The position numbers and the translations under genes were made by a program. Positions 1 to 64,000 of a stretch of DNA of 64,000 nt are shown piece by piece. The notes under the pieces were generated by a model. That model did no database searches. It had not been told where the DNA came from and saw nothing but the letters and a program-made list of their open reading frames with translations. Positions within the stretch are counted from its first letter, which is position 1. Each line of letters begins with the position of its first letter. This stretch comes from Arthrobacter sp. UM1 (GTDB taxonomy: Bacteria; Actinomycetota; Actinomycetes; Actinomycetales; Micrococcaceae), in contig NZ_JACWAB010000001.1 in assembly GCF_020483305.1 (NCBI RefSeq), positions 248,001 through 312,000 of the forward strand, read 5' to 3'.

Positions 1-582
1 CACCCGGCCCAGGGAGGCGAGCGGCTGCCCGTCATCGCGTCCGCCGCAGACCTCGCGGGCGTCGAGACCGGCGCCGGCGGCTCGGGGCTGGGGACCGGCG
101 GCATGGCCACCAAGATCTCGGCCGCCTCCATCGCGGCGGACTCGGGCGTGAGCGCCCTCGTCACGAGGGCGGGCCTCATCCGGGAGGCCCTCGCGGGCGA
201 CGACGTCGGAACGCTCTTCCCCGCGCGCGGCCCCCGGCAGCCGGTGAGGAAGATGTGGCTCGCGCACCTCGCGGACTCCCACGGCAGCGTCCACGTGGAC
301 GCGGGAGCCGCCCGAGCGCTCGTCGAGGGCCACAAGTCCCTGCTCGCGGCCGGCGTGACCGGCGTCACCGGGGAGTTCGACACCGGGGACCCGGTAGACG
401 TCGTCGGCCCCGAGGGGACGGTGGCCCGGGGGATCGCGGCCTACGAGTCCCGGGAGATCTCCCGCATGATGGGACGGCGGACCCGGGACATCCTCGCCGA
501 GCTGGGCGAGGGCTATGATCGGCCTATCGTGCACGCGGACGACCTCGCCGTCGTCGTCGAGAACCCCGGCGCAAGGAGCTGA
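1..582 (+). CDS. proB: Glutamate 5-kinase, C-terminal part (5' end outside window)
   Basis: First enzyme of proline synthesis: ATP-dependent phosphorylation of glutamate to gamma-glutamyl phosphate in the cytosol. The reading frame is open from base 1, so only the last 193 residues are present. The kinase-domain signature GTGGMATKI is visible, followed by the alpha-helical end of the amino-acid kinase fold. A PUA domain follows, starting near VRKMWLAH and ending in the MMGRRT region. The stop codon lies 2 nt before the proA start, so the two genes of the pathway form an operon. Nothing looks broken; the missing N terminus is a window-edge effect. Confidence 0.95.
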   Translation, partial: HPAQGGERLPVIASAADLAGVETGAGGSGLGTGGMATKISAASIAADSGVSALVTRAGLIREALAGDDVGTLFPARGPRQPVRKMWLAHLADSHGSVHVDAGAARALVEGHKSLLAAGVTGVTGEFDTGDPVDVVGPEGTVARGIAAYESREISRMMGRRTRDILAELGEGYDRPIVHADDLAVVVENPGARS

Positions 583-584
583 GC

Positions 585-1859
585 ATGGCCACGGACACCG
601 AGTCGCAGCTGATCGAGCGGGCGCGGAGGTCCAGGGCCGCGGCCTCCGCCCTCGCGCAGGCGCCGCGCCGCGTCAAGGACGCCGCGCTGGAGTCGGTGGC
701 GCGGGCGGTGGTCGCGGAGGCCGAGCGCATCCTCGCCGCGAATGCCCGGGACGTGGAGCGTGAGGCGGCCGCCGGCATGCCGGAGCCCCTCACCGATCGC
801 CTGAGGCTCACCCGGGAGCGGATCGAGGCGCTGGCGGAGGCCATCGGCGTGGTCGTCGGGCTCGAAGACCCCGTGGGCCGCGTCCGCCAGGGGAAGACCC
901 TGCCCAACGGGCTGAGGCTGCGGCAGGTGAGCGTGCCGCTCGGCGTCGTCGCGTGCGTGTACGAGGCACGGCCGAACGTCACGGTGGACATCGTGGCGCT
1001 GGCCCTCAAGTCCGGCAACTCGGCCATCCTGCGCGGGGGCTCGGCGGCCCGGGAGACCAACACCGTGCTCATCGAGGTGATGCGCGAGGCCGTGGAGGAG
1101 GCGGGGATCCCGGCGGACAGTGTCATCGGGATCGACGACCTGGGGCGGGAGGGCGTCAACGCCCTCCTCGGCGCCCGCGGCCACATCGACCTCCTCATTC
1201 CGCGCGGCGGCAAGGGCCTCATCGAGACGGTGACGCAGAACGCGCGCGTCCCGGTCATCGCCACGGGGGACGGGAACGTGCACATCGTCCTCGACCGCAG
1301 CGCCCGGACGGACGAGGCCGTCTCCGTCCTCCTCAACGCCAAGACCCAGCGCACGGGCGTGTGCAACGCCGTGGAGACGCTCCTTCTGCTCGAGGGGGCT
1401 GAGGCGGCGCCGGCCGTGCTCGAGGCGCTCCTGGAGGCGGGAGTCCGGCTGCATGCGGACGAGCGCGCCCGGGCGCTGCTGGGCGGACGAGGCGACCCAT
1501 CTCAGGTGCTGCCGGCCGCGGAGGCGGACTGGGAGACGGAGTACCTCGACATGGACCTGGCCGTGAAGACCGTGGACACCCTCGACGAGGCGATGGAGCA
1601 CATCGCCCGCTATTCCTCCGGGCACACGGAGGCCATCCTGACGGATTCCGTGGCGAACGCCGAGCGGTTCCAGCGGACCGTGGACTCGTCCACGGTGGTC
1701 GTCAACGCCTCCACGCGCTTCACCGACGGCGGCGAGTTCGGACTCGGCGCGGAGGTGGGGATCTCGACGGCGCGGCTGCACGCGCGCGGGCCCATGGGGG
1801 TGGAAGAGCTGACCACCTCCAAGTGGCTCGTCAACGGGGACGGACACGTCCGCGCCTGA
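585..1859 (+). CDS. proA: Gamma-glutamyl phosphate reductase
   Basis: Second step of proline synthesis: NADPH-dependent reduction of gamma-glutamyl phosphate to glutamate-5-semialdehyde. The protein has 424 residues, normal for ProA, and an aldehyde-dehydrogenase fold. The catalytic cysteine is Cys260 in the motif TGVCNAVETLL; other ProA segments are YEARPNVT, ILRGGSAA and a C-terminal FGLGAEVGIST. The ATG at 585 has a GGAG Shine-Dalgarno inside the end of proB. With proB it supplies proline, including under osmotic stress. No anomalies. Confidence 0.97.
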   Translation: MATDTESQLIERARRSRAAASALAQAPRRVKDAALESVARAVVAEAERILAANARDVEREAAAGMPEPLTDRLRLTRERIEALAEAIGVVVGLEDPVGRVRQGKTLPNGLRLRQVSVPLGVVACVYEARPNVTVDIVALALKSGNSAILRGGSAARETNTVLIEVMREAVEEAGIPADSVIGIDDLGREGVNALLGARGHIDLLIPRGGKGLIETVTQNARVPVIATGDGNVHIVLDRSARTDEAVSVLLNAKTQRTGVCNAVETLLLLEGAEAAPAVLEALLEAGVRLHADERARALLGGRGDPSQVLPAAEADWETEYLDMDLAVKTVDTLDEAMEHIARYSSGHTEAILTDSVANAERFQRTVDSSTVVVNASTRFTDGGEFGLGAEVGISTARLHARGPMGVEELTTSKWLVNGDGHVRA

Positions 1860-1955
1860 CCGCCTCCCGATCCCGCCCGGCCGTGTGAACGGCGCCAGCA
1901 CGCCTCTGCCCGTGTGTCCGGGCCTGCCGCTGGCCCGTTCTCCTCGCCGAGGAAC

Positions 1956-1961
1956 TAGAAT
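1956..1961 (+). promoter_or_regulatory. Possible -10 box before the small membrane protein/nadD group
   Basis: TAGAAT lies about 39 nt before the GTG at 2000, in the 140-nt gap after proA. The same TANNNT form recurs before many genes in this window. No convincing -35 box is visible, so this is a weak call. Confidence 0.3.
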
Positions 1962-1999
1962 GGACACCAACTGATCAGGAACACACCAAGGAGCGCCCA

Positions 2000-2215
2000 G
2001 TGCATTCGGTCCTCAACTCGGTCTTCGTCCTCGGCTCGGAGGGCGGCCACGCCATCCACGGTGACGCCGTGGTCATCGGCGTCATCATCTTCGCCGCGCT
2101 TATGCTCGCCATGTTCGTGACCATGTCCTTCAGCCGCGTGGCCAACCGCCACCCTGAGACGCCGGCTCGCGTTGACCCGCACCGCGTGGTGCACTCCCGC
2201 CAGTCGAAGCACTAG
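2000..2215 (+). CDS. Small single-pass membrane protein, unknown function
   Basis: A 71-residue protein that I cannot assign to a named family. It has a short N-terminal segment, one hydrophobic helix around residues 24-46 (VVIGVIIFAALMLAMFVTMS), and a basic, His/Arg-rich tail of about 25 residues. The GTG start at 2000 is supported by an AAGGAG Shine-Dalgarno at 1988-1993. It stands between proA and nadD, 24 nt before the latter, and could be co-transcribed with nadD. The charge pattern suggests the tail is cytosolic. Confidence 0.75.
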   Translation: MHSVLNSVFVLGSEGGHAIHGDAVVIGVIIFAALMLAMFVTMSFSRVANRHPETPARVDPHRVVHSRQSKH

Positions 2216-2239
2216 CGGCGTCCGCTGGACGCGCCTGAC

Positions 2240-2887
2240 GTGACAGCACTGCAGGAACAGCCCAAGCGCCTGGGGATCATGGGCGGCACGTTCGACCCGA
2301 TCCACCACGGGCACCTCGTGGCTGCCAGCGAGGTCGCGGCGCGGTTCGACCTCGACGAGGTCATCTTCGTCCCCACGGGACGTCCGTGGCAGAAGTCGGA
2401 CCAGTCCGTCACCTCGCCCGAGCACCGGTACCTCATGACCGTGGTGGCCACCGCCTCGAACCCGAGCTTCAAGGTCTCCCGCGTGGACATCGACAGGGAC
2501 GGGCCCACGTACACCGTGGACACGCTCCGTGACCTCGCGGCCCAGTATCCGGAGAGCGAGCTCTTCTTCATCACCGGAGCGGACGCGCTCGCCAAGATCA
2601 TGTCCTGGAAGGACGTGGAGCTGCTCTGGGACCTCGCCACGTTCGTGGGCGTGACCCGGCCGGGGCACGTGCTCTCGGACCAGGGGCTCGAGGGAGTCGA
2701 GCTCCTCGAGATCCCCGCCATGGCCATCAGCTCCACGGACTGCCGCGAGCGGGTCCGTGAAGGACTTCCCGTCTGGTACCTCGTACCGGACGGAGTGGTG
2801 CAGCACATCGCCAAGCACCGCCTGTACGCACAGGACACCGATTCACCGGCGGAGCCGCTTGCCGGCCCCGCAGCCTCGAGTTCTTAG
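2240..2887 (+). CDS. nadD: Nicotinate-nucleotide adenylyltransferase
   Basis: Transfers AMP from ATP to nicotinate mononucleotide to give deamido-NAD in NAD synthesis. The 215-residue protein shows the nucleotidyltransferase signature [11 protein letters not shown] at residues 15-25 and the second signature ISSTDCR near residue 160, both typical of bacterial NadD. The start is GTG at 2240. It begins the conserved actinobacterial order nadD - membrane protein - rsfS - histidine phosphatase; the following gene starts about 12 nt after its stop. Confidence 0.95.
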
Positions 2888-2899
2888 GGGATGACGAGC

Positions 2900-4048
2900 A
2901 TGTCGAGCAACGACGAGTCCAGCACGCAGCGGCCCCGCCGCGCCCGCCGGGCCGCCGTCCGTCCGGACGAGCAGGCCGCTGGCGCGCCCGCCGCGCGCAA
3001 AGGGGCCCGCCGGAGCGCCGGTGCCGGGGGAACCGGTGCGGAGGCCGCTCGTTCCGCGTCGGCCCGCCCCGAGGCAGAGACCGTTGTGACGGCCACGGAC
3101 GCCCCCGCCGTCTCCGCAGAGAACGCGGCCCCGGCCGGGGGCTCGAGCGCTGTGAGCCGCTCTTCGTCCGAGATGCGGTCCGCCTCCGCGGACACGGCTT
3201 CGGCTTCTGCGCCGACGGCGTCTGCAGCCAGTTCTGTGCGCGATGCCGGGTGGAGCGGGTTCAAGGCCTCGCGCCGTCGTCGTGAAGAGCAGGAGGGCCG
3301 GGCCGAGCGGGGAGCGAAGCCCGGGGAGAGCGCAGCCCGGGAGCAGCGCGAGGCGCCCTCGGCGCCGGCCGCGGACCGCTCGAAGCTCGACGCCGCGTGG
3401 AAGGACCCGAATCCGCAGACGGGACGCCTCTCCTCGCTGGCCGCTCCGGGATCCGGGACGGAAGGCACGGAGCAGGACGCCGCCGTGCAGCAGGCCGAGG
3501 CGGACCGCCGGCATGCCGAGACGCCGGGCGGAACCAGCAATCTGGCCATGGTCACGCCGTTGGACTTCGAGAAGCGCGAGGACGGCTCGCGCGGGGCCAT
3601 GAAGGCTCCGCCCACCACGAGCATCTCCGTGGTGAGCCGCCCGGCCGATGGAGCCGGCCCTGCGCAGGGCGCCCCGGTTGCTGGCTCCGTGTCTGCGCCG
3701 TCGCCCGCGGCGTCGGGCGAAGGCCAGTCTCCGGCTGACGCGGACTCCTCTGCCGCCCCCGCCGGTGCGGACGCGCATGACGGCCTGGCGCAGGAGCGCT
3801 CCGAGGCGGAGGCCGCGCGCACCCGTTCCGGGGAGACGTCCGAGGCGGAGGCCGCCGCCGCGGAGACGCCCACGGATGCTCTCAAGCCGCCGCACGAGCC
3901 TGTGCGCGCGGGCGACTCGAATGGACTGGATCCCCTCGACCCCTCCGACCGCACCGGCCGGGGCAAGCGCTTCGGCGTGGAGATCGCCCTGCTCGCCGGC
4001 GGCGTCGCCTCGCTGGGCGCCGCCATCATCGTCTTCCTCAACCGCTGA
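2900..4048 (+). CDS. Ala/Ser/Glu-rich, largely disordered protein with C-terminal membrane anchor
   Basis: I recognise no catalytic domain. About the first 355 residues are low-complexity, rich in Ala, Ser, Glu, Pro and Arg, with Arg/Lys clusters at the N terminus (RPRRARRAAVR). The last 25 residues form one hydrophobic helix (IALLAGGVASLGAAIIVFLNR region) that ends at the C terminus, so this looks like a tail-anchored protein with a long cytosolic arm. I prefer ATG 2900 over ATG 2891, because the AGGGG at 2886-2890 abuts 2891 but lies 9 nt before 2900. It stands between nadD and rsfS, so it is probably in that operon. It could be a cell-envelope or division scaffold, but the sequence does not show which. 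Confidence 0.75.
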   Translation: MSSNDESSTQRPRRARRAAVRPDEQAAGAPAARKGARRSAGAGGTGAEAARSASARPEAETVVTATDAPAVSAENAAPAGGSSAVSRSSSEMRSASADTASASAPTASAASSVRDAGWSGFKASRRRREEQEGRAERGAKPGESAAREQREAPSAPAADRSKLDAAWKDPNPQTGRLSSLAAPGSGTEGTEQDAAVQQAEADRRHAETPGGTSNLAMVTPLDFEKREDGSRGAMKAPPTTSISVVSRPADGAGPAQGAPVAGSVSAPSPAASGEGQSPADADSSAAPAGADAHDGLAQERSEAEAARTRSGETSEAEAAAAETPTDALKPPHEPVRAGDSNGLDPLDPSDRTGRGKRFGVEIALLAGGVASLGAAIIVFLNR

Positions 4049-4074
4049 ACCACCCGAGACCATCAAGGAGCCCT

Positions 4075-4497
4075 GTGGCACTTCCCGCCAACACCCGCGA
4101 GGCCGTTCTCACGGCCGCTCGCGCCGCTGAGGAAAAGCTCGCAACCGACATCCGCGCGTTCGACGTGCACGAGACCGTGGGCCTCGCCGACGCGTACTTC
4201 GTGGCCACGGGAGAGACCGAGCGGCAGGTCAACGCGATCGTCGACTCGGTGGAGGAGGCTCTCAGCACGGAGCACGGCCTGAAGCCGGTGCGTCGCGAGG
4301 GCCGGGCGCAGGGCCGCTGGGTCCTCCTCGACTTCGGGGACATCGTCATCCACGTCCAGCACGGCGAGGACCGCGAGTACTACGCGCTCGACCGCCTCTG
4401 GATGGACTCCCCGGCTGTGGACCTCTCCGAGGCTCTTTCCTCGTCGCGTGGCGGCTCCAGCGCCGTGGACCCGAGCACGGCCGGGCTCGACGCCTAG
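4075..4497 (+). CDS. rsfS: Ribosomal silencing factor RsfS
   Basis: Binds protein uL14 of the 50S subunit and blocks subunit joining when nutrients are short. The 140-residue protein has the DUF143/Iojap pattern: an N-terminal helix with DIRAFDVHET, then YFVATGETERQVNAIVDSVEE, and the core WVLLDFGDIVIHVQH followed by YYALDRLW. The GTG start at 4075 follows AAGGAG at 4065-4070. The roughly 30-residue tail after LDRLW is Ser-rich and longer than in the minimal family. The histidine phosphatase gene starts 8 nt downstream, as in many actinobacteria. Confidence 0.95.
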   Translation: MALPANTREAVLTAARAAEEKLATDIRAFDVHETVGLADAYFVATGETERQVNAIVDSVEEALSTEHGLKPVRREGRAQGRWVLLDFGDIVIHVQHGEDREYYALDRLWMDSPAVDLSEALSSSRGGSSAVDPSTAGLDA

Positions 4498-4505
4498 GAG
4501 CAGCC

Positions 4506-5282
4506 GTGGGCCGTCTCACCGAACCCCGCCGCGCCGCCCGCCGGCTCGTGCTCATGCGGCACGGCCAGACCGACTGGAACGCCCAGTTCCGTTTCCAGGG
4601 GCGCACGGACATCCCGCTCAACGCCGAGGGCCGCGCCCAGGCTCAGGCGGCCGCGCCGTTCGTGGCGGCGTACCGTCCGAGCCGGATCGTGGCCTCTCCG
4701 CTCGAACGGGCCCTCGTGACGGCGCAGGCCGTGGGGGAGCGCGCCGGTCTCGCAGTGGAGACCGATGCGAGGTTCCAGGAGACGTTCCTCGGCGAGTGGG
4801 AGGGAATGGTCAACGACGACGTCGTGGCCCAGGACCCCACCGGCGTGGCGCGCTGGCGCGCGGGTGAGCCGGGCTTCCGTGCGGGCAGGACGGGCGAGTC
4901 CAAGCTGGACGTGGCGCGACGGGCCTCTGAGGGCCTCGAGGAGATCATGCGCACGGCGGAGCCCGGATCGACGACGCTCGTGGTCATGCACGGCGGAGCG
5001 GCGGCGGCCCTGATCGGTGCCCTCATGCACCTGGATCCGCGCGACTGGCCGCGGTTCCAGGGGCTCGGCAACTGCGCCTGGAGCGTCCTCAAGGAGGACC
5101 TTGCGGGCGTCAACCGCTCCGAGATCTTCGAGCGCGGAGCGGCCGGCGTCGGCGACGTCCCGCAGCAGCGCCGCGAGGCGTCCGAGGGCGAGACAGCCGG
5201 CTTCGCGGACATCTCCTGGCGGCTCGAGCACCACAACCTCGACGCAGGACTCCTCGATTTTGCAGGCCGCGGATCCGTGTAG
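4506..5282 (+). CDS. Histidine phosphatase family protein (phosphoglycerate-mutase-like)
   Basis: A 258-residue member of the branch-1 histidine phosphatases. The catalytic RHG is at residues 18-20 (LMRHGQTDWN) and the second catalytic histidine is His162 in VVMHGG; SPLERALVTAQA carries the usual acid residue. The core family fold ends near residue 195; a C-terminal extension of about 60 residues follows. The substrate cannot be read from sequence; phosphoglycerate mutase, a glucosyl-3-phosphoglycerate-type phosphatase or a nucleotide phosphatase are all possible. The GTG at 4506 has AGGAG at 4497-4501, overlapping the rsfS stop region. The promoter of the downstream tRNA lies inside its last codons. 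Confidence 0.88.
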   Translation: MGRLTEPRRAARRLVLMRHGQTDWNAQFRFQGRTDIPLNAEGRAQAQAAAPFVAAYRPSRIVASPLERALVTAQAVGERAGLAVETDARFQETFLGEWEGMVNDDVVAQDPTGVARWRAGEPGFRAGRTGESKLDVARRASEGLEEIMRTAEPGSTTLVVMHGGAAAALIGALMHLDPRDWPRFQGLGNCAWSVLKEDLAGVNRSEIFERGAAGVGDVPQQRREASEGETAGFADISWRLEHHNLDAGLLDFAGRGSV

Positions 5283-5288
5283 TAAGCT
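5260..5288 (+). promoter_or_regulatory. Promoter of tRNA-Ala(GGC)
   Basis: TTGCAG at 5260-5265 and TAAGCT at 5283-5288 are separated by exactly 17 nt. Transcription would start near 5295, about 39 nt before the mature tRNA. The -35 box lies inside the end of the preceding phosphatase gene. Confidence 0.6.
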
Positions 5289-5333
5289 AATGGAGTTGCC
5301 GCGGCGAGGGCCGGGGAAACGGAAAGTGAATAC

Positions 5334-5406
5334 GGGGGTATGGCGCAGTTGGTAGCGCGTCTGCATGGCATGCAGAAGGTCACGGGTTCGAATCCCGTTA
5401 CCTCCA
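5334..5406 (+). tRNA. tRNA-Ala (anticodon GGC)
   Basis: The 73-nt sequence folds as a cloverleaf. The acceptor arms GGGGGTA and TACCTCC pair with one G-T; the anticodon stem TCTGC/GCAGA encloses the loop ATGGCAT, giving anticodon GGC; the T-loop contains GGTTCGAAT. The discriminator base is A and CCA is not encoded. It reads GCC and GCU codons, and GCC is very frequent in these genes. A strong terminator follows directly. Confidence 0.95.
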
Positions 5407-5413
5407 CAGAGTG

Positions 5414-5445
5414 AAGGGCCGCACCCGAGAGGGTGCGGCCCTTTT
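5414..5445 (+). terminator. Intrinsic terminator of tRNA-Ala(GGC)
   Basis: Arms AAGGGCCGCACCC (5414-5426) and GGGTGCGGCCCTT (5431-5443) enclose a GAGA tetraloop, followed by a T run. It lies 8 nt after the tRNA. Confidence 0.9.
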
Positions 5446-5549
5446 GTCTGCCGTCCGCGGATCGCCTGGGTTCTCCGGATCGTCGTTCAGGCGCGGAAAA
5501 GGCCGGGCCCAGGCGCTGCGCCCGGACCCGGCCCCCAGAACAGTGCGGC

Positions 5550-6731
5550 TTAGGAGTTCTTGCCGTCGTTCTCCGGCTCGTCCGCGTAGGAGTGCGCGCC
5601 GGTTCCGCTGTACCTGCCGCCCTGGGTGATGACGTATTCGGGGCGGATCTCCGTTCCCTCGAACCAGCTCTCCAGGATCTCGCGGGTGCCGGCCGCGTAG
5701 CGCGCCTGGCCGGAGAGCGTGGCGCCCGAGGTGTGCGGCGTCATGGCGTTGTGGACCATGGACCGCCACGGGTGGTCCGCCGGCGCCGGCTGGGGCTCCC
5801 AGACGTCGCCTGCGTAACCCGCGAGCTGACCGGAGTCCAGCGCGCGCACAATGGCGTCGCGGTCCGCGATGGCGCCGCGGGCCGGGTTGACGATGTAGGC
5901 GCCGCGCTTCATGGTGCCGAGGAGCTCGTCGTTGAGGAGACCGCGGGTCTCGTCGGTCAGCGGGGCGTGGACGCAGAGGACGTCAATGTCCTTGACGAGC
6001 TCGTGGATGCTCTCCTTGTACTCGAGGCCGAGCTTCTCCTCGTACTCGCCCGGCAGACGGAAGCGGTCCGTGTAGCTGAGCTTGACGTCGAACGGGGCGA
6101 GGCGTTCCATCACGGCGCGGCCGATGCGGCCTGCCGCGAAGACTCCTACGCGCATGCCCTCGAGGTCGTAGGAGCGGGTGACCGCGTCCGCGATGTTCCA
6201 GGCGCCCGCCACGGACAGACGGTGCTGGGCTACGAAGTCGCGGACGAGGACGAGCACCTGCATGACGGTGTGCTCTGCCACGCCGATGCTGTTGGAGTAG
6301 GTGACCTCGGCCACGGTGATGCCCTTGGCGTTGGCGGCGTTGAGATCAGTGTGGTCGGACCCGATGCCCGCGGTGACGACGAGCTTCAGCTTCTTCGCCT
6401 TCTCGATGAGATCCGCGGTGAGGTAGGCGGGCCAGAAGGGCTGGGAGATGACGATGTCAGCGTCGGGCAGCTCTCGCTCGAAGACCGAGTCCGGGCCGTT
6501 CTTGTCACTCGTCACCACAACGGTGTGGCCCTCCGCCTCCAGCCAGTCCTTGAGGCCGAGGTTGCCGGAGACGCAGCCGAGCAGGGTGCCGGGCGTGAAG
6601 CCGAGCGCCTTCGGCGTGGGGAGGGTGTCGCCGTTGGGGTATGCCGTGATCTCGGGGAGACCGGTGCGAGCGTAGTTGGGCGGGTAGCCGCCCACGGGAT
6701 CGGGGAACAGAACGATCAGGATCTTGGCCAC
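5550..6731 (-). CDS. fdh: NAD-dependent formate dehydrogenase
   Basis: Oxidises formate to CO2 with reduction of NAD+. The metal-free, D-2-hydroxyacid-dehydrogenase-fold enzyme has 393 residues, as in methylotroph and Pseudomonas FDH. Active-site residues are all visible: Asn147 (SNSIG), Arg285 (VNPAR), Gln314 (WEPQ) and His333 (TPHTSG). The Rossmann motif is GVFAAGRIG, and Asp222 after the second strand indicates NAD rather than NADP. The start is GTG at 6731 with CTAGGAGG just upstream. It is divergent from a LysR gene across 127 nt. With the mycothiol-dependent formaldehyde dehydrogenase at 28928-30022 it would complete formaldehyde oxidation. Confidence 0.95.
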   Translation of the reverse strand: MAKILIVLFPDPVGGYPPNYARTGLPEITAYPNGDTLPTPKALGFTPGTLLGCVSGNLGLKDWLEAEGHTVVVTSDKNGPDSVFERELPDADIVISQPFWPAYLTADLIEKAKKLKLVVTAGIGSDHTDLNAANAKGITVAEVTYSNSIGVAEHTVMQVLVLVRDFVAQHRLSVAGAWNIADAVTRSYDLEGMRVGVFAAGRIGRAVMERLAPFDVKLSYTDRFRLPGEYEEKLGLEYKESIHELVKDIDVLCVHAPLTDETRGLLNDELLGTMKRGAYIVNPARGAIADRDAIVRALDSGQLAGYAGDVWEPQPAPADHPWRSMVHNAMTPHTSGATLSGQARYAAGTREILESWFEGTEIRPEYVITQGGRYSGTGAHSYADEPENDGKNS

Positions 6732-6802
6732 AATTCCTCCTAGGGATGAGAAGCCCGGACGGATGTCCTTGCTCTTTCAGCCTAGGAAGGCACGGTCCGG
6801 GC

Positions 6803-6834
6803 GACAACGAACATCAGGTTGTCGTGACACAACC
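6803..6834. promoter_or_regulatory. Overlapping inverted repeats in the fdh/lysR divergent region
   Basis: GACAAC (6803-6808) pairs with GTTGTC (6818-6823), and GGTTGT (6817-6822) pairs with ACAACC (6829-6834). The right half of the first dyad is the left half of the second. Such dyads between divergent genes are typical LysR-type operators; binding by the adjacent regulator is inferred. Confidence 0.5.
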
Positions 6835-6846
6835 GAGCATTGTGGC

Positions 6847-6852
6847 TAGTGT
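6847..6852 (+). promoter_or_regulatory. -10 box of a probable leaderless promoter for the LysR gene
   Basis: TAGTGT ends 6 nt before the ATG at 6859, so transcription should start at or next to the start codon. No Shine-Dalgarno is present. The inverted repeats lie just upstream, where they could influence this promoter. Confidence 0.45.
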
Positions 6853-6858
6853 GGTGGC

Positions 6859-7815
6859 ATGTTCAGCCGGGAGCTTCCAGACCTCCGCGCCCTTGAGCTG
6901 CTCGAGGCAGTGGCCCGGACCGGTTCGATCACTCTGGCGGCGGGAGAGCTCGGTGTCAGTCAGCAGGCCGCCTCGCACCGCCTGCGACGCCTCGAGGCGA
7001 GGCTCGGCCGGGAGCTCGTCACGCGAGCCTCGCGCTCCTCGCATCTGACGGGCGACGGCGCGGCGGTCCTCACGCTCGCCCGGCCTGCCCTCGCAGCGGC
7101 GGAGGCGTTGGACCAGGGGCTGGAGCAGTTCCTCTCGGCCGAGCAGGAGCTGCGCATCGCGGCGAGTCTCACCATCGGAGAGTACTTCCTGCCCGCCTGG
7201 ATCATGGAGTACGCCCACGAAGGGCACGACGCACGGCGGATCCGCTCCATCGCCATCAACACGCGTGAGGTCACTCGACTCGTCGCGGACGAGGAGGTGC
7301 AGCTCGGGTTCGTCGAGGGGAGCGCACCGCCGCGGGGACTTCCCTATGCGTTCCTCGCGGACGACGAGCTCGGCGTGTACGTGCACCCGAGGCATCCTTG
7401 GGCGCGCCGCGGCCGGATCAGCGCGTGGACACTGGCGGGGACGGGGCTGGCGACTCGCGAGGACGGCTCGGGCTGCCGGGCTGTGGTGAGAAGCGCCCTC
7501 GCAGGCCACGGGGTGGAAAAGGAACAGATCGCACCACCGGCGCTTGAGCTCCCGAGCAACATCGCGGTGCTCGAGGCAGCCGCGGCGGAGATGGCGCCCG
7601 CTGTGGTGAGCACTCGGGCCGCGGCGCACTATGCGAACGGCGGCCGTCTCGTCCGAGTCCGGGTGGAGAAGGTGGAGTTCCACCGACAGCTGGGGGCCGT
7701 CTGGAGGCGGGGCGCCAACCCGCCAGGCGCCGAGGCGCAGGCCCTCCTCGCAGCGGCCCGGCGACACGAGGGAGGATCTGCCCCGAACGGCGCAGCCCGG
7801 ACGCCGTTGGCCTGA
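6859..7815 (+). CDS. LysR-family transcriptional regulator (probable fdh regulator)
   Basis: A 318-residue LysR-type regulator. The N-terminal winged helix-turn-helix spans about residues 5-65 (LELLEAVARTGSITLAAGEL, then VSQQAASHRLRRLEARLG). A periplasmic-binding-like effector domain follows from about residue 90; its effector is unknown. The gene is divergent from formate dehydrogenase, and the shared 127-nt gap holds inverted repeats, so control of fdh and of itself is the obvious guess. The C-terminal 20 residues are poorly conserved in character. The gene converges with the DUF1445 gene, 63 nt away. Confidence 0.9.
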   Translation: MFSRELPDLRALELLEAVARTGSITLAAGELGVSQQAASHRLRRLEARLGRELVTRASRSSHLTGDGAAVLTLARPALAAAEALDQGLEQFLSAEQELRIAASLTIGEYFLPAWIMEYAHEGHDARRIRSIAINTREVTRLVADEEVQLGFVEGSAPPRGLPYAFLADDELGVYVHPRHPWARRGRISAWTLAGTGLATREDGSGCRAVVRSALAGHGVEKEQIAPPALELPSNIAVLEAAAAEMAPAVVSTRAAAHYANGGRLVRVRVEKVEFHRQLGAVWRRGANPPGAEAQALLAAARRHEGGSAPNGAARTPLA

Positions 7816-7878
7816 AAACGGCCCGAGCGGCGCTCACGCTGGAGACCCTGCGCCGCGTGTGGGCCGCAGCGTGGCCGT

Positions 7879-8670
7879 TCAGGGCACCTGATACCCCGCG
7901 TCCCTCGCGTCCGTGACGAGCATGTGGCCGGGGGCGTGGGCGATGGCAAGCGGCGGCCGGGACTCCCGGACCGCCGCTTGCGGCGTCACGCCGCAGGCCC
8001 AGAAGACCGGGATCGTGCCGGCGGGGATCTCCACGGGGTCCCCGAAGTCCGGTGCGGAGAGGTCCGTGATCCCGAGCTCCTCCGGGGCGCCCACGTGGAC
8101 CGGGGCGCCGTGGACGGCGGGGTAGCGGGAGGTGATGCGGACGGCGTCGGCCACCTGATGGGCGGGGATGGGCCGCATGGAGACTACGAGGGGGCCGCTC
8201 ATGCGGCCTGCGCTCTCGCAGCGGCGGTTCGTGACGAACATCGGGACGTTGACGTCCTGCTCGATGTGCGCGATCCGGATGCCCTCCTCGATGAGCGCCC
8301 GCTCGAAGGTGAAGGAGCAGCCGATGATGAAGGTGACGAGGTCGTCCCGCCAGCGCTCCGTGATGTCCGTGGGGGTGTCCACCGCCTCGCCGTCCTCGTA
8401 GACGACGTAGCGGGGGAGGTCCGTGCGGATGTCTCCTCCGGCGAGGAGCGGGCCCTCGGTCTCGCCGGCGTCGAGGACGCCGAGGACGGGGCACGGCTTG
8501 GGGTTGCGCTGCGCGAAGAGCAGCACGTCGAAGGCGTAGTCCTTCGGGACGATGATGAGATTCGCCTGAGCGAACCCGTCTGAGACGCCGGCTGTGGGAC
8601 GGGCGAGGCCGCCGCGGAACGCGCGGCGGGCCTCGCCCGGAGTCCAGAGGCGCGGTGCGCCGTCGTGCAT
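7879..8670 (-). CDS. DUF1445 putative hydro-lyase / D-glutamate cyclase family (YcsI-like)
   Basis: A 263-residue protein of the DUF1445 family. Recognisable segments include the N-terminal [11 protein letters not shown] and [14 protein letters not shown], then [28 protein letters not shown], and the C-terminal [11 protein letters not shown] and [10 protein letters not shown]. Family knowledge: eukaryotic relatives act as D-glutamate cyclases making 5-oxo-D-proline, and Bacillus subtilis ycsI stands beside ycsG, an Nramp-like gene. The same pairing occurs here: its ATG overlaps the transporter stop as TGATG, so the two are translationally coupled. The exact substrate is not shown by the sequence. 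Confidence 0.85.
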
Positions 8671-9968
8671 CAGGACCAGAGCTTCCCGAGGCCGGCGAGA
8701 GAGTTCCAGCCGAGGTAGAGCGTCAGGAGCCAGGCGAGGACGCCGATGACGAGCAGCCACTTCGGGTAGCGGTAGCCCTGCATGAGGTCCCGGCGGCGCC
8801 ACGCCACGAAGAGCAGCACGGCGAAGCCCACCGGGAGGATGAGGCCGTTGAACGCGCCCGCGAAGACGAGCAGCTGCTGCGGCGCCTTGCCGAGCACCAC
8901 GAACAGCACCGCGCAGACCGCGATGAAGCCGATGGTGAGGAGGTTGCGCGTGCGGACCTTTCCGTCCGCCTTCGTGATGAAGGAGACGGAGGTGTACGCG
9001 GCGCCGACGACGGAGGTGAGCGCGGCCGCCCAGAGCACGATGCCGAACATGCGGACGCCGATCTCGCCGGCCGCGTGGCCGAACGCCTCGGCGGCGAGGT
9101 TGCTGCTCGTGAGCGCGACGCCGCCGGCGACGACGCCGAGGATCGCGAGGAAGAGGAGCACGCGCATGACGCCCGTGACGATGATGCCGAGGACCGAGGA
9201 GCGGGTGATCTCCTTGACGCGCTCCTCGCCGCGGATGCCGGAGTCGATCATGCGGTGGGCGCCGGCGTAGGTGATGTAGCCGCCCACGGTGCCGCCGATG
9301 AGCGTGGTGATGACGAGGAAGTCCACCTTGTCCGGCATGACGGTGTTCTTGAGGGCGTCGCCGACAGGCGGTGCGGCCTGGACCGCCACGTAGAGCATGA
9401 GGAGGATCATGACCGCGCCGAGGAGCACCACGATGCGGTCGAGCGCCATGCCGGCGCGCTTGGACAGGAAGATGAGGATGGCGATGACGGCGGAGATCGC
9501 GCCGCCGATGGTCGGGTCGACGCCGAGCATGGCGTTGAGGCCGAGGCCGGTGCCGGCGATGTTGCCGATGTTGAAGACCATGCCGCCGACGAAGACGAGG
9601 AACGCGAGGAACCAGCCGAGGCCCGGGAGGACGGTGTTGGCCAGGTCCTGCGCGCGCATGCCCGTGACGCCGATGACGCGCCACACGTTCAGCTGGACGG
9701 CGATGTCCACGAGGATCGAGATGAGGATCGCGAACGCGAACGCCGCGCCCATCTGGACGGTGAAGACGGTGGTCTGGGTGATGAAGCCGGGGCCGATGGC
9801 GCTGGTGGCCATGAGGAACATGGCACCGAGCAGGGCGGTCTTGCGGTGCTTGGCCGCATCGGGGAGCTCGGCGGCCTCGGCGTGCTGGGGACGGTCGACG
9901 ACGTGCGAACCGGCCGCGTCATTGCGGGCGTGCTCGTCGCGCGAGTGTGAAGTGGGAGACGTAGGCAT
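8670..9968 (-). CDS. Nramp-family (YcsG-like) membrane transporter
   Basis: A 432-residue protein with about 11 membrane helices and the Nramp fold. The N-terminal helix reads [10 protein letters not shown] where metal-transporting Nramp proteins have a DPGN-type motif, so divalent-metal transport is doubtful. Helix 4 contains [13 protein letters not shown] chose ATG 9968 because TATGAT lies exactly 7 nt upstream and no Shine-Dalgarno exists for any candidate start. An alternative ATG at 9980 would overlap the -10 box. It is coupled to the DUF1445 gene, as in Bacillus ycsG-ycsI; uptake of an organic acid or amino-acid derivative used by DUF1445 is a reasonable inference. Confidence 0.88.
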
Positions 9969-9975
9969 GCGCCCA

Positions 9976-10005
9976 ATCATAGGGGTCAGTGACCCCCGCC
10001 ACCAA
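9976..10005 (-). promoter_or_regulatory. Promoter with palindromic operator for the Nramp-DUF1445 pair
   Basis: On the minus strand: -35 TTGGTG (10005-10000), an 18-nt spacer, and -10 TATGAT (9981-9976), which ends 7 nt before ATG 9968. The spacer contains the perfect dyad GGGGTCA-C-TGACCCC (9982-9996). A repressor bound there would block RNA polymerase directly; no cognate regulator is adjacent. Confidence 0.6.
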
Positions 10006-10128
10006 CCTGGTTCCCTGAGGGGTCGAAGACCGGTCCTGAGGCGAGGGCTCAGGGGAGTGGGGGAGTCCGGGATCACGCGGATCTGAGGCCGCGGAGAGGC
10101 TCGTGCAGTCTGAAAGCCGAGTGGTCAG

Positions 10129-10155
10129 TTGAATTTAGGGCACCGTTTTTATAAA
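10129..10155 (+). promoter_or_regulatory. Possible promoter before the amidohydrolase-like gene
   Basis: TTGAAT (10129-10134) and TATAAA (10150-10155) lie in a strikingly AT-rich patch, with a short 15-nt spacer. Transcription would start near 10162, giving a leader of about 48 nt with a Shine-Dalgarno before GTG 10210. Confidence 0.45.
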
Positions 10156-10209
10156 GTATATGACGTAACACAGTACGACTGCCCCCGGTCACAACGAGAA
10201 GGAACGAAA

Positions 10210-10956
10210 GTGAGAACCGCCAACATCCCCGGCCATCAGCACATCCCCGCTGGCATGTCAGTCAACGATCTTCCCTTCCGGAGCCAGCCGGTGCGGACGA
10301 TCGCCCTCGGCAGCCTGCCCGCCATGCCGCCCGACGATGTGTGGGACAAAAAAGAGGCGGCCTCGGACGTCCTCTGGATCAGCGTCCGGGAGGAGGCGGA
10401 CGGGTTCTTCGCTGTCGAGGAGAACGCCCGGTGGCTCGCCGAGGTGCTCCGGCTGCGCGTCCCCGTGGAGATCTCGGTGAGCTGGCCCCAGCTGTTCGAC
10501 CTCGCCGACGTGCTCGGCCGGCTCAGCTCTGAACTGGTGGACGCCCCCATTGTCGTCAGCCCCCGCGGCGGCATGCCCATGCTCCACCCGCTCAGCGAGT
10601 GCAGCGCCGTCCGCTGGCGCCTCTGCACGGCGGAGCTCGCCCGCGTCCCCGCCGTGTTCATCAAGCTGAGCGGCATGTACGACGCCTGCGCGGACGGGCT
10701 CGCCTTCCGTCGCGTCCGGCTCCGTGCCCGCCCCTACATCCGCGCCGTCATGCGCACGTTCGGAGCGGAGCGCTGCATCATGGGCCTGCCGCGGCAGGGC
10801 GCTGAGCTTCAGAGCGCTGAGGAGCGCGAGGCCTGGGTGGAGGACATCCTGGCGTCCATCGACCTCGTCTGCGCGGAGGGCTCTTTCGGGGATCGCACGG
10901 CCGACGACGTCACGGACCTCATGTTCCGCGGCAACGCGAAGTGGGTTTACGGCTGA
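10210..10956 (+). CDS. Divergent amidohydrolase-2-like protein, catalytic motifs apparently lost
   Basis: A 248-residue protein. The start is GTG 10210, supported by GAAGGAAC 6 nt upstream. The second half resembles the C-terminal part of TIM-barrel amidohydrolase-2 proteins: VFIKLSGMYDAC, then PYIRAVMRTFGAERCIMG, and the end RGNAKWVYG, which matches the usual GNA..lY ending. The normal GSDWP catalytic motif is replaced by MGLPRQ, and the N-terminal HxH appears only as GHQHIPAG without a following histidine-rich strand. I therefore suspect a non-catalytic or re-purposed member. It is a single gene with its own AT-rich promoter. Confidence 0.6.
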   Translation: MRTANIPGHQHIPAGMSVNDLPFRSQPVRTIALGSLPAMPPDDVWDKKEAASDVLWISVREEADGFFAVEENARWLAEVLRLRVPVEISVSWPQLFDLADVLGRLSSELVDAPIVVSPRGGMPMLHPLSECSAVRWRLCTAELARVPAVFIKLSGMYDACADGLAFRRVRLRARPYIRAVMRTFGAERCIMGLPRQGAELQSAEEREAWVEDILASIDLVCAEGSFGDRTADDVTDLMFRGNAKWVYG

Positions 10957-11067
10957 CACTGTCTCTTCCTGGCTTTGTTCGAACGTGCCTGCTGCGTGGG
11001 GGCGCTGCTGATGGCGGCGTCCCGCGTGGCGGCCTGAGCAGCAGTCAGGAGAGCGGTGCCCGCGGAT

Positions 11068-11097
11068 TTGCGCTGCGAGGACTGGGGCGACTAGCCT
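11068..11097 (+). promoter_or_regulatory. Promoter of tRNA-Ala(CGC)
   Basis: TTGCGC (11068-11073) and TAGCCT (11092-11097) with an 18-nt spacer; start expected near 11104, about 22 nt before the tRNA. Confidence 0.55.
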
Positions 11098-11125
11098 GGT
11101 GATGTTCAGCCGTTGCGGCGGCTGA

Positions 11126-11198
11126 GGGGCTATAGCTCAGTTGGTAGAGCGCTTCGTTCGCATCGAAGAGGTCAGGAGTTCGATTCTCCTTAGCTCCA
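11126..11198 (+). tRNA. tRNA-Ala (anticodon CGC)
   Basis: A 73-nt cloverleaf: acceptor arms GGGGCTA and TAGCTCC, D-arm AGCTCAGTTGGTAGAGC, anticodon stem CTTCG/CGAAG with loop TTCGCAT giving anticodon CGC, and T-arm around AGTTCGATT. Discriminator A; CCA is not encoded. It reads the GCG codon. A terminator follows within 20 nt. Confidence 0.95.
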
Positions 11199-11217
11199 CT
11201 CGCATCACACAGACGAG

Positions 11218-11257
11218 AACCCCGGTTCCTGCGCATTGAACGCAGGGCCGGGGTTTT
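11218..11257 (+). terminator. Intrinsic terminator of tRNA-Ala(CGC)
   Basis: AACCCCGG and CCTGCG pair with CGCAGG and CCGGGGTT around the loop CATTGAA, followed by a T-rich tail. Confidence 0.85.
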
Positions 11258-11408
11258 CTCATGCCCCATTCCTTTTCCGGGGGGTGCAGTCTGCACCGAA
11301 CAGGCGTTCCCTGACCCGCCTTCCAGAAGTGCGTGGCATCACCCTGTGGTCCGACCATCGGTCTATACTTGACTCTGATTCTCAACGCCTCGTGGAAGCC
11401 CGTTTGCC

Positions 11409-12110
11409 ATGACCGCTGTCAGCCCCGCCGCCCGCCTCGTGCGCGGCACCCTGGCTGCAGCCGTCAGCACCCTTGCGGCCTCCGCCTCCCACGGCATGGC
11501 GGACGGGGCCGCGCTCTTCACGCTCGGCACCCTCGTGGCCCTCTGCCTCGCCACGCCGTTCTGTGTGGCGTTGGCCGGCCGTGAGCTCTCGCTCCGGCGT
11601 CTCAGCGTGGCCGTCATCCTCAGCCAGACCGCCTTCCACGGGCTGTTCCGCCTCCTCGGCCACGGGCCGCACCCGGCCCACGGTGCACACGGCGCCCACG
11701 CTCCGCACGCGGCCCACGCGGCCCACGCCGCCCACACCCCCGAGGCCGCCGGATCCCATCTCTCGCTCCACGCCGGCCATAACGCCTCGATCCCGCTGCC
11801 CGAGGCTGGCACCGGGGCCATGGAGCACCACTCCCTGTTCTTCGACGGCAACGCGAGCATGGCGCTCAGTCACCTCGCAGCCGCCCTGGCCACCATCGCG
11901 GTCCTGCGCCAGGGGGAGCAGGCACTGGCCCTCGTCTGGCGCCTGCTCGCCCTCGTCCTTCCTGCGCTTCCGGTGGCGCCGCGCGCCGTTGTCGTCGGGC
12001 CGCAGTCTGCGCGACCCGTGCATTTCTCGCCCCAGCCGCTCACGGACCTGGGGCTGGTCCTCTCGGGAGTCGGGCGGCGGGCGCCGCCGCTCATCGCCGC
12101 GGCAGTGTGA
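11409..12110 (+). CDS. His-rich integral membrane protein, possibly metal-related
   Basis: A 233-residue membrane protein without an assigned function. Hydrophobic segments lie near residues 12-30, 36-54 and 62-76 and again after residue 155. Between residues about 84 and 140 lies a histidine-rich stretch with repeated AHAAHAAH and GAHGAHAPH units, which could bind Cu, Zn or Ni. The segment CVALAGRELSLRRLSVAVILSQ recalls conserved actinobacterial membrane proteins found beside copper-handling genes. It precedes a PepSY protein that also has a His-rich loop. No clear Shine-Dalgarno precedes ATG 11409. Confidence 0.7.
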   Translation: MTAVSPAARLVRGTLAAAVSTLAASASHGMADGAALFTLGTLVALCLATPFCVALAGRELSLRRLSVAVILSQTAFHGLFRLLGHGPHPAHGAHGAHAPHAAHAAHAAHTPEAAGSHLSLHAGHNASIPLPEAGTGAMEHHSLFFDGNASMALSHLAAALATIAVLRQGEQALALVWRLLALVLPALPVAPRAVVVGPQSARPVHFSPQPLTDLGLVLSGVGRRAPPLIAAAV

Positions 12111-12432
12111 CCCTGCGCCTCGCATCGCCCTCCGCATCAGCGGCCTCGAGCCCACGTCATCGGACGCGGGCCGACGCGAGCTGACCCCGGGAAGGCGAGG
12201 GGCGCTCCGCCGTCGTGCCGTGACGCACTCCACCAGAGCGCCCACGGGCCCTGACGGCCGCGCGAGGACTCCCGCCGCGCCTCACACTCGCCGCTCTCTC
12301 GCGGACGCCGAACCGAAGGCGTCCTGTTCACCGTTTCCACGGCCGCCCGGTCCGCACCCCAGTGCGCGCCGGATGCCCGGCCGTGCCCTCGGGCGCGCAC
12401 ACCCGCCCGGGGCCGCAGAGAGAGAACCAACC
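12111..12432 (+). other. 322-nt gene-free gap between the His-rich and PepSY genes
   Basis: I see no supported gene. The gap contains one clear hairpin, GGACGCC (12303-12309) with GGCGTCC (12318-12324) around GAACCGAA. It has no T run, so it is a weak terminator candidate or a leader structure. GC content stays high throughout. Confidence 0.4.
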
Positions 12433-13971
12433 ATGAGCACTCAGACTCAACCGGACCTGTCGGCGCAGACGCCGCAGGCCACACCGCCCAGGACGGGCTC
12501 GCGGGCCGCGTCCTCGTCCAACGCCTTCCTCCAGCTGCTGCGCAGGCTCCACTTCTATGTGGGGATCTTCGTGGGGCCGTTCCTGTTCATCGCCGCGCTG
12601 ACGGGGGTGGCGTACGCGATCGCGCCCGCGGTGGAGACGCAGCTGCACAAGCACGAGCTCACCGCCGCCTCGCCCGCGCAGACCGTCTCGCTCGACGAGC
12701 AGGTCAAGGTGGCGCAGAAGAAGCAGCCCGGACTCGACGTCTCCGGCGTCATCCCGGGGGAGGGCGGCGCCTCGACGCGCGTCCTCTTCAAGGACCCCGG
12801 CCAGCCCTCGGCGAGCTACCGGCCCACGGTCTTCGTGGACCCGTCCAACGGCGACGTCCGCGGCGAGACCGTCCTCTACGGCAGCAGCCTCGCGTTCCCG
12901 GAGCGGACGTGGCTGTCCGTGCTGCACAAGCGCCTGCACCTTGGCGAGCCCGGTCGCGTCTACTCGGAGCTGGCCGCCGCATGGCTCGGGCCGGTGACCA
13001 TCGCGGGCCTCATCCTCTGGTGGAAGCGGCGCAAGAGCGGCGCGCACAAGGCCACCTCCCCGTGGGCCAAGACGACGCGCAACCACTCCACCGTCGGCGT
13101 GGTCATGGCGCTCGGCTTCCTCTTCCTCTCCGCCACGGGCCTGACCTGGTCCGCCTACACGGGTGCGAACGTCAAGGACGTCCGCACGGCGCTCTCGTGG
13201 ACGACTCCCAAGGTGGACGCCTCGCTGGGCGCCGGCGCCGCGGCCTCCGGCGAGGGCGGGGAGCACGCGGAGCACGGCGGCTCGGGATCGTCCGGGTCCT
13301 CCGGAAGCGGTTCGTCCGGGGCCGGTTCGGCGCACTCCGGCCATGCGGGCCACGAGGGGCACGCGGGGCATGAGGGCCACGGCCCGGCGAGCACCGCCGT
13401 CGTCGGCACGTTCGCGAAGGCGGCTGACGTGGCCCGGAACGTCGGCCTCGAAGGCCCCTTCGAGATCGCCCCGCCCACCGAGGGCAAGGGCTGGGCGGTC
13501 AAGGAGATCAGCCGCTCGTGGACGGTCGGCTCGGACGCGGTGGCGATCAGCCCCGCGACCGGCGACATCATCGACTCCGTGCCCTTCCGCAGCTTCCCGC
13601 TCATGGCCAAGCTGACCGACTGGGGCATCCGCCTGCACATGGGCTTCCTCTTCGGCCTGCCGAACCAGATCATCCTCGCGGCGATCTCGGGCGCGCTGGC
13701 CCTCGCGGTGGCGCTCGGCTACCGGATGTGGTGGATGCGGCGGCCGACCCGCGGCGCCTCCTTCCTGGGCGGCGGCCGCGCCCCGATCCGGGGATCGCTC
13801 CTGCGGCTCTTCCGCGCGCGACCCGTGACGACGACGGCGGTGGCCCTGCTCTGCGCCGTGTGGGCCGTGTTCGTGCCGCTGCTGGGCGTCAGTCTGGTGC
13901 TGTTCCTCGCCGTGGACGTGGTCCTCGGCTGGCGGCAGCGGCGGAGGGCGGAGGCTGCGCTGAACGGCTGA
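12433..13971 (+). CDS. PepSY-associated transmembrane protein with His/Gly/Ser-rich loop
   Basis: A 512-residue protein of the PepSY-TM family. The first helix is in LRRLHFYVGIFVGPFLFIAA (about residues 36-60), then an external region with the PepSY-like segment around VSLDEQVKVAQKKQ, helices near GPVTIAGLILWW and GVVMALGFLFLSATGLTWS, and C-terminal helices including ILAAISGALALAVALGYRMWW. Residues about 275-320 form a loop with several HAGHEGH units. Family members often sit in iron or copper reduction/uptake loci. The two His-rich proteins in a row suggest a shared metal role, which is inference. ATG 12433 is weakly supported by GAGAGA. Confidence 0.85.
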   Translation: MSTQTQPDLSAQTPQATPPRTGSRAASSSNAFLQLLRRLHFYVGIFVGPFLFIAALTGVAYAIAPAVETQLHKHELTAASPAQTVSLDEQVKVAQKKQPGLDVSGVIPGEGGASTRVLFKDPGQPSASYRPTVFVDPSNGDVRGETVLYGSSLAFPERTWLSVLHKRLHLGEPGRVYSELAAAWLGPVTIAGLILWWKRRKSGAHKATSPWAKTTRNHSTVGVVMALGFLFLSATGLTWSAYTGANVKDVRTALSWTTPKVDASLGAGAAASGEGGEHAEHGGSGSSGSSGSGSSGAGSAHSGHAGHEGHAGHEGHGPASTAVVGTFAKAADVARNVGLEGPFEIAPPTEGKGWAVKEISRSWTVGSDAVAISPATGDIIDSVPFRSFPLMAKLTDWGIRLHMGFLFGLPNQIILAAISGALALAVALGYRMWWMRRPTRGASFLGGGRAPIRGSLLRLFRARPVTTTAVALLCAVWAVFVPLLGVSLVLFLAVDVVLGWRQRRRAEAALNG

Positions 13972-14002
13972 CGGGGTGAACGGCTGACCCACACCGCTCA
14001 AG

Positions 14003-14050
14003 TGTTGCGACTCGGAGGAATGGCAGTGTTCATTCCTCCGAGTCGCAACA
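14003..14050. repeat. Long inverted repeat, copy 1 of a three-member hairpin family
   Basis: A perfect 20-bp stem: TGTTGCGACTCGGAGGAATG (14003-14022) and its complement (14031-14050) around an 8-nt loop. It lies after the PepSY gene and has no T tail. Two relatives sit at 14443-14500 and 15870-15927. Confidence 0.85.
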
Positions 14051-14229
14051 GTTAAGAGGGGCGTCTGCTCAGAGGGGGGGCTGCTCCGAGGGGGCGTCAC
14101 TGAGTGAGGGGGGGCATTTCAGGTCATCTCTCAGCGACAGGGCGGCCAAAGGCCTTTCACAGTGCGTCTGCCCAGGATGGAGCCAACGCAAAGAAAAGGC
14201 CCTGAGGGGTCCTAGCAGAGGAGAGCCCC

Positions 14230-14361
14230 ATGAACGTTTCCAGTGATTTTCTCGCCACAGCCGTCCCCGCCGTGAATGCGGTTCTGGGAGCGCTGTCCGC
14301 GCTGGCCGTCGTCGTCATGGCTGCGGGAACCGCGGCGACGACTGCGGCCTCCCGCCGCTGA
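14230..14361 (+). CDS. Small 43-residue hydrophobic protein
   Basis: A short reading frame that starts with ATG 14230 after a good GAGGAGAG Shine-Dalgarno. It encodes MNVSSDFLATAVPAVNAVLG, then a hydrophobic stretch (ALSALAVVVMAAG) and an Ala/Thr-rich end closing with SRR. One membrane helix is likely. It stands alone between two hairpin repeats and converges with the AAA ATPase gene. Function is unknown. The Shine-Dalgarno and the coherent helix make me think it is real, but homologues would have to confirm it. Confidence 0.5.
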   Translation: MNVSSDFLATAVPAVNAVLGALSALAVVVMAAGTAATTAASRR

Positions 14362-14442
14362 GCAGCGCCGCCGCCTCCGACCCCTCGCGCACGCCTCGCG
14401 CCGGCGCCCCGCTGGGCGGCGCCCCTCTGGCCGGCACCCCTC

Positions 14443-14500
14443 TCGTTTGTTGCAAGTTGGAGGAATACGCCCCCTCATTCCTCCAACTCGCAACAAACGA
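14443..14500. repeat. Long inverted repeat, copy 2 of the hairpin family
   Basis: 24-nt arms with a single mismatch (14443-14466 and 14477-14500) around a 10-nt loop. The core GTTGCAAGTTGGAGGAAT matches copy 3 with one change. It lies between the 43-codon gene and the 3' end of the AAA ATPase gene, without a T run. Confidence 0.85.
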
Positions 14501-14574
14501 ACCCGGGATGGGAGCGGGAGGGGGACGGGACTGCGAGCAGAAGGAGAATCGGATCCGGAAGAGCCGGGTCCCAA

Positions 14575-15300
14575 TCACTCCAGCAGGTGCTGAAGATAAC
14601 GCCCCGGCTCGGCGAGGTAGCGCTTCCAGTTCTGGACCAGTGCCAGCTCCTCCCAGGTGCGCTCCCTGAAACCCCATTCTCCGAATTCCAGAATGCGCGC
14701 GCCGGGATAGGACGCGAGGATCGGAGAGTGGGTGGCACAGAGGATCTGGCCCCCGTTGCGCGTGACCTCGCCGAACGTGGCGAGCAGCCGGAGAGAGGAC
14801 TGGAAGGAGAGGGCCGCCTCGGGCTCGTCCATGCAGTAGAAGCCGACGCTCGAGATGCGGTTCTCGATGAGGGCCGCGAAGGACTCGCCATGGCTCATCT
14901 CGTGGAATGGGGGCTCCGGCCGTGTGGGGCTCGGGGTGTCCGCGACGTACGAGTAGTAGGAGTGCATGGTCTCCGATCGCAGGAAGAAGCCGTAGCGCGG
15001 ACTTCCGATGCCGCGCCGCACGGCGAGCCACGAGCCGAGCGAGGACTCGGATCGGCGAACCGAGTTCCGGGAGTGATGGGTGCCGCCCTGTGCGTTCAGC
15101 CCGTACGCCTCGGCGACTGCCTCGACCACCGTGGACTTGCCGGACCCGTTCTCACCGACCAGGAAGGTGACCTCTGGATCCAGCTCCAGCCCCTCGGCCA
15201 GGAGAAGGGCGACGGCGGGAATGGAAGCCGGCCATTCGGTGCGCAGGCTGTCCGCGGCACTGGCTGCGTGGACGGAGAGCACAGGCGGCTGAGCGGACAT
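14575..15300 (-). CDS. AAA-family ATPase (predicted ABC-like ATPase)
   Basis: A 241-residue soluble ATPase. Walker A is GENGSGKST at residues 49-57; the signature-like MSHGES and Walker B FYCMDEPEAALS follow, then the switch histidine in CATHSPIL. This layout matches stand-alone ABC-like predicted ATPases rather than transporters; there is no membrane partner nearby. The role is unknown; relatives are found beside toxin-antitoxin or defence genes, but nothing here proves that. ATG 15300 is 7 nt from a TAGCCT box, so the message is probably leaderless. Confidence 0.85.
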   Translation of the reverse strand: MSAQPPVLSVHAASAADSLRTEWPASIPAVALLLAEGLELDPEVTFLVGENGSGKSTVVEAVAEAYGLNAQGGTHHSRNSVRRSESSLGSWLAVRRGIGSPRYGFFLRSETMHSYYSYVADTPSPTRPEPPFHEMSHGESFAALIENRISSVGFYCMDEPEAALSFQSSLRLLATFGEVTRNGGQILCATHSPILASYPGARILEFGEWGFRERTWEELALVQNWKRYLAEPGRYLQHLLE

Positions 15301-15307
15301 GGATCAG

Positions 15308-15313
15308 AGGCTA
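15308..15313 (-). promoter_or_regulatory. -10 box of a probable leaderless promoter (AAA ATPase)
   Basis: Minus-strand TAGCCT ends 7 nt before ATG 15300; there is no Shine-Dalgarno. Confidence 0.45.
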
Positions 15314-15361
15314 TCAATCGCTCGGAATGCCAGCGTCCCGGGTGCTTTCAGGTAGGTCGCC

Positions 15362-15376
15362 TAAGGTCAGACCTTA
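15362..15376. promoter_or_regulatory. Palindrome TAAGGT-CAG-ACCTTA
   Basis: A perfect 6-3-6 dyad in the gap between the divergent ATPase gene and the 15496 gene. It could be an operator. The spacing does not fit a classical DtxR/IdeR box. Confidence 0.35.
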
Positions 15377-15495
15377 CGCAGAACGCCGAAGCATGCCGAG
15401 CCATGCCGCGGCCATGCCGCGGACCCGCGCACCGAAACAGCGGGCCCACGCGCACTGCCCAGCACCACCCCGAGATCGACTCAGGAGAGCGAACG

Positions 15496-15795
15496 ATGAG
15501 CCAGACCTCCCCAGCCCGTGACGTCTACGAAGCCGCCGTGGAAGGCGCCCAGGCCGGACCGCTCCGCCGCGCCGCCGCATGGCTTGCCGGGGCCGTCGAG
15601 GTGGTGTTCGGCAGCGACGGCACGCTCTCGCGGAAGGCGGAGGTAGTGGTGCGCCGTCGGGGAGACGGGGCCGAGGTGCACCGCAACGGCGCCGTCTCCT
15701 TCGAGGAGGCGGAGTACGAGCTCGCCGGGTTCAAGGCGGACCTCGACTCGATGACGCAGGAGCAGTTCGAGCGGGAGCGCCTCGGCCGGCGCTGA
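15496..15795 (+). CDS. Small soluble protein, unknown function
   Basis: A 99-residue protein I cannot assign. It starts at ATG 15496 with AGGAG at 15483-15487. The N-terminal half is Ala-rich and helical (AAVEGAQAGPLRRAAAWLAG), the middle has short beta-like segments (KAEVVVRRRGDGAEVHRNG), and the end is acidic and helical (EEAEYELAGFKADLDSMTQE). No signal peptide or membrane helix. It is monocistronic and followed by hairpin copy 3. Confidence 0.65.
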   Translation: MSQTSPARDVYEAAVEGAQAGPLRRAAAWLAGAVEVVFGSDGTLSRKAEVVVRRRGDGAEVHRNGAVSFEEAEYELAGFKADLDSMTQEQFERERLGRR

Positions 15796-15869
15796 CCGGT
15801 CCCCGCCGCTCGTTTGCTTCCTTCGCGTTCAGCGTCTGGTTTTTCCTCCCGCCTCTGCTCTTTCCTCCC

Positions 15870-15927
15870 TCGTCTGTTGCGAGTTGGAGGAATAGGCCCG
15901 TTCATTCCTCCAACTCGCAACAGATGA
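15870..15927. repeat. Long inverted repeat, copy 3 of the hairpin family
   Basis: 24-nt arms (15870-15893 and 15904-15927) pair with one G-T wobble around a 10-nt loop. The core GTTGCGAGTTGGAGGAAT is shared with copy 2. It lies between two convergent genes. Confidence 0.85.
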
Positions 15928-15994
15928 GGCCGGGGGGGGCGTGAGGCTGTACGGGAGGCTGCGCACGAGCCTCTGCGGGCCGCCCCTGACCCAC

Positions 15995-16912
15995 TCACCG
16001 GGCGCCCGGCGCCGTCTCCCTCGCCGCCTGGGCCGCCGCCTCCAGCACCGCCGTCACCACGGCCGCGTTCTTCGCGTTCCGGTGGGAGAGGGCGAACACG
16101 CCCCGGACGAGCCGGATGTGGCTGTTCGTGCGGACGTCCAGCCCACGGCTCGACGCCCGGCAGAGCACTCCCCTCGGAATGAGCGCCGCTCCCACCCCCG
16201 CGCGCACGAGCTCGAGCGAGGCCCGGAAGTCGTCGGAGTGCGCCACGACGCGCGGCCCCTCGGCGTCGAAGGCGAGCGCCCGCTCCATGATCGCGGCGTC
16301 CGCGGTGCCCGGGTGGTGGACGATCCAGCCGAGGTGGGCCAGGTCCGCGCCGCTCGCGTCCGCGGGCACGCGCCACGCGGCGGGGAGCACGACGTCGAAC
16401 GGCTCGTCCTCGATCCAGTCCCGCCGGTAGGCGCCCGTCACCGCAGGGGAGCCTGCGCCGAGGTGGAAGACGAGCCCGATGTCCAGCCCCGAGCTCGCCC
16501 GGTCCCCGCGCATGAGCTGGTGGCCCACCACGGGCGGATCGGCGATGACGTAGCGCGCGGTGATGCCCTGCGGCTCGAGGAGGCGCTGGAGGGGATCGGC
16601 GATGCGCTGGGCGAGCGAGGCGAAGAGGCCGATCGCCACCACCCGCTCCTGCGTCTGGACCGAGGCGCGCAGCTTGAGGGCGTCGATCTCCGCGAGCACT
16701 CGCCTCGCCTGCTCCGCGGCGGCCTCCGCGCCGGGGCCGGGCTCAAGCCGGCGCGCGTGGCGGACGAACAGCTCGGTGCCGAGATCGCGCTCCAGCGCGG
16801 CGATCTGCTGGCTGACCGCGGACGGGCTGAGCGCCAGGGCCTTCGCCGCGGACGTGATGGATCCTGTGCGCATGACGGCGAGGAACGCCTCAAGGTGCTG
16901 CGAGCTGGTCAT
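15995..16912 (-). CDS. LysR-family transcriptional regulator
   Basis: A 305-residue regulator. The N-terminal helix-turn-helix is MTSSQHLEAFLAVMRTGSIT then AAKALALSPSAVSQQIAALE, followed by the effector-binding domain from about residue 85. The family features resemble ArgP/LysG-like regulators (first helix HLEAFLAV), but the neighbouring gene is nrdH rather than an amino-acid exporter, so the target is unclear. The start is ATG 16912 with GGAGG about 13 nt upstream. The 457-nt gap to nrdH on its 5' side holds the nrd control region, so its own promoter must lie near NrdR-like box 3. Confidence 0.88.
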   Translation of the reverse strand: MTSSQHLEAFLAVMRTGSITSAAKALALSPSAVSQQIAALERDLGTELFVRHARRLEPGPGAEAAAEQARRVLAEIDALKLRASVQTQERVVAIGLFASLAQRIADPLQRLLEPQGITARYVIADPPVVGHQLMRGDRASSGLDIGLVFHLGAGSPAVTGAYRRDWIEDEPFDVVLPAAWRVPADASGADLAHLGWIVHHPGTADAAIMERALAFDAEGPRVVAHSDDFRASLELVRAGVGAALIPRGVLCRASSRGLDVRTNSHIRLVRGVFALSHRNAKNAAVVTAVLEAAAQAARETAPGAR

Positions 16913-17004
16913 GTGGGGGCGAACCTCCGGTGGTGCTTGTTCCTCCGAGGGTATCGGGCGCGGGCGACGACGGCGAGGGGCGGGGCCGACCGCCGTCGTC
17001 GTCA

Positions 17005-17020
17005 CCACAAGATCTAGTGG
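17005..17020. promoter_or_regulatory. Third NrdR-like box, distal
   Basis: CCACAAGATCTAGTGG is a near-perfect palindrome of the NrdR type. It lies about 250 bp upstream of the tandem boxes and about 90 bp upstream of the divergent LysR gene. It could regulate that gene or form a loop with the proximal boxes. Confidence 0.4.
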
Positions 17021-17256
17021 GACGCCGACTAGGCGCGACACGCGGGACACGCGCGACGCGCGGGTCAGTCGGACGGGTTTCGGGTGTGCACACGAGGTGG
17101 ACAGCGATGGCCACAGCCTGTGCACAAGTGGGGCCGGGACCCGGCCTCGGGAGGTGCTCTGGGCCGGTTTCGCGCGGGTCTCGGGGACGGGGCTGCGCGG
17201 GCCCTCCTGTGGACGACGGCGTGGAAAACCCCACCTTTGTGACTTACAGTGGTGTA

Positions 17257-17304
17257 ACACAAGGTCTTGTGGTGCTCCCCGGCGCCAGACACAAGATGTA
17301 GTAT
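17257..17304 (+). promoter_or_regulatory. Tandem NrdR boxes upstream of nrdHIE
   Basis: ACACAAGGTCTTGTGG (17257-17272) and ACACAAGATGTAGTAT (17289-17304) are 32 bp apart start to start, about three helical turns, as is usual for pairs bound by the ATP/dATP-sensing repressor NrdR. They lie 66-113 nt before nrdH. Confidence 0.8.
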
Positions 17305-17369
17305 CGATTGAGCCGCCGAGGAACACTCCCGCGGCCAGCAGATTTAGCTCGAATCGGTGAGGAGTCCCC

Positions 17370-17618
17370 ATGTCTGTGACCGTCTACACGAAGCCCGCCT
17401 GCGTGCAGTGCAACGCGACCTACCGCGCTCTCGACAAGAAGGGCGTCGAGTACACCGTCATCGACGTGACCGAGGACTCGGCCGCGCTGGAGCACGTCCG
17501 CTCGCTCGGCTACATGCAGGCCCCCGTCGTCGAGACGGCGGACGACCACTGGTCCGGCTTCCGCCCGGACAAGATCGCCACGCTCTCCCAGAGCTCGGCT
17601 GTCACGAACGTCGCGTAG
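17370..17618 (+). CDS. nrdH: NrdH-redoxin, electron donor of class Ib ribonucleotide reductase
   Basis: An 82-residue glutaredoxin-like protein reduced by thioredoxin reductase; it supplies electrons to NrdE. The redox pair is Cys11-Val-Gln-Cys14 in KPACVQC, typical for NrdH, and the tail WSGFRPDKI is the conserved NrdH signature. ATG 17370 has GTGAGGAG upstream. It is the first gene of nrdHIE, under tandem NrdR boxes; nrdI starts 2 nt after its stop. Confidence 0.97.
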
Positions 17619-17620
17619 CC

Positions 17621-18064
17621 ATGGCGGCGGTCGTCCCTGAGCAGACGACCTCCGCGCGGCTCATCTTCTTCTCCTCCACCTCCAACAACACGGCCCGCTT
17701 CGTCGAGAAGCTGGGCGTCGACGCAGCGCGCATCCCCCTCCAGGCCAAAGAGCCCCGCCTCAAGGCGACGCAGGAGTACGTGCTCGTCGTGCCCACGTAC
17801 GGAGGGGAGGAGGGGAAGAGGTCGATCCCCCCACAGGTCGTCTCTTTCCTCAATGACCCCGAGAACCGGGCGCTCCTGCGCGGAGTGATCTCCGGCGGGA
17901 ACACGAATTTCGGCACCACGTACTGCATTGCGGGCGACAAGATCGCGGCCAAATGCCAGGTGCCTCTCCTCTACAAGTTTGAACTCATGGGCACGTCCGA
18001 GGACGTGACCCGCGTATCCGAAGGGCTGGACCGGTTTTGGAAAGCACGCTCGAGCACGGTGTGA
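17621..18064 (+). CDS. nrdI: NrdI flavodoxin-like protein
   Basis: Reduces the class Ib metallocofactor: supplies superoxide for assembly of the Mn(III)2-tyrosyl radical of NrdF. The 147-residue protein shows the FMN-binding start [14 protein letters not shown] and the loop [11 protein letters not shown], both diagnostic for NrdI. It follows nrdH with a 2-nt gap and overlaps the start of nrdE. Presence of NrdI argues for a manganese-loaded NrdF in vivo. Confidence 0.96.
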
Positions 18065-20202
18065 AGACAGGCAAGAAGGACATCGCGCCCAAGTACAAGG
18101 GCCTCGGCTACCACGAGCTCAACGCGATGCTGAACCTCTATGACGAGGACGGAAAGATCCAGTTCGAGGCGGACCGCGAGGCCGCCCACCAGTACTTCCT
18201 CCAGCACGTCAACCAGAACACCGTCTTCTTCCACTCGCTGCACGAGAAGCTCGAGTACCTCGTGGCCAACGAGTACTACGAGGAGGAGACGCTGGAGAAG
18301 TACTCCTTCGAGTTCGTCAAGAGCCTCTTCAAGCTCGCCTACTCCAAGAAGTTCCGGTTCGAGACCTTCCTCGGCGCGTTCAAGTACTACACGTCCTACA
18401 CGCTCAAGACGTTCGACGGGAAGCGCTACCTCGAGCGCTACGAGGACCGCGTCTGCATGGTGGCCCTCTACCTCGCGCAGGGCGACGAGAAGCTGGCCGA
18501 GAGCATGGTCGAGGAGATCATCGCGGGCCGCTTCCAGCCGGCCACCCCCACCTTTCTCAACGCCGGCAAGAAGCAGCGCGGCGAGCTCGTCTCCTGCTTC
18601 CTCCTGCGCATCGAGGACAACATGGAGTCGATCGGCCGCTCCATCAACTCCGCGCTGCAGCTCTCCAAGCGCGGCGGCGGCGTCGCGTTCGCGCTGACCA
18701 ACATCCGCGAGGTGGGCGCGCCCATCAAGCAGATCGAGAACCAGTCCTCGGGCGTCATCCCGGTCATGAAGCTCCTCGAGGACAGCTTCTCCTACGCCAA
18801 CCAGCTCGGCGCGCGCCAGGGAGCCGGCGCCGTGTACCTGCACGCGCACCACCCGGACATCTACCGCTTCCTCGACACCAAGCGGGAGAACGCGGACGAG
18901 AAGATCCGCATCAAGACCCTCTCGCTCGGCGTCGTCATCCCGGACATCACGTTCGAGCTCGCGAAGCGGGACGAGGACATGTACCTCTTCTCCCCGTACG
19001 ACGTGGAGCGCGTCTACGGCATGCCGTTCTCCGACGTGAGCGTCACGGAGAAGTACTACGAGATGGTGGACGATTCCCGCATCAAGAAGTCGAAGATCCG
19101 CGCCCGCGAGTTCTTCCAGACGATCGCGGAGATCCAGTTCGAGTCGGGCTACCCGTACGTCATGTTCGAGGACACGGTGAACCGGGCCAACCCCATCGAG
19201 GGCAAGGTCATCATGTCCAACCTCTGCTCCGAGATCCTCCAGGTCTCGAGCCCGACGACGTACAACGACGACCTCTCCTACAACGAGACCGGCAAGGACA
19301 TCTCCTGCAACCTCGGCTCGATGAACATCGCCAAGACGATGGACTCGCCGGACTTCGGCGCCACCATCGAGACGGCGATCCGCTCGCTCACGGCCGTCTC
19401 GGACCTCTCCGACATCAACTCGGTCCCGTCCATCGCCAAGGGCAACGAGTCCTCCCACGCCATCGGCCTCGGCCAGATGAACCTCCACGGCTACCTGGCG
19501 CGCGAGCGCGTCCACTACGGCTCGGAGGAGGGCCTCGACTTCACGAACGTCTACTTCTGCACGGTGCTCTTCCACGCGCTGCGGGCCTCGAACCTCATCG
19601 CGCAGGAGACCGGCCGGACGTTCGGAGGGTTCGAGAACTCCAAGTACGCGAGCGGCGAGTTCTTCGACAAGTACACCGAGCGGGAATGGACGCCGACGAC
19701 GGCGCGCGTGGCCGAGCTCTTCGAGGGGATCCACATCCCCACGCAGCAGGACTGGCTCGAGCTGAAGAAGCTCGTCATGGAGCACGGCATCTACAACCAG
19801 AACCTCCAGGCCGTCCCGCCGACCGGCTCGATCTCCTACATCAACAACTCGACCTCTTCGATCCACCCGGTGGCCTCGAAGATCGAGATCCGCAAGGAAG
19901 GCAAGATCGGCCGCGTCTACTACCCGGCGCCGTACCTCACGAACGAGAACCTGGACTACTACCAGGACGCGTACGAGATCGGCTACGAGAAGATCATCGA
20001 CACGTACGCCGCCGCCACGCAGCACGTGGACCAGGGCCTGTCCCTGACCCTGTTCTTCAAGGACACGGCGACGACACGCGACATCAACAAGGCGCAGATC
20101 TACGCGTGGAAGAAGGGCATCAAGACCCTCTACTACATCCGCCTCCGGCAGCTGGCCCTCGAGGGCACGGAGGTCGAGGGCTGCGTGAGCTGCATGCTCT
20201 GA
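18037..20202 (+). CDS. nrdE: Class Ib ribonucleoside-diphosphate reductase, alpha subunit
   Basis: Reduces NDPs to dNDPs. The 721-residue protein has the NrdE N-terminal region ([14 protein letters not shown]), no ATP cone, the core [14 protein letters not shown], and the C-terminal redox pair Cys716-Cys719 (GCVSCML). I chose TTG 18037, inside nrdI, because family members keep the residues before HGV; an alternative GTG at 18061 overlaps the nrdI stop as GTGA. nrdF is not adjacent: four unrelated genes lie between nrdE and nrdF. Confidence 0.95.
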
Positions 20203-20257
20203 CCGGGGTTGGGAGGGCTGGTGCTCCTGCGCCGGCCCACCCCCTTCTCCGGCTTGC

Positions 20258-20348
20258 GCACCCGGTACTTCCGCTTGAGCACCCGGTTCTCCGGCTTGCG
20301 CACCCGCTGGTGTCAGGATTCAGCTCGAATCCTGACACCAGCGGGTGC
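20258..20348. repeat. GCACCCG direct repeats (21-nt period) ending in a 21-bp hairpin
   Basis: GCACCCG starts at 20258, 20279 and 20300, an exact 21-nt period, within a partly conserved unit around CCGGCTTGCGCACCCGG. The third unit opens a perfect 21-bp inverted repeat (20300-20320 with 20328-20348, loop CAGCTCG). The stretch lies after nrdE, in a convergent gap, without a T run. Confidence 0.75.
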
Positions 20349-20381
20349 TTAAGCGAGAGCTGAGCCCAGTCCGTGGGCTTG

Positions 20382-20432
20382 TGCACCCGGATCGTTCGGA
20401 TTCTGGCTCTAGAACCGAACGATCCGGGTGCA
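20382..20432. repeat. Second GCACCCG hairpin after nrdE
   Basis: Arms TGCACCCGGATCGTTCGG (20382-20399) and its complement (20415-20432) pair perfectly, and TTCT/AGAA extends the stem past a bulged A. The outer ends GCACCCG/CGGGTGC are shared with the preceding hairpin while the inner parts differ. Confidence 0.8.
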
Positions 20433-20502
20433 GAGCTCTCTGGCTGACCCTTAGCTACTCTCTAGCGGCTCCCTGGCCGGTCTCTCGCTGGCCGGAAACC
20501 CG

Positions 20503-21303
20503 TCAGCGCCCCGCGCCGCGCTGGCGCTCCAGCCCCTCCGCCATGCCCCAGGCCACGAAGCGGCGGCTGAACAGTCGCGGCACGAACGCCGCCGCCTTGT
20601 TGCCGGCTCCGGAGACCACGCTCGGCGGCGGGTTGCGCCGGCCGAGCGTCCTGATGGCCGAGTCCACGACGCTCGCGGCCGTGCTCCGGGGCAGGCCCGC
20701 GTCCGCGGCGTGGCCCGCGACGTCGAAGAACTCGGTCTCCGTGGGGCCGGGGGAGACGGCCAGGATCTTGACGGGGTCCTTGCGGTGCTCCGCCCAGAGG
20801 GCCTCCGTGAAGGAGAGGACGTACGCCTTCGTCGCTCCGTAGACGGCCATGTAGGGGATGGGCTCGTAGGCCGCCACGCTCGCGAGGTTGATGAGGAATC
20901 CGCCCTTGGTCTGCGCGAACTCGGGCAGGAACTCCCGCGTCAGCTCGGTCAGAGCGGCCACGTTGAGCTGCGCCATGCGCGCGGCGTCGTCGGGATCCTG
21001 CTCGGAGAAGCGGATCTGGCGGCCGAAGCCCGCGTTGTTGACGAGGGCGTCCACGCGCAGGCCGCGGGAGCGGATCTCCTCGTGGAGTCGGGACGCGGCG
21101 CCGGGCTCGGTGAGGTCCGCCGTGACGGGCGTGGCGGTCACGCCGTGGCCCGAGGACAGCTCGGTTGCGAGGGCCTCGAGCTTCTCGGCTCGGCGGGCCA
21201 CAAGGATGAGGTCGGCGTGCATGGCGGCGAACCGGCGGGCGAACTCCTCGCCGATGCCGGAGCTTGCGCCGGTGATGAGGACGGTGGCTGGGATCTCGGT
21301 CAT
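20503..21303 (-). CDS. Short-chain dehydrogenase/reductase
   Basis: A 266-residue classical SDR. The cofactor motif TGASSGIG is at residues 11-18, NNAG near 93-96, and the catalytic Ser and YxxxK are in NLASVAAYEP and YGATKAYVLS. ARR after the second strand suggests NADP(H). Sequence style resembles DltE/YqjQ-like SDRs; the substrate is unknown. The gene is convergent with nrdE and divergent from the dihydroxyacetone kinase gene. ATG 21303 follows a TAGTCT box by 6 nt, so it is probably leaderless. Confidence 0.9.
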   Translation of the reverse strand: MTEIPATVLITGASSGIGEEFARRFAAMHADLILVARRAEKLEALATELSSGHGVTATPVTADLTEPGAASRLHEEIRSRGLRVDALVNNAGFGRQIRFSEQDPDDAARMAQLNVAALTELTREFLPEFAQTKGGFLINLASVAAYEPIPYMAVYGATKAYVLSFTEALWAEHRKDPVKILAVSPGPTETEFFDVAGHAADAGLPRSTAASVVDSAIRTLGRRNPPPSVVSGAGNKAAAFVPRLFSRRFVAWGMAEGLERQRGAGR

Positions 21304-21309
21304 GCCGCC

Positions 21310-21315
21310 AGACTA
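21310..21315 (-). promoter_or_regulatory. -10 box of a probable leaderless promoter (SDR)
   Basis: Minus-strand TAGTCT ends 6 nt before ATG 21303; no Shine-Dalgarno is present. Confidence 0.45.
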
Positions 21316-21464
21316 GGGGCGCAGACTGGGAGCCGGCCAAGCGCTCCGCGCGGCCAGAGGACCACGCAGCCGTGCCGGCCCGGGCCGCAGAGCGTGCCGC
21401 CCCGGCAACTCGAACCGCCGGCGATAGAGTGAGCCGCAACACGCATTCGACCGCCGGAGGAGCC

Positions 21465-23108
21465 ATGACCCACCTCATCAACGCCCAGGAGAACGTCGTC
21501 AGCGAGGCCCTGGACGGCTTCGGGCTGCTCCAGCCGAACGTGCGGCGGCTGGCCGGGCGGAACGTCGTCGTGCGAGCGGATCAGGCCGTGACGGAGGCGA
21601 ACCGGTCCACGGTTCCCGTGGCGCTCATCTCGGGCGGCGGCTCGGGGCACGAGCCCGCGCACGCCGGATACGTGGCAGACGGGATGCTCGCGGCGGCCGT
21701 GGCGGGGGAGATCTTCTCCTCGCCGAGCGTGGACGCGGTGCTGGACGCCATCCGCGCGGTGACGGGGGACGCGGGAGCGCTTCTCATCGTCAAGAGCTAC
21801 ACCGGAGACCGGCTCAACTTCGGCCTCGCCGCGGAGATCGCGCGGAGCGAGGGGCTGGACGTCGAGGTGGTCGTGGTCGGCGAGGACGCGGCGCTCGGGG
21901 ATTCCGATTCGCACGCCGGCCGTCGCGGGCTCGCCGGGACCGTGTACGTGCACAAGATCGCAGGAGCCGCGGCCCGCTCGGGCGCGCCTCTCCGGGAGGT
22001 GGCCGAGCTCGCCCGCGCCGTGGCCGCCCGTGTCCGCACGTTCGGCGTGGGCGCCTCGGACGTGGAGGTGCCCGGCGCCGCGGCGGAGGGCCGGCTCACG
22101 GAGGGAGAGGTGGAGCTCGGGCTCGGCATCCACGGCGAGGCCGGAATCGAGAAGGCCGCCTTCACGAACGCCGCGGCCCTCGTGGACGAAGTCTCAGACC
22201 GCCTCGTCCGCGACCTCGGCGACACGAACGGCGCGCCCTGCGCCGTGCTCCTCGGCAATGTCGGCGGCACCAGCGTTCTCGAGATGGGCGTCCTCGCCCG
22301 CGAGGCCTATCGAGCGCTCACCGAGCGCGGGGTGCGCGTCGAGCGGTTCGCCCAGGGGCCCGTCATGACCTCGCTCTCCACCCGCGGGTTCTCCCTCTCC
22401 GTGCTGCCGCTCGAGGACGGGTGGCTCGAGCGGCTCGACGAGCCCACCGAGTCCCTCGCCTGGCCAGGCCGCGCGGGCACGCCCGCCCATACAGAGCCGC
22501 TTCCGGTCCCCTCGGAGCACGAAGTCCAGGACCTCGGAGACCCCGACGACGACGCAGCGGCGCGCATCAACGCCGTCTGCACGGCGATCCTCGAGGCCGA
22601 GGGGGAGTTGACGCGGCTGGACCAGGTCGTGGGGGACGGCGACCTCGGCCAGGCGCTCGCCCGCGGCGCGAAGTCCTGGCAGCGGGAGCCGGTCCGGGGC
22701 GACGCCGCCGCGATGCTCCGCGAGTGGTCCACGAGGATCCGGCGCGACGTCGGAGGGACCTCGGGGCCGCTGTACGCCGTCGGGCTCCTGGCGGCCTCGG
22801 AGGCGGTGGCCGAGGGCAAGACCTGGGCCGAGGCGTTCCGCGCGGGCGTGGACGCGGTCATGGAGCTCGGCGGAGCGAAGCCGGGGGAGAAGACGATGGT
22901 GGACGCGCTCGACCCGGCTGCGGACGCGGCGAGCGGCGGCCTGTCGGCGGCTGTGGAGGCGGCGAGGACCGGGGTGGAGCGGACCCGCCACGAGACGGCG
23001 TCCAAGGGCCGCGCCAGCTACCTCGGCGAGCGGGTCAAGGGGGAGCCCGACCCCGGCGCGGTGGCGGTGGTCGTCTGGCTCGAGGCGCTTCAGGGCGCGG
23101 GGCGCTAG
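21465..23108 (+). CDS. dhaK: Single-chain ATP-dependent dihydroxyacetone kinase (DhaK-DhaL fusion)
   Basis: Phosphorylates dihydroxyacetone (and possibly glyceraldehyde) with ATP. The 547-residue protein has an N-terminal DhaK domain (SGGGSGHEPAHAG at residues 56-68, with His62 in the substrate site, and the covalent-binding His223 in GIHGEAG) and a C-terminal DhaL domain from about residue 350, with GDGDLGQAL carrying the Mg-binding aspartates and GGTSGPLYAVGLL. No PTS-type DhaM is nearby, which fits the ATP-using type. ATG 21465 has CCGGAGGAG upstream; a TAGAGT box lies near 21425. Confidence 0.93.
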   Translation: MTHLINAQENVVSEALDGFGLLQPNVRRLAGRNVVVRADQAVTEANRSTVPVALISGGGSGHEPAHAGYVADGMLAAAVAGEIFSSPSVDAVLDAIRAVTGDAGALLIVKSYTGDRLNFGLAAEIARSEGLDVEVVVVGEDAALGDSDSHAGRRGLAGTVYVHKIAGAAARSGAPLREVAELARAVAARVRTFGVGASDVEVPGAAAEGRLTEGEVELGLGIHGEAGIEKAAFTNAAALVDEVSDRLVRDLGDTNGAPCAVLLGNVGGTSVLEMGVLAREAYRALTERGVRVERFAQGPVMTSLSTRGFSLSVLPLEDGWLERLDEPTESLAWPGRAGTPAHTEPLPVPSEHEVQDLGDPDDDAAARINAVCTAILEAEGELTRLDQVVGDGDLGQALARGAKSWQREPVRGDAAAMLREWSTRIRRDVGGTSGPLYAVGLLAASEAVAEGKTWAEAFRAGVDAVMELGGAKPGEKTMVDALDPAADAASGGLSAAVEAARTGVERTRHETASKGRASYLGERVKGEPDPGAVAVVVWLEALQGAGR

Positions 23109-23145
23109 GCGACGACAACAGCTCAACGAGGAGCAGCGACACCCC

Positions 23146-24320
23146 ATGACTCAGCAGCATGACGACTGGTCTCCGACCCAGACCTGGACCGCACACCGCG
23201 CGTGGCATCGCACGAGCCGGGTGGTGCTCGCCGCGGGAGCGCTCGCGCTCGCCGTCGCGATGCTGTTCACGGGCCCGGGGTCCGGGTTCAACGCCGCGAT
23301 GATCCCCTTCTCTGTCATTGCCCTGTTGTGCGGAGCCTTCCTCGCGGGATTCGCCGTTCCGACCGTCCGGGTTCAGGCCGCGCCCGCCGGTCTTGTGCTG
23401 CGCGGGCGGGTGTTCCAGGAGGAGCACGTTCCGTGGGAGGACATCACCGGGGTCCGAACCCGTTCAGACGCGCCCGTGCCCCGCGTCCCCGCGTTCCTGT
23501 ACGCGTTCGTGCGCGAGTCCCGCCCGCCGGAGACGGTGCTGGACATCGGCGGCCCCGCCGTCATGGTCGCCACGGACGAGCGCGTCTACACCGTGTCCTG
23601 TCCTGACCCGGACGCCGTGGCGGGGGTGGTCCGCGGTCGGCTTCCGAGCGTGCCGATGAGCGCTGATGATCGCGCGACGACGGACGCTCGGCGCCGGGGC
23701 GTTGCGGCGTCGTACCTCGTCGGGACGGCCTGTGCGGAGGCCCCGCCGCGAGAATCGCCGCTCGGCGCTTCGGAGCTGGAGAGGGGCGAGGGCGCAGACG
23801 CGTTCGAGGCGAGCACGCCCACGCGCCTCTGGGGACTGCCGCTGTACGGCCTCGAGTGGGGGCTGGTGGCCTGCGGAGCCGTGCTCGTCCTACTGATGCT
23901 CCTCGGCGTGGGGCCCAAGGCCGTGCTGATTCCGGTGTTCGCCGTGGTGCTCGGCGTCTACGCCGTGGTGCGGGTGTTCGCGACGCGCATCTCCGTCATC
24001 ACACTCAGCCCGCGGGGGATCAGGCTCGTGAGCCGCGGCGGTCAAGACCAGGACGGCTCGCGGATGAGCCGTGTGCGGGCCTTCCGCTGGGCCGAGGTCG
24101 AGTCGATGCGGGCCGTGCCCGTTGCAGAGCTCCCCTCGGACCTCACGCGCCTCGGCTGGTTGCGGGCCTCGAACGGGTCGTATCTCGGCGGACCCGCCGT
24201 GGAAGTCGTCTCGGCGGGACGCGCTCATTACGCCAGCGCCGACGATCCGTCCGCCGTTGTCGCCGCCGCAGAGCGCATGCGGAAAGGCCGTGGCAGCGGT
24301 GAGCGCTCGGGAGAGACGGC

Positions 24321-24324
<4 letters not shown>
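23146..24324 (+). CDS. Membrane protein with PH-like domains, unknown function
   Basis: A 392-residue protein. An N-terminal pair of helices (residues about 24-70) is followed by a beta-rich segment that starts VPTVRVQAAPAGLVLRGRVF and contains VPWEDITGVRTR, the style of bacterial PH-like (bPH) domains. A second pair of helices lies near residues 228-280, followed by a second beta-rich segment (VITLSPRGIRLVSRGG, then FRWAEVESM). So it looks like a tandem duplication of helix pair plus PH-like domain. It overlaps the next gene by 4 nt (ATGA). No Shine-Dalgarno is obvious beyond AACGAGGAG. Function unknown. Confidence 0.75.
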
Positions 24325-25903
<1,579 letters not shown>

Positions 25904-25934
25904 CTTCCACTTCCCCGGAGGCTCCCTCCTCCCC

Positions 25935-25990
25935 GAACGACGAGGACGGCCCCCGCCCAGCCCAGCGCCCGGCGGGGGCCGTCGTCGTTC
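25935..25990 (+). terminator. Intrinsic terminator of nrdF
   Basis: A long GC-rich hairpin: arms around GAACGACGA...CGGCCCCCGCC and GGCGGGGGCCGTCGTCGTTC, followed by TCT. It lies 32 nt after the nrdF stop. Confidence 0.75.
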
Positions 25991-26102
25991 TCTGACCGGG
26001 TACCCTCCTCTGGGCGTTCGCTCCTTCTCTCGGGCCGTCGCTTCTTCTCTCGGCAGGATCCCTCCGCCTTGCCGCGCAAGGGAGACGGGGGAGGGCAGTT
26101 TC

Positions 26103-26140
26103 TTTGACGTCTTCCGTCAAACGAGTACCAAAACTGGTAC
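26103..26140. repeat. Two adjacent palindromes upstream of the AbiEi-like gene (distal site)
   Basis: TTTGACG-TCTTC-CGTCAAA (26103-26121) is followed 3 nt later by GTACCA-AAAC-TGGTAC (26125-26140). The second palindrome and its right flank (CGTCTTTGCCA) recur at 26413. Confidence 0.65.
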
Positions 26141-26193
26141 GTCTTTGCCATCAACACCACATGAGACTCCACTTCGGACCTCGCCTGGCTGTC

Positions 26194-26215
26194 TTTTTTT
26201 TTGGGGGGGGGGGGG
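26194..26215 (+). repeat. Homopolymer tract T9G13
   Basis: Nine T followed by thirteen G in a gene-free stretch about 320 nt before the AbiEi-like gene. It may be a slippage-prone tract or a place where the assembly is unsure. No convincing gene crosses it. Confidence 0.7.
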
Positions 26216-26412
26216 CAGGAGCTCGGGGCGGCGACTCTCTGGGTGCCGGAGACTGTCTGGGCGGCGGCAACTACCTGGGTGACGGACTGCGGCCCTCTCA
26301 AGCTCCGAGCGAAGCGGTGCTGCTCTGAGGACTCGGGGCGGCCTCGAGCAGGACACAGCCGCAGCGGACCGCGGACGGTAGTGGGGATCCCATGCGAAGA
26401 TGTGTCAATTCC

Positions 26413-26428
26413 GTACCAGAAATGGTAC
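26413..26428. promoter_or_regulatory. GTACCA-N4-TGGTAC palindrome (proximal site)
   Basis: GTACCA (26413-26418) and TGGTAC (26423-26428); the flank CGCTTTTGCCA matches the flank of the distal copy. It lies 106 nt before ATG 26534. The 25904-26533 gap otherwise holds only the nrdF terminator, the distal palindromes and the T9G13 tract. Confidence 0.5.
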
Positions 26429-26533
26429 GCTTTTGCCACAAAGTCAAAAAGAGTCTGGTCTCCCCGGCGGCAGGAGTCCGGGGAGACCGGTTGAGCGGGC
26501 GGAGAGCCGGCAGAGAGCGGGAGCGCTGGGGAA

Positions 26534-27205
26534 ATGAGGGACCGGGAGCCAGAGAGCGCTGACCTCACGAAGCGGATCACCGCTCGGAAGGTCTTGCGGA
26601 CCATGGCGGAGGACAACTACGGCGTGGTGACCGTGGCCATGGCGGCAGAGGCGGACATCCCGGCTGTGGAGGTCAGGAAACTGGCGTCGCGGGGTGCGCT
26701 GGAGGCACTCGGGCAAGGGGTGTACTTGCACAAGGAGGTGCCGCAGACGCTGCCGGAGACCTGGCTTGCGGCGGCGGTGGCGCTGTGCGGACCGGGAGCT
26801 TACCTGAGCGGGACGGCGGTGATGACGCTGCTCGGCGTCGGCGCCTTCGGGCGGCGGCCGTTCGACTTCATGCGGAATCCCGTCAGCGTGGGAACACAGC
26901 GGAGAGTCCGGCGGCGGCTTCCCGAATGGATCTCGCTTGAGAGGCGCACGGACATCCGCGAGGAGAGCCTCGTCTGGATCAAGGGGCTGCCCGCGACCCG
27001 GCCGGTGCTCGCCCTGGCGGAGGTGGAGCGGAAGGTCGCTCCGCTCGCGTGGTTCGAGCTCGTGCGCGAGGTGGACGCGATGGGCCACCTGGAGACCGGG
27101 AACCCGTCGGAGCCGGACGGGCCGACGGACTGGAACGACGCGATCATGCGCATCCCTCTGGCAGAGGAGAGGCTTCCCGGAGACGACGCCGAACTCCGCG
27201 GCTGA
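26534..27205 (+). CDS. AbiEi-like (type IV antitoxin) DNA-binding protein, no toxin partner adjacent
   Basis: A 223-residue protein. Residues about 15-65 form a winged-helix domain of the AbiEi antitoxin type: KVLRTMAEDNYGVVTVAMAA, then EVRKLASRGALEALGQGVYL. The rest (WLAAAVALCGPGAYLSGTAV and the PATRPVLALAEVE segment) matches the family C-terminal domain. In type IV systems AbiEi represses its own promoter and counteracts the nucleotidyltransferase toxin AbiEii, but no AbiEii gene is adjacent; the next gene is a minus-strand lysine permease. Hence an orphan regulator or a remnant. The ATG at 26534 is weakly supported (GGGGAA); ATG 26603 is an alternative. Confidence 0.75.
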   Translation: MRDREPESADLTKRITARKVLRTMAEDNYGVVTVAMAAEADIPAVEVRKLASRGALEALGQGVYLHKEVPQTLPETWLAAAVALCGPGAYLSGTAVMTLLGVGAFGRRPFDFMRNPVSVGTQRRVRRRLPEWISLERRTDIREESLVWIKGLPATRPVLALAEVERKVAPLAWFELVREVDAMGHLETGNPSEPDGPTDWNDAIMRIPLAEERLPGDDAELRG

Positions 27206-27213
27206 CGCACTGG

Positions 27214-27263
27214 ACGTCGGCGCAAGTCCGACTGGGGCACGGCACGTTGGCGCAAAGGCGACT
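27214..27263. repeat. Two imperfect 20-nt direct repeats
   Basis: ACGTCGGCGCAAGTCCGACT (27214) and ACGTTGGCGCAAAGGCGACT (27244) match at 16 of 20 positions with a 30-nt period. They sit in the short gap between the AbiEi-like gene and the lysP terminator. Confidence 0.45.
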
Positions 27264-27285
27264 CGCGCGCTGCCCGGCAGACGAA

Positions 27286-27310
27286 CGGCCCGGCTGAATC
27301 AGCCGGGCCG
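27286..27310 (-). terminator. Terminator hairpin after lysP
   Basis: CGGCCCGGCT and AGCCGGGCCG (27286-27295 and 27301-27310) around a 5-nt loop; on the minus strand it is followed by TTCGTC, a poor T tail. Confidence 0.5.
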
Positions 27311-27332
27311 CACGGTCACAGAGCGGAGCTCG

Positions 27333-28928
27333 TCAGGTCAGGTCCACCGGTGCAGAGATCCGCGAGTCCAGGTCCATCTCCTTGAGCGGGACGACTCGTG
27401 ACCTGGTCACGAGGCGGTGCCCCAGCCAGAGCAGCAGGAACGCCGGAATGCCGATGTACGCGGAGAGGACGGCGAGGAGGTCGCCCTCGCCGACAGCCGT
27501 GTACCCCTGGCCGATGATGATGATCACGCAGGTGAGGAACGCGAGGATCGGTCCCACCGGATAGAACGGCGCCTTGTACGGCAGCTCGTCCAGGGAGCGG
27601 CCTTGGAGCACGAACGCCTTTCTGAACCGGTAGTGGCACACCGAGATGCCCAGCCAGACGATGAACCCTGCCAGCGCTGAGACGTTGAGCAGCCACTCGT
27701 ACGCCTTGCCCTGGCCGATGAGGCTCGAGAGGAACCCGAAGAGCCCCACGCTCGCCGTCGCCATGAGCGCCGGGATGGGAACGCCGCGTCGGCTCACCTT
27801 GGCGAAGACCTTCGGCGCGGTCCCGGACACCGCCATGCCGTAGAGCATGCGGGTCGAGGCGTAGAGGCCCGAGTTGCCGGCCGAGAGGATCGAGGTCAGG
27901 ATGACCGCGTTCATGAGCGCCGCCGCGAACGCGATGCCCGCGTTCTGGAACACCATGGTGAACGGGGAGAAGGCGATGTCCGTGTCGTCGTTCTTGAGCA
28001 GGTTCGGGTGCGTGTACGGGATGAGGAAGCCGATGACCGTGATAGCGCCGATGTAGAAGATCATGATGCGCCAGAACACGGTGCGGATGGCCTTCGGGAC
28101 GTTCTTGCCCGGGTCCTTGGCCTCACCGGCCGCCACGCCCACGAGCTCCGTGCCCTGGAAGGAGAAGCCCGCGATGAGGAAGATGCTGAACACCCCGAGC
28201 AGTCCGCCCTTGAACGGCGCCTCGCCCTCGGTCCAGTTCTTGAACCCCGGCGACGTTCCGCCCATGATCCCGAAGATCATGAGCACGCCGCAGATGAGGA
28301 ACGCGATGACCGCGATGACCTTGATGGCCGCGAACCAGAACTCGCCCTCGCCGAACGCCTTCGCCGAGAGCGCGTTGAGTCCCGTCAGCAGCACGAGGAA
28401 CACAGCCGCCCAGACCCAACCGGGCACGTCGGGCAGCCAGTACCCCATGACGAGTCCTGCCGCCACGAGCTCCGCGGCCACGGTGATGGCCCAGTTGAAC
28501 CAGTAGTTCCAGCCGAGCGCGAACCCGAAGGACGGGCTCACGAACCGCTGGCCGTAGGTCTGGAACGAGCCGGCCGCCGGCAGGAAGGACGCCATCTCGC
28601 CGAGGGACTGCATCATGAGCAGCACCATGACGCCGATGAGCGCGTAGGCCGCGAGCGCGCCGCCCGGGCCGGCCTCGGCGATCGAGCCGCCGGAGGCCAC
28701 GAACAGGCCGGTTCCGATGGCTCCGCCGATCGCGATCATCTGCATGTGCCGGCTGGACAGCCCTCGCTTGAGGTGCTCTTGCCCGGTCTCCTCGGCGGGG
28801 ATCTCCTCCGCAGGGGCCTGCCCCGGTGCGGTCTTCTCCGGCGCCGTCCGGGGGACGGCCGAGCTGCTCCCGGCAGCGCGAGAGCCGCCCGGGCCGGGGT
28901 GCCCTGCGGGCGTGGGTTCAGTGGTCAT
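27333..28928 (-). CDS. lysP: Lysine-specific permease, APC family
   Basis: A 531-residue amino-acid/proton symporter. After a disordered, Pro/Ala-rich N-terminal arm of about 50 residues it matches LysP throughout: LKRGLSSRHMQMIAIGGAIG, GTGLFVASGG, ALGWNYWFNW, GFSFQGTELVGVAAGEA, IPYTHPNLL, ILSAGNSGLYASTRMLYG and HYRFRKAFVLQG. About 12 helices. Its ATG shares one base with the mscR stop (TGATG), so translation is coupled to formaldehyde dehydrogenase, an unexpected pairing. The substrate call rests on strong similarity to E. coli LysP from memory. Confidence 0.9.
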   Translation of the reverse strand: MTTEPTPAGHPGPGGSRAAGSSSAVPRTAPEKTAPGQAPAEEIPAEETGQEHLKRGLSSRHMQMIAIGGAIGTGLFVASGGSIAEAGPGGALAAYALIGVMVLLMMQSLGEMASFLPAAGSFQTYGQRFVSPSFGFALGWNYWFNWAITVAAELVAAGLVMGYWLPDVPGWVWAAVFLVLLTGLNALSAKAFGEGEFWFAAIKVIAVIAFLICGVLMIFGIMGGTSPGFKNWTEGEAPFKGGLLGVFSIFLIAGFSFQGTELVGVAAGEAKDPGKNVPKAIRTVFWRIMIFYIGAITVIGFLIPYTHPNLLKNDDTDIAFSPFTMVFQNAGIAFAAALMNAVILTSILSAGNSGLYASTRMLYGMAVSGTAPKVFAKVSRRGVPIPALMATASVGLFGFLSSLIGQGKAYEWLLNVSALAGFIVWLGISVCHYRFRKAFVLQGRSLDELPYKAPFYPVGPILAFLTCVIIIIGQGYTAVGEGDLLAVLSAYIGIPAFLLLWLGHRLVTRSRVVPLKEMDLDSRISAPVDLT

Positions 28929-30022
28929 CAGATCTCCACAACTGAGCGCAGGACCTTGCCCTGGCGCATTTTCTCGAAGGCCGGCTCGACGTCCTGGATG
29001 CCGATGCGCTCGGAGACGAACGCGTCGAGATCCAGCCGGCCGAGCAGGTACTGGTTGACGAGCATGGGGAAGTCCCTGCTCGGGAGGGTGTCGCCGTACC
29101 AGGCGGACTTGATCGCGCCGCCGCGGCCGAAGACCTCGTCGAGCGGGATGTCCCAGCTGGTCCCGGGATCGGGGACGCCGACCATGACGAGCCGGCCGGC
29201 GAGGTCGCGGGCGTAGAACGCCTGCTGGAAGGTCTCCTTGACGCCCACGGCGTCGATGACGGCGTCCGCGCCGAACCCCCCGGTCAGGGAACGGATCTCC
29301 TCGACGACGTCGTCGACCTGCTTGGCGTTGACGGTGTGCGTGGCGCCGAGCGAGCGGGCGGTCTCGAGCTTGTCGTCGTCGACGTCGACGGCGATGATCG
29401 TCGTCGCGCCCGCGAGCTGAGCCCCGGTGACGGCGGCTGTGCCGACGCCGCCGCAGCCGATGACGGCCACGGACTCGCCGCGCTGCACGGCCGCGGTGTT
29501 GAGGACCGCGCCGATGCCTGCCATGACGCCGCAGCCGAGGAGGCCCACGGCGGCGAGCTGCTTCTCGTCGAGGGCGTGCTCCAGCTTGGTGCACTGGCCC
29601 GCGGCCACGAGCGTCTTCTCCGCGAACGCGCCGATGCCGAGCGCGGGCTCGAGCTCCGTGCCGTCCTTGAGGGTCATCTTCTGCTCGGCGTTGTGCGTGT
29701 CGAAGCAGTACCACGGCTGCCCCTTGGCGCAGGCGCGGCACTCGCCGCAGACGGCGCGCCAGTTGAGCACCACCGTGTCGCCGACCTCCACGTTGGTCAC
29801 GCCCTCGCCGATCTCCGCGACGACGCCGGACGCCTCGTGGCCGAGCAGGTATGGGTAGTCGTCCCCGACGCCGCCGGCCTGGTAGTGGGCGTCGGTCTGG
29901 CAGACGCCGCAGGTCTTGACGTCGACGAGCACCTCGCCGGGGCCCGGGGAGGGCACCAGGATCGTCTCGACCGTGGCTGGCTCGCCCTTTCCGTGGACGA
30001 CGACCGCTGACACTTCATGCAT
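28928..30022 (-). CDS. mscR: S-(hydroxymethyl)mycothiol dehydrogenase
   Basis: Zinc-dependent class III-like alcohol dehydrogenase that oxidises the formaldehyde-mycothiol adduct to S-formylmycothiol with NAD+. The 364-residue protein has catalytic zinc ligands Cys38, His62 and Glu63 (GHEASG), the structural zinc cysteines 92, 95, 98 and 106 ([15 protein letters not shown]), and the NAD motif [17 protein letters not shown]. The N terminus [18 protein letters not shown] is characteristic for the mycothiol enzyme. ATG 30022 is chosen as the normal N terminus. It works upstream of formate dehydrogenase (5550-6731) in formaldehyde detoxification. Confidence 0.93.
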
Positions 30023-30218
30023 GGGGATAGGACTCCGAACCGTCTTGGGTACAGTCTCGGCCCCGCGCTTCCGCGGCACGACGCGCCTGAGCGGGCTCAA
30101 GCCGTGTCGCCGGGGTCACACCGGGCTGGTGACAAGGCTATCGTGTGTGGCATGCCGAGGGGGCTCCGTTTCAGACTGTGAGCTTCCCGGGTCAAGATTG
30201 AGAGAGAAGCGAGGCGCC

Positions 30219-31061
30219 GTGGCGGCAGAGAACACAGGGACGACGACGGGCGGCGAGGCCGCCGGGGCGATGTACGTGAGGACGGCCCAGGAGGACGCCC
30301 GCTCAACCTTCCGCTCGACCGTCCGCGCCCAGGGCGCCTGGAACGAGCACGAGCAGCACATGGGCCCGGCCTCGGGCCTGCTCGCCCACGAGATCGACCG
30401 CTTCACGCGGGACGCCCAGGAGCAGGGCCTGCGCATCGCCCGCATCAGCTACGACATCCTCGGCCTCATCCCCGGCGGGGACGTCACGGTGGAGCTCGCC
30501 GTGGAGCGTCCCGGCCGCACCATCCAGCTGGTCCGGGCCGAGATGATCGGCGCGGACGGGCGTCCCTGCATCCGGGCGCGCGCCTGGCTGCTCGTCACGA
30601 GCGACACCTCCGAGGCGGCCGGCCTGGAAGACGAGGCGATGCCCGCCCTCGAGGACTGCCGCGAGATGGACGGCTCGGCGGTCTGGCCCGGCGGATACAT
30701 CGCGCAGCTGCGGCTCCGCCAGCATCCGGACGCCCGCCCGGGACGCGGCCAGACGTGGGTCTCCTCGAGCTTCCCGCTCGTCGAGGCAGAGGAGGCGCCG
30801 TTCGGCGAGTTCATTCGTGACCTCGATGCCGCGAACGGGATGGTCACGCGCACCAAGCCGATGGGCGGCGGCTACGCCTTCCCCAACGTGGACCTGCAGG
30901 TGCACCTGCTCCGCGCACCGGAGGGGGAGTGGAAGGGCCTGGACACCCGCGTCTCCTTCGGCGCGGACGGGGTCGGGCTGACGAGCTCGGTGGTCCATGA
31001 CGCGACCGGCGTCGTCGGCCATCTGGAGCAGACGCTCACCGTCCGGCGAGTCGGCGCTTGA
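30219..31061 (+). CDS. Thioesterase-superfamily (TesB-like double hotdog) protein
   Basis: A 280-residue protein of the thioesterase-like superfamily with two hotdog halves. The first half includes WNEHEQHMGPASGLLAHEI and RIARISYDILGLIPGGDV; the second includes MVTRTKPMGGGYAFPNVD and FGADGVGLTSSVVHD, where the conserved Asp/Thr region of the family lies. The natural substrate, probably an acyl-CoA, is not known. Start: GTG 30219 after GAGAGAAG; ATG 30270 is an alternative. Its 3' end overlaps the convergent kinase-like gene by 26 nt. Confidence 0.8.
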   Translation: MAAENTGTTTGGEAAGAMYVRTAQEDARSTFRSTVRAQGAWNEHEQHMGPASGLLAHEIDRFTRDAQEQGLRIARISYDILGLIPGGDVTVELAVERPGRTIQLVRAEMIGADGRPCIRARAWLLVTSDTSEAAGLEDEAMPALEDCREMDGSAVWPGGYIAQLRLRQHPDARPGRGQTWVSSSFPLVEAEEAPFGEFIRDLDAANGMVTRTKPMGGGYAFPNVDLQVHLLRAPEGEWKGLDTRVSFGADGVGLTSSVVHDATGVVGHLEQTLTVRRVGA

Positions 31062-31632
31062 GCCGGGACTTCGGCACGAGCTCGAAGCCTGCGTCCGCGT
31101 AGCGGGCGCGGATGGCCGCGTCCGCCTTGTAGAGGCTCCAGCCGCGCTTGAGGAGGAATCCGAGCGGCTTGCGGGCCTCGCGGACGTCCCGGACGAACCG
31201 GGCGAGCGCCGTCCACGCCGCCGGCTCCACGATGTAGTACGCGGAGACCTCGACCCCGCGCTCCCGGAGCGCGCCGAGGATCTCGGAGGAGAAGAGGCCC
31301 TCGGCGATGATCGGGCCGTCCGTGCAGCCGAGCTCCTGGGCGCCGATGTACGCGCTCTTCGAGATCGAGTAGAGCGGCAGGTGGGCGTGCCCCGTCTCGG
31401 CGAGCTGGGCGAGCATGTCCGCCGCCGCGTCCGCGTTCCAGGTGCCGGGATGGTCCCAGTCGATCTCCCCGTAGTCCGTGACGGGCAGCGGGCTCTCCGG
31501 CGTGTGCTCGGAGCCCTCCCGGTAGAAGTGGTCGAGCTCGACGTGGGGACGGCCGTAGGTCCGGGCCAGGTAGGACTTGCCTGAGCCGGAGGCGCCGCCG
31601 ATCAACACAACTGGAAATGGCACGCCTTCCAT
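31036..31632 (-). CDS. P-loop kinase-like protein (uridine kinase-like)
   Basis: A 198-residue nucleotide-binding protein. The P-loop GGASGSGKS is at residues 12-20, followed by VELDHFYREG, where uridine kinases have the substrate-binding DxFY, and later IIAEGLFSSE, a typical lid-preceding segment. The C-terminal part is basic (KPLGFLLKRGWSLYKAD). Family style is uridine kinase/phosphoribulokinase, and annotation as a nucleoside or ATP-binding protein would both fit. It is divergent from the lipoate-ligase-like gene across 24 nt and overlaps the thioesterase gene tail to tail. Confidence 0.8.
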   Translation of the reverse strand: MEGVPFPVVLIGGASGSGKSYLARTYGRPHVELDHFYREGSEHTPESPLPVTDYGEIDWDHPGTWNADAAADMLAQLAETGHAHLPLYSISKSAYIGAQELGCTDGPIIAEGLFSSEILGALRERGVEVSAYYIVEPAAWTALARFVRDVREARKPLGFLLKRGWSLYKADAAIRARYADAGFELVPKSRLKRRLAGR

Positions 31633-31644
31633 TATGGCCGTCGG

Positions 31645-31650
31645 TAGCCT
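31645..31650 (+). promoter_or_regulatory. -10 box of a probable leaderless promoter (lipoate-ligase-like gene)
   Basis: TAGCCT ends 6 nt before ATG 31657. The whole intergenic space to the divergent gene is 24 nt, so the -35 region must lie inside the neighbouring gene. Confidence 0.45.
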
Positions 31651-31656
31651 TGGTCT

Positions 31657-32370
31657 ATGCCTCTTCCCAGCCTGCGCGTCCTCCAGCCCGCCGAGTCCCT
31701 CGGAGCGGCGGAGGACCTCGCCGGAGGCATCTCCCTCCTGCGGTCCGTGCAGGCGGACGGGGGCCCGACGACGCTGCGCCTCTACCGGCCCGTGCCGACC
31801 CTCGCCTTCGGCCAGAGGGACACCCGCCTGCCGGGGTTCGCGGCCGCCGAGGAGGCCAGCCGCGTCCACGGGTTCGAGCCGGTCATCCGCAAGGCCGGAG
31901 GGCGCGCCGCCGCGTACCACCGCGGCACCCTCATCGTGGACCATGTCGCGGCGGAGCCGGACGCCATGCTGCGCCACAAGGCCCGCTTCACGGAGTTCGG
32001 GGAGCTGTTCGTCCGCGTCTTCCGCCGCCTCGGCCTGGAGACCAGAATCGGCGAGATCCCGGGGGAGTACTGCCCCGGCGAGCACTCGGTCCGCGGAGAG
32101 GCCGCGGACGGGACGCCGATCAAGCTCGTGGGCACCGCGCAGCGCGTGGTCCAGGGGGCGTGGTTCTTCTCGTCCGTCGTCGTCGTCGAGGACTCGGAGC
32201 CGATCCGGCAGGTCCTCACGGACGTCTACGAGGCGATGGGGATCGAGATGGACCCCTCCACGGCAGGGGCCGCGGAGGACTCCGGCGTCCCGGGCGTCAC
32301 CGTGGAGAGCTTCACCCGGGCCCTGTTGGGGGAGTACGCCGAGGCGTACACCCTGCAGGGGCTCGGCTGA
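31657..32370 (+). CDS. Lipoate-protein ligase A family protein
   Basis: A 237-residue member of the biotin/lipoyl ligase fold. The signature RKAGGRAAAYH (about residues 78-88) corresponds to the RR.GGG..H lipoate-binding loop, and KLVGTAQRVV carries the catalytic lysine of the KxxGxAQR motif. RLYRPVPTLAFGQRD is the usual N-terminal strand. It may attach lipoate or octanoate to E2 or GcvH proteins, but other acyl-transfer roles exist in the family. It is monocistronic; no lipoate-using enzymes are nearby. Confidence 0.85.
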   Translation: MPLPSLRVLQPAESLGAAEDLAGGISLLRSVQADGGPTTLRLYRPVPTLAFGQRDTRLPGFAAAEEASRVHGFEPVIRKAGGRAAAYHRGTLIVDHVAAEPDAMLRHKARFTEFGELFVRVFRRLGLETRIGEIPGEYCPGEHSVRGEAADGTPIKLVGTAQRVVQGAWFFSSVVVVEDSEPIRQVLTDVYEAMGIEMDPSTAGAAEDSGVPGVTVESFTRALLGEYAEAYTLQGLG

Positions 32371-32446
32371 GGCAGCCCAGTCCCGCGCGGGCTCGAGAAC
32401 GCGGCAGGGCGCCGGCGGCTCACGGGGACTGAGCGGGCAGCGCGTC

Positions 32447-33118
32447 CTAGTGGCCGCGCTCCTTCCACTCGTCGAGGCTCGGCTTCTCCGCGCCGATCGT
32501 CGTCGAGTCCCCGTGGCCGGGGTACACCGCCGTCTCCTCGGGCAGCTCGAAGAGTGTGTGCTCAATCGAGTCGATGATCTTCTCGAAGCTGGAGAACGGA
32601 CGGCCCGTGGCTCCGGGACCGCCCGGGAAGAGCGTGTCCCCGGTGAGGACCCAGCCCGCGGCCGGCGCGTAGAGGCACACGGACCCCGGCGTGTGGCCCG
32701 GGGTGTGCAGCACCTTGAGCTGGAGGCCGGCGATCGTGAACTCCTCGCCGTCCTTGAGCTCGCCGCCCGGCTGGGCGTGGCCGCGGACGGTTCCGTGGTC
32801 CTTCTCCCACAGCATCCCGTCCTCGCTGTGGAGGAGCGGGAGCGCGTCCACGAGGTCCGCGAGCTGCGGGGCCCTGTTCGTGTGGTCGAGGTGGCCGTGC
32901 GTCAGCAGGATCGCGGCCACCGTGCGGCCCTTGGTCGCCTCGGCGATCGCGTTCGCGTCGTGCGAGGCGTCGACGACGATCACCGTGTCGTCGTCGCCCA
33001 GCAGGTAGACGTTGTTCTCGAGCTCGATCTGCTCGCCGTCGATGACGTACGGGCCCGAGGTCACGAGCCGTTCGAGGCGGGTCGAGCCCTCACCGGTCCA
33101 GAGAGTCTCCGTGGCCAT
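32447..33118 (-). CDS. MBL-fold metallohydrolase (glyoxalase-II-like)
   Basis: A 223-residue hydrolase. The metal-binding motif THGHLDH is at residues 73-79; HTPGHTPGSVCLY gives the next histidine and LTGDTLFPGGPGATGR the bridging aspartate. The fold is glyoxalase-II-like, so it may hydrolyse a thioester. In mycobacteria an MBL hydrolase accompanies mscR; here the partner in the operon is mycoredoxin (3-nt gap), which again suggests a mycothiol-linked substrate. This is inference; the sequence alone does not fix the substrate. Confidence 0.88.
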   Translation of the reverse strand: MATETLWTGEGSTRLERLVTSGPYVIDGEQIELENNVYLLGDDDTVIVVDASHDANAIAEATKGRTVAAILLTHGHLDHTNRAPQLADLVDALPLLHSEDGMLWEKDHGTVRGHAQPGGELKDGEEFTIAGLQLKVLHTPGHTPGSVCLYAPAAGWVLTGDTLFPGGPGATGRPFSSFEKIIDSIEHTLFELPEETAVYPGHGDSTTIGAEKPSLDEWKERGH

Positions 33119-33121
33119 GGT

Positions 33122-33391
33122 CTAAGCACCTGCCCTTTCCTTGACTTCTGCGAGAGACGGGTTCGTGGCGGACGAGCCGTCGGAGAACACGAGCGTGGGG
33201 ACGGTCTGGTTGCCGTCGTTGACGCTCTCGACGAGCTCGGCCGTGCCGGGGGTGTCCTCGATGTTCACCTCGCGGTAGCCGATGCCGGCCTTGTCCATCT
33301 GCCGCTTGAGGTTGCGGCAGTAGGAGCACCAGCTCGTCGTGAACATCGTGACCTCGCCCGGAGCGGGCGTGAATTCTGCAAGATCAGCCAT
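33122..33391 (-). CDS. mrx1: Mycoredoxin (glutaredoxin-like)
   Basis: An 89-residue thioredoxin-fold protein that reduces mixed disulfides between proteins and mycothiol. The redox motif is Cys22-Ser-Tyr-Cys25 (SWCSYCRNLKRQM); mycoredoxins usually have CGYC, so the Ser is a small variation. The segments YREVNIEDTPGTAELV and NQTVPTLVFSDG are typical, with cis-Pro in TVPT. ATG 33391 gives the normal length. It heads a two-gene operon with the MBL hydrolase. Confidence 0.9.
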   Translation of the reverse strand: MADLAEFTPAPGEVTMFTTSWCSYCRNLKRQMDKAGIGYREVNIEDTPGTAELVESVNDGNQTVPTLVFSDGSSATNPSLAEVKERAGA

Positions 33392-33475
33392 ACTGTGATT
33401 CAACCACGGGCGGGGGCGGCGAATTCCAGCCCTCCGGCCCGGTCCCCGGAGAACACCCAGCGAAGGAGCGCTCAG

Positions 33476-34231
33476 ATGTGCGGACGGTTCGTCATGGCCA
33501 AGGCGGCGGGGGACCTCGTCGCCGAGTTCGAGCTGGATCCCCACAGCGGGGAGATCATCCTCCGCGAGTCCTACAACGTGGCGCCGACCGCCGACGTGCC
33601 TGTGATCGTGCGCAAGGCGGGTCAGGGGCCCGAGGGCGGCACGGGCCCCCGCGAGCTCGAGGTGGCCCACTGGGGGCTCGTCCCGGTCTGGGCCAAGGAC
33701 ATGTCCTTCGGATCCCGCGCGTTCAACGCCCGCAGCGAGACCATCCGGGAGAAGCCGACGTTCCGCAGCGCGGTGAAGCGCAAGCGCTGCCTGGTCCTCG
33801 CCGAGGGCTACTACGAGTGGCTCAAGCCGGACACGCCGAAGGGCCGGAAGCGCCCCTTCTACATCAGCCCGGAGGACGGCTCCACGATCGCCTTCGCCGG
33901 GCTGTACGAGTGGTGGCGGGACAAGGACGCGGGCGAGGACGCCCCCTGGCTGCTCTCTTGCACCATCATGACCGCGGCCTCGCCGGACCCGGACGAGGGC
34001 GGGGTCCTGGGCGAGCTCGGCCGGCTCCACGACCGCCTTCCCGTGCCGCTCGATCCGGCCTTCTTCGACGAATGGCTGGACCCGGAGAACGACGACGCCG
34101 AGACGCTCGTCAACACAGCGGTGGCCGGCGCCTTCGACGTCGCGAGCGGCTGGCGCATGCACGAGGTCGGCACGGACGTGGGGAACGTCCGCAACAACAG
34201 CCCCGAGCTGGTGCGGCCGGTCAGGCCTTGA
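33476..34231 (+). CDS. SOS response-associated peptidase family (HMCES/YedK-like) protein
   Basis: Forms a covalent DNA-protein crosslink with abasic sites in single-stranded DNA and shields them. The 251-residue protein begins MCGRF, so Cys2 becomes the N-terminal nucleophile. Asn34 (YNVAPT), the glutamate in AEGYYEW and the histidine in RLHDRLPV complete the known active site; FNARSETI binds DNA. ATG 33476 follows GAAGGAGC. No LexA box is visible upstream. It converges with the methyltransferase gene, overlapping by 11 nt. Confidence 0.93.
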   Translation: MCGRFVMAKAAGDLVAEFELDPHSGEIILRESYNVAPTADVPVIVRKAGQGPEGGTGPRELEVAHWGLVPVWAKDMSFGSRAFNARSETIREKPTFRSAVKRKRCLVLAEGYYEWLKPDTPKGRKRPFYISPEDGSTIAFAGLYEWWRDKDAGEDAPWLLSCTIMTAASPDPDEGGVLGELGRLHDRLPVPLDPAFFDEWLDPENDDAETLVNTAVAGAFDVASGWRMHEVGTDVGNVRNNSPELVRPVRP

Positions 34232-35474
34232 TCGAGCGGGTCACCTGGAACTTGCGGTTGCCGCCGATCCGCTCCGTGGGCCCCACGATCCTCCGCAGCC
34301 GCCCCGAGTAGGCGAGCGGCTGGTTCCACACCGCGAGGAGCGTCCCGCCGGGGCGGAGCACCCTCGCCGCGGCCTCGAAGAGCTTGACGGCGATGTCCTC
34401 GGTGACCGTGTTGCCAAGGTGGAACGGCGGGTTGAGGACGATGAAGTCCTCGCTCGCGTCGAGCCAGGAGGAGAGGGCATCGTCGGCCATCGTCTTCACC
34501 TCGACCCCGTTCGCGGCCGCAGTGAGCCGTGTCGAGCGGATCGCCGCGTGCGAGACGTCCGTGGCGGTGACGCTCACCTCGGGGTCAACGAGCTTCGCGT
34601 ACGCGCTGACGGTTCCGTTCCCGCAGCCGAGGTCCACGATGCGGGGCGGGGTGGAGGACGCGAGCTCCTCGCGCAGCAGCGGCAGCAGGACGCGGGTGCC
34701 CGGGTCGATCCTCGAGGCGCCGAACGCGCCCGGCACGCCGACCGCCGTGAGACGCAAGCCCCGATCCAGCGTGTGCACGGTCCGCTCCTCGAAGCTCAGC
34801 TGCGGCAGCCCCGGCCTCGGGCCGGTGCACCACACGAGCCGGGCCTTCTGGCGGGCGCGGGACCCGGCGACGTCCTCGAAGGACTCCGCCAGCGCGGTGT
34901 TGAGCCCGGGGGAGAGGTGCTTGACCATCCCGGCGAGCACGAGCGCTCGACAGCCGGGGAGGCGGGCCACGGCGTCAGCCCACTCGTCCGCCACCGCATG
35001 CGCCCGGGGGACTGCGCCCACGGCGAGGAACGGATCACCGGAGAGCGCCGCCGCGAGCCCGTCGAGGTCCTCGAAGGCGACGAGCTCGGCGAGGCCTTCC
35101 CGCGCGGCGTTCTGGAAGACCGCGCTCCGGTGGACCTGCGAGTCCGTCACAACGAGGACGGGCCCGCCTCCCGGACCGTGCGGACCTGCCGACTGCCTCC
35201 CGGCTGGTCCCGCCTCGTCCTCGTCCGGCGTCCGCAGAGCCGCGGCGAGTCCGAGCGCCATGGCGCCGTAGCGCTCGCCGAAGACCACGATCCTCGGCGC
35301 GTCCTTCTCCTCCGCGAGGGCCGCGAGCACCGCGTCCACGAGGAGGCGGTCGGCCGCGTCGGCCGCCACGAGGTTCTCCGCCTCGACGTCGGGCCAGCGC
35401 GAAAGACGGCCGTACAGCTCCGCGAGCTCGGCGGCGGTTTCGCGGGGAGGGTGCTGACGAAGGGGCTCAGCCAT
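34221..35474 (-). CDS. Class I SAM-dependent methyltransferase of the RsmC/RlmG type
   Basis: A 417-residue protein with two Rossmann-like halves. The N-terminal half is degenerate and lacks SAM motifs; the C-terminal half has VDLGCGNGTVSAYA (SAM binding), TDVSHAAIRSTRLTA, and the catalytic NPPFHLGNTV, which is typical for guanine-N2 methyltransferases that act on rRNA. The substrate (16S or 23S rRNA guanine) cannot be told apart here. ATG 35474 overlaps the end of the YigZ gene by 8 nt, so the two are coupled; the 3' end overlaps the SRAP gene tail to tail. Confidence 0.88.
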   Translation of the reverse strand: MAEPLRQHPPRETAAELAELYGRLSRWPDVEAENLVAADAADRLLVDAVLAALAEEKDAPRIVVFGERYGAMALGLAAALRTPDEDEAGPAGRQSAGPHGPGGGPVLVVTDSQVHRSAVFQNAAREGLAELVAFEDLDGLAAALSGDPFLAVGAVPRAHAVADEWADAVARLPGCRALVLAGMVKHLSPGLNTALAESFEDVAGSRARQKARLVWCTGPRPGLPQLSFEERTVHTLDRGLRLTAVGVPGAFGASRIDPGTRVLLPLLREELASSTPPRIVDLGCGNGTVSAYAKLVDPEVSVTATDVSHAAIRSTRLTAAANGVEVKTMADDALSSWLDASEDFIVLNPPFHLGNTVTEDIAVKLFEAAARVLRPGGTLLAVWNQPLAYSGRLRRIVGPTERIGGNRKFQVTRSIKA

Positions 35475-36132
35475 CGATCCACGCCTCGCCTTCTGCCCGC
35501 GCCGTGACCTCGCCGTGGGAGAGGGAGGCGAGCAGCGCGTCCAGGTCCGTCGAGGCGTCGCCTGCGTCACCGAGGTGAAGGGTGACGGCGCGGCCGTAGT
35601 CGGTCCCGGTGACGGCGAACCCGGCTCGGCGCACCTCGGCCTCGATCCTGCCGGCTTCGGCGTGCGGAGCCTCGACGGCGTAGAGGGCCATCCGCCTCCG
35701 GGCGGTCCACCTGGCCTCGGCCACCGCCTCCGAGACAGAGGAGGAATAGGCCCGTGTCAGGCCTCCGGCGCCGAGCAGGACCCCGCCGAAGTAGCGGACG
35801 ACGACGGCCGCCGTGTCGGAGACGGGCAGCCCGGCGTCGCGTCCCACGGGCGTCACCTCGGCGAGCGTGAGTGCCTCGAGCATGGGACGGCCTGCCGTGC
35901 CGGAGGGCTCGCCGTCGTCGTTCGAGCGCTGGACGCGGCGGTCCGGGCCCGCCGCGAAGGCCGTGCAGTGGTGGCGGGCGTCGGGGAAGCGGCGGCGGAC
36001 GTCCGCGAAGAAGGCGCGGGCCTCCTCCTCCGACTCTGCACGGGAGAGCAGGGTGATGAACCGGGAGCGCTTGATCTCGATCTCGCGCTCGAGCGGGCGC
36101 GCGAGGACCGCATAGGCGTCGGCGTCAGGCAT
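35467..36132 (-). CDS. YigZ/IMPACT family protein
   Basis: A 221-residue protein. The N-terminal domain contains the family signature region IEIKRSRFITLLSRAESEEE, DARHHCTAFAAG, DDGEPSGTAGRPML and VRYFGGVLLGAGGLTRAY. The C-terminal ferredoxin-like domain (about residues 150-210) is the second UPF0029 domain. Function is uncertain; relatives act in translation control or bind nucleic acid. Its ATG is 7 nt after a TAGACT box that overlaps the divergent coaE promoter. It is coupled with the methyltransferase gene. Confidence 0.9.
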   Translation of the reverse strand: MPDADAYAVLARPLEREIEIKRSRFITLLSRAESEEEARAFFADVRRRFPDARHHCTAFAAGPDRRVQRSNDDGEPSGTAGRPMLEALTLAEVTPVGRDAGLPVSDTAAVVVRYFGGVLLGAGGLTRAYSSSVSEAVAEARWTARRRMALYAVEAPHAEAGRIEAEVRRAGFAVTGTDYGRAVTLHLGDAGDASTDLDALLASLSHGEVTARAEGEAWIDG

Positions 36133-36139
36133 AGCGTCC

Positions 36140-36149
36140 AGTCTAGGCT
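36140..36149. promoter_or_regulatory. Overlapping divergent -10 boxes of yigZ-like gene and coaE
   Basis: Within AGTCTAGGCT the minus-strand -10 TAGACT (36145-36140) and the plus-strand -10 TAGGCT (36144-36149) share two base pairs. Each ends 7 nt before its ATG (36132 and 36157). Only one polymerase could open this site at a time. Confidence 0.5.
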
Positions 36150-36156
36150 GGGCACC

Positions 36157-37383
36157 ATGAGCAAGCCTGTGCGCCCGGTGCCCCTCTTCGCGCTGACCGG
36201 CGGGATCGCGGCCGGCAAGTCCACCGTCGCGGAGCGGCTCGCAGAGCGCGGAGCGGCCGTCATCGACGCGGACGTGATCGCGCGGACCGTCGTCGAGCCG
36301 GGGCGGCCGGCGCTCGCCGCCGTCGTCGAGGCGTTCGGGGAGGGGATCCTCACGCCCGAGGGCAGGCTGGACCGGCCGGCCCTCGGCGCCCGCGTCTTCG
36401 GAGACGCGGAGGCTCGGGAAAGGCTCAACGGGATCCTGCACCCCGCGATCCGGGAGGAGGCGGTGGCGCAGACGGAGCGGGCCCGCGCGCAGGGAGCCGA
36501 GGTGATCCTCCACGACATCCCCCTCCTCGCCGAGACGGGACGCGGCCCCGAGTTCGCGTTCGCGGCTACCGTGGAGGCCGACGACGAGACGCGGATCTCC
36601 CGCATGGTCCGCGACCGCGGAATGACTGCGGAGGACGCCGCTGCTCGGATCGCCGCCCAGGCAACGCGGTCCGAGCGCGAGGAGATCGCCGACGCCGTCC
36701 TCGAGAACACGGGGAGCCGGGAGGAGCTGACGACGACGGCGGACGCCCTGTGGAACCGGATGCGGGCGCTGTCCCGGAACGTGACGCACGATGAGCCGGC
36801 ACAGCGGATCGGCGGCCCTGCGCTGGTGCCGGCAGCGGAGAGGGACTGGGTGCGGACCGGGCGGAGGCTCTGCGCGCGGATCGCGTGGCACGCCGGGGAC
36901 TTGGCTGCGGGGGTCGAGCACGTCGGCTCCACGGCGGTTCCGGGGCTCGAGGCCAAGGACGTCGTGGACCTTCAGCTCGAGGCGCCCTCGTGGGACGCGG
37001 CCGAGCGGCTCGCCGAGCCGCTGGCGGCTGCAGGGTTCGTGCGCAGGCCGGACGTGGTCGGCGACACCCCGCACGGAGGCCTCTCGGCCGAGCACTGGCG
37101 GAAGGCCTTCTACCAGAACGCCGACCCGGGGCAGGCGGTCAATCTCCACGTGAGGGTGAGCGGGACGGCGTCGCTCGAGTTCGCCCGGGTTTTCCGTGAC
37201 GCGCTGTGCGAGGACGGCCGGCTCCGCGAGGAGTACCGGCGGGAGAAGCGGCGTCTGGCGCGGGAGCACGCGGGGGAGGTGGACACGGCGGGCTATGCGG
37301 AGGCCAAAGAGGCGTGGTTCGAGCGCGTCGCGTGGCCGGTCTGCGAGGCTCGTGTTCTCCGTCGGCTGAGTCCGTCTGCTTAG
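36157..37383 (+). CDS. coaE: Dephospho-CoA kinase fused to a UPF0157 (GrpB) domain
   Basis: Last step of CoA synthesis: phosphorylation of dephospho-CoA. The 408-residue protein has the kinase domain in residues 1-200, with P-loop GGIAAGKST at 15-23, DADVIART, and LLAETGRG. From about residue 220 it continues with a UPF0157/GrpB nucleotidyltransferase-like domain (EHVGSTAVPGLEAKDVVDLQ, NLHVRV). The same fusion is known in mycobacterial CoaE, where the extra domain aids folding or stability. The gene begins with a leaderless-type promoter and precedes uvrB. Confidence 0.95.
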   Translation: MSKPVRPVPLFALTGGIAAGKSTVAERLAERGAAVIDADVIARTVVEPGRPALAAVVEAFGEGILTPEGRLDRPALGARVFGDAEARERLNGILHPAIREEAVAQTERARAQGAEVILHDIPLLAETGRGPEFAFAATVEADDETRISRMVRDRGMTAEDAAARIAAQATRSEREEIADAVLENTGSREELTTTADALWNRMRALSRNVTHDEPAQRIGGPALVPAAERDWVRTGRRLCARIAWHAGDLAAGVEHVGSTAVPGLEAKDVVDLQLEAPSWDAAERLAEPLAAAGFVRRPDVVGDTPHGGLSAEHWRKAFYQNADPGQAVNLHVRVSGTASLEFARVFRDALCEDGRLREEYRREKRRLAREHAGEVDTAGYAEAKEAWFERVAWPVCEARVLRRLSPSA

Positions 37384-37401
37384 AGTGTCCACCCCTCCGC
37401 G

Positions 37402-37407
37402 TAGTCT
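37402..37407 (+). promoter_or_regulatory. -10 box of a probable leaderless promoter for uvrB
   Basis: TAGTCT ends 6 nt before ATG 37414 (spacer GAGGAT, which could also serve weakly as a Shine-Dalgarno). No LexA box is visible between coaE and uvrB. Confidence 0.4.
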
Positions 37408-37413
37408 GAGGAT

Positions 37414-39555
37414 ATGAGCCTGGCACAGAAGATCAATCGAGTCGTCGCCCCGTTCGAGGTCGTCAGCCAGTATGAGCCGGCCGGTGACCAGCCGCAGGCC
37501 ATCAACGAGCTCGCGGAGCGTCTGGAGAACGGTGAGAAGGACATCGTGCTCATGGGCGCCACGGGCACGGGCAAGTCCGCCACCACGGCCTGGCTCATCG
37601 AGAAGGTCCAGCGGCCCACGCTCGTCATGGTGCAGAACAAGACGCTCGCCGCGCAGCTCGCCAACGAGTTCCGGGAGCTGCTGCCCAACAACGCGGTGGA
37701 GTACTTCGTCTCGTATTACGACTACTACCAGCCGGAGGCCTACGTCCCGCAGACGGACACCTTCATCGAGAAGGACTCCTCGGTCAATGAGGAGGTGGAG
37801 CGCCTGCGCCACTCGGCCACCAACTCCCTGCTGACCCGCCGGGACGTCGTCGTGGTGGCCACGGTCTCCTGCATCTACGGCCTCGGCACGCCGGAGGAGT
37901 ACGTCTCCGGCATGGTCACCCTGAGGCAGGGCGAGGAGATGGATCGGGACGAGCTGCTGCGGCGCTTCGTCCAGATGCAGTACACGCGCAATGACCAGGA
38001 CTTCCACCGCGGCACGTTCCGCGTCCGCGGTGACACGGTGGAGATCATCCCCATGTATGAGGAGATGGCCGTCCGGGTCGAGTTCTTCGGGGACGAGATC
38101 GAGGCCATTTACACCCTCCATCCGCTCACCGGGGACGTGATCCGGGAGGAGACGGAGATGTACGTCTTCCCTGCCTCCCACTATGTGGCCGGGCCGGAGA
38201 GGATGGCGCGCGCCATCAAGGACATCGAGGACGAGCTGGCGGAGCGCCTCAAGGAGCTAGAGTCGCAGAACAAGCTCGTGGAGGCCCAGCGTCTTCGCAT
38301 GCGCACCACGTATGACCTCGAGATGATGCAGCAGATGGGCTTCTGCAATGGCATCGAGAACTACTCGCGGCATATCGACGGCCGCGGGCCCGGCACCGCC
38401 CCGCACTGTCTCCTGGACTACTTCCCGGATGACTTCATGCTCGTGGTGGACGAGTCCCACGTGACCATCCCGCAGATCGGGGCCATGTATGAGGGAGACT
38501 CGTCCCGCAAGCGCACCCTCGTGGACCACGGCTTCCGCCTGCCGAGCGCCCTGGACAACCGGCCGCTCAAGTGGGACGAGTTCCTGGAGCGGATCGGCCA
38601 GACGGTCTACCTCTCCGCGACCCCGGGCAAGTACGAGCTGGGACAGAGTGACGGGGTCGTGGAGCAGATCATCCGCCCCACGGGCCTTGTGGACCCGGAG
38701 GTGGTGGTCAAGCCCACCAAGGGACAGATCGACGACCTCCTGGAGCAGATCAAGGTCCGCACGGAGAAGGACGAGCGCGTCCTCGTGACCACCCTGACCA
38801 AGCGCATGGCGGAGGACCTGACGGAGTACCTCCTGGACCACGGGGTCAAGGTGGAGTACTTGCACTCGGACGTGGACACCCTCCGGCGCGTCGAGCTGCT
38901 GCGCGAGCTTCGCCTGGGGACGTTCGACGTCCTCGTGGGCATCAACCTTCTCCGCGAGGGCCTGGACCTTCCCGAGGTCTCGCTCGTCAGCATCCTGGAC
39001 GCGGACAAGGAGGGGTTCCTCCGCTCCACCACCAGCCTCATCCAGACCATCGGCCGCGCGGCCCGCAACGTGTCCGGGCAGGTCCACATGTATGCGGACA
39101 CGGTCACCCCGTCCATGCAGTTCGCCATTGACGAGACCAACCGCCGCCGCGAGATCCAGATTGCCCACAACAAGAAGCACGGGATCGACCCGAAGCCTCT
39201 GCAGAAGAGGATCGCGGACATCACGGACCAGCTGGCGCGCGAGGACGCGGACACGGACTCTCTGCTCAGCCAGTTCAACTACGGCAAGGGCAAGCGCGGC
39301 TTCAACGCGACGATCACGGACGAGCAGCGCGCCAACCGGGAGAAGGCCAAGGGCTCGGATGCGGCCACGCGGGTCCGCCAGGACGGGCTGTCCACCGGTG
39401 GCGCCGAGGACCTGGTCTCGCTCATCCAGGAGCTCACGGACCAGATGAACCAGGCGGCCGAGGAGCTCCAGTTCGAGCTGGCGGCGCGGCTGAGGGACGA
39501 GCTCGCGGACCTCAAGAAGGAGCTGCGGCAGATGAAGAGCGCCGGACACGCTTAG
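37414..39555 (+). CDS. uvrB: UvrABC system protein B
   Basis: Damage-verifying helicase of nucleotide excision repair. The 713-residue protein has Walker [15 protein letters not shown] near residue 49, the beta-hairpin region [12 protein letters not shown], the SF2 motifs DESHVT and [20 protein letters not shown], and a C-terminal UVR domain ([28 protein letters not shown], split here for length) that contacts UvrC. It is not next to uvrA, which lies 8 kb downstream with uvrC, but all three are in this window. It is followed by the riboswitch-TerC unit. Confidence 0.98.
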
Positions 39556-39584
39556 GTGCCGGCCGGGGAGGCCCGCTAGGATGG

Positions 39585-39710
39585 CACGCAGACGTAGGGG
39601 AGTATCCCACTTGCGCTGTGGACGTCAGCACGCACGGCACCTGCACTGAGCGGGAAGGCCGCGCCGGGCACAGCGAGCAGCCCCGATGCTGCCGGAGAGA
39701 CTTGCGCACC
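39585..39710 (+). ncRNA. Putative yybP-ykoY (manganese) riboswitch upstream of the TerC gene
   Basis: The 240-nt leader contains the hallmark GTAGGGGAGTATCCCAC (GGGGAGTA at 39597-39604), then GGACGTCAGCACG (39620-39632), which matches the second conserved loop, and GAGAGACTTGCG (39696-39706) towards the closing stem, where CGCA (39587-39590) can pair with TGCG. yybP-ykoY riboswitches often control TerC-family genes. TAGGAT at 39578-39583 would start the transcript right before it. I could not fold it, so boundaries are approximate. Confidence 0.6.
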
Positions 39711-39796
39711 TGGTGACCCCGGTACGTCGCGCCCTTGTACGGCCCTGCCGGGCGATCCGCTGACCGCCCGCACGCACACGGAAGGCCATTCCGCCC

Positions 39797-41074
39797 ATGC
39801 TTCAGCTCCCTCTCTGGTTCGAGATCGGCTCCTTCGCCGTTCTCGGACTTATCCTCCTCGCAGACCTCCTCCTCGTGGTGAAGAGGCCGCACGAGCCCTC
39901 GATGAAGGAGGCCGGCCTCTGGGTCGGCTTCTACGTCGCCCTCGCGCTCGTCTTCGCCGGCCTCATGTACGTCTTCGCGGGACACGAGCACGGGACCCAG
40001 TTCATCGCAGGCTGGATCACCGAGTACAGCCTCAGCGTGGACAACCTGTTCGTCTTCATCGTCATCATGGCGCGCTTCTCGGTGCCGCGGAAGTACCAGC
40101 AGGAAGTGCTCATGGCGGGCATCATCATCGCCTTGGTGCTCCGCGGGGTCTTCATCCTCGCGGGAGCGGCCATCATCGAGCAGTGGTCCTGGGTCTTCTA
40201 CATCTTCGGGGCGTTCCTCCTCTGGACCGCCTACAAGCAGGCCACGGATGACGGCGAGGACGAGGCGGGCGAGAACCCGCTCATCGCCCGCCTGCGCAAG
40301 GTGCTCCCCATGAGCGAGCAGTTCGACGGAGGAAAGCTCCGCACCCGGGTGAACGGCAAGACGGTGTTCACACCCATGCTCGTGGTGTTCGTGACGATCG
40401 GCCTGACCGACCTCATGTTCGCCTTCGACTCGATCCCGGCCATCTTCGGCCTGACGCAGTCGGCGTTCATCGTCTTCACGGCCAACCTGTTCGCGCTCAT
40501 GGGCCTCCGCCAGCTCTACTTCCTGCTCGGCGGGCTCATGGAGCGCCTCATCTACCTCAAGCACGGACTCTCGCTCATCCTCGCCTTCATCGGCGTGAAG
40601 CTCATCCTTCACGCGATGCATGAGAACGAGCTGCCGTTCGTCAACGGCGGCCACCCGATCGAGTGGGCCCCCGAGATCGGCACCTTCGTGTCCCTCGCCG
40701 TGATCGTCGGCATCATCGCCGTCGCGACCGTCGCGTCGCTGCTCAGCCCCCAGGGCAAGGTCGCCCAGGCCAGCGCGAATCTCCGCAAGGCGTTCGAGGA
40801 CTACGAGCGGGCTCACCGCGAGTACGCGGCAGAGCAGGAGGTGGAGCCCACAGGCGGCACGGAGAAGCCAGAGCTGCGCCAGGCCGAGGGTCAGCTTGTC
40901 GGCGCCTACGAGAACGCGGTGGCCGTCAACGATCGGACCTCCAAGGCGGACGTCGAGTTCCCTGAGACGGCGGAGGACCAGCCCTCCCTGTCCGAGACGG
41001 TGCGAGGACTCAAAGACCGCGGTGTGACCAAGGAGGACGCTTCCAAGAAAACCGCGGAGGACCGCGCACGCTGA
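39797..41074 (+). CDS. TerC-family integral membrane protein (probable manganese exporter)
   Basis: A 425-residue membrane protein with about 9 helices up to residue 315 and a soluble, charged tail of about 105 residues. The family-defining acidic motifs are ITEYSLSVDNLFVFIVIM and LTDLMFAFDSIPAIFG; the membrane aspartates are thought to bind metal. TerC proteins of the Alx/MeeF type export Mn2+ and help metallation of exported enzymes. The putative Mn2+ riboswitch in the leader supports this role. ATG 39797 is preceded by GGAAGG. The abi gene follows, 101 nt downstream. Confidence 0.92.
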   Translation: MLQLPLWFEIGSFAVLGLILLADLLLVVKRPHEPSMKEAGLWVGFYVALALVFAGLMYVFAGHEHGTQFIAGWITEYSLSVDNLFVFIVIMARFSVPRKYQQEVLMAGIIIALVLRGVFILAGAAIIEQWSWVFYIFGAFLLWTAYKQATDDGEDEAGENPLIARLRKVLPMSEQFDGGKLRTRVNGKTVFTPMLVVFVTIGLTDLMFAFDSIPAIFGLTQSAFIVFTANLFALMGLRQLYFLLGGLMERLIYLKHGLSLILAFIGVKLILHAMHENELPFVNGGHPIEWAPEIGTFVSLAVIVGIIAVATVASLLSPQGKVAQASANLRKAFEDYERAHREYAAEQEVEPTGGTEKPELRQAEGQLVGAYENAVAVNDRTSKADVEFPETAEDQPSLSETVRGLKDRGVTKEDASKKTAEDRAR

Positions 41075-41087
41075 GCACGGCGCAACG

Positions 41088-41102
41088 GATGATATAATCA
41101 TC
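41088..41102 (+). promoter_or_regulatory. Operator-like dyad over a perfect -10 box before the abi gene
   Basis: GATGAT-ATA-ATCATC (41088-41102) is a perfect 6-3-6 dyad that contains TATAAT (41093-41098). An outer pair AACGG (41084-41088)/CCGTT (41107-41111) extends the symmetry. No good -35 box exists, so the promoter may need an activator or be weak. Transcription would start near 41105. Confidence 0.55.
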
Positions 41103-41111
41103 TCAACCGTT

Positions 41112-41153
41112 CAGCCCGCCCCAGCCCCTGCTGGGAGCGGGCTGGATCTTTCT
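41112..41153 (+). terminator. Strong hairpin with T-rich tail between terC and abi (terminator, attenuator or small RNA)
   Basis: CAGCCCGC (41112-41119) pairs with GCGGGCTG (41137-41144), and CCCAGC (41120-41125) with GCTGGG (41130-41135), leaving a CCCT loop and one bulged A: a 14-bp stem. ATCTTTCTT follows. It ends the TerC message, but it also lies after the abi -10 box, so the abi transcript must pass it. Confidence 0.65.
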
Positions 41154-41175
41154 TCGGTCAAGGAATCGGACAAGG

Positions 41176-42129
41176 ATGAGGATGCCGAGGACACTCAAAC
41201 CCCCAACGTCAGCAGCCGACCAGATCGAAGTCCTGATCAGGCGTGGTATGGCCGTTGAGAGGGCTCAGGCGGAGCAGTGGCTTTCGAACGTGAGCTACTA
41301 CCGCATGTCGGGCTATTGGCACCCTGCCCGTCTCGAAGACTCAGGCAATGACCGCGGCGACCAGTTCAAGCCAGGGACGTGTTTCGCTGATGCGGCTGCG
41401 CTCTACGAAGCAGACCGAAAACTGCGAACCCTCCTCCATGACGGGTTGGAGCGAATTGAAATCGCGTTGCGGACACGTATCGGGGAAGCGCTGACTCTCG
41501 AGGGCCCGCTCACTTATACGCGACCTGAATTCTTTCGTCCTACTTTCGACCACGCGGAGTGGATGTCGGTGGCCGAAAAACGAATTTCACGCTCCCAGCG
41601 CTGGAACGAGTCGATTCGCCACCACGACCGAGAATATGGGGGACAGTACCCTTTCTGGGTCCTGGCCGAGGTGCTTGACTTCGCGGATGTCTCCAAATTG
41701 TTCGCCGGCTTGAGAGCTCCGGTGCAGCGATCTGTTGCTGAAGGACTCGGCATCGCCGTCGACAGGAGTCTCCTTTCAGAGCGACAGTTCAAGAAGGCTT
41801 CGAAGAACTCTCCGCTGGCACGGTGGTGTGAACAGCTGACCGTGGTCCGCAATCTCTGTGCGCATCACGGGAGACTGTGGAACAAATCGTTTGTTCCGGC
41901 ACCGACCCCGGTCCTCAGGGTTCTGCCTGGCTTCCACTCTCTTCCTTCCGGGCAGAACGAGCGCGTATTCGGCGTGCTCGTCGTGATGAGCCAGCTCCTC
42001 CGGGTCATTTCTCCCGGAACAACGTGGCCCAACAAGGCTGCACGCCTCGTCAACACTGACTTCGTCCCGAATCCGCCGGTGACACCGGAAGGGCTCGGAA
42101 TCACCGAAGGATGGAACGGAGAATTCTAA
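41176..42129 (+). CDS. Abi_2 / AbiF-type abortive-infection protein (HEPN-like)
   Basis: A 317-residue protein of the Abi_2 (AbiD/AbiF) family. Diagnostic segments are WLSNVSYYRMSGYWHP (residues about 35-50), LRTLLHDGLERIEIALRTRI (about 76-95), QYPFWVLAEVLDFADVSKLF, and the HEPN-like RNLCAHHGRLWN, where Arg225-x4-His230 would form the RNase site. In the family these proteins give phage resistance, presumably by RNA cleavage. The gene is visibly lower in GC than its neighbours, which suggests recent transfer. Starts: ATG 41176 (AAGGAA 10 nt upstream) or ATG 41182 (AAGG 6 nt upstream). No separate antitoxin gene is adjacent. Confidence 0.88.
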   Translation: MRMPRTLKPPTSAADQIEVLIRRGMAVERAQAEQWLSNVSYYRMSGYWHPARLEDSGNDRGDQFKPGTCFADAAALYEADRKLRTLLHDGLERIEIALRTRIGEALTLEGPLTYTRPEFFRPTFDHAEWMSVAEKRISRSQRWNESIRHHDREYGGQYPFWVLAEVLDFADVSKLFAGLRAPVQRSVAEGLGIAVDRSLLSERQFKKASKNSPLARWCEQLTVVRNLCAHHGRLWNKSFVPAPTPVLRVLPGFHSLPSGQNERVFGVLVVMSQLLRVISPGTTWPNKAARLVNTDFVPNPPVTPEGLGITEGWNGEF

Positions 42130-42153
42130 TGGATCGGGCTGTCCTCAGACCGG

Positions 42154-42474
42154 CTAGCCGATCTGCAGCTCGCCCATCTCCTCCCAGCCGGTTCCCTCGA
42201 CCTGCCGGCTGATGATCTTCGGCGTGGACTCGAGGGCCGGGCGCATCTTCTCCAGGCCGTCCTTGAAGTGCTGGCTCGTGACATGCGGCTCGGCCCCCTC
42301 GTCCGTGAAGGCCTCGACGAGCACGTATTCGCTCGGCCGCTCCACGTTCCGGGACCACTCGAACCAGAGGTTGCCCGGCTCCTGACGGGTCGCCTCGGTG
42401 AACTCCCGGGTCCGCTCGATCCAGTCCTCGGCGAACTCCGGCTTGACGGTGAACTTCACGACGATGAAATACAT
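42154..42474 (-). CDS. Antibiotic biosynthesis monooxygenase (ABM/YgiN-type) domain protein
   Basis: A 106-residue single-domain protein: YFIVVKFTVKPEFAEDWIER starts the ferredoxin-like fold, followed by the helix TREFTEATRQEPGNLWFEW, and PHVTSQHFKDGLEKMRP holds the conserved His region. Relatives are quinol monooxygenases or heme-degrading enzymes; no heme motif is evident. The gene starts at ATG 42474, 6 nt after TAGGGT, and is probably leaderless. It is followed by the tail of the abi gene on the other strand. Confidence 0.85.
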   Translation of the reverse strand: MYFIVVKFTVKPEFAEDWIERTREFTEATRQEPGNLWFEWSRNVERPSEYVLVEAFTDEGAEPHVTSQHFKDGLEKMRPALESTPKIISRQVEGTGWEEMGELQIG

Positions 42475-42480
42475 GCCTCC

Positions 42481-42486
42481 ACCCTA
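42481..42486 (-). promoter_or_regulatory. -10 box of a probable leaderless promoter (ABM protein)
   Basis: Minus-strand TAGGGT ends 6 nt before ATG 42474; the spacer GGAGGC also resembles a Shine-Dalgarno, but it abuts the ATG. Confidence 0.4.
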
Positions 42487-42509
42487 GGACAGCAAGGCAC
42501 CCTCGTCGT

Positions 42510-43817
42510 CTACTGCGCAGACGGCAGGCCGATCCGCCCGGCCAGCTCGCGGAAGATGACCGCGCCGTCCTGGGCGATGCCGTCGTGGTGGAGGTCCGAG
42601 CGCTCGTACACGCTCGTGCCCCGGATGGCCTCGGCGGCGGCGAGAGAGAGGCCGCGGTCCACGTAGATGTCGTCCGTGTAGACGCACGCCGCCACCGGCA
42701 CCTCGTTCCGGGCGAGCTGCGCGCGGTCGTAGAGCGGCCCGAGCTGCGGGTCCTCCGCGATGATCTGCGCGGCTTCCCAGAGCGGGGCCGTGGCCGGGTC
42801 GGTCTCCACATGCCAGGGGTAGACCATCTCGCCGGTCAGCCGCGGCACCTCGTCCTCCTCGCCGTACCCGCCGAGCTCGCGTCCCACCCGCCATGCGGAC
42901 CAGTCCGTGGCCGAGTCCTCGGCGTAGATGCTCTCGTGCATCACGGTGTAGAGCGGCGTGCTCTCCTGCGAGAAGACCTGCCACACGGCGCGCTTGAACG
43001 CGTCCGTGAGCCCGCGGCTGCCGTCCGCCCGGGTCTCGAACGCCTCGGAGAGCAGGTAGTGGAGCTGGTGGACGCGGGTGTTGCCGCCGAGGTACATGCC
43101 GAGCCGCTGGACGTGTCCCGGGCGCAGCCGGATCCCGTCGATCCGCTCGTCCGCCTCCCGAACCCGGCGCATGATCTCAGCGAGGTGCTCCCGGTCCTCG
43201 GGGTACCAGCCGAAGAACTCGTCTTCCCGGCGGGCCACGTCGGCGTAGGTCGCGCGGTAGACGTCGTCGACCCCTGCGGTCAGGGGCGGCAGGCCGCCCG
43301 TGAGCATGGAACCGGCGAGGGACTCAGGGTGGTTCGACAGGTACGTGGCGGTGAGGAAGCCGCCGTAGCTCTGGCCGTGCGAGTACCAGGTCTCGGCGCC
43401 GAGAGCCCGGCGCAGGCGCTCGGCGTCCTCGACGATCGAGTCGGCCCGGAACCTCCGCAGCGTCTCCGCCTGCTCCTCGGGCGTGCCGCCGAGCGTGTTG
43501 CGGTTGAGCGAACGGCTCTGCCCGGTGCCGCGCTGGTCCAGCTGCAGGACGCGAGCGTGCTTGGTGGCCTCGCCGATCCACCCGCCGAGCGAGCCGTAGC
43601 GCGTTCCGCCGCTGCCCGGGCCGCCCTGGAGGTAGACGAGCCAGGGGAGCTTCTCGAACTCGCTGCCGGGCCGCCGATACTCCCGCGCGAACACCTCGAT
43701 CTGCTCGCCGTCCGGCCGCCGGTAGTCGAGCGGGGCGGTCACCCGGTGCTCCGTGATGAGCGCGTCGGAGCCCATGCTCCGCGTGGGGCCTTCCCGGTAT
43801 CCGAGGCTCTCTGCCAT
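42510..43817 (-). CDS. Alpha/beta hydrolase, S33 family (proline iminopeptidase-like)
   Basis: A 435-residue hydrolase. The oxyanion-hole segment is YLQGGPGSGG (about residues 62-71), the nucleophile Ser is in SHGQSYGGF, and the conserved DQRGTGQS comes before. The catalytic aspartate and histidine lie near the C terminus (VPVAACVYTDDIYVD and SDLHHDG). Family members cleave N-terminal proline or act as esterases; GQSYGG instead of GGSWGG marks the long actinobacterial subfamily. It starts 17 nt after the helicase stop and is likely in its operon. Confidence 0.87.
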   Translation of the reverse strand: MAESLGYREGPTRSMGSDALITEHRVTAPLDYRRPDGEQIEVFAREYRRPGSEFEKLPWLVYLQGGPGSGGTRYGSLGGWIGEATKHARVLQLDQRGTGQSRSLNRNTLGGTPEEQAETLRRFRADSIVEDAERLRRALGAETWYSHGQSYGGFLTATYLSNHPESLAGSMLTGGLPPLTAGVDDVYRATYADVARREDEFFGWYPEDREHLAEIMRRVREADERIDGIRLRPGHVQRLGMYLGGNTRVHQLHYLLSEAFETRADGSRGLTDAFKRAVWQVFSQESTPLYTVMHESIYAEDSATDWSAWRVGRELGGYGEEDEVPRLTGEMVYPWHVETDPATAPLWEAAQIIAEDPQLGPLYDRAQLARNEVPVAACVYTDDIYVDRGLSLAAAEAIRGTSVYERSDLHHDGIAQDGAVIFRELAGRIGLPSAQ

Positions 43818-43834
43818 GCGTGCGTCCTTTCGGT

Positions 43835-46405
43835 TCAGTTCCCGGCGAAGCCGGCTCGGGTGATGCGGACGACGGCGGAGCCGGACTCGTCCGAGGCGTC
43901 GAGGTCGATCTCCGCGTCGAGGCCGAAGTCCCGGTTGCCCTCCGGGTCCTTGAGGATCTGGCGGGCGGTCCAGAGGCGTCCGGTGCGGCGGAGGATGAGG
44001 AGGTCGGCGGCCCGCGCGGCGGGGGAGTCGTCGATGTCCTCGTACTCCTCGAAGTAGTCGTCGAGCGCGTCGGCCCAGTCGTCCGCCGTGAGCGTTCCCC
44101 CGGCGGCGGCCTCGGCGTCCGCGAGGGCCTTGTCCTGCTCGTCCGCGAAGAGCCGGACGCGCCGGAACAGCTCGTTGCGCACCATGACGGTGAACGCCCG
44201 CTCGTTGGAGGTGATCCCCGCCGGCGCGGGCGGCGTGGGGGAGGCGTCGTCGTCGGCGTCCTCCGGATGGGAGAGCTGCTCCCACTCGTCGAGGAGGGAG
44301 GAGTCCGTCTGCTTCACGAGCTCGCCGAGCCACTCGAGGATGTCCTCGAGCTCGTCGGTCATGGCCTCGCTCGGGATGAGGCGGCTCATCGTCCGGTAGG
44401 CGTCCGAGAGGTAGCGCAGGAGGATGCCCTCGCTGCGTGCGAGCCCGTAGTGGTTGATGAACTCCGGGAAGTTGAGGGCCCGGAGGTACATGTCCCGCAC
44501 CACGGACTTCGGGGAGAGCTCCAGGCCTGCGAGCCACGGCGCGCCGTGTCGGTACGTCTCGAGGGTGGAGGTGAGGAGCTCCTCGAGGGGCTTCTCGAAC
44601 GTCACCTCGTCGAGCTTCGCCATGCGCTCGTGGTACTCGAGCCCGTCGGCCTTCATGGCGGCGAGAGCCTCGGTCCGGGCCTTCTTGTGCTGCGCGGAGA
44701 GGACCTGCCGCGGATCGTCGAGCACCGCCTCGATGACGCTGAGGGCGTCCACGGCGTAGGAGGGCGAGTCCGGGTCGAGGACCGCGAGGACCGCGAGCGC
44801 GAACGGGGCCAGCGGCTGGTTGAGGGCGAAGTTCTCCGGGACGTCGGCGGTGAGGGAGTACCGGCGCCCGCAGGAGTCCCGGTTCGGGTGGCGCGCGATG
44901 AGGTCTCCGGCCCAGAGCTCGCGGAGGATTCCGAGGCCCTGGCGCTTGAGACCCGCATGGGAGCCCGGAGCCATGTGCGAGTGCTCGATGAGGTGACGAG
45001 CGGAGTCCAGGGGGTCCTGGCAGCGCGCGAGGAGGTTGACGGCCATCGAGTGGGTGATGCGCAGGCTGGGGGAGAGCGGCTCCGGGTCCGCGGAGACGAG
45101 CTTCTCGAACGTGGGCCGGCCCCAGGAGACGAACCCCTCCGGCGGCTTCTTCTTGGCGACCTGGCGGAGCTTCTTCTCGTCGTCGCCGAACTTGGCCCGG
45201 GCCTTGTCCATGGCCTTCTTGTTCTCGATGGCGTGTTCGGGCGCCTGGACGATCACCGTGCCGGCCGTGTCGAAGCCGGCGCGGCCGGCCCGCCCGGCGA
45301 TCTGGTGGAACTCCCGAGCCTGGAGGATGCGGGACTTGGACCCGTCGAACTTGGACAGGGCCGTGAGCACCACGGTGCGGATCGGCACGTTGATGCCGAC
45401 GCCGAGCGTGTCCGTGCCGCAGATGGCCTTGAGCAGCCCCTTCTGCGCCAGCTGCTCCACGAGCCGCCGGTACTTGGGCAGCATGCCGGCGTGGTGGACG
45501 CCGATCCCGGAGCGCACGAGCCGTGAGAGCACTTTGCCGAACCCGGCGGAGAAGCGGAAGTCCCCGATCACCTCCGCGATGGCCTCCTTCTCCTCCGGCG
45601 TGACGAGCTTGAGGCTGGCCAGGCCCTGCGCCCGCTCGATCGCCTCGAGCTGGGAGAAGTGCACCACGTACACCGGGGTCTGGCGAGTGGCGACGAGCTC
45701 GGCGAGCTGGTCCTGCAGCGGCTCCTCGGAGTAGGAGAAGTGAAGCGGGATGGGCCGGTCCGCATGCGCGACGACGGCGACCTCCCTCCCCGTCTCGGCC
45801 GGAAGCCGCTCCTCGAAGCGGGAGACGTCTCCGAGCGTCGCGGACATGAGGAGGAACTGGGCCTGGGGGAGCTCCACGAGCGGGACCTGCCAGGCCCATC
45901 CGCGCTGCGGATCGCCGTAGAAGTGGAACTCGTCCATGATGACGCAGCCGATCTCCGCGTCCGCGCCGTCCCTCAGCGCGATGTTCGCGACGATCTCGGC
46001 GGTGCAGCAGATGACCGGGGCGTCGGCGTTCACCGAGGAGTCGCCCGTCACCATGCCCACGTTCTCCGCGCCGAAGACGCGCACGAGGTCGAAGAACTTC
46101 TCGGAGACGAGGGCCTTGATCGGCGCGGTGTAGTAGCTGCGGCGCCCGCGGGCGTAGGCGAAGAGGTGGGCGGCGAGGGCCACCATGGACTTCCCCGAGC
46201 CGGTGGGCGTGGAGAGGATGACGTGCCGGCCGGCGGCGAGCTCCATCGCCGCCTCCTCCTGGGCCGGGTACAGGCTGAGCCCCCGGCTCTCGGCGTAGGA
46301 GACGAACGAGGCGAGCAGGTCGTCCTCGCCCGCCTTCCGGTAGGCGCCGAACAGGCCGCGGTACTCCGGTGTGTCGGGTCTCTCGGGGAGGAAGTCGGTG
46401 ATCAC
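43835..46405 (-). CDS. Ski2-like DEAD/DEAH-box helicase with DUF3516 C-terminal region
   Basis: An 856-residue superfamily-2 helicase. Motif I STPTGSGKS is at residues 65-73, motif Ia APIKALVSEKFF, motif II MDEFHFYGD, motif III MSATLGD, motif V GTDTLGVGINVP and motif VI QIAGRAGRAGFD. The C-terminal half (about residue 430 on) is the DUF3516 type, with no zinc motif. Such proteins probably unwind RNA or RNA-DNA hybrids in decay; the role in actinobacteria is not settled. The start is GTG 46405, preceded by GGAGGG and TAGGCT. The S33 peptidase gene follows closely. Confidence 0.92.
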   Translation of the reverse strand: MITDFLPERPDTPEYRGLFGAYRKAGEDDLLASFVSYAESRGLSLYPAQEEAAMELAAGRHVILSTPTGSGKSMVALAAHLFAYARGRRSYYTAPIKALVSEKFFDLVRVFGAENVGMVTGDSSVNADAPVICCTAEIVANIALRDGADAEIGCVIMDEFHFYGDPQRGWAWQVPLVELPQAQFLLMSATLGDVSRFEERLPAETGREVAVVAHADRPIPLHFSYSEEPLQDQLAELVATRQTPVYVVHFSQLEAIERAQGLASLKLVTPEEKEAIAEVIGDFRFSAGFGKVLSRLVRSGIGVHHAGMLPKYRRLVEQLAQKGLLKAICGTDTLGVGINVPIRTVVLTALSKFDGSKSRILQAREFHQIAGRAGRAGFDTAGTVIVQAPEHAIENKKAMDKARAKFGDDEKKLRQVAKKKPPEGFVSWGRPTFEKLVSADPEPLSPSLRITHSMAVNLLARCQDPLDSARHLIEHSHMAPGSHAGLKRQGLGILRELWAGDLIARHPNRDSCGRRYSLTADVPENFALNQPLAPFALAVLAVLDPDSPSYAVDALSVIEAVLDDPRQVLSAQHKKARTEALAAMKADGLEYHERMAKLDEVTFEKPLEELLTSTLETYRHGAPWLAGLELSPKSVVRDMYLRALNFPEFINHYGLARSEGILLRYLSDAYRTMSRLIPSEAMTDELEDILEWLGELVKQTDSSLLDEWEQLSHPEDADDDASPTPPAPAGITSNERAFTVMVRNELFRRVRLFADEQDKALADAEAAAGGTLTADDWADALDDYFEEYEDIDDSPAARAADLLILRRTGRLWTARQILKDPEGNRDFGLDAEIDLDASDESGSAVVRITRAGFAGN

Positions 46406-46411
46406 CCCTCC

Positions 46412-46417
46412 AGCCTA
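46412..46417 (-). promoter_or_regulatory. -10 box before the helicase gene, leaderless spacing
   Basis: Minus-strand TAGGCT ends 6 nt before GTG 46405; the spacer is GGAGGG. Confidence 0.4.
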
Positions 46418-46558
46418 GGGCGTTCCGCGCGGTCGCGGGGGAGTCGGGCAAGGGGCCTGCGCCCGGCATGACCTCTCCGGCCGGTGGCGGCAGGACTAGT
46501 CTTGCGGTGAGAAGCGCCGGGCGCTCGCGCCGCCCGGCCTGAGCCGAAGGAGGCGCGC

Positions 46559-47353
46559 GTGGCCGATTCACCGTCTTGGGACCCTGAGCAGTATGCGGTG
46601 TTCGGAGACCACCGCACACGGCCGTTCCTCGATCTCATCGCGCAGATCCGTCCGGAGTCGCCTCCTTCCCGGGTCCTGGACCTCGGCTGCGGCACCGGCA
46701 ACCAGACGGAGATCCTCGCGGACCGCTGGCCTGAGGCGGACGTCGTCGGGCTCGACTCCTCGGCGGAGATGCTGCGCACCGCCGAGCGGCGGAGCCGCCC
46801 GGGGCTCCGCTTCGAGCTGGGGGACATCAACACGGCGGACGTCTCGGAGGCCGACGTCGTCGTCTCCAACGCCGCGCTGCAGTGGGTGCCGGAGCACCGG
46901 CGCCTGCTCGGAGAGTGGGCGGAGAGCATGAGGCCGGGGTCCTGGCTGGCCGTCCAGGTGCCCGGCAATTTCGACGCCCCCTCCCACCGCATCATGAGGG
47001 AGCTCGCGGCCGAGGAGCCCTTCGCGGGGCCTCTGCGCGGCGTGCTGCGGCACGAGGACGCGGTGGATACATCCAACGCCTATTTGCTAAACCTCGCGTC
47101 ACACGGTTTCATAGTGGATGCGTGGGAGACCACGTACTCGCACGTTCTCCAGGGGGAGAACCCGGTGGTGGACTGGGTTCGGGGCACGGGGCTGCGCCCG
47201 GTTCTCGAGAGTCTTCGCCCGGAGATGCGCGCTGAGTTCGAAACGGAATATGCGAGGCGGGTTCGCGCGGCGTATCCGCCCGCCGATGTCGGCACGGTGT
47301 TCGAGTTCCGCCGGATCTTCTTCGTCGGACGGAAACGGCCGTCAACAGCCTAA
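46559..47353 (+). CDS. tam: Trans-aconitate 2-methyltransferase-like SAM methyltransferase
   Basis: Transfers a methyl group to trans-aconitate, a by-product of aconitase, in the Tam family. The 264-residue protein has SAM motif I VLDLGCGTGNQTE at about residues 39-51, GLDSSAEML, and the Tam-typical SNAALQWVPEHRRLL and WLAVQVPGNFDAPSH. GTG 46559 has GAAGGAGG upstream; TAGTCT lies further up near 46497. It is divergent from the helicase gene and ends 8 nt before the GntR gene. Confidence 0.85.
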   Translation: MADSPSWDPEQYAVFGDHRTRPFLDLIAQIRPESPPSRVLDLGCGTGNQTEILADRWPEADVVGLDSSAEMLRTAERRSRPGLRFELGDINTADVSEADVVVSNAALQWVPEHRRLLGEWAESMRPGSWLAVQVPGNFDAPSHRIMRELAAEEPFAGPLRGVLRHEDAVDTSNAYLLNLASHGFIVDAWETTYSHVLQGENPVVDWVRGTGLRPVLESLRPEMRAEFETEYARRVRAAYPPADVGTVFEFRRIFFVGRKRPSTA

Positions 47354-47361
47354 GGAAACCC

Positions 47362-47772
47362 ATGGAATCCCCAATCCCCACGTGGCTCTCGAAGGCCTCT
47401 CTGCAGGAGTACCCCGGGCCTCCGGTCGTGCAGATCACCGGCGCTGTCGTGGACGCCATCAACCGCGCGGACGCCGAGGCGGGAGATCAGCTCCCGCCCG
47501 TGCGCAAACTGGCGCTGCACCTTGGCGTCGCGGTGAACACGGTGGCCAAGGCCTACAAGCGCCTGGAGGAGTGGAACCTCGTGGAGGGGAGGGGCCGCGC
47601 GGGGACGGTGGTCTCCACGGACTCCGTCAAGGTCCGGTACGACGTCCAGCAGATGGTCGCCTCCCTCGTGAAGCTCGCGCGCCGCTCCGGCGTCTCGGCA
47701 GAGGATCTCCACGCGATGCTCGACGCCGCGATCGGGCGCCAGAAAGACGCGGCTTCGTCTGCGGCGAACTGA
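47362..47772 (+). CDS. GntR-family regulator (YtrA-like, short)
   Basis: A 136-residue regulator with an N-terminal winged helix: VVQITGAVVDAINRA, then QLPPVRKLALHLGVAVNTVAKAYKRLEEWNLVEGRGRAGT. The C-terminal part is only two helices (QQMVASLVKLARR and AEDLHAMLDAAIG), as in the YtrA subfamily, which often controls ABC transporters. No transporter is nearby, so the target is open. ATG 47362 has AAGGAAA upstream. It may be co-transcribed with tam, 8 nt upstream. Confidence 0.88.
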   Translation: MESPIPTWLSKASLQEYPGPPVVQITGAVVDAINRADAEAGDQLPPVRKLALHLGVAVNTVAKAYKRLEEWNLVEGRGRAGTVVSTDSVKVRYDVQQMVASLVKLARRSGVSAEDLHAMLDAAIGRQKDAASSAAN

Positions 47773-47773
47773 G

Positions 47774-47801
47774 TTGAATCGAACACCCGTTCGACTAGGC
47801 T
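47774..47801 (+). promoter_or_regulatory. LexA-controlled, leaderless-type promoter of uvrA
   Basis: -35 TTGAAT (47774-47779), 16-nt spacer, -10 TAGGCT (47796-47801), then 6 nt to GTG 47808. The spacer contains the perfect actinobacterial SOS box TCGAAC-ACCC-GTTCGA (47779-47794), so LexA would cover the promoter core. Confidence 0.85.
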
Positions 47802-47807
47802 GGCACA

Positions 47808-50699
47808 GTGACCTCTCAGCAGACTGACGCAGCCGCCCCCCACCGCTCATCCCTGAACCGCCTCGTGGTCCAGGGCGCGCGCGAGCACAACCTGAAGAAC
47901 GTCAACCTCGAGATCCCGCGCGACGCGCTCGTGGTCTTCACGGGCCTCTCGGGCTCCGGCAAGTCCTCCCTCGCGTTCGACACGATCTTCGCCGAGGGCC
48001 AGCGCCGCTACGTGGAGTCCCTCTCCGCGTATGCCCGCCAGTTCCTCGGCCAGGTGGACAAGCCGGACGTGGACTTCATCGAGGGACTGTCTCCCGCGGT
48101 GAGCATCGACCAGAAGTCGACGAGCAAGAACCCTCGCTCCACCGTCGGCACCATCACCGAGATCTACGACTACATGCGCCTGCTCTGGGCGCGCATCGGC
48201 CGTCCCCACTGCCCGGTCTGCGGAGAGGCCATCTCGAAGCAGTCTCCTCAGCAGATCGTGGACCAGCTGCTCGAGCTGGAGGACCGGACGCGGTTCCAGG
48301 TGCTCGCGCCCGTGGTGCGCGGGCGCAAGGGCGAGTTCGCGGACCTCTTTCCGGACCTGGCCGCGCGCGGGTACTCGCGCGCGAGGGTGGACGGGAAGAC
48401 CGTTCAGCTGCAGGACCCGCCCAAGCTGGCCAAGCAGTACAAGCACACCATCGAGGTCGTCGTGGACCGCCTGGCCATGAAGGAGGGAGTGCGCCAGCGC
48501 CTCACGGACTCCGTGGAGACGGCGCTCGGCCTCGCCGAAGGCCGCGTCCTCATCGAGTTCGTGGACCGCCCGGAGGACGCGCCTGACCGGGTCCGGGCGT
48601 TCTCGGAGAATCTGGCCTGCCCCAACGAGCACCCCCTCGCCCTGGACGAGGTGGAGCCGCGCAGCTTCTCCTTCAACAACCCCTTCGGCGCGTGCTCCGA
48701 GTGCTCCGGCATCGGCTCCCGCCTGGAGGTGGACGAGGAGCTCGTGGTCCCCGATCCGGACCTCTCTCTCGCGGAGGGCGCCATCGCGCCCTGGTCTCTC
48801 GGCGCGGCCACCACGGAGTACTGGGTGCGGCTCATGTCGGGCCTCGCGAAGGAGCTCGGCTTCTCCATGACGGAGCCGTGGAGCAGCCTGCCCGCCAAGG
48901 CCCGCAAGGCCGTCCTCCACGGCAAGGACTACAAGGTCACCGTCGCCTACCGGAACCGGTTCGGGCGCGAGCGCAAGTACACCTCGGGCTTCGAGGGCGT
49001 CGTCGCCTACATCCACCGCAAGCACGAGGAGACGGAGTCGGACCACGCCCGGGACCGCTACGCGGAGTACATGCGGGAGATCCCGTGCCCGGCGTGCAAC
49101 GGCGCGCGGCTCAACCCCACGGCGCTCTCCGTGACGGTGGACGGACGGTCCATTGCGGAGGTCTCGGCGCTGCCGATGGGGGAGGCGTCCGCCTTCTTCT
49201 CCGCCCTCGAGCTCACACCGCGCGAGGCGCGGATCGCTGAGCAGGTCCTCAAGGAGATCGACGCGCGCCTGAAGTTCCTCCTCGACGTCGGTCTCGACTA
49301 CCTCAACCTCGAGCGCTCGGCGGGCACGCTCTCGGGCGGAGAGGCTCAGCGCATCCGCCTCGCCACGCAGATCGGCTCCGGCCTCGTGGGCGTCCTGTAC
49401 GTGCTGGACGAACCGAGCATCGGACTCCACCAGCGGGACAACCGCCGGCTCATCGAGACGCTCACCCATCTGCGGGACCTCGGCAACACGCTCATCGTCG
49501 TCGAGCATGACGAGGACACCATCCACGAGGCGGACTGGATCGTGGACGTGGGGCCCGGCGCGGGAGAGCACGGCGGCGTGATCGTGCACTCCGGCTCGGT
49601 CGAGGGGCTCGTGGAGAACACGGACTCGATCACGGGCGACTACCTTGCGGGCCGCCGCGCCATCGAGATCCCGTCCGAGCGCCGCCCGGTGGACCGCAAG
49701 CGGATGGTGCGCGTCGTCGACGCCCGGGAGAACAACCTCAAGAACGTCACCGCGGACTTCCCGCTCGGCGTGCTCACGGCCGTCACCGGCGTCTCCGGGT
49801 CCGGCAAGTCCACGCTGGTCAACGACATCCTCTACAAGACCCTCGCGAACAAGCTCAACGGCGCCAAGCAGGTGGCCGGCCGCCACAAGCGGGTCGAGGG
49901 CCTGGAGCACCTGGACAAGGTCATCCACGTGGACCAGTCGCCCATCGGCCGCACGCCGCGCTCCAACCCCGCCACGTACACGGGGGTGTTCGACAACATC
50001 CGCAAGCTGTTCGCGGAGACGAGCGAGGCGAAGGTGCGCGGATACCAGCAGGGCCGCTTCTCCTTCAACGTCAAGGGCGGCCGCTGCGAGAACTGCTCGG
50101 GAGACGGCACCATCAAGATCGAGATGAACTTCCTGCCGGACGTCTACGTGCCCTGCGAGGTCTGCCACGGCGCCCGCTACAACCGCGAGACGCTCGAAGT
50201 CCACTACAAGGGCAAGAACATCGCCGAGGTCCTCGACATGCCCATCGAGGAGGCGGCGGAGTTCTTCGAGGCGTTCGCGCCGATCCACCGCCACCTCAAG
50301 ACGCTCGTGGACGTGGGACTCGGGTACGTCCGCCTCGGCCAGCCCGCCACCACCCTCTCCGGCGGCGAGGCGCAGCGCGTCAAGCTGGCCTCCGAGCTCC
50401 AGAAGCGCTCCAACGGCCGCTCGGTCTACGTGCTGGACGAGCCCACCACGGGCCTGCACTTCGAGGACATCCGCAAGCTGCTCCTCGTGCTCCAGGGCCT
50501 CGTGGAGAAGGGCAACTCGGTCATCACGATCGAGCACAACCTGGATGTCATCAAGGCGGCTGACTGGATCATCGACATGGGCCCGGAGGGAGGATCCGGC
50601 GGCGGCGAGGTCATCGCGGCGGGAACCCCGGAGGAGGTCGCCCAGGTGGAGGCCAGCCACACCGGGCGCTTCCTCGCGGAGATCCTCCCGCAGCGCTGA
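47808..50699 (+). CDS. uvrA: UvrABC system protein A
   Basis: DNA-damage recognition ATPase of nucleotide excision repair. The 963-residue protein has two ABC modules. The first carries [10 protein letters not shown] (about residues 45-54), the zinc-finger cysteines in HCPVCG and ACSECSG, and the ABC signature [12 protein letters not shown]; the second carries [18 protein letters not shown] with [10 protein letters not shown], and [15 protein letters not shown] 47808 has no Shine-Dalgarno; the -10 box 6 nt upstream predicts a leaderless mRNA. It is the one gene here with a clear SOS box. plsC and uvrC follow. Confidence 0.98.
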
Positions 50700-50784
50700 T
50701 CCCGGGCATCGGCCCCTGCGGCCGATAGAGTTGGACCACCCCGGGAGGGCCGGACGCGGACGAGAACGCGGAAGAAGAGGAGCG

Positions 50785-51456
50785 ATGAAAGCCTACGACG
50801 TCACCTACCAGGCCGTGCGCACGGCCATCAAGGGCCTGTGCCGTCCCACGATCACGGGGATCGAGAACGTCCCCGAGACCGGCTCGTTCATCGTGGCCTC
50901 GAACCACCTCTCCTTCCTCGACTCCGTCATCATCCAGGCCCTCATGCCCCGTCCCGTCTCCTTCTTCGCCAAGGCGGAGTACTTCACCACGCCGGGTGTG
51001 AAGGGACGCCTCATGAAGTCCTTCTTCACGGCGGTGCGCTCCATCCCCGTGGAGCGCGGGGAGCAGGCGGAGGCCGTGGCGGCCCTCAAGACCCTCCTCG
51101 GCATCCTCGAGAAGGGCGACGGCGTCGGCATCTACCCCGAGGGCACGCGCTCCCGGGACGGGCGCCTCTACCGCGGACGCACGGGTGTCGGCTGGCTCGC
51201 CCTCGCGTCCGGCGCGCCTGTGGTCCCGGTGGGCCTCATCGGCACCGAGCGCCTCCAGCCGGCGGACAAGAACTGGATCCGGCCGCAGCACTTCACCATG
51301 AAGATCGGCGCTCCGCTGCAGTTCGAGCACCTCGGCCAGAAGCACGCCCTGCCCGCCCGGCGCCAGGCCACGGAGGCGGTCATGGACAGCATCGCGGCGC
51401 TCACAGGACAGCCGCGCTCGGACAAGTACAACGAGCGCCCCGCGGCCGCGGTCTAG
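50785..51456 (+). CDS. plsC: 1-acyl-sn-glycerol-3-phosphate acyltransferase
   Basis: Makes phosphatidic acid by acylating lysophosphatidic acid at the membrane. The 223-residue protein has the catalytic NHLSFLD (His41, Asp46) and the substrate-binding YPEGTRSRDG near residue 116. One hydrophobic segment near the N terminus (GSFIVAS) is short, so it is probably a peripheral or weakly anchored enzyme. ATG 50785 has AAGAGGAG upstream. It lies between uvrA and uvrC; the uvrC GTG begins 2 nt after its stop, an unusual link between lipid synthesis and repair. Confidence 0.92.
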   Translation: MKAYDVTYQAVRTAIKGLCRPTITGIENVPETGSFIVASNHLSFLDSVIIQALMPRPVSFFAKAEYFTTPGVKGRLMKSFFTAVRSIPVERGEQAEAVAALKTLLGILEKGDGVGIYPEGTRSRDGRLYRGRTGVGWLALASGAPVVPVGLIGTERLQPADKNWIRPQHFTMKIGAPLQFEHLGQKHALPARRQATEAVMDSIAALTGQPRSDKYNERPAAAV

Positions 51457-51458
51457 GC

Positions 51459-53387
51459 GTGGCCGACCCGAAGTCCTACCGTCCCGCCCCGGGGGAGATC
51501 CCCACCCAGCCGGGCGTCTACCGCTTCCGCGAGGCCAACGGCCGCGTCGTCTACGTCGGCAAGGCGAAGAGCCTGCGCTCCCGCCTCAACTCCTACTTCG
51601 CGGACCCCGCGGGCCTCTCGCCCAAGACCCGCCAGATGGTCACGACGGCGGCGAGCGTCGAGTGGACCGTCGTCGGCTCCGAGCTGGAGGCCCTCCAGCT
51701 CGAGTACACCTGGATCAAGGAGTACGCGCCCCGGTTCAACATCATGTTCCGGGACGACAAGAGCTACCCCTATCTCGCCATCTCCATGAACGAGCGCTTC
51801 CCGCGCGTGCAGGTCATGCGCGGGGACAAGCGCAAGGGCGTCAAGTACTTCGGCCCGTTCCACCCGGCCAAGGCGATCCGGGAGACCATGGACACCATGC
51901 TGCGCGTCTTCCCGGTCCGCAGCTGCACCGCCGGAGTCTTCAACCGGGCCGAGCGCTCGGGCCGGCCGTGCCTCCTCGGCTACATCGGCAAGTGCTCGGC
52001 CCCGTGCGTGGGCCGGATCAGCCAGGAGGAGCACCGGGAGCTCGCGCAGGAGTTCGTCTCCTTCATGAACGGCCACACGGGCCCGACGACGCGCGACCTC
52101 ACCCGCCGCATGAAACAGGCCGCGGCGGAGCAGGACTTCGAGCTCGCGGCCCGGCTCCGGGACGACCTGCAGGCTCTGACCCGCGTCTTCGAGCGGAACG
52201 CCGTCGTCCTCGCCGAGTCCGCGAACGCGGACGTGTTCGCCTTCGCGGTGGACGAGCTCGAGGCGAGCGTCCAGGTCTTCCACGTCCGGGACGGCCGCAT
52301 CCGGGGCCAGCGCGGCTGGGTCATGGAGCGCGTCGAGGACGTCTCGGACGAGGCGATGGTGGCGCAGCTGCTCACCCAGGTCTACTCGGACATGCAGGAC
52401 GCCGAGCGCATCCCGCCGGAGGTGCTCGTGCCCGTTCTGCCGCAGGACGAGCCGGCAGTCTCGGCCGCCCTCGGAGAGATCCGCGGAGCCCGGGTCCGCA
52501 TCCGCGTGCCGCAGCGCGGCGAGAAGGCGGAGCTGCTCGGCACGGTCCGGGAGAACGCCGAGCAGGCCCTCGCCCTCCACAAGTCGCGCCGCTCGAACGA
52601 CCTCACCCAGCGCTCGGCCTCCCTCTCCGAGCTGCAGGACGCGCTGGGGCTGCCCGAGCCGCTCATGCGGATCGAGTGCTACGACGTCTCGCACGTCCAG
52701 GGCACCAACGTCGTCGCCTCCATGACGGTGGTGGAGGACGGGCTTCCGCGGAAGTCCGAGTACCGGAAGTTCTCCATCCGCGGCGAGGCCGCCCGGGATG
52801 ACACGGCCTCCATGCGGGACGTCATCCGGCGCCGCTTCTCGCGCCTGATCGAGGAGGAGAAGTCTCCCGAGGCCGTGCCGAAGTTCGGGTACCGCCCCAA
52901 CCTCGTCGTCGTCGACGGCGGGCCGCCGCAGGTCGCCGCCGCGCACGAGACCCTCCAGGAGATGGGGTTGGAGGACATTTACGTCGTGGGCCTCGCCAAG
53001 CGCCTCGAGGAGGTCTGGATCCCCGAGGACGAGTTCCCCGTCATCCTGCCCCGCGCGAGCCAGGGCCTCTACCTGCTCCAGAGAATCCGAGACGAGGCCC
53101 ACCGGTTCGCCATCACGTTCCACCGCAGCAAGCGCAGCCGCTCCATGACGGCCTCGCTCCTCGACGGCGTGCCCGGGCTGGGGCCGGCCCGGAAGGCGGC
53201 GCTCATCGAGGAGTTCGGGTCCGTCTCCCGGCTGCGCGAGGCGACCCCGGAGGACCTGACCCGCGTCAAGGGCGTGGGGCCGGCCCTCGCGGAGAGCATC
53301 TCCGCGCACCTCGCGGCGGAGGGAGAGGACTCCGCTGCCGAGCCGGAGGAGGCCGGCTCCCAGCGGGAGAAGAGCCAAGAGCGGTAG
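51459..53387 (+). CDS. uvrC: UvrABC system protein C
   Basis: Dual-incision nuclease of nucleotide excision repair. The 642-residue protein has the N-terminal GIY-YIG domain (QPGVYRFREANGRVVYVGKA at about residues 18-37), a UVR domain ([20 protein letters not shown]), the RNase-H-like C nuclease with YDVSHVQGTNVVASM and VDGGPPQV, and C-terminal helix-hairpin-helix motifs (VPGLGPARK and VKGVGPALAE). GTG 51459 is 2 nt after plsC. It begins the conserved order uvrC-rapZ-yvcK-whiA. Confidence 0.97.
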   Translation: MADPKSYRPAPGEIPTQPGVYRFREANGRVVYVGKAKSLRSRLNSYFADPAGLSPKTRQMVTTAASVEWTVVGSELEALQLEYTWIKEYAPRFNIMFRDDKSYPYLAISMNERFPRVQVMRGDKRKGVKYFGPFHPAKAIRETMDTMLRVFPVRSCTAGVFNRAERSGRPCLLGYIGKCSAPCVGRISQEEHRELAQEFVSFMNGHTGPTTRDLTRRMKQAAAEQDFELAARLRDDLQALTRVFERNAVVLAESANADVFAFAVDELEASVQVFHVRDGRIRGQRGWVMERVEDVSDEAMVAQLLTQVYSDMQDAERIPPEVLVPVLPQDEPAVSAALGEIRGARVRIRVPQRGEKAELLGTVRENAEQALALHKSRRSNDLTQRSASLSELQDALGLPEPLMRIECYDVSHVQGTNVVASMTVVEDGLPRKSEYRKFSIRGEAARDDTASMRDVIRRRFSRLIEEEKSPEAVPKFGYRPNLVVVDGGPPQVAAAHETLQEMGLEDIYVVGLAKRLEEVWIPEDEFPVILPRASQGLYLLQRIRDEAHRFAITFHRSKRSRSMTASLLDGVPGLGPARKAALIEEFGSVSRLREATPEDLTRVKGVGPALAESISAHLAAEGEDSAAEPEEAGSQREKSQER

Positions 53388-53424
53388 CCTGGAGGAAACG
53401 CCGCTCGACTCTAGGAATGCAGCC

Positions 53425-54312
53425 GTGAGCTCTTCACCCCTCGTCGTCCCGGACTCGTCCGAGATGCTCGTCGTGACCTCCCTCTCGGGCGCCGGCCGGA
53501 CCACCGCGGGCAACGCCCTCGAGGACATCGGCTGGCACGTCGTGGAACAGCTGCCTCCCCAGATGATCGAGGTCTTCGCCACCTCGCCGTCCGTGGAGAC
53601 GCCCATCCCGAGGCTCGCGGTGACCACGCTCATCACCTCCGAGGAGCTCGCGCAGAAGCAGGCCGAGGCCGTGGACCGCCTGCGCGAGCGCGGCATCCGC
53701 GTGCGCACGCTCTTCCTCGAGGCGGAGGACGAGGTGCTCGTGCGGCGCTTCGAGGCAGGCCGCCGCCCCCACCCGTTCGTGGGCCCGCGCCGGATCCTGG
53801 ACGCCATCGCGGCCGAGCGGGAGGTCATGGAGCCTCTGCGCCGGGACGCGGACCGGGTGCTGGACACCACGGGGTTCAACGTCCACGACCTCACGCGAGC
53901 CATCCGCGAGCTCTACGCGGAGGAGGAGCGGATCGCGCTCGAGGTCACCGTCATGAGCTTCGGCTTCAAGCGGGGACTCCCCATCGACGCGGACATCGTC
54001 GCGGACGTGCGCTTCATCCCGAACCCGCACTGGGTGCCCGAGCTGCGCCCGCTCACCGGCGAGTCGGAGGAGGTGAGCGGCTACGTGCTCAACGCGGACG
54101 GCGCCGGCGAGTTCCTCGACAGCTTCGAGGACGCCCTCCGCCCCGTGTTCACCGGCTACGTGCGGGAGAACAAGTCGCACGCCCTCATCGCGGTGGGCTG
54201 CACGGGCGGCAAGCACCGCTCGGTGGCCACGGCCGTCGAGCTCGCCCGCCGGCTCGACCAGATGCCAGGGGTGCGCGCCCGCGCCCACCACCGCGACCTG
54301 GGCATGGAGTGA
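53425..54312 (+). CDS. rapZ: RNase adapter RapZ family protein
   Basis: A 295-residue nucleotide-binding protein of the RapZ/YvcJ family; in E. coli RapZ guides decay of the GlmZ small RNA, while in actinobacteria the role is less clear. The P-loop SLSGAGRTT is at residues 19-27, with Arg where most P-loops have Lys, as is usual in this family. The C-terminal domain has SFGFKRGLPIDADIVADVRF, IPNPHW and GCTGGKHRSV. The start is GTG 53425. The stop overlaps the yvcK ATG. Confidence 0.95.
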   Translation: MSSSPLVVPDSSEMLVVTSLSGAGRTTAGNALEDIGWHVVEQLPPQMIEVFATSPSVETPIPRLAVTTLITSEELAQKQAEAVDRLRERGIRVRTLFLEAEDEVLVRRFEAGRRPHPFVGPRRILDAIAAEREVMEPLRRDADRVLDTTGFNVHDLTRAIRELYAEEERIALEVTVMSFGFKRGLPIDADIVADVRFIPNPHWVPELRPLTGESEEVSGYVLNADGAGEFLDSFEDALRPVFTGYVRENKSHALIAVGCTGGKHRSVATAVELARRLDQMPGVRARAHHRDLGME

Positions 54313-55331
54313 TGTCGGTCTTCACGGGCGCGCTGCCCGTCGTCGCCCCCGGGTCCGCCATGCGCGGGACCCCGCGCGTGGCCGCTCTCGGCGGCGGCCA
54401 CGGCCTCTCCGCCACCCTCCAGGCCCTCCGCTACGTCACGCCGGACATCTCCGCGATCGTCACCGTGGCCGACGACGGCGGGTCCTCGGGGCGTCTGCGC
54501 CGCGAGTTCGGCGTCCTGCCGCCGGGCGACCTCCGCATGGCCCTCGCCGCGCTCTGCGACGACACGGACTGGGGGCGCACCTGGCGGGACGCGATGCAGC
54601 ACCGCTTCTCCCCGCTGCCGGAGCAGGAGTCGGAGCTTGAGGGCCACGCCCTCGGCAACCTGCTCATCATCTCCCTCTGGGAGCTCCTCGGCGACCCGAT
54701 CGCGGGCCTGCAGTGGGCCGGCGCCCTGCTCGGCGCGCGGGGCCGCGTTCTGCCGATGTCCCGGACGCCGCTCGTCATCGAGGGAGACGTCCTCGTAGGG
54801 GAGCCCGGGTCCCAGACGCGAGAGCGCGTGGTGGGGCAGTCCGCCCTCGGCCACGCGAGCCGCCGCCAGACGATCGAGCGGATCTCCCTGACTCCCTCGG
54901 ACGCCGTGGTCTGCGACGAGGCGGCGGACGCGATGGACGAGGCCGAGTGGATCGTGGTCGGCCCCGGCTCCTGGTACACGTCCGTGCTTCCGCACCTGCT
55001 GCTGCCCTCCGCGCGGGACGCCCTGTGCGAGGCCCCCGGCCGCAAGATCCTCACGATGAACCTCGTCGCGGAGACACAGGAGACCGCCTCCATGACGGCG
55101 GCGGACCACATCCGGGTCCTCTGCGAGACGGCGCCGGAGCTGCGCTTCGACGTCGTCCTCGTTGACCCCGCCGTCGTCGACGACCGAGAGCGCTTCGAGG
55201 AGTGCGCGCGTGAGTTGGGAGCGACGGTCAAGTACGCTCGACTGGGCCGGGCCGAGAGCCCCGAGGCGCACGACGTCCTGCGCCTCGCGACCGCCTACCG
55301 CGAGATTTTCGAGGAACACGAGGAGAAGTAG
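54312..55331 (+). CDS. yvcK: Gluconeogenesis factor YvcK/CofD-like protein
   Basis: A 339-residue protein of the CofD/UPF0052 family, linked to cell-wall and carbon metabolism control and known to bind UDP-sugars. The N-terminal [17 protein letters not shown] and [18 protein letters not shown] are signatures; GHALGNLLI and [17 protein letters not shown] are also conserved. I chose ATG 54312, which overlaps the rapZ stop as TGATG; GTG 54309 in the same frame is less likely. It stands between rapZ and whiA as in nearly all Gram-positives. Confidence 0.95.
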
Positions 55332-55335
55332 CCAG

Positions 55336-56301
55336 GTGTCACTGACCGAAGCCGTCAAAGAGGAGCTCTCCCGACTCGAGGTCACGAAGGCCGCGGTGCG
55401 CAAGGCCGAGGTCTGCGCGCTGCTGCGGTTCGCGGGCGGTCTGCACATCGTCCAGGGCCGTGTGGTCATCGAGGCCGAGGTGGACTCCGCCGCGACGGCG
55501 CGGCGCCTTCGCCAGGCCCTGGCCGAGCTCTACGGCGCGCCGAGCGAGATCCTCGTGGTCTCCGGCGGCGGGGCCCTGCGCAAGGGGAGCCACTACGTGG
55601 TCCGCGCTTCGCGCAACGGCGAGGTTCTGGCCCGCCAGACGGGCCTGCTCGACGGCCGCGGCCGCCCCGTCCGGGGCCTTCCCGCCGCGCTCGTCAACGG
55701 CTCCCTGGCCGAGGCCGAGGCGGTGTGGCGCGGGGCCTTCCTGGCCCACGGCTCGCTGACCGAGCCGGGCCGCAGCTCGTCGCTCGAGATCACGTGCCCC
55801 GGCCCTGAGGCCGCGATGGCCCTCGTCGGAGCCGCCCGCCGCATGGAGATCGCCGTCAAGCCGCGCGAGGTCCGCGGCGCGGACCGCGTCGTCGTGCGCG
55901 ACGGCGACGCGATCGCCGCCCTCCTCACCCGCCTGGGGGCCCACGAGACCCTCCTCGGGTGGGAGGAGAAGCGGATGCGCCGGGAGGTCCGGGCCACGGC
56001 CAACCGGCTCGCGAACTTCGACGACGCCAACCTTCGCCGCTCGGCGCAGGCCGCGGTCGCCGCGGGACAGCGCGTGGAGCGCGCGCTCGAGATCCTCGGC
56101 GAGGACGCGCCGGAGCACCTGCGCTACGCCGGCCAGCTGCGCGTCGAGCACAAGCAGGCCAGCCTCGACGAGCTGGGCCGCCTGGCCGAGCCGCCCATGA
56201 CCAAAGACGCGGTCGCGGGACGCATCCGCCGTCTGCTCGCCCTCGCCGACAAGCGGGCCGCAGAGCAGGGGATCGCGGACACGAGCTCGCGCGCGAGCTG
56301 A
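55336..56301 (+). CDS. whiA: Sporulation/cell-division regulator WhiA
   Basis: A 321-residue DNA-binding protein. The N-terminal part is a degenerate LAGLIDADG homing-endonuclease-like domain ([28 protein letters not shown]), and the C-terminal part is a helix-turn-helix ([31 protein letters not shown]). In Streptomyces WhiA works with WhiB at sporulation septation; in non-sporulating relatives it is still conserved. GTG 55336 begins 4 nt after the yvcK stop with GAGGAG inside it. It ends the uvrC-rapZ-yvcK-whiA cluster. Confidence 0.96.
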
Positions 56302-56381
56302 CTCGCCCCGCCCGGGGCGGGCAGATCAGAGTTTCCGGCGAATCCGGGAATGAGCCTGGCCAATGCGGCGTTGTCCGTGAA

Positions 56382-56387
56382 TAGGAT
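56382..56387 (+). promoter_or_regulatory. Possible -10 box of sodA
   Basis: TAGGAT lies 37 nt before GTG 56425. The -35 region is weak. The leader contains AGGAGG. Confidence 0.4.
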
Positions 56388-56424
56388 GGACACGCAAGCC
56401 ATCCCCACCGATGTAGGAGGAAAA

Positions 56425-57048
56425 GTGACTGTCTACACTCTGCCTGACCTTCCGTATGACTACGCCGCGCTTGAGCCGCACATCTCGGCGCGCATCATGG
56501 AGCTGCACCACGACAAGCACCACCAGACCTACGTCGACGGCGCCAACAAGGCCGTCGAGGCGATGGCGGCGGCCCGTGAGAACGAGGACTTCGCGAACGT
56601 CGGCAAACTGCAGAAGGACTTCGCCTTCAACCTCGGCGGCCACACGAACCACTCGATCTTCTGGAAGAACCTCTCTCCGGAGGGCGGCGACAAGCCCGAG
56701 GGCGAGCTCGCCGCTGCGATCGACGACGCGTTCGGCTCGTTCGACAAGTTCCGCGCGCACTTCACGAACGCGGCCACGACCATCCAGGGCTCCGGCTGGG
56801 CGTTCCTCGCCTACGAGCCGATCTCCGGCAAGCTCGTGGTCGAGCAGCTCTACGATCAGCAGGGCAACGTCCCGGTGGCCCAGACGCCGCTCCTCATGCT
56901 CGACATGTGGGAGCACGCCTTCTACCTCGACTACGTCAACGTGAAGGCGGACTACGTCAAGGCGTTCTGGAACATCGTCAACTGGGCGGACGTCGCCGAG
57001 CGCTTCGAGGCCGCCCGCAACGGCGCCTCCAAGCTCATCACGCCGTAA
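56425..57048 (+). CDS. sodA: Superoxide dismutase, Mn/Fe type
   Basis: Converts superoxide to peroxide and oxygen. The 207-residue protein has metal ligands His28 (MELHHDKHH), His76 ([10 protein letters not shown]), Asp160 and His164 ([12 protein letters not shown]). GGHTNH with Gly at the metal-selective site and the Gln in DQQGN favour manganese or a cambialistic enzyme. No signal peptide, so cytosolic. The GTG start at 56425 has a very strong AGGAGG. A terminator follows and the gene is monocistronic. Confidence 0.96.
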
Positions 57049-57129
57049 GGCCTCGCGGCCTCACCGGTCGCGCAGCACAGGCGGACCGGCGCCCCGAAGT
57101 CTGGGTGACCGGATTCCGCCGTCGGCTTG

Positions 57130-57172
57130 AGGGCCCCGCGCCCCTCCTCACGGGAGGGGTGCGGGGCCCTTT
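57130..57172 (+). terminator. Intrinsic terminator of sodA
   Basis: An 18-nt stem (AGGGCCCCGC plus CCCCTCC on the left arm) around a 5-nt loop, with one internal mismatch, followed by TTT. Confidence 0.85.
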
Positions 57173-57247
57173 CCCGTGTTCGCTCTCGGAGTGATCCTGC
57201 CGCCCGGAAATCGCCGACGGACACTGCGCGAACCGGGTGAACAGGTC

Positions 57248-57253
57248 TAGGAT
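57248..57253 (+). promoter_or_regulatory. -10 box of the gap promoter
   Basis: TAGGAT, 68 nt before ATG 57322; start near 57260, giving a leader of about 60 nt with GAAAGG before the ATG. The -35 region is not clear. Confidence 0.45.
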
Positions 57254-57303
57254 GGACAGTGACCAGAAGGCACAGCGTCGTGTCTGGAGAACCCCCTAGG
57301 TGA

Positions 57304-58326
<1,023 letters not shown>

Positions 58327-58435
58327 ACGGTCTTCTCCCGCCGCTCAGCCCCAGGCAGAGACGCCTGCCCGGTCCTGAGGCCGGAGGAGCGTTGAGCTCC
58401 GAGCGCTGACCCGAGCGCTGACAGGGGCAGCCCCG

Positions 58436-58476
58436 GGCCCCGCACGCACCCGTGACACCGGGCCGCGTGCGGGGCC
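58436..58476 (+). terminator. Hairpin after gap (terminator without T run)
   Basis: GGCCCCGCACGC (58436-58447) and GCGTGCGGGGCC (58465-58476) form a perfect 12-bp stem with a 17-nt loop. No T run follows. Upstream, GAGCGCTGAC occurs twice in direct repeat. Confidence 0.5.
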
Positions 58477-58494
58477 GCGCTGCATCTGAGGCGA

Positions 58495-58500
58495 TAGGCT
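58495..58500 (+). promoter_or_regulatory. -10 box of the pgk promoter
   Basis: TAGGCT, 48 nt before ATG 58549; the leader carries GAAGAGGAG. It lies 18 nt after the hairpin behind gap. Confidence 0.45.
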
Positions 58501-58548
58501 GGACGGACACAGAGTCCGCGACTCACCGAGACGAAGAGGAGCGCGCAG

Positions 58549-59772
58549 ATGAGCGCACAGAACCTTGATGCCCTGCTCGAATCCGGCGTGAAGGGCCGGA
58601 CCGTGATCGTGCGGTCTGACCTGAACGTGCCTCTCAAGGACGGCGCCGTGACGGATGACGGGCGCGTCCGCGCCTCGATCCCCGTCATCGAGAAGCTGGC
58701 CAAGGCGGGCGCCCGCGTCGTCGTCGTCGCGCACCTCGGCCGCCCGAAGGGCGAGCCGAACCCGGAGTTCTCCCTGAAGCCCGCCGCGGACCGGCTCCGC
58801 GAGCTGTCCGGGCTTCCGGTGGAGCTGGCCGCGGACGTCTCGGGCGAGGACGCGCAGAAGAAGGCCGCGGGGCTCGAGGACGGCCAGGTGCTCGTGCTGG
58901 AGAACGTGCGCTTCGACGCCCGGGAGACGAGCAAGGACGCGGGTGAGCGCGAGGCCCTCGCCGCGGAGCTCGCGGCTCTCGCGGGGGAGAGCGGCGCGTA
59001 TGTCGACGACGCCTTCGGCGCCGTCCACCGCAAGCACGCCTCGGTGTTCGACATCGCCTCGAAGCTGCCGGCCTACACGGGAGACCTCGTCTCCACGGAG
59101 CTGGAGGTTCTCCAGCGTCTGACCGAGCACCCGGAGCGCCCGTACGTGGTGGTGCTCGGAGGCTCGAAGGTCTCGGACAAGCTCGCGGTGATCGAAAATC
59201 TGCTGGACCGCGCGGACACTCTGCTCGTCGGCGGCGGCATGGTCTTCACCTTCCTCGCCGCGCAGGGGCACGACGTCGCGGCGAGCCTCCTCGAGAAGGA
59301 CCAGATCCCCACGGTGCAGGCGTACCTGAAGCGGGCGGAGGAGCTCGGCAAGGAGTTCGTGCTCCCCACGGACATCGTCGTGGCGGCGTCGTTCGCCAAG
59401 GACGCGGAGCACGAGGTCGTGGACGCGGACAAGATCGGCGAGTCCCGCTTCGGCGAGTCCGGACTGGGGCTCGACATCGGGCCGAAGTCCGCCCAGGCCT
59501 TCGCCGAGAAGATCCGCGGAGCCAAGACGGTCTTCTGGAACGGGCCGATGGGCGTGTTCGAGTTCCCCGCGTTCGCCAACGGCACCAAGGCCGTGGCCGA
59601 GGCCATGACGCAGACGCAGGGCTTCGGCGTCGTGGGCGGCGGAGACTCCGCCGCCGCGGTCCGGCAGCTCGGCTTCGCCGATGACCAGTTCGGCCACATC
59701 TCCACCGGCGGCGGCGCCAGCCTGGAGTACCTCGAGGGCAAGTCCCTCCCCGGCATCGAGGCCCTCTCCTAG
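58549..59772 (+). CDS. pgk: Phosphoglycerate kinase
   Basis: Makes ATP from 1,3-bisphosphoglycerate. The 407-residue protein has the N-terminal substrate site [11 protein letters not shown] (about residues 18-28), [14 protein letters not shown], the hinge and C-domain [12 protein letters not shown], the nucleotide-binding [10 protein letters not shown] and the C-terminal [12 protein letters not shown] 58549 follows GAAGAGGAG. tpiA starts 47 nt downstream, and pgk-tpiA-secG probably share a transcript. Confidence 0.98.
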
Positions 59773-59819
59773 GCCTCGCTCAGGCCTCATCGAGTCTCCG
59801 GAACCGAAAGGACCGAACC

Positions 59820-60632
59820 ATGACTGTCATGAAGGACGGAAGCTACGTCCGCACGCCGCTCATCGCCGGCAACTGGAAGATGAACATGGACCACGTCCAG
59901 GGCATCACGCTCCTGCAGAAGCTGGCGTGGACGCTCCAGGACGCGCATCACGACTTCGCCCGCGTCGAGGTCGCCGTGCTGCCCCCGTTCACGGATCTCC
60001 GCGGTGTCCAGACCCTGGTCAACGGGGACGAGCTTCCGGTGCGCTACGGCGCCCAGGACCTCTCGGAGCACGACGCCGGCGCGTACACCGGTGAGATCTC
60101 CGGGCAGTTCCTCGCGAAGCTCGGTTGCACGTATGTGCTGGTGGGCCACTCGGAGCGTCGCTCCCTCCACCGCGAGGGCGCTGAGGTGCTCCGGGGCAAG
60201 ATCCAGGCCGCCCTGCGGCACGGGCTCGTTCCCATCGTGTGCGTCGGCGAGCCGCTTGAAGTGCGCAAGGCCGGGGAGCACGTCGAGTACACCGTGAACC
60301 AGCTGCGTGAGACCCTCGAGGGCCTCACTGCGGAGCAGGTCAAGGACCTCGTCGTGGCGTACGAGCCGGTCTGGGCCATCGGCACGGGTGAGGTGGCGAG
60401 CGAGCAGGATGCGCAGGAGATGTGCGCCGCTCTGCGCCGGTCGATCGCGGACGAGTTCTCGCCGGAGGCCGCCGAAGGCGTTCGCCTGCTCTACGGCGGT
60501 TCCGTCAAGGCGGCGAACGCCGCGGCGACCCTCGGGCAGACCGATGTGGACGGCGTTCTCGTCGGCGGTGCCAGCCTCGACGCATCCGAGTTTGCTAACA
60601 TCGTCAGGTTCGAACACCACGTCGTGGCCTAG
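59820..60632 (+). CDS. tpiA: Triose-phosphate isomerase
   Basis: Interconverts glyceraldehyde-3-phosphate and dihydroxyacetone phosphate. The 270-residue protein has Asn18 and Lys20 (AGNWKMN), catalytic His110 (LVGHSERR) and Glu182 ([12 protein letters not shown]), and the phosphate-binding loops LYGGSVK and [13 protein letters not shown] 59820 has GAAAGGAC upstream. Its product pool links to the dihydroxyacetone kinase at 21465-23108. secG follows after 23 nt. Confidence 0.98.
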
Positions 60633-60655
60633 CGGCCGCACATCGAAAGGACACC

Positions 60656-60910
60656 GTGGACGTTCTCAAGATTGTCCTCCTCTGCGTTCTCGCGCTGACG
60701 AGCCTCCTGCTGACCAGCCTGGTCCTCTTCCACAAGGGTCAGGGCGGCGGTATGAGCGACGTGTTCGGCGGCGGAGTGAGCTCTTCCCTCAACTCGTCGG
60801 GCGTGGCGGAGCGCAACCTCAACCGCCTCACCGTCACCGTCGGCCTCATCTGGGGCCTGACCATCGTGGGCCTCGCGCTCATCGAGCGGTTCACGCAGCA
60901 GGCGGGCTAG
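60656..60910 (+). CDS. secG: Protein-export membrane protein SecG
   Basis: Accessory subunit of the SecYEG translocon. The 84-residue protein has two membrane helices (about residues 2-22 and 56-75) joined by the conserved loop LFHKGQGGGMSDVFGGG with SSLNSSGVAERNLNR. GTG 60656 is preceded by GAAAGGAC. It ends the gap-pgk-tpiA-secG cluster, and a terminator lies about 137 nt downstream. Confidence 0.95.
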   Translation: MDVLKIVLLCVLALTSLLLTSLVLFHKGQGGGMSDVFGGGVSSSLNSSGVAERNLNRLTVTVGLIWGLTIVGLALIERFTQQAG

Positions 60911-60974
60911 AGCCCCCCGTAAGCCGGCCGCAACCCGGGCGGAAGTTCCGGCCACGCGTCAGCGGGGCTTCAGC

Positions 60975-61046
60975 CAAGGCTGAACCACCGCTCCGTGCAA
61001 GGCTTTACCTACCCCCAACGGGCAAGGCTGCACCACTGATACGGGC
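60975..61046 (+). repeat. Three imperfect CAAGGCT repeats after secG
   Basis: CAAGGCTGAACCACCGC, CAAGGCTTTACCTACCC and CAAGGCTGCACCACTGA begin at 60975, 60998 and 61023, i.e. with a 23-25-nt period. They lie between secG and its terminator, inside the 3' untranslated part. Confidence 0.5.
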
Positions 61047-61080
61047 AACGGCCCGACCCCTCCAGGGGTCGGGCCGTTTT
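61047..61080 (+). terminator. Intrinsic terminator of the pgk-tpiA-secG unit
   Basis: AACGGCCCGACCCC (61047-61060) and GGGGTCGGGCCGTT (61065-61078) around TCCA, then TT. Confidence 0.9.
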
Positions 61081-61200
61081 CGTGCTGTGGCCAGCCGTGG
61101 CCGGTCTGGCGTGTGAGCGCTGTCGACTGCGTCGGGCCGGTCCCGTTACGCCGCCCCGCTCAGCAGCTCCCAAGCTCGCCTAGCCCCCCCCAAACCTGGA

Positions 61201-61345
61201 TTTGTGGCGCGTTTCGTGCGAAATCGGGGCTGAAATCGCACGAAACGCGCCACAAACGCCAGCCAGGCCTGATGACACGCACGAAACGCGCCACAAACGC
61301 CAGCCTGGCCCGATGACACGCACGAAACGCGCCACAAACCCGGGA
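61201..61345. repeat. 21-bp hairpin followed by a 41-nt tandem repeat
   Basis: 61201-61221 and 61236-61256 form a perfect 21-bp inverted repeat with a 14-nt loop. From 61237 a 41-nt unit headed by CGCACGAAACGCGCCACAAA repeats at 61278 and 61319 (third unit partial). The units differ at only a few bases (GCCAGGCCTG versus GCCTGGCCCG). It fills the gap between the convergent secG and pgl genes. Confidence 0.85.
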
Positions 61346-61398
61346 TCCTGACAGGCTGGGCCCGGTCAGAAGCCCCTCAAACGCCCCTCAGAAGCCCC

Positions 61399-62160
61399 TC
61401 AGGCGCCCCGCTCCGCCGCCTTCGAGTGAGCGGCCTCGTCGAGGAACCAGCGCGTCGACTCCACGCCTGCCACGGCGCCCGCCGGGACCACGTCCGCCGG
61501 CTCGCCCGCGAACGCAGCGGCCACCGGGTCCGCCTTGCCTTCGCCCGTGACGACGAGCCAGACCTCGCGCGCCGAGCTGATCGTGCTGCGCGTCAGCGAG
61601 ACCCGCTCCGGCGGAGGCTTGGGGGAGTCGCGCACGGCCGTCGTGAGCCCCTGGGCGTCGATGAGACCCGTGCCGGGGAAGAGCGAGGCGATATGCCCGT
61701 CCGGGCCCATGCCGAGCAGGAGCACGTCGAACCGCGGCAGCGTCGAGTCGGCCGCGGCGTGGGCCGTGAGCTCGCGCGCGTAGGCCTCAGCGGCCTCCTC
61801 GACCGTCTCGAACTCGCCGGCCGCGCCCATCGCGTGGATGCGGTCCTCGGGGACGCCCACGTGGTCGAGGAGAGCCTCCCGGGCTTGCTTCTCATTGCGC
61901 TCGTCCGAGGCGCGGGCCACGAAGCGCTCGTCGCCGAACCAGAACTCCACCTTGGAGAAGTCCGCCTCGGTGAAGCCGTTCTCCACGAACGCGCGGACGT
62001 CTCGCAGCACCTGGATGCCGATGGTCCCGCCCGTGAGCACCACGCTCGCGACGCCGAAGGAGCGCTGCGCCTGCTCGATCGAGCTGAGCAGCTCCCGAGC
62101 GGCTCGCTGGCTGACCGCCGTGTCCGTGGGCAGGACGGTGATGGGATCCTTAGCGTTCAC
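61399..62160 (-). CDS. pgl: 6-phosphogluconolactonase
   Basis: Hydrolyses 6-phosphogluconolactone in the oxidative pentose phosphate path. The 253-residue protein has LTGGTIGIQVL, the signature WFGDERFVA, and the conserved LLGMGPDGHIASLFPG, all of the SOL/DevB family. I prefer GTG 62160 (VNAKDPITVL), because TGAGGAG lies about 11 nt upstream; GTG 62172 would leave only 1 nt. It overlaps the opcA stop. This is the third gene of zwf-opcA-pgl. Confidence 0.94.
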   Translation of the reverse strand: MNAKDPITVLPTDTAVSQRAARELLSSIEQAQRSFGVASVVLTGGTIGIQVLRDVRAFVENGFTEADFSKVEFWFGDERFVARASDERNEKQAREALLDHVGVPEDRIHAMGAAGEFETVEEAAEAYARELTAHAAADSTLPRFDVLLLGMGPDGHIASLFPGTGLIDAQGLTTAVRDSPKPPPERVSLTRSTISSAREVWLVVTGEGKADPVAAAFAGEPADVVPAGAVAGVESTRWFLDEAAHSKAAERGA

Positions 62161-63097
62161 TGGGACGCACACTCCTCAGGGTTGAGCGGATGACGGGGCT
62201 GCGGACCACCTCGCCGAAGACCACGTCCGGGTCGAGCCGCCGCAGCTCTTCGGAGAGGCACTCGTGCAGGGGGCGCTCGGGAAGCGAGATGCGCTGGACC
62301 CGCTGGTGGGGCTGGTAGAGCTCCACGACGCCGTCGCCGCTGCGCACCAGCTCGATGTCTCCCTCAGGCCGGGAGATGCGGATGCGTCGGATTCCCTCGG
62401 GGATCCGGTTCGGGGCGGCCGCCACGGTGACGCGGGCGCGCAGCTTGGGGGAGAGCCAGGCGGCGAGGAGGGTGGTGCTCGGCGAGTCCGGCGCGCCCTC
62501 CACCGTCACCTGAGTGATGGTCGATGGGTCGATCTGGTCGAACGTCGCCGCGAGCTGCCCGCGCCAGAGGGTGAGCCGCGTCCAGGCGAGGTCCGTGTCG
62601 CCGGGCTCGTAGTGCTCGGCGATGCTGAGCAGGGCGTCCTTCGGCTTGCTCGCCGCGAAGGAGTCGGTGATGCGGCGGGTGGCCATGCGGCCGAGCGCGC
62701 GCTCCTCGGGCGCCTGCGCGACGCCGTCCGGCCACCACACCACGATCGGCGCGTCCGGCAGGAGCAGGCCCGAGACGAGGGACTCCGGCTTGGCGCTGAG
62801 CGGACCGTGCGCGTGGAGCACGATCACCTCGGACGCGCCGGCGTCTCCGCCGACTCGGATCTGCGCGTCGAGCCGGGCCTCGCCCTTCGGGTCGCAGGCC
62901 ACGAGCACCACAACGCGGCACGGGTGCTCCCGGCTCGCGCGGTTCGCGGCGTCGATGGCGTCCTCGAAGCTCTCGGAGCGCACCTGGACGAGCAGCGTCA
63001 GCACCCGACCCACGGCGGTCACGCCGCCTTCCTTGCGGAGCCGGTTGAGGGCCTTGCCCACCTTGGAGACGGTGGTCTCCTCCAAATCCACGATCAT
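62150..63097 (-). CDS. opcA: Glucose-6-phosphate dehydrogenase assembly protein OpcA
   Basis: Needed for activity of actinobacterial and cyanobacterial glucose-6-phosphate dehydrogenase. The 315-residue protein begins MIVDLEETTVSKVGKALNRL, as in mycobacterial OpcA (MIVDL...), and continues with RVLTLLV, HPCRVVVL, LLPDAPIVVWWPD and a final DPDVVFGEVVRSP. ATG 63097 overlaps the zwf stop as ATGA, which supports this start over GTG 63109. It is translationally coupled to both zwf and pgl. Confidence 0.94.
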   Translation of the reverse strand: MIVDLEETTVSKVGKALNRLRKEGGVTAVGRVLTLLVQVRSESFEDAIDAANRASREHPCRVVVLVACDPKGEARLDAQIRVGGDAGASEVIVLHAHGPLSAKPESLVSGLLLPDAPIVVWWPDGVAQAPEERALGRMATRRITDSFAASKPKDALLSIAEHYEPGDTDLAWTRLTLWRGQLAATFDQIDPSTITQVTVEGAPDSPSTTLLAAWLSPKLRARVTVAAAPNRIPEGIRRIRISRPEGDIELVRSGDGVVELYQPHQRVQRISLPERPLHECLSEELRRLDPDVVFGEVVRSPVIRSTLRSVRPSER

Positions 63098-64000
63098 GGG
63101 CGGCGCCACGTCCTTCCGTCTCGGGCGAGCAGGTCATCGGCGGAGTCGGGTCCCCACGAGCCGGGGGAGTACTGCTCCGGGCGGGTGCCGCTCGCGGCCC
63201 ACGCCTCCTCGAACGGGTCGAGGATCTTCCAGGAGAGCTCCACCTCCTCGTGGCGGGGGAAGAGCGGCGGCTCGCCGAGGAGGACGTCGAGGATGAGCCG
63301 CTCGTACGCCTCCGGGGAGGACTCGGTGAAGTTCTGCCCGTAGCTGAAGTCCATGCTCACATCGCGGACTTCTCGCTGGGTGCCGGGCACCTTGGAGCCG
63401 AAGCGGATCGTGGCGCCCTCGTCCGGCTGGACGCGGATGACGACGGCGTTGTGCCCCAGCCCCGGCTCGCCCGCGTAGAGCCCGCCCGGCGCCTTCTTGA
63501 AGACGACGGCGATCTCCGTCACCCGCCGCCCGAGCCGCTTGCCCGCACGCAGGTAGAAGGGGACGCCGGCCCAGCGGCGCGTGTTGATGTCCAGCCGGAT
63601 CGCCGCGTAGGTCTCCGTGGTGGACTCCGGGTTGAAGCCCTCCTCGTCGAGGAACCCGGTGACGCGCTCTCCGCCCTGCCAGCCGCTGGCGTACTGCCCG
63701 CGCGCGGAGTTCGCCTCGGGGTCGTCCGGCACGACGACGGCCGCGAGGATCTTCTCCTTCTCTGCCCGGAGGTGCTCCGCGGCGAACGAGATCGGCTCCT
63801 CCATCGCCGTCAGGGCGAGGAGCTGGAGGAGGTGGTTCTGGATGACGTCGCGGGCAGCGCCGACGCCGTCGTAGTAGCCCGCGCGGCCGCCGATGCCGAT
63901 GTCCTCGGCCATCGTGATCTGGACGTGGTCCACGTTGGAGGCGTTCCAGATCGGCTCGAAGAGCTGGTTGGCGAAGCGCAGCGCCAGGAGGTTCTGGACC
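63094..64000 (-). CDS. zwf: Glucose-6-phosphate dehydrogenase, C-terminal part (5' end outside window)
   Basis: First enzyme of the oxidative pentose phosphate path. About 301 C-terminal residues are present; the frame is open to base 64000. Visible are LALRFANQLFEPIWN, VDHVQITMAEDIGIGGRAGYY, DVIQNHLLQLLAL, NTRRWAGVPFYLRAGKRL and the C-terminal SPEAYERLILDVLLGEPPLF and SWKILDPF. It leads the zwf-opcA-pgl operon, and its stop overlaps opcA by 4 nt. Confidence 0.96.
   Translation of the reverse strand, partial: VQNLLALRFANQLFEPIWNASNVDHVQITMAEDIGIGGRAGYYDGVGAARDVIQNHLLQLLALTAMEEPISFAAEHLRAEKEKILAAVVVPDDPEANSARGQYASGWQGGERVTGFLDEEGFNPESTTETYAAIRLDINTRRWAGVPFYLRAGKRLGRRVTEIAVVFKKAPGGLYAGEPGLGHNAVVIRVQPDEGATIRFGSKVPGTQREVRDVSMDFSYGQNFTESSPEAYERLILDVLLGEPPLFPRHEEVELSWKILDPFEEAWAASGTRPEQYSPGSWGPDSADDLLARDGRTWRRP

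Follow-up and report, generated by a model that had tools for sequence, protein, structure and literature searches.

In type III toxin-antitoxin systems such as ToxIN an RNA is the antidote of an RNase, and phage-borne mimics of toxI are known, as are RNA anti-CRISPRs. The systems considered here are built around AbiF. In C. difficile, AbiF is toxic, and the RNA encoded upstream of it, RCd22, is an antitoxin that binds it directly and so neutralises it, both in cis and in trans (PMC12373285). The order at that locus is promoter, RNA, terminator and then abiF, and RCd22, about 98-132 nt long, contains two RF03085 motifs, its terminator being separate (PMC12373285). A second case is PbAbiF with its RNA AbiFr (structure 8VZ6; Zilberzwige-Tal 2025, as outlined in PMC12373285 and in the review PMC12737573), where the RNA again lies directly upstream of the gene. 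RNAs of Rfam family RF03085 (abiF RNA) occupy the same position, as a hairpin and U-tract ahead of the same kind of gene.

The locus described here lies in a 64,000-nucleotide stretch of the genome of Arthrobacter sp. UM1, referred to below as the window, and its features are listed in Table 1. The longest open reading frame of the gene is 41176-42129, and the ATG at 41182 is better supported as the start by homologues (MPRPLK...). The initial annotation had recognised an Abi_2 gene with an RNLCAH motif, which proved correct: the Abi_2 domain is identified by Pfam PF07751 (E 1.8e-46, 159 bits, cut-off 25.6), PADLOC assigns the protein to AbiD (E 1.5e-57), and the four key residues of the motif do not vary among the homologues. 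The AlphaFold2 model is confident (pLDDT 94.2, pTM 0.90) and matches one solved structure, 8vz6_A, an RNA-bound PbAbiF dimer (fold E 2.8e-14, TM 0.77/0.81), which is also matched by sequence (E 6e-29). This entry is described as PbAbiF with AbiFr (PMC12737573). The protein is therefore of AbiF type, as had been proposed, and shares the fold and the HEPN motif with PbAbiF. By homology, it is predicted to be an RNA-cutting toxin acting in phage defence. No protein antitoxin was seen beside the gene, again in line with the initial annotation; its neighbours are a TerC-family gene upstream and a convergent ABM-domain gene downstream.

Table 1. Features of the AbiF-type locus (window coordinates) and of related phage RNAs (coordinates in the individual phage stretches)
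Feature	Position	Strand	Basis or remark
TerC-family membrane protein gene	39797..41074	+	Upstream neighbour, outside the system; Pfam TerC 8.3e-51
6-3-6 dyad covering the -10 box	41088..41102	.	Not conserved, probably chance
Extended -10 element TGA-TATAAT	41090..41098	+	Predicted start 41105
AbiF-type leader RNA, family A	41105..41155	+	Predicted antitoxin and attenuator; CM R1 65 bits
Outer stem, 5' arm	41109..41119	+	Leader alignment
Inner variable stem-loop	41120..41135	+	Covaries; 4-13 bp long in relatives
Single bulged base 3' of inner stem	41136..41136	+	Folds and alignment column 46
Outer stem, 3' arm	41137..41147	+	Leader alignment
T-rich tail, weak terminator-like	41148..41155	+	CUYUWU conserved in relatives
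Abi_2/AbiF HEPN toxin gene (predicted)	41182..42129	+	Abi_2 domain, homologues, fold
HEPN catalytic motif R-x4-H (RNLCAH)	41848..41865	+	R223, N224, A227, H228 invariant in 38 sequences
Mycobacteriophage spacer RNAs (family A or RF03085)	L167:133-180, L201:333-380, L196:342-378, L206:261-297		
Rhodococcus phage family A RNA directly before tRNA-Trp	L168:1660-1691, L202:328-363, L203:318-355, L204:318-355		

The gene is preceded by a hairpin with a T-rich tail. This had been described as a 14-bp hairpin, and the structure stands, but the stem is slightly longer, at 16 bp (11 outer and 5 inner) with one bulged A. Its minimum free energy is -37.9, compared to -24.1 in shuffled sequences (z -4.0). 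The arrangement resembles that of C. difficile, except that a single hairpin of about 50 nt appears to serve as both RNA and terminator. The leader differs from AbiFr, as far as the latter is described in the sources cited above, in both sequence and architecture, which here is made up of a single outer stem, a single bulged base and a single variable inner stem. It also lacks the AGCCUCUC...CGAUGCUCAAAU core of RF03085, whose covariance model gave no match to it at E<5, and RF03085 was rejected as its family. Despite this, the window leader is the same kind of element as the Rfam abiF RNA.

The upstream regions of homologues carry the same arrangement: a -10 box with AAYCGUUCAGCCYGC directly behind it, then a variable stem-loop followed by a single bulged base, and finally GYGGGCUGGAU and the T-rich tail. 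We call this family A; it has a conserved 5' AAYCG start and a near-invariant stem, GUUCAGCCCGC/GYGGGCUGGAU. The leader is kept ahead of homologues that are only 39-59% identical, in Cutibacterium, Acidipropionibacterium, Actinomyces, Corynebacterium, Rothia, Curtobacterium, Rhodococcus and Mycolicibacterium. Every intact close homologue inspected has it in front bar one (L124), which has a different hairpin, so that a leader hairpin of some kind was seen with all clade-A toxins. Among 27 distinct copies, 98.6% of cells are paired and 42 cells are double-changed, where shuffles give 9.1; the corresponding values for 57 aligned copies are 97.4% and 99 against 24.7, in an alignment that was made to the model and is thus biased in its favour. 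The outer stem is nearly invariant, apart from 11 sequences in which A-U is replaced by G-C, while the sequence of the inner stem varies freely and its pairing is kept. In one relative (L123:1381-1466) the inner hairpin of the family A leader owes its greater size to tandem repeats, each about 20 nt long (GCCTTCCTTAGTGAA). The window leader is thus a real RNA family with conserved structure. Its conservation at other Abi_2 loci, on which the initial reading depended, is seen in a positive covariance search, the 57 copies with their covariation, and a fixed spacing to the -10 box.

Other actinobacterial Abi_2 genes have leaders of family B (AUCAGCCCG...), C (GACCGGUUCCGC...CAGGGCCGGUC) or D (RF03085), or others. 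When the RNA families are placed on a tree of 54 proteins, 6 label changes are needed, compared to 24.1 after shuffling, and the window protein falls within the supported A clade. The RNA families therefore track the protein tree: they are associated with the toxin and co-evolve with it. The Arthrobacter genome has a second Abi_2 gene outside the window (L136, G000:C9:337838-338876, minus strand) with a true RF03085 abiF leader. The only RF03085 match in this genome (G000:C9:338841-338876) lies directly before that gene, so that one genome holds two AbiF systems with different RNAs. A hairpin leader is found at the same place in most of the Proteobacteria and Bacteroidota relatives inspected, including those from Prevotella (L055, L064); a scan of 20 loci against Rfam listed none of these leaders at its gathering score.

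The RNA also occurs on its own. A scan of 395 genomes of the window's family with covariance model R1 gave 38 copies, spread over 34 of the genomes; in 396 genomes from across the phylum, the copy in the window itself was the only match. Behind the RNA there is an intact Abi_2 gene in 13 of the 38 cases, a broken one in 6, and no such gene in the other 19. Comparison of genomes G146 and G004 shows a clean loss of the toxin gene with the promoter and RNA retained. That the RNA outlives its toxin gene is expected of an antitoxin. Five related solitary RNAs (L151, L154, L158, L165, L170) are 91-98% identical, also in those cases in which the flanks are unrelated (32-40%), which indicates gene exchange around a kept RNA; family A RNA may thus mark a site of cassette exchange.

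We propose that the locus encodes a type III-like system, in which the leader acts on a HEPN RNase both as its antitoxin and as its attenuator, and give this a probability of about 85%. The promoter (TATAAT at 41093-41098) would produce a hairpin RNA of about 50 nt from around 41105. Most transcripts would end at the T-rich tail, and read-through would yield an mRNA for the HEPN RNase of AbiF type. Because the U-tract of this tail is poor, it may terminate only weakly, or processing may take the place of termination. The hairpin RNA would bind the toxin dimer and hold it inactive, and on phage infection the short-lived RNA would be lost and the RNase freed. Binding, neutralisation, RNase activity and defence are all expected by homology with C. 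difficile AbiF/RCd22 and PbAbiF/AbiFr. An alternative is that the leader acts only in cis, controlling read-through into abi_2 without binding the protein. A hairpin and T-rich tail directly ahead of the gene would fit, and there is a precedent in the control of lactococcal AbiD1 by its 5' UTR, as described in PMC12373285. However, a terminator needs no invariant sequence and the outer stem is nearly invariant, the RNA family follows the protein clade, and the RNAs persist without the gene and are found in phage tRNA arrays (below). We consider this alternative unlikely.

The perfect TATAAT reported by the initial annotation is part of an extended -10 element and is the only TATAAT or ATTATA within the 64 kb. 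A TAnnnT sequence lies 6-7 nt ahead of the RNA start in all 25 toxin-linked leaders (13 of them TGn-extended) and in 13 of 15 solitary bacterial or prophage-like copies, compared to about 2% of random positions. This bears on the suggestion that the hairpin is the terminator of the TerC gene and nothing more, which might be thought from its start 31 nt past the TerC stop codon. The same RNA is found behind many different and unrelated genes elsewhere, and has its own promoter. In a congener (G001), a GC-rich inverted repeat of its own stands behind the TerC gene, and a different, RF03085-like RNA comes after that. The terminator reading therefore fails, and we give it very little weight. The congener has no Abi_2 gene behind TerC; its solitary RNA (L290:1283-1318, minus strand) has a TATAAT in front and scores 33 bits against RF03085, below the gathering score of 37 bits. 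Comparison of the two TerC sites suggests turnover of AbiF systems there. A reading of the dyad at the -10 box as a repressor operator, perhaps for the toxin complex, with the leader incidental, is most improbable: the perfect 6-3-6 dyad (GATGATATAATCATC) is present as first reported, but is one of 48 in the window and is absent from 15 of 15 homologous promoters compared.

Leader RNAs are also carried by phages. Pattern scans of IMG/VR found RNAs of families A, C and D in viral contigs; family B had no viral match. For family A the reversed pattern, used as a control, gave 0 matches compared to 8 for the true pattern, of which two (L192, L194) are probably chance, being without the family's flanking features. 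Within 50 nt of a tRNA on the same strand lie 6 of 16 A, 5 of 20 C and 19 of 53 D viral copies, where random positions in the same loci give 0.13, 0.06 and 1.23 respectively; some contigs are near-identical, and the copies are thus not all independent. Fourteen D copies are above the Rfam gathering score. An Abi_2 gene follows only 2 (A), 8 (C) and 2 (D) viral copies. When the leader was used as a short query against plasmids and phages, all matches were weak and unrelated.

All three families occur inside tRNA arrays without Abi_2, in Mycobacterium, Rhodococcus and uncultured phages. In cluster-L mycobacteriophages, the spacer between tRNA-Gly and tRNA-Lys is occupied by a family A RNA in GuuelaD and MS810 and by RF03085 in DyoEdafos. 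Douge has RF03085 immediately before tRNA-Lys. No Abi_2 gene was found in the four mycobacteriophage stretches listed in Table 1. Tourach, Archie and Crossroads have another hairpin in this spacer, and in Lolly9 the slot is empty and the following tRNA differs. This third hairpin (CACCCTGTTCT..GGCAGGGTCTTT; L195, L197-L200) had no match in 395 genomes of the class, and in IMG/VR matched the same phages only. Family A RNA is present in all four Rhodococcus phage sequences inspected (Takoda, RGL3, WC1 and Partridge), and the Takoda segment before tRNA-Trp is matched by 43 Rhodococcus phage records. Three Rhodococcus and Mycolicibacterium plasmids have Abi_2 genes with family A leaders bearing GUUCGGCC/GGGCCGGAU. 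The G-C stem variant of the plasmid Abi loci is also found in RGL3, WC1 and Partridge, while GuuelaD and Takoda keep A-U. The phage RNAs have no -10 box (0 of 6) and fill the tRNA spacer almost exactly, so that they may be released by tRNA processing. The phage records inspected carry no annotation on these spacers.

This distribution in phages is established by computation. To account for it we propose, and think it rather probable, that phages carry stand-alone AbiF antitoxin RNAs among their tRNA genes, freed by tRNA processing, as decoys that silence host AbiF. At least three leader families would have been copied, including that of the window, with different RNAs held in one slot by cluster-L mycobacteriophages. 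As in ToxIN and the RNA anti-CRISPRs, an RNA antidote of an RNase has solitary copies in phages; here the toxin is a HEPN dimer rather than having the ToxN fold, and the phage copies lie within tRNA arrays. The idea of phage-borne RNA decoys against AbiF is apparently unreported in the part of the literature searched, and earlier reports may exist outside it. The sole phage mention found there is a note of an abiF RNA in cyanophage S-CREM1, to which it assigns no role. For lactococcal phage sk1, a region of its DNA has been cited as giving phage 712 protection from AbiF. The spacer between the two tRNAs of sk1 is structured (L298:27576-27644, z -3.4); the phage has no RF03085, the hairpin in the spacer has no recognisable match to an Abi_2 leader, and no link to the protection was found.

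The window locus thus belongs to the AbiF toxin family and carries a new RNA variant, and Actinobacteria gain a defined pair of AbiF and RNA that is invisible to Rfam. The minimal RNA, of about 50 nt, offers a means of studying how the ancestor of Cas13 was restrained. Through the RNAs that stand alone, in bacteria and within phage tRNA arrays, the idea of an antitoxin RNA as counter-defence can be tested directly in well-studied laboratory phages, in Mycobacterium smegmatis mc2 155 and Rhodococcus erythropolis RIA 643. If the proposal is true, the phage hairpins between tRNA genes would be an RNA counter-weapon against AbiF.
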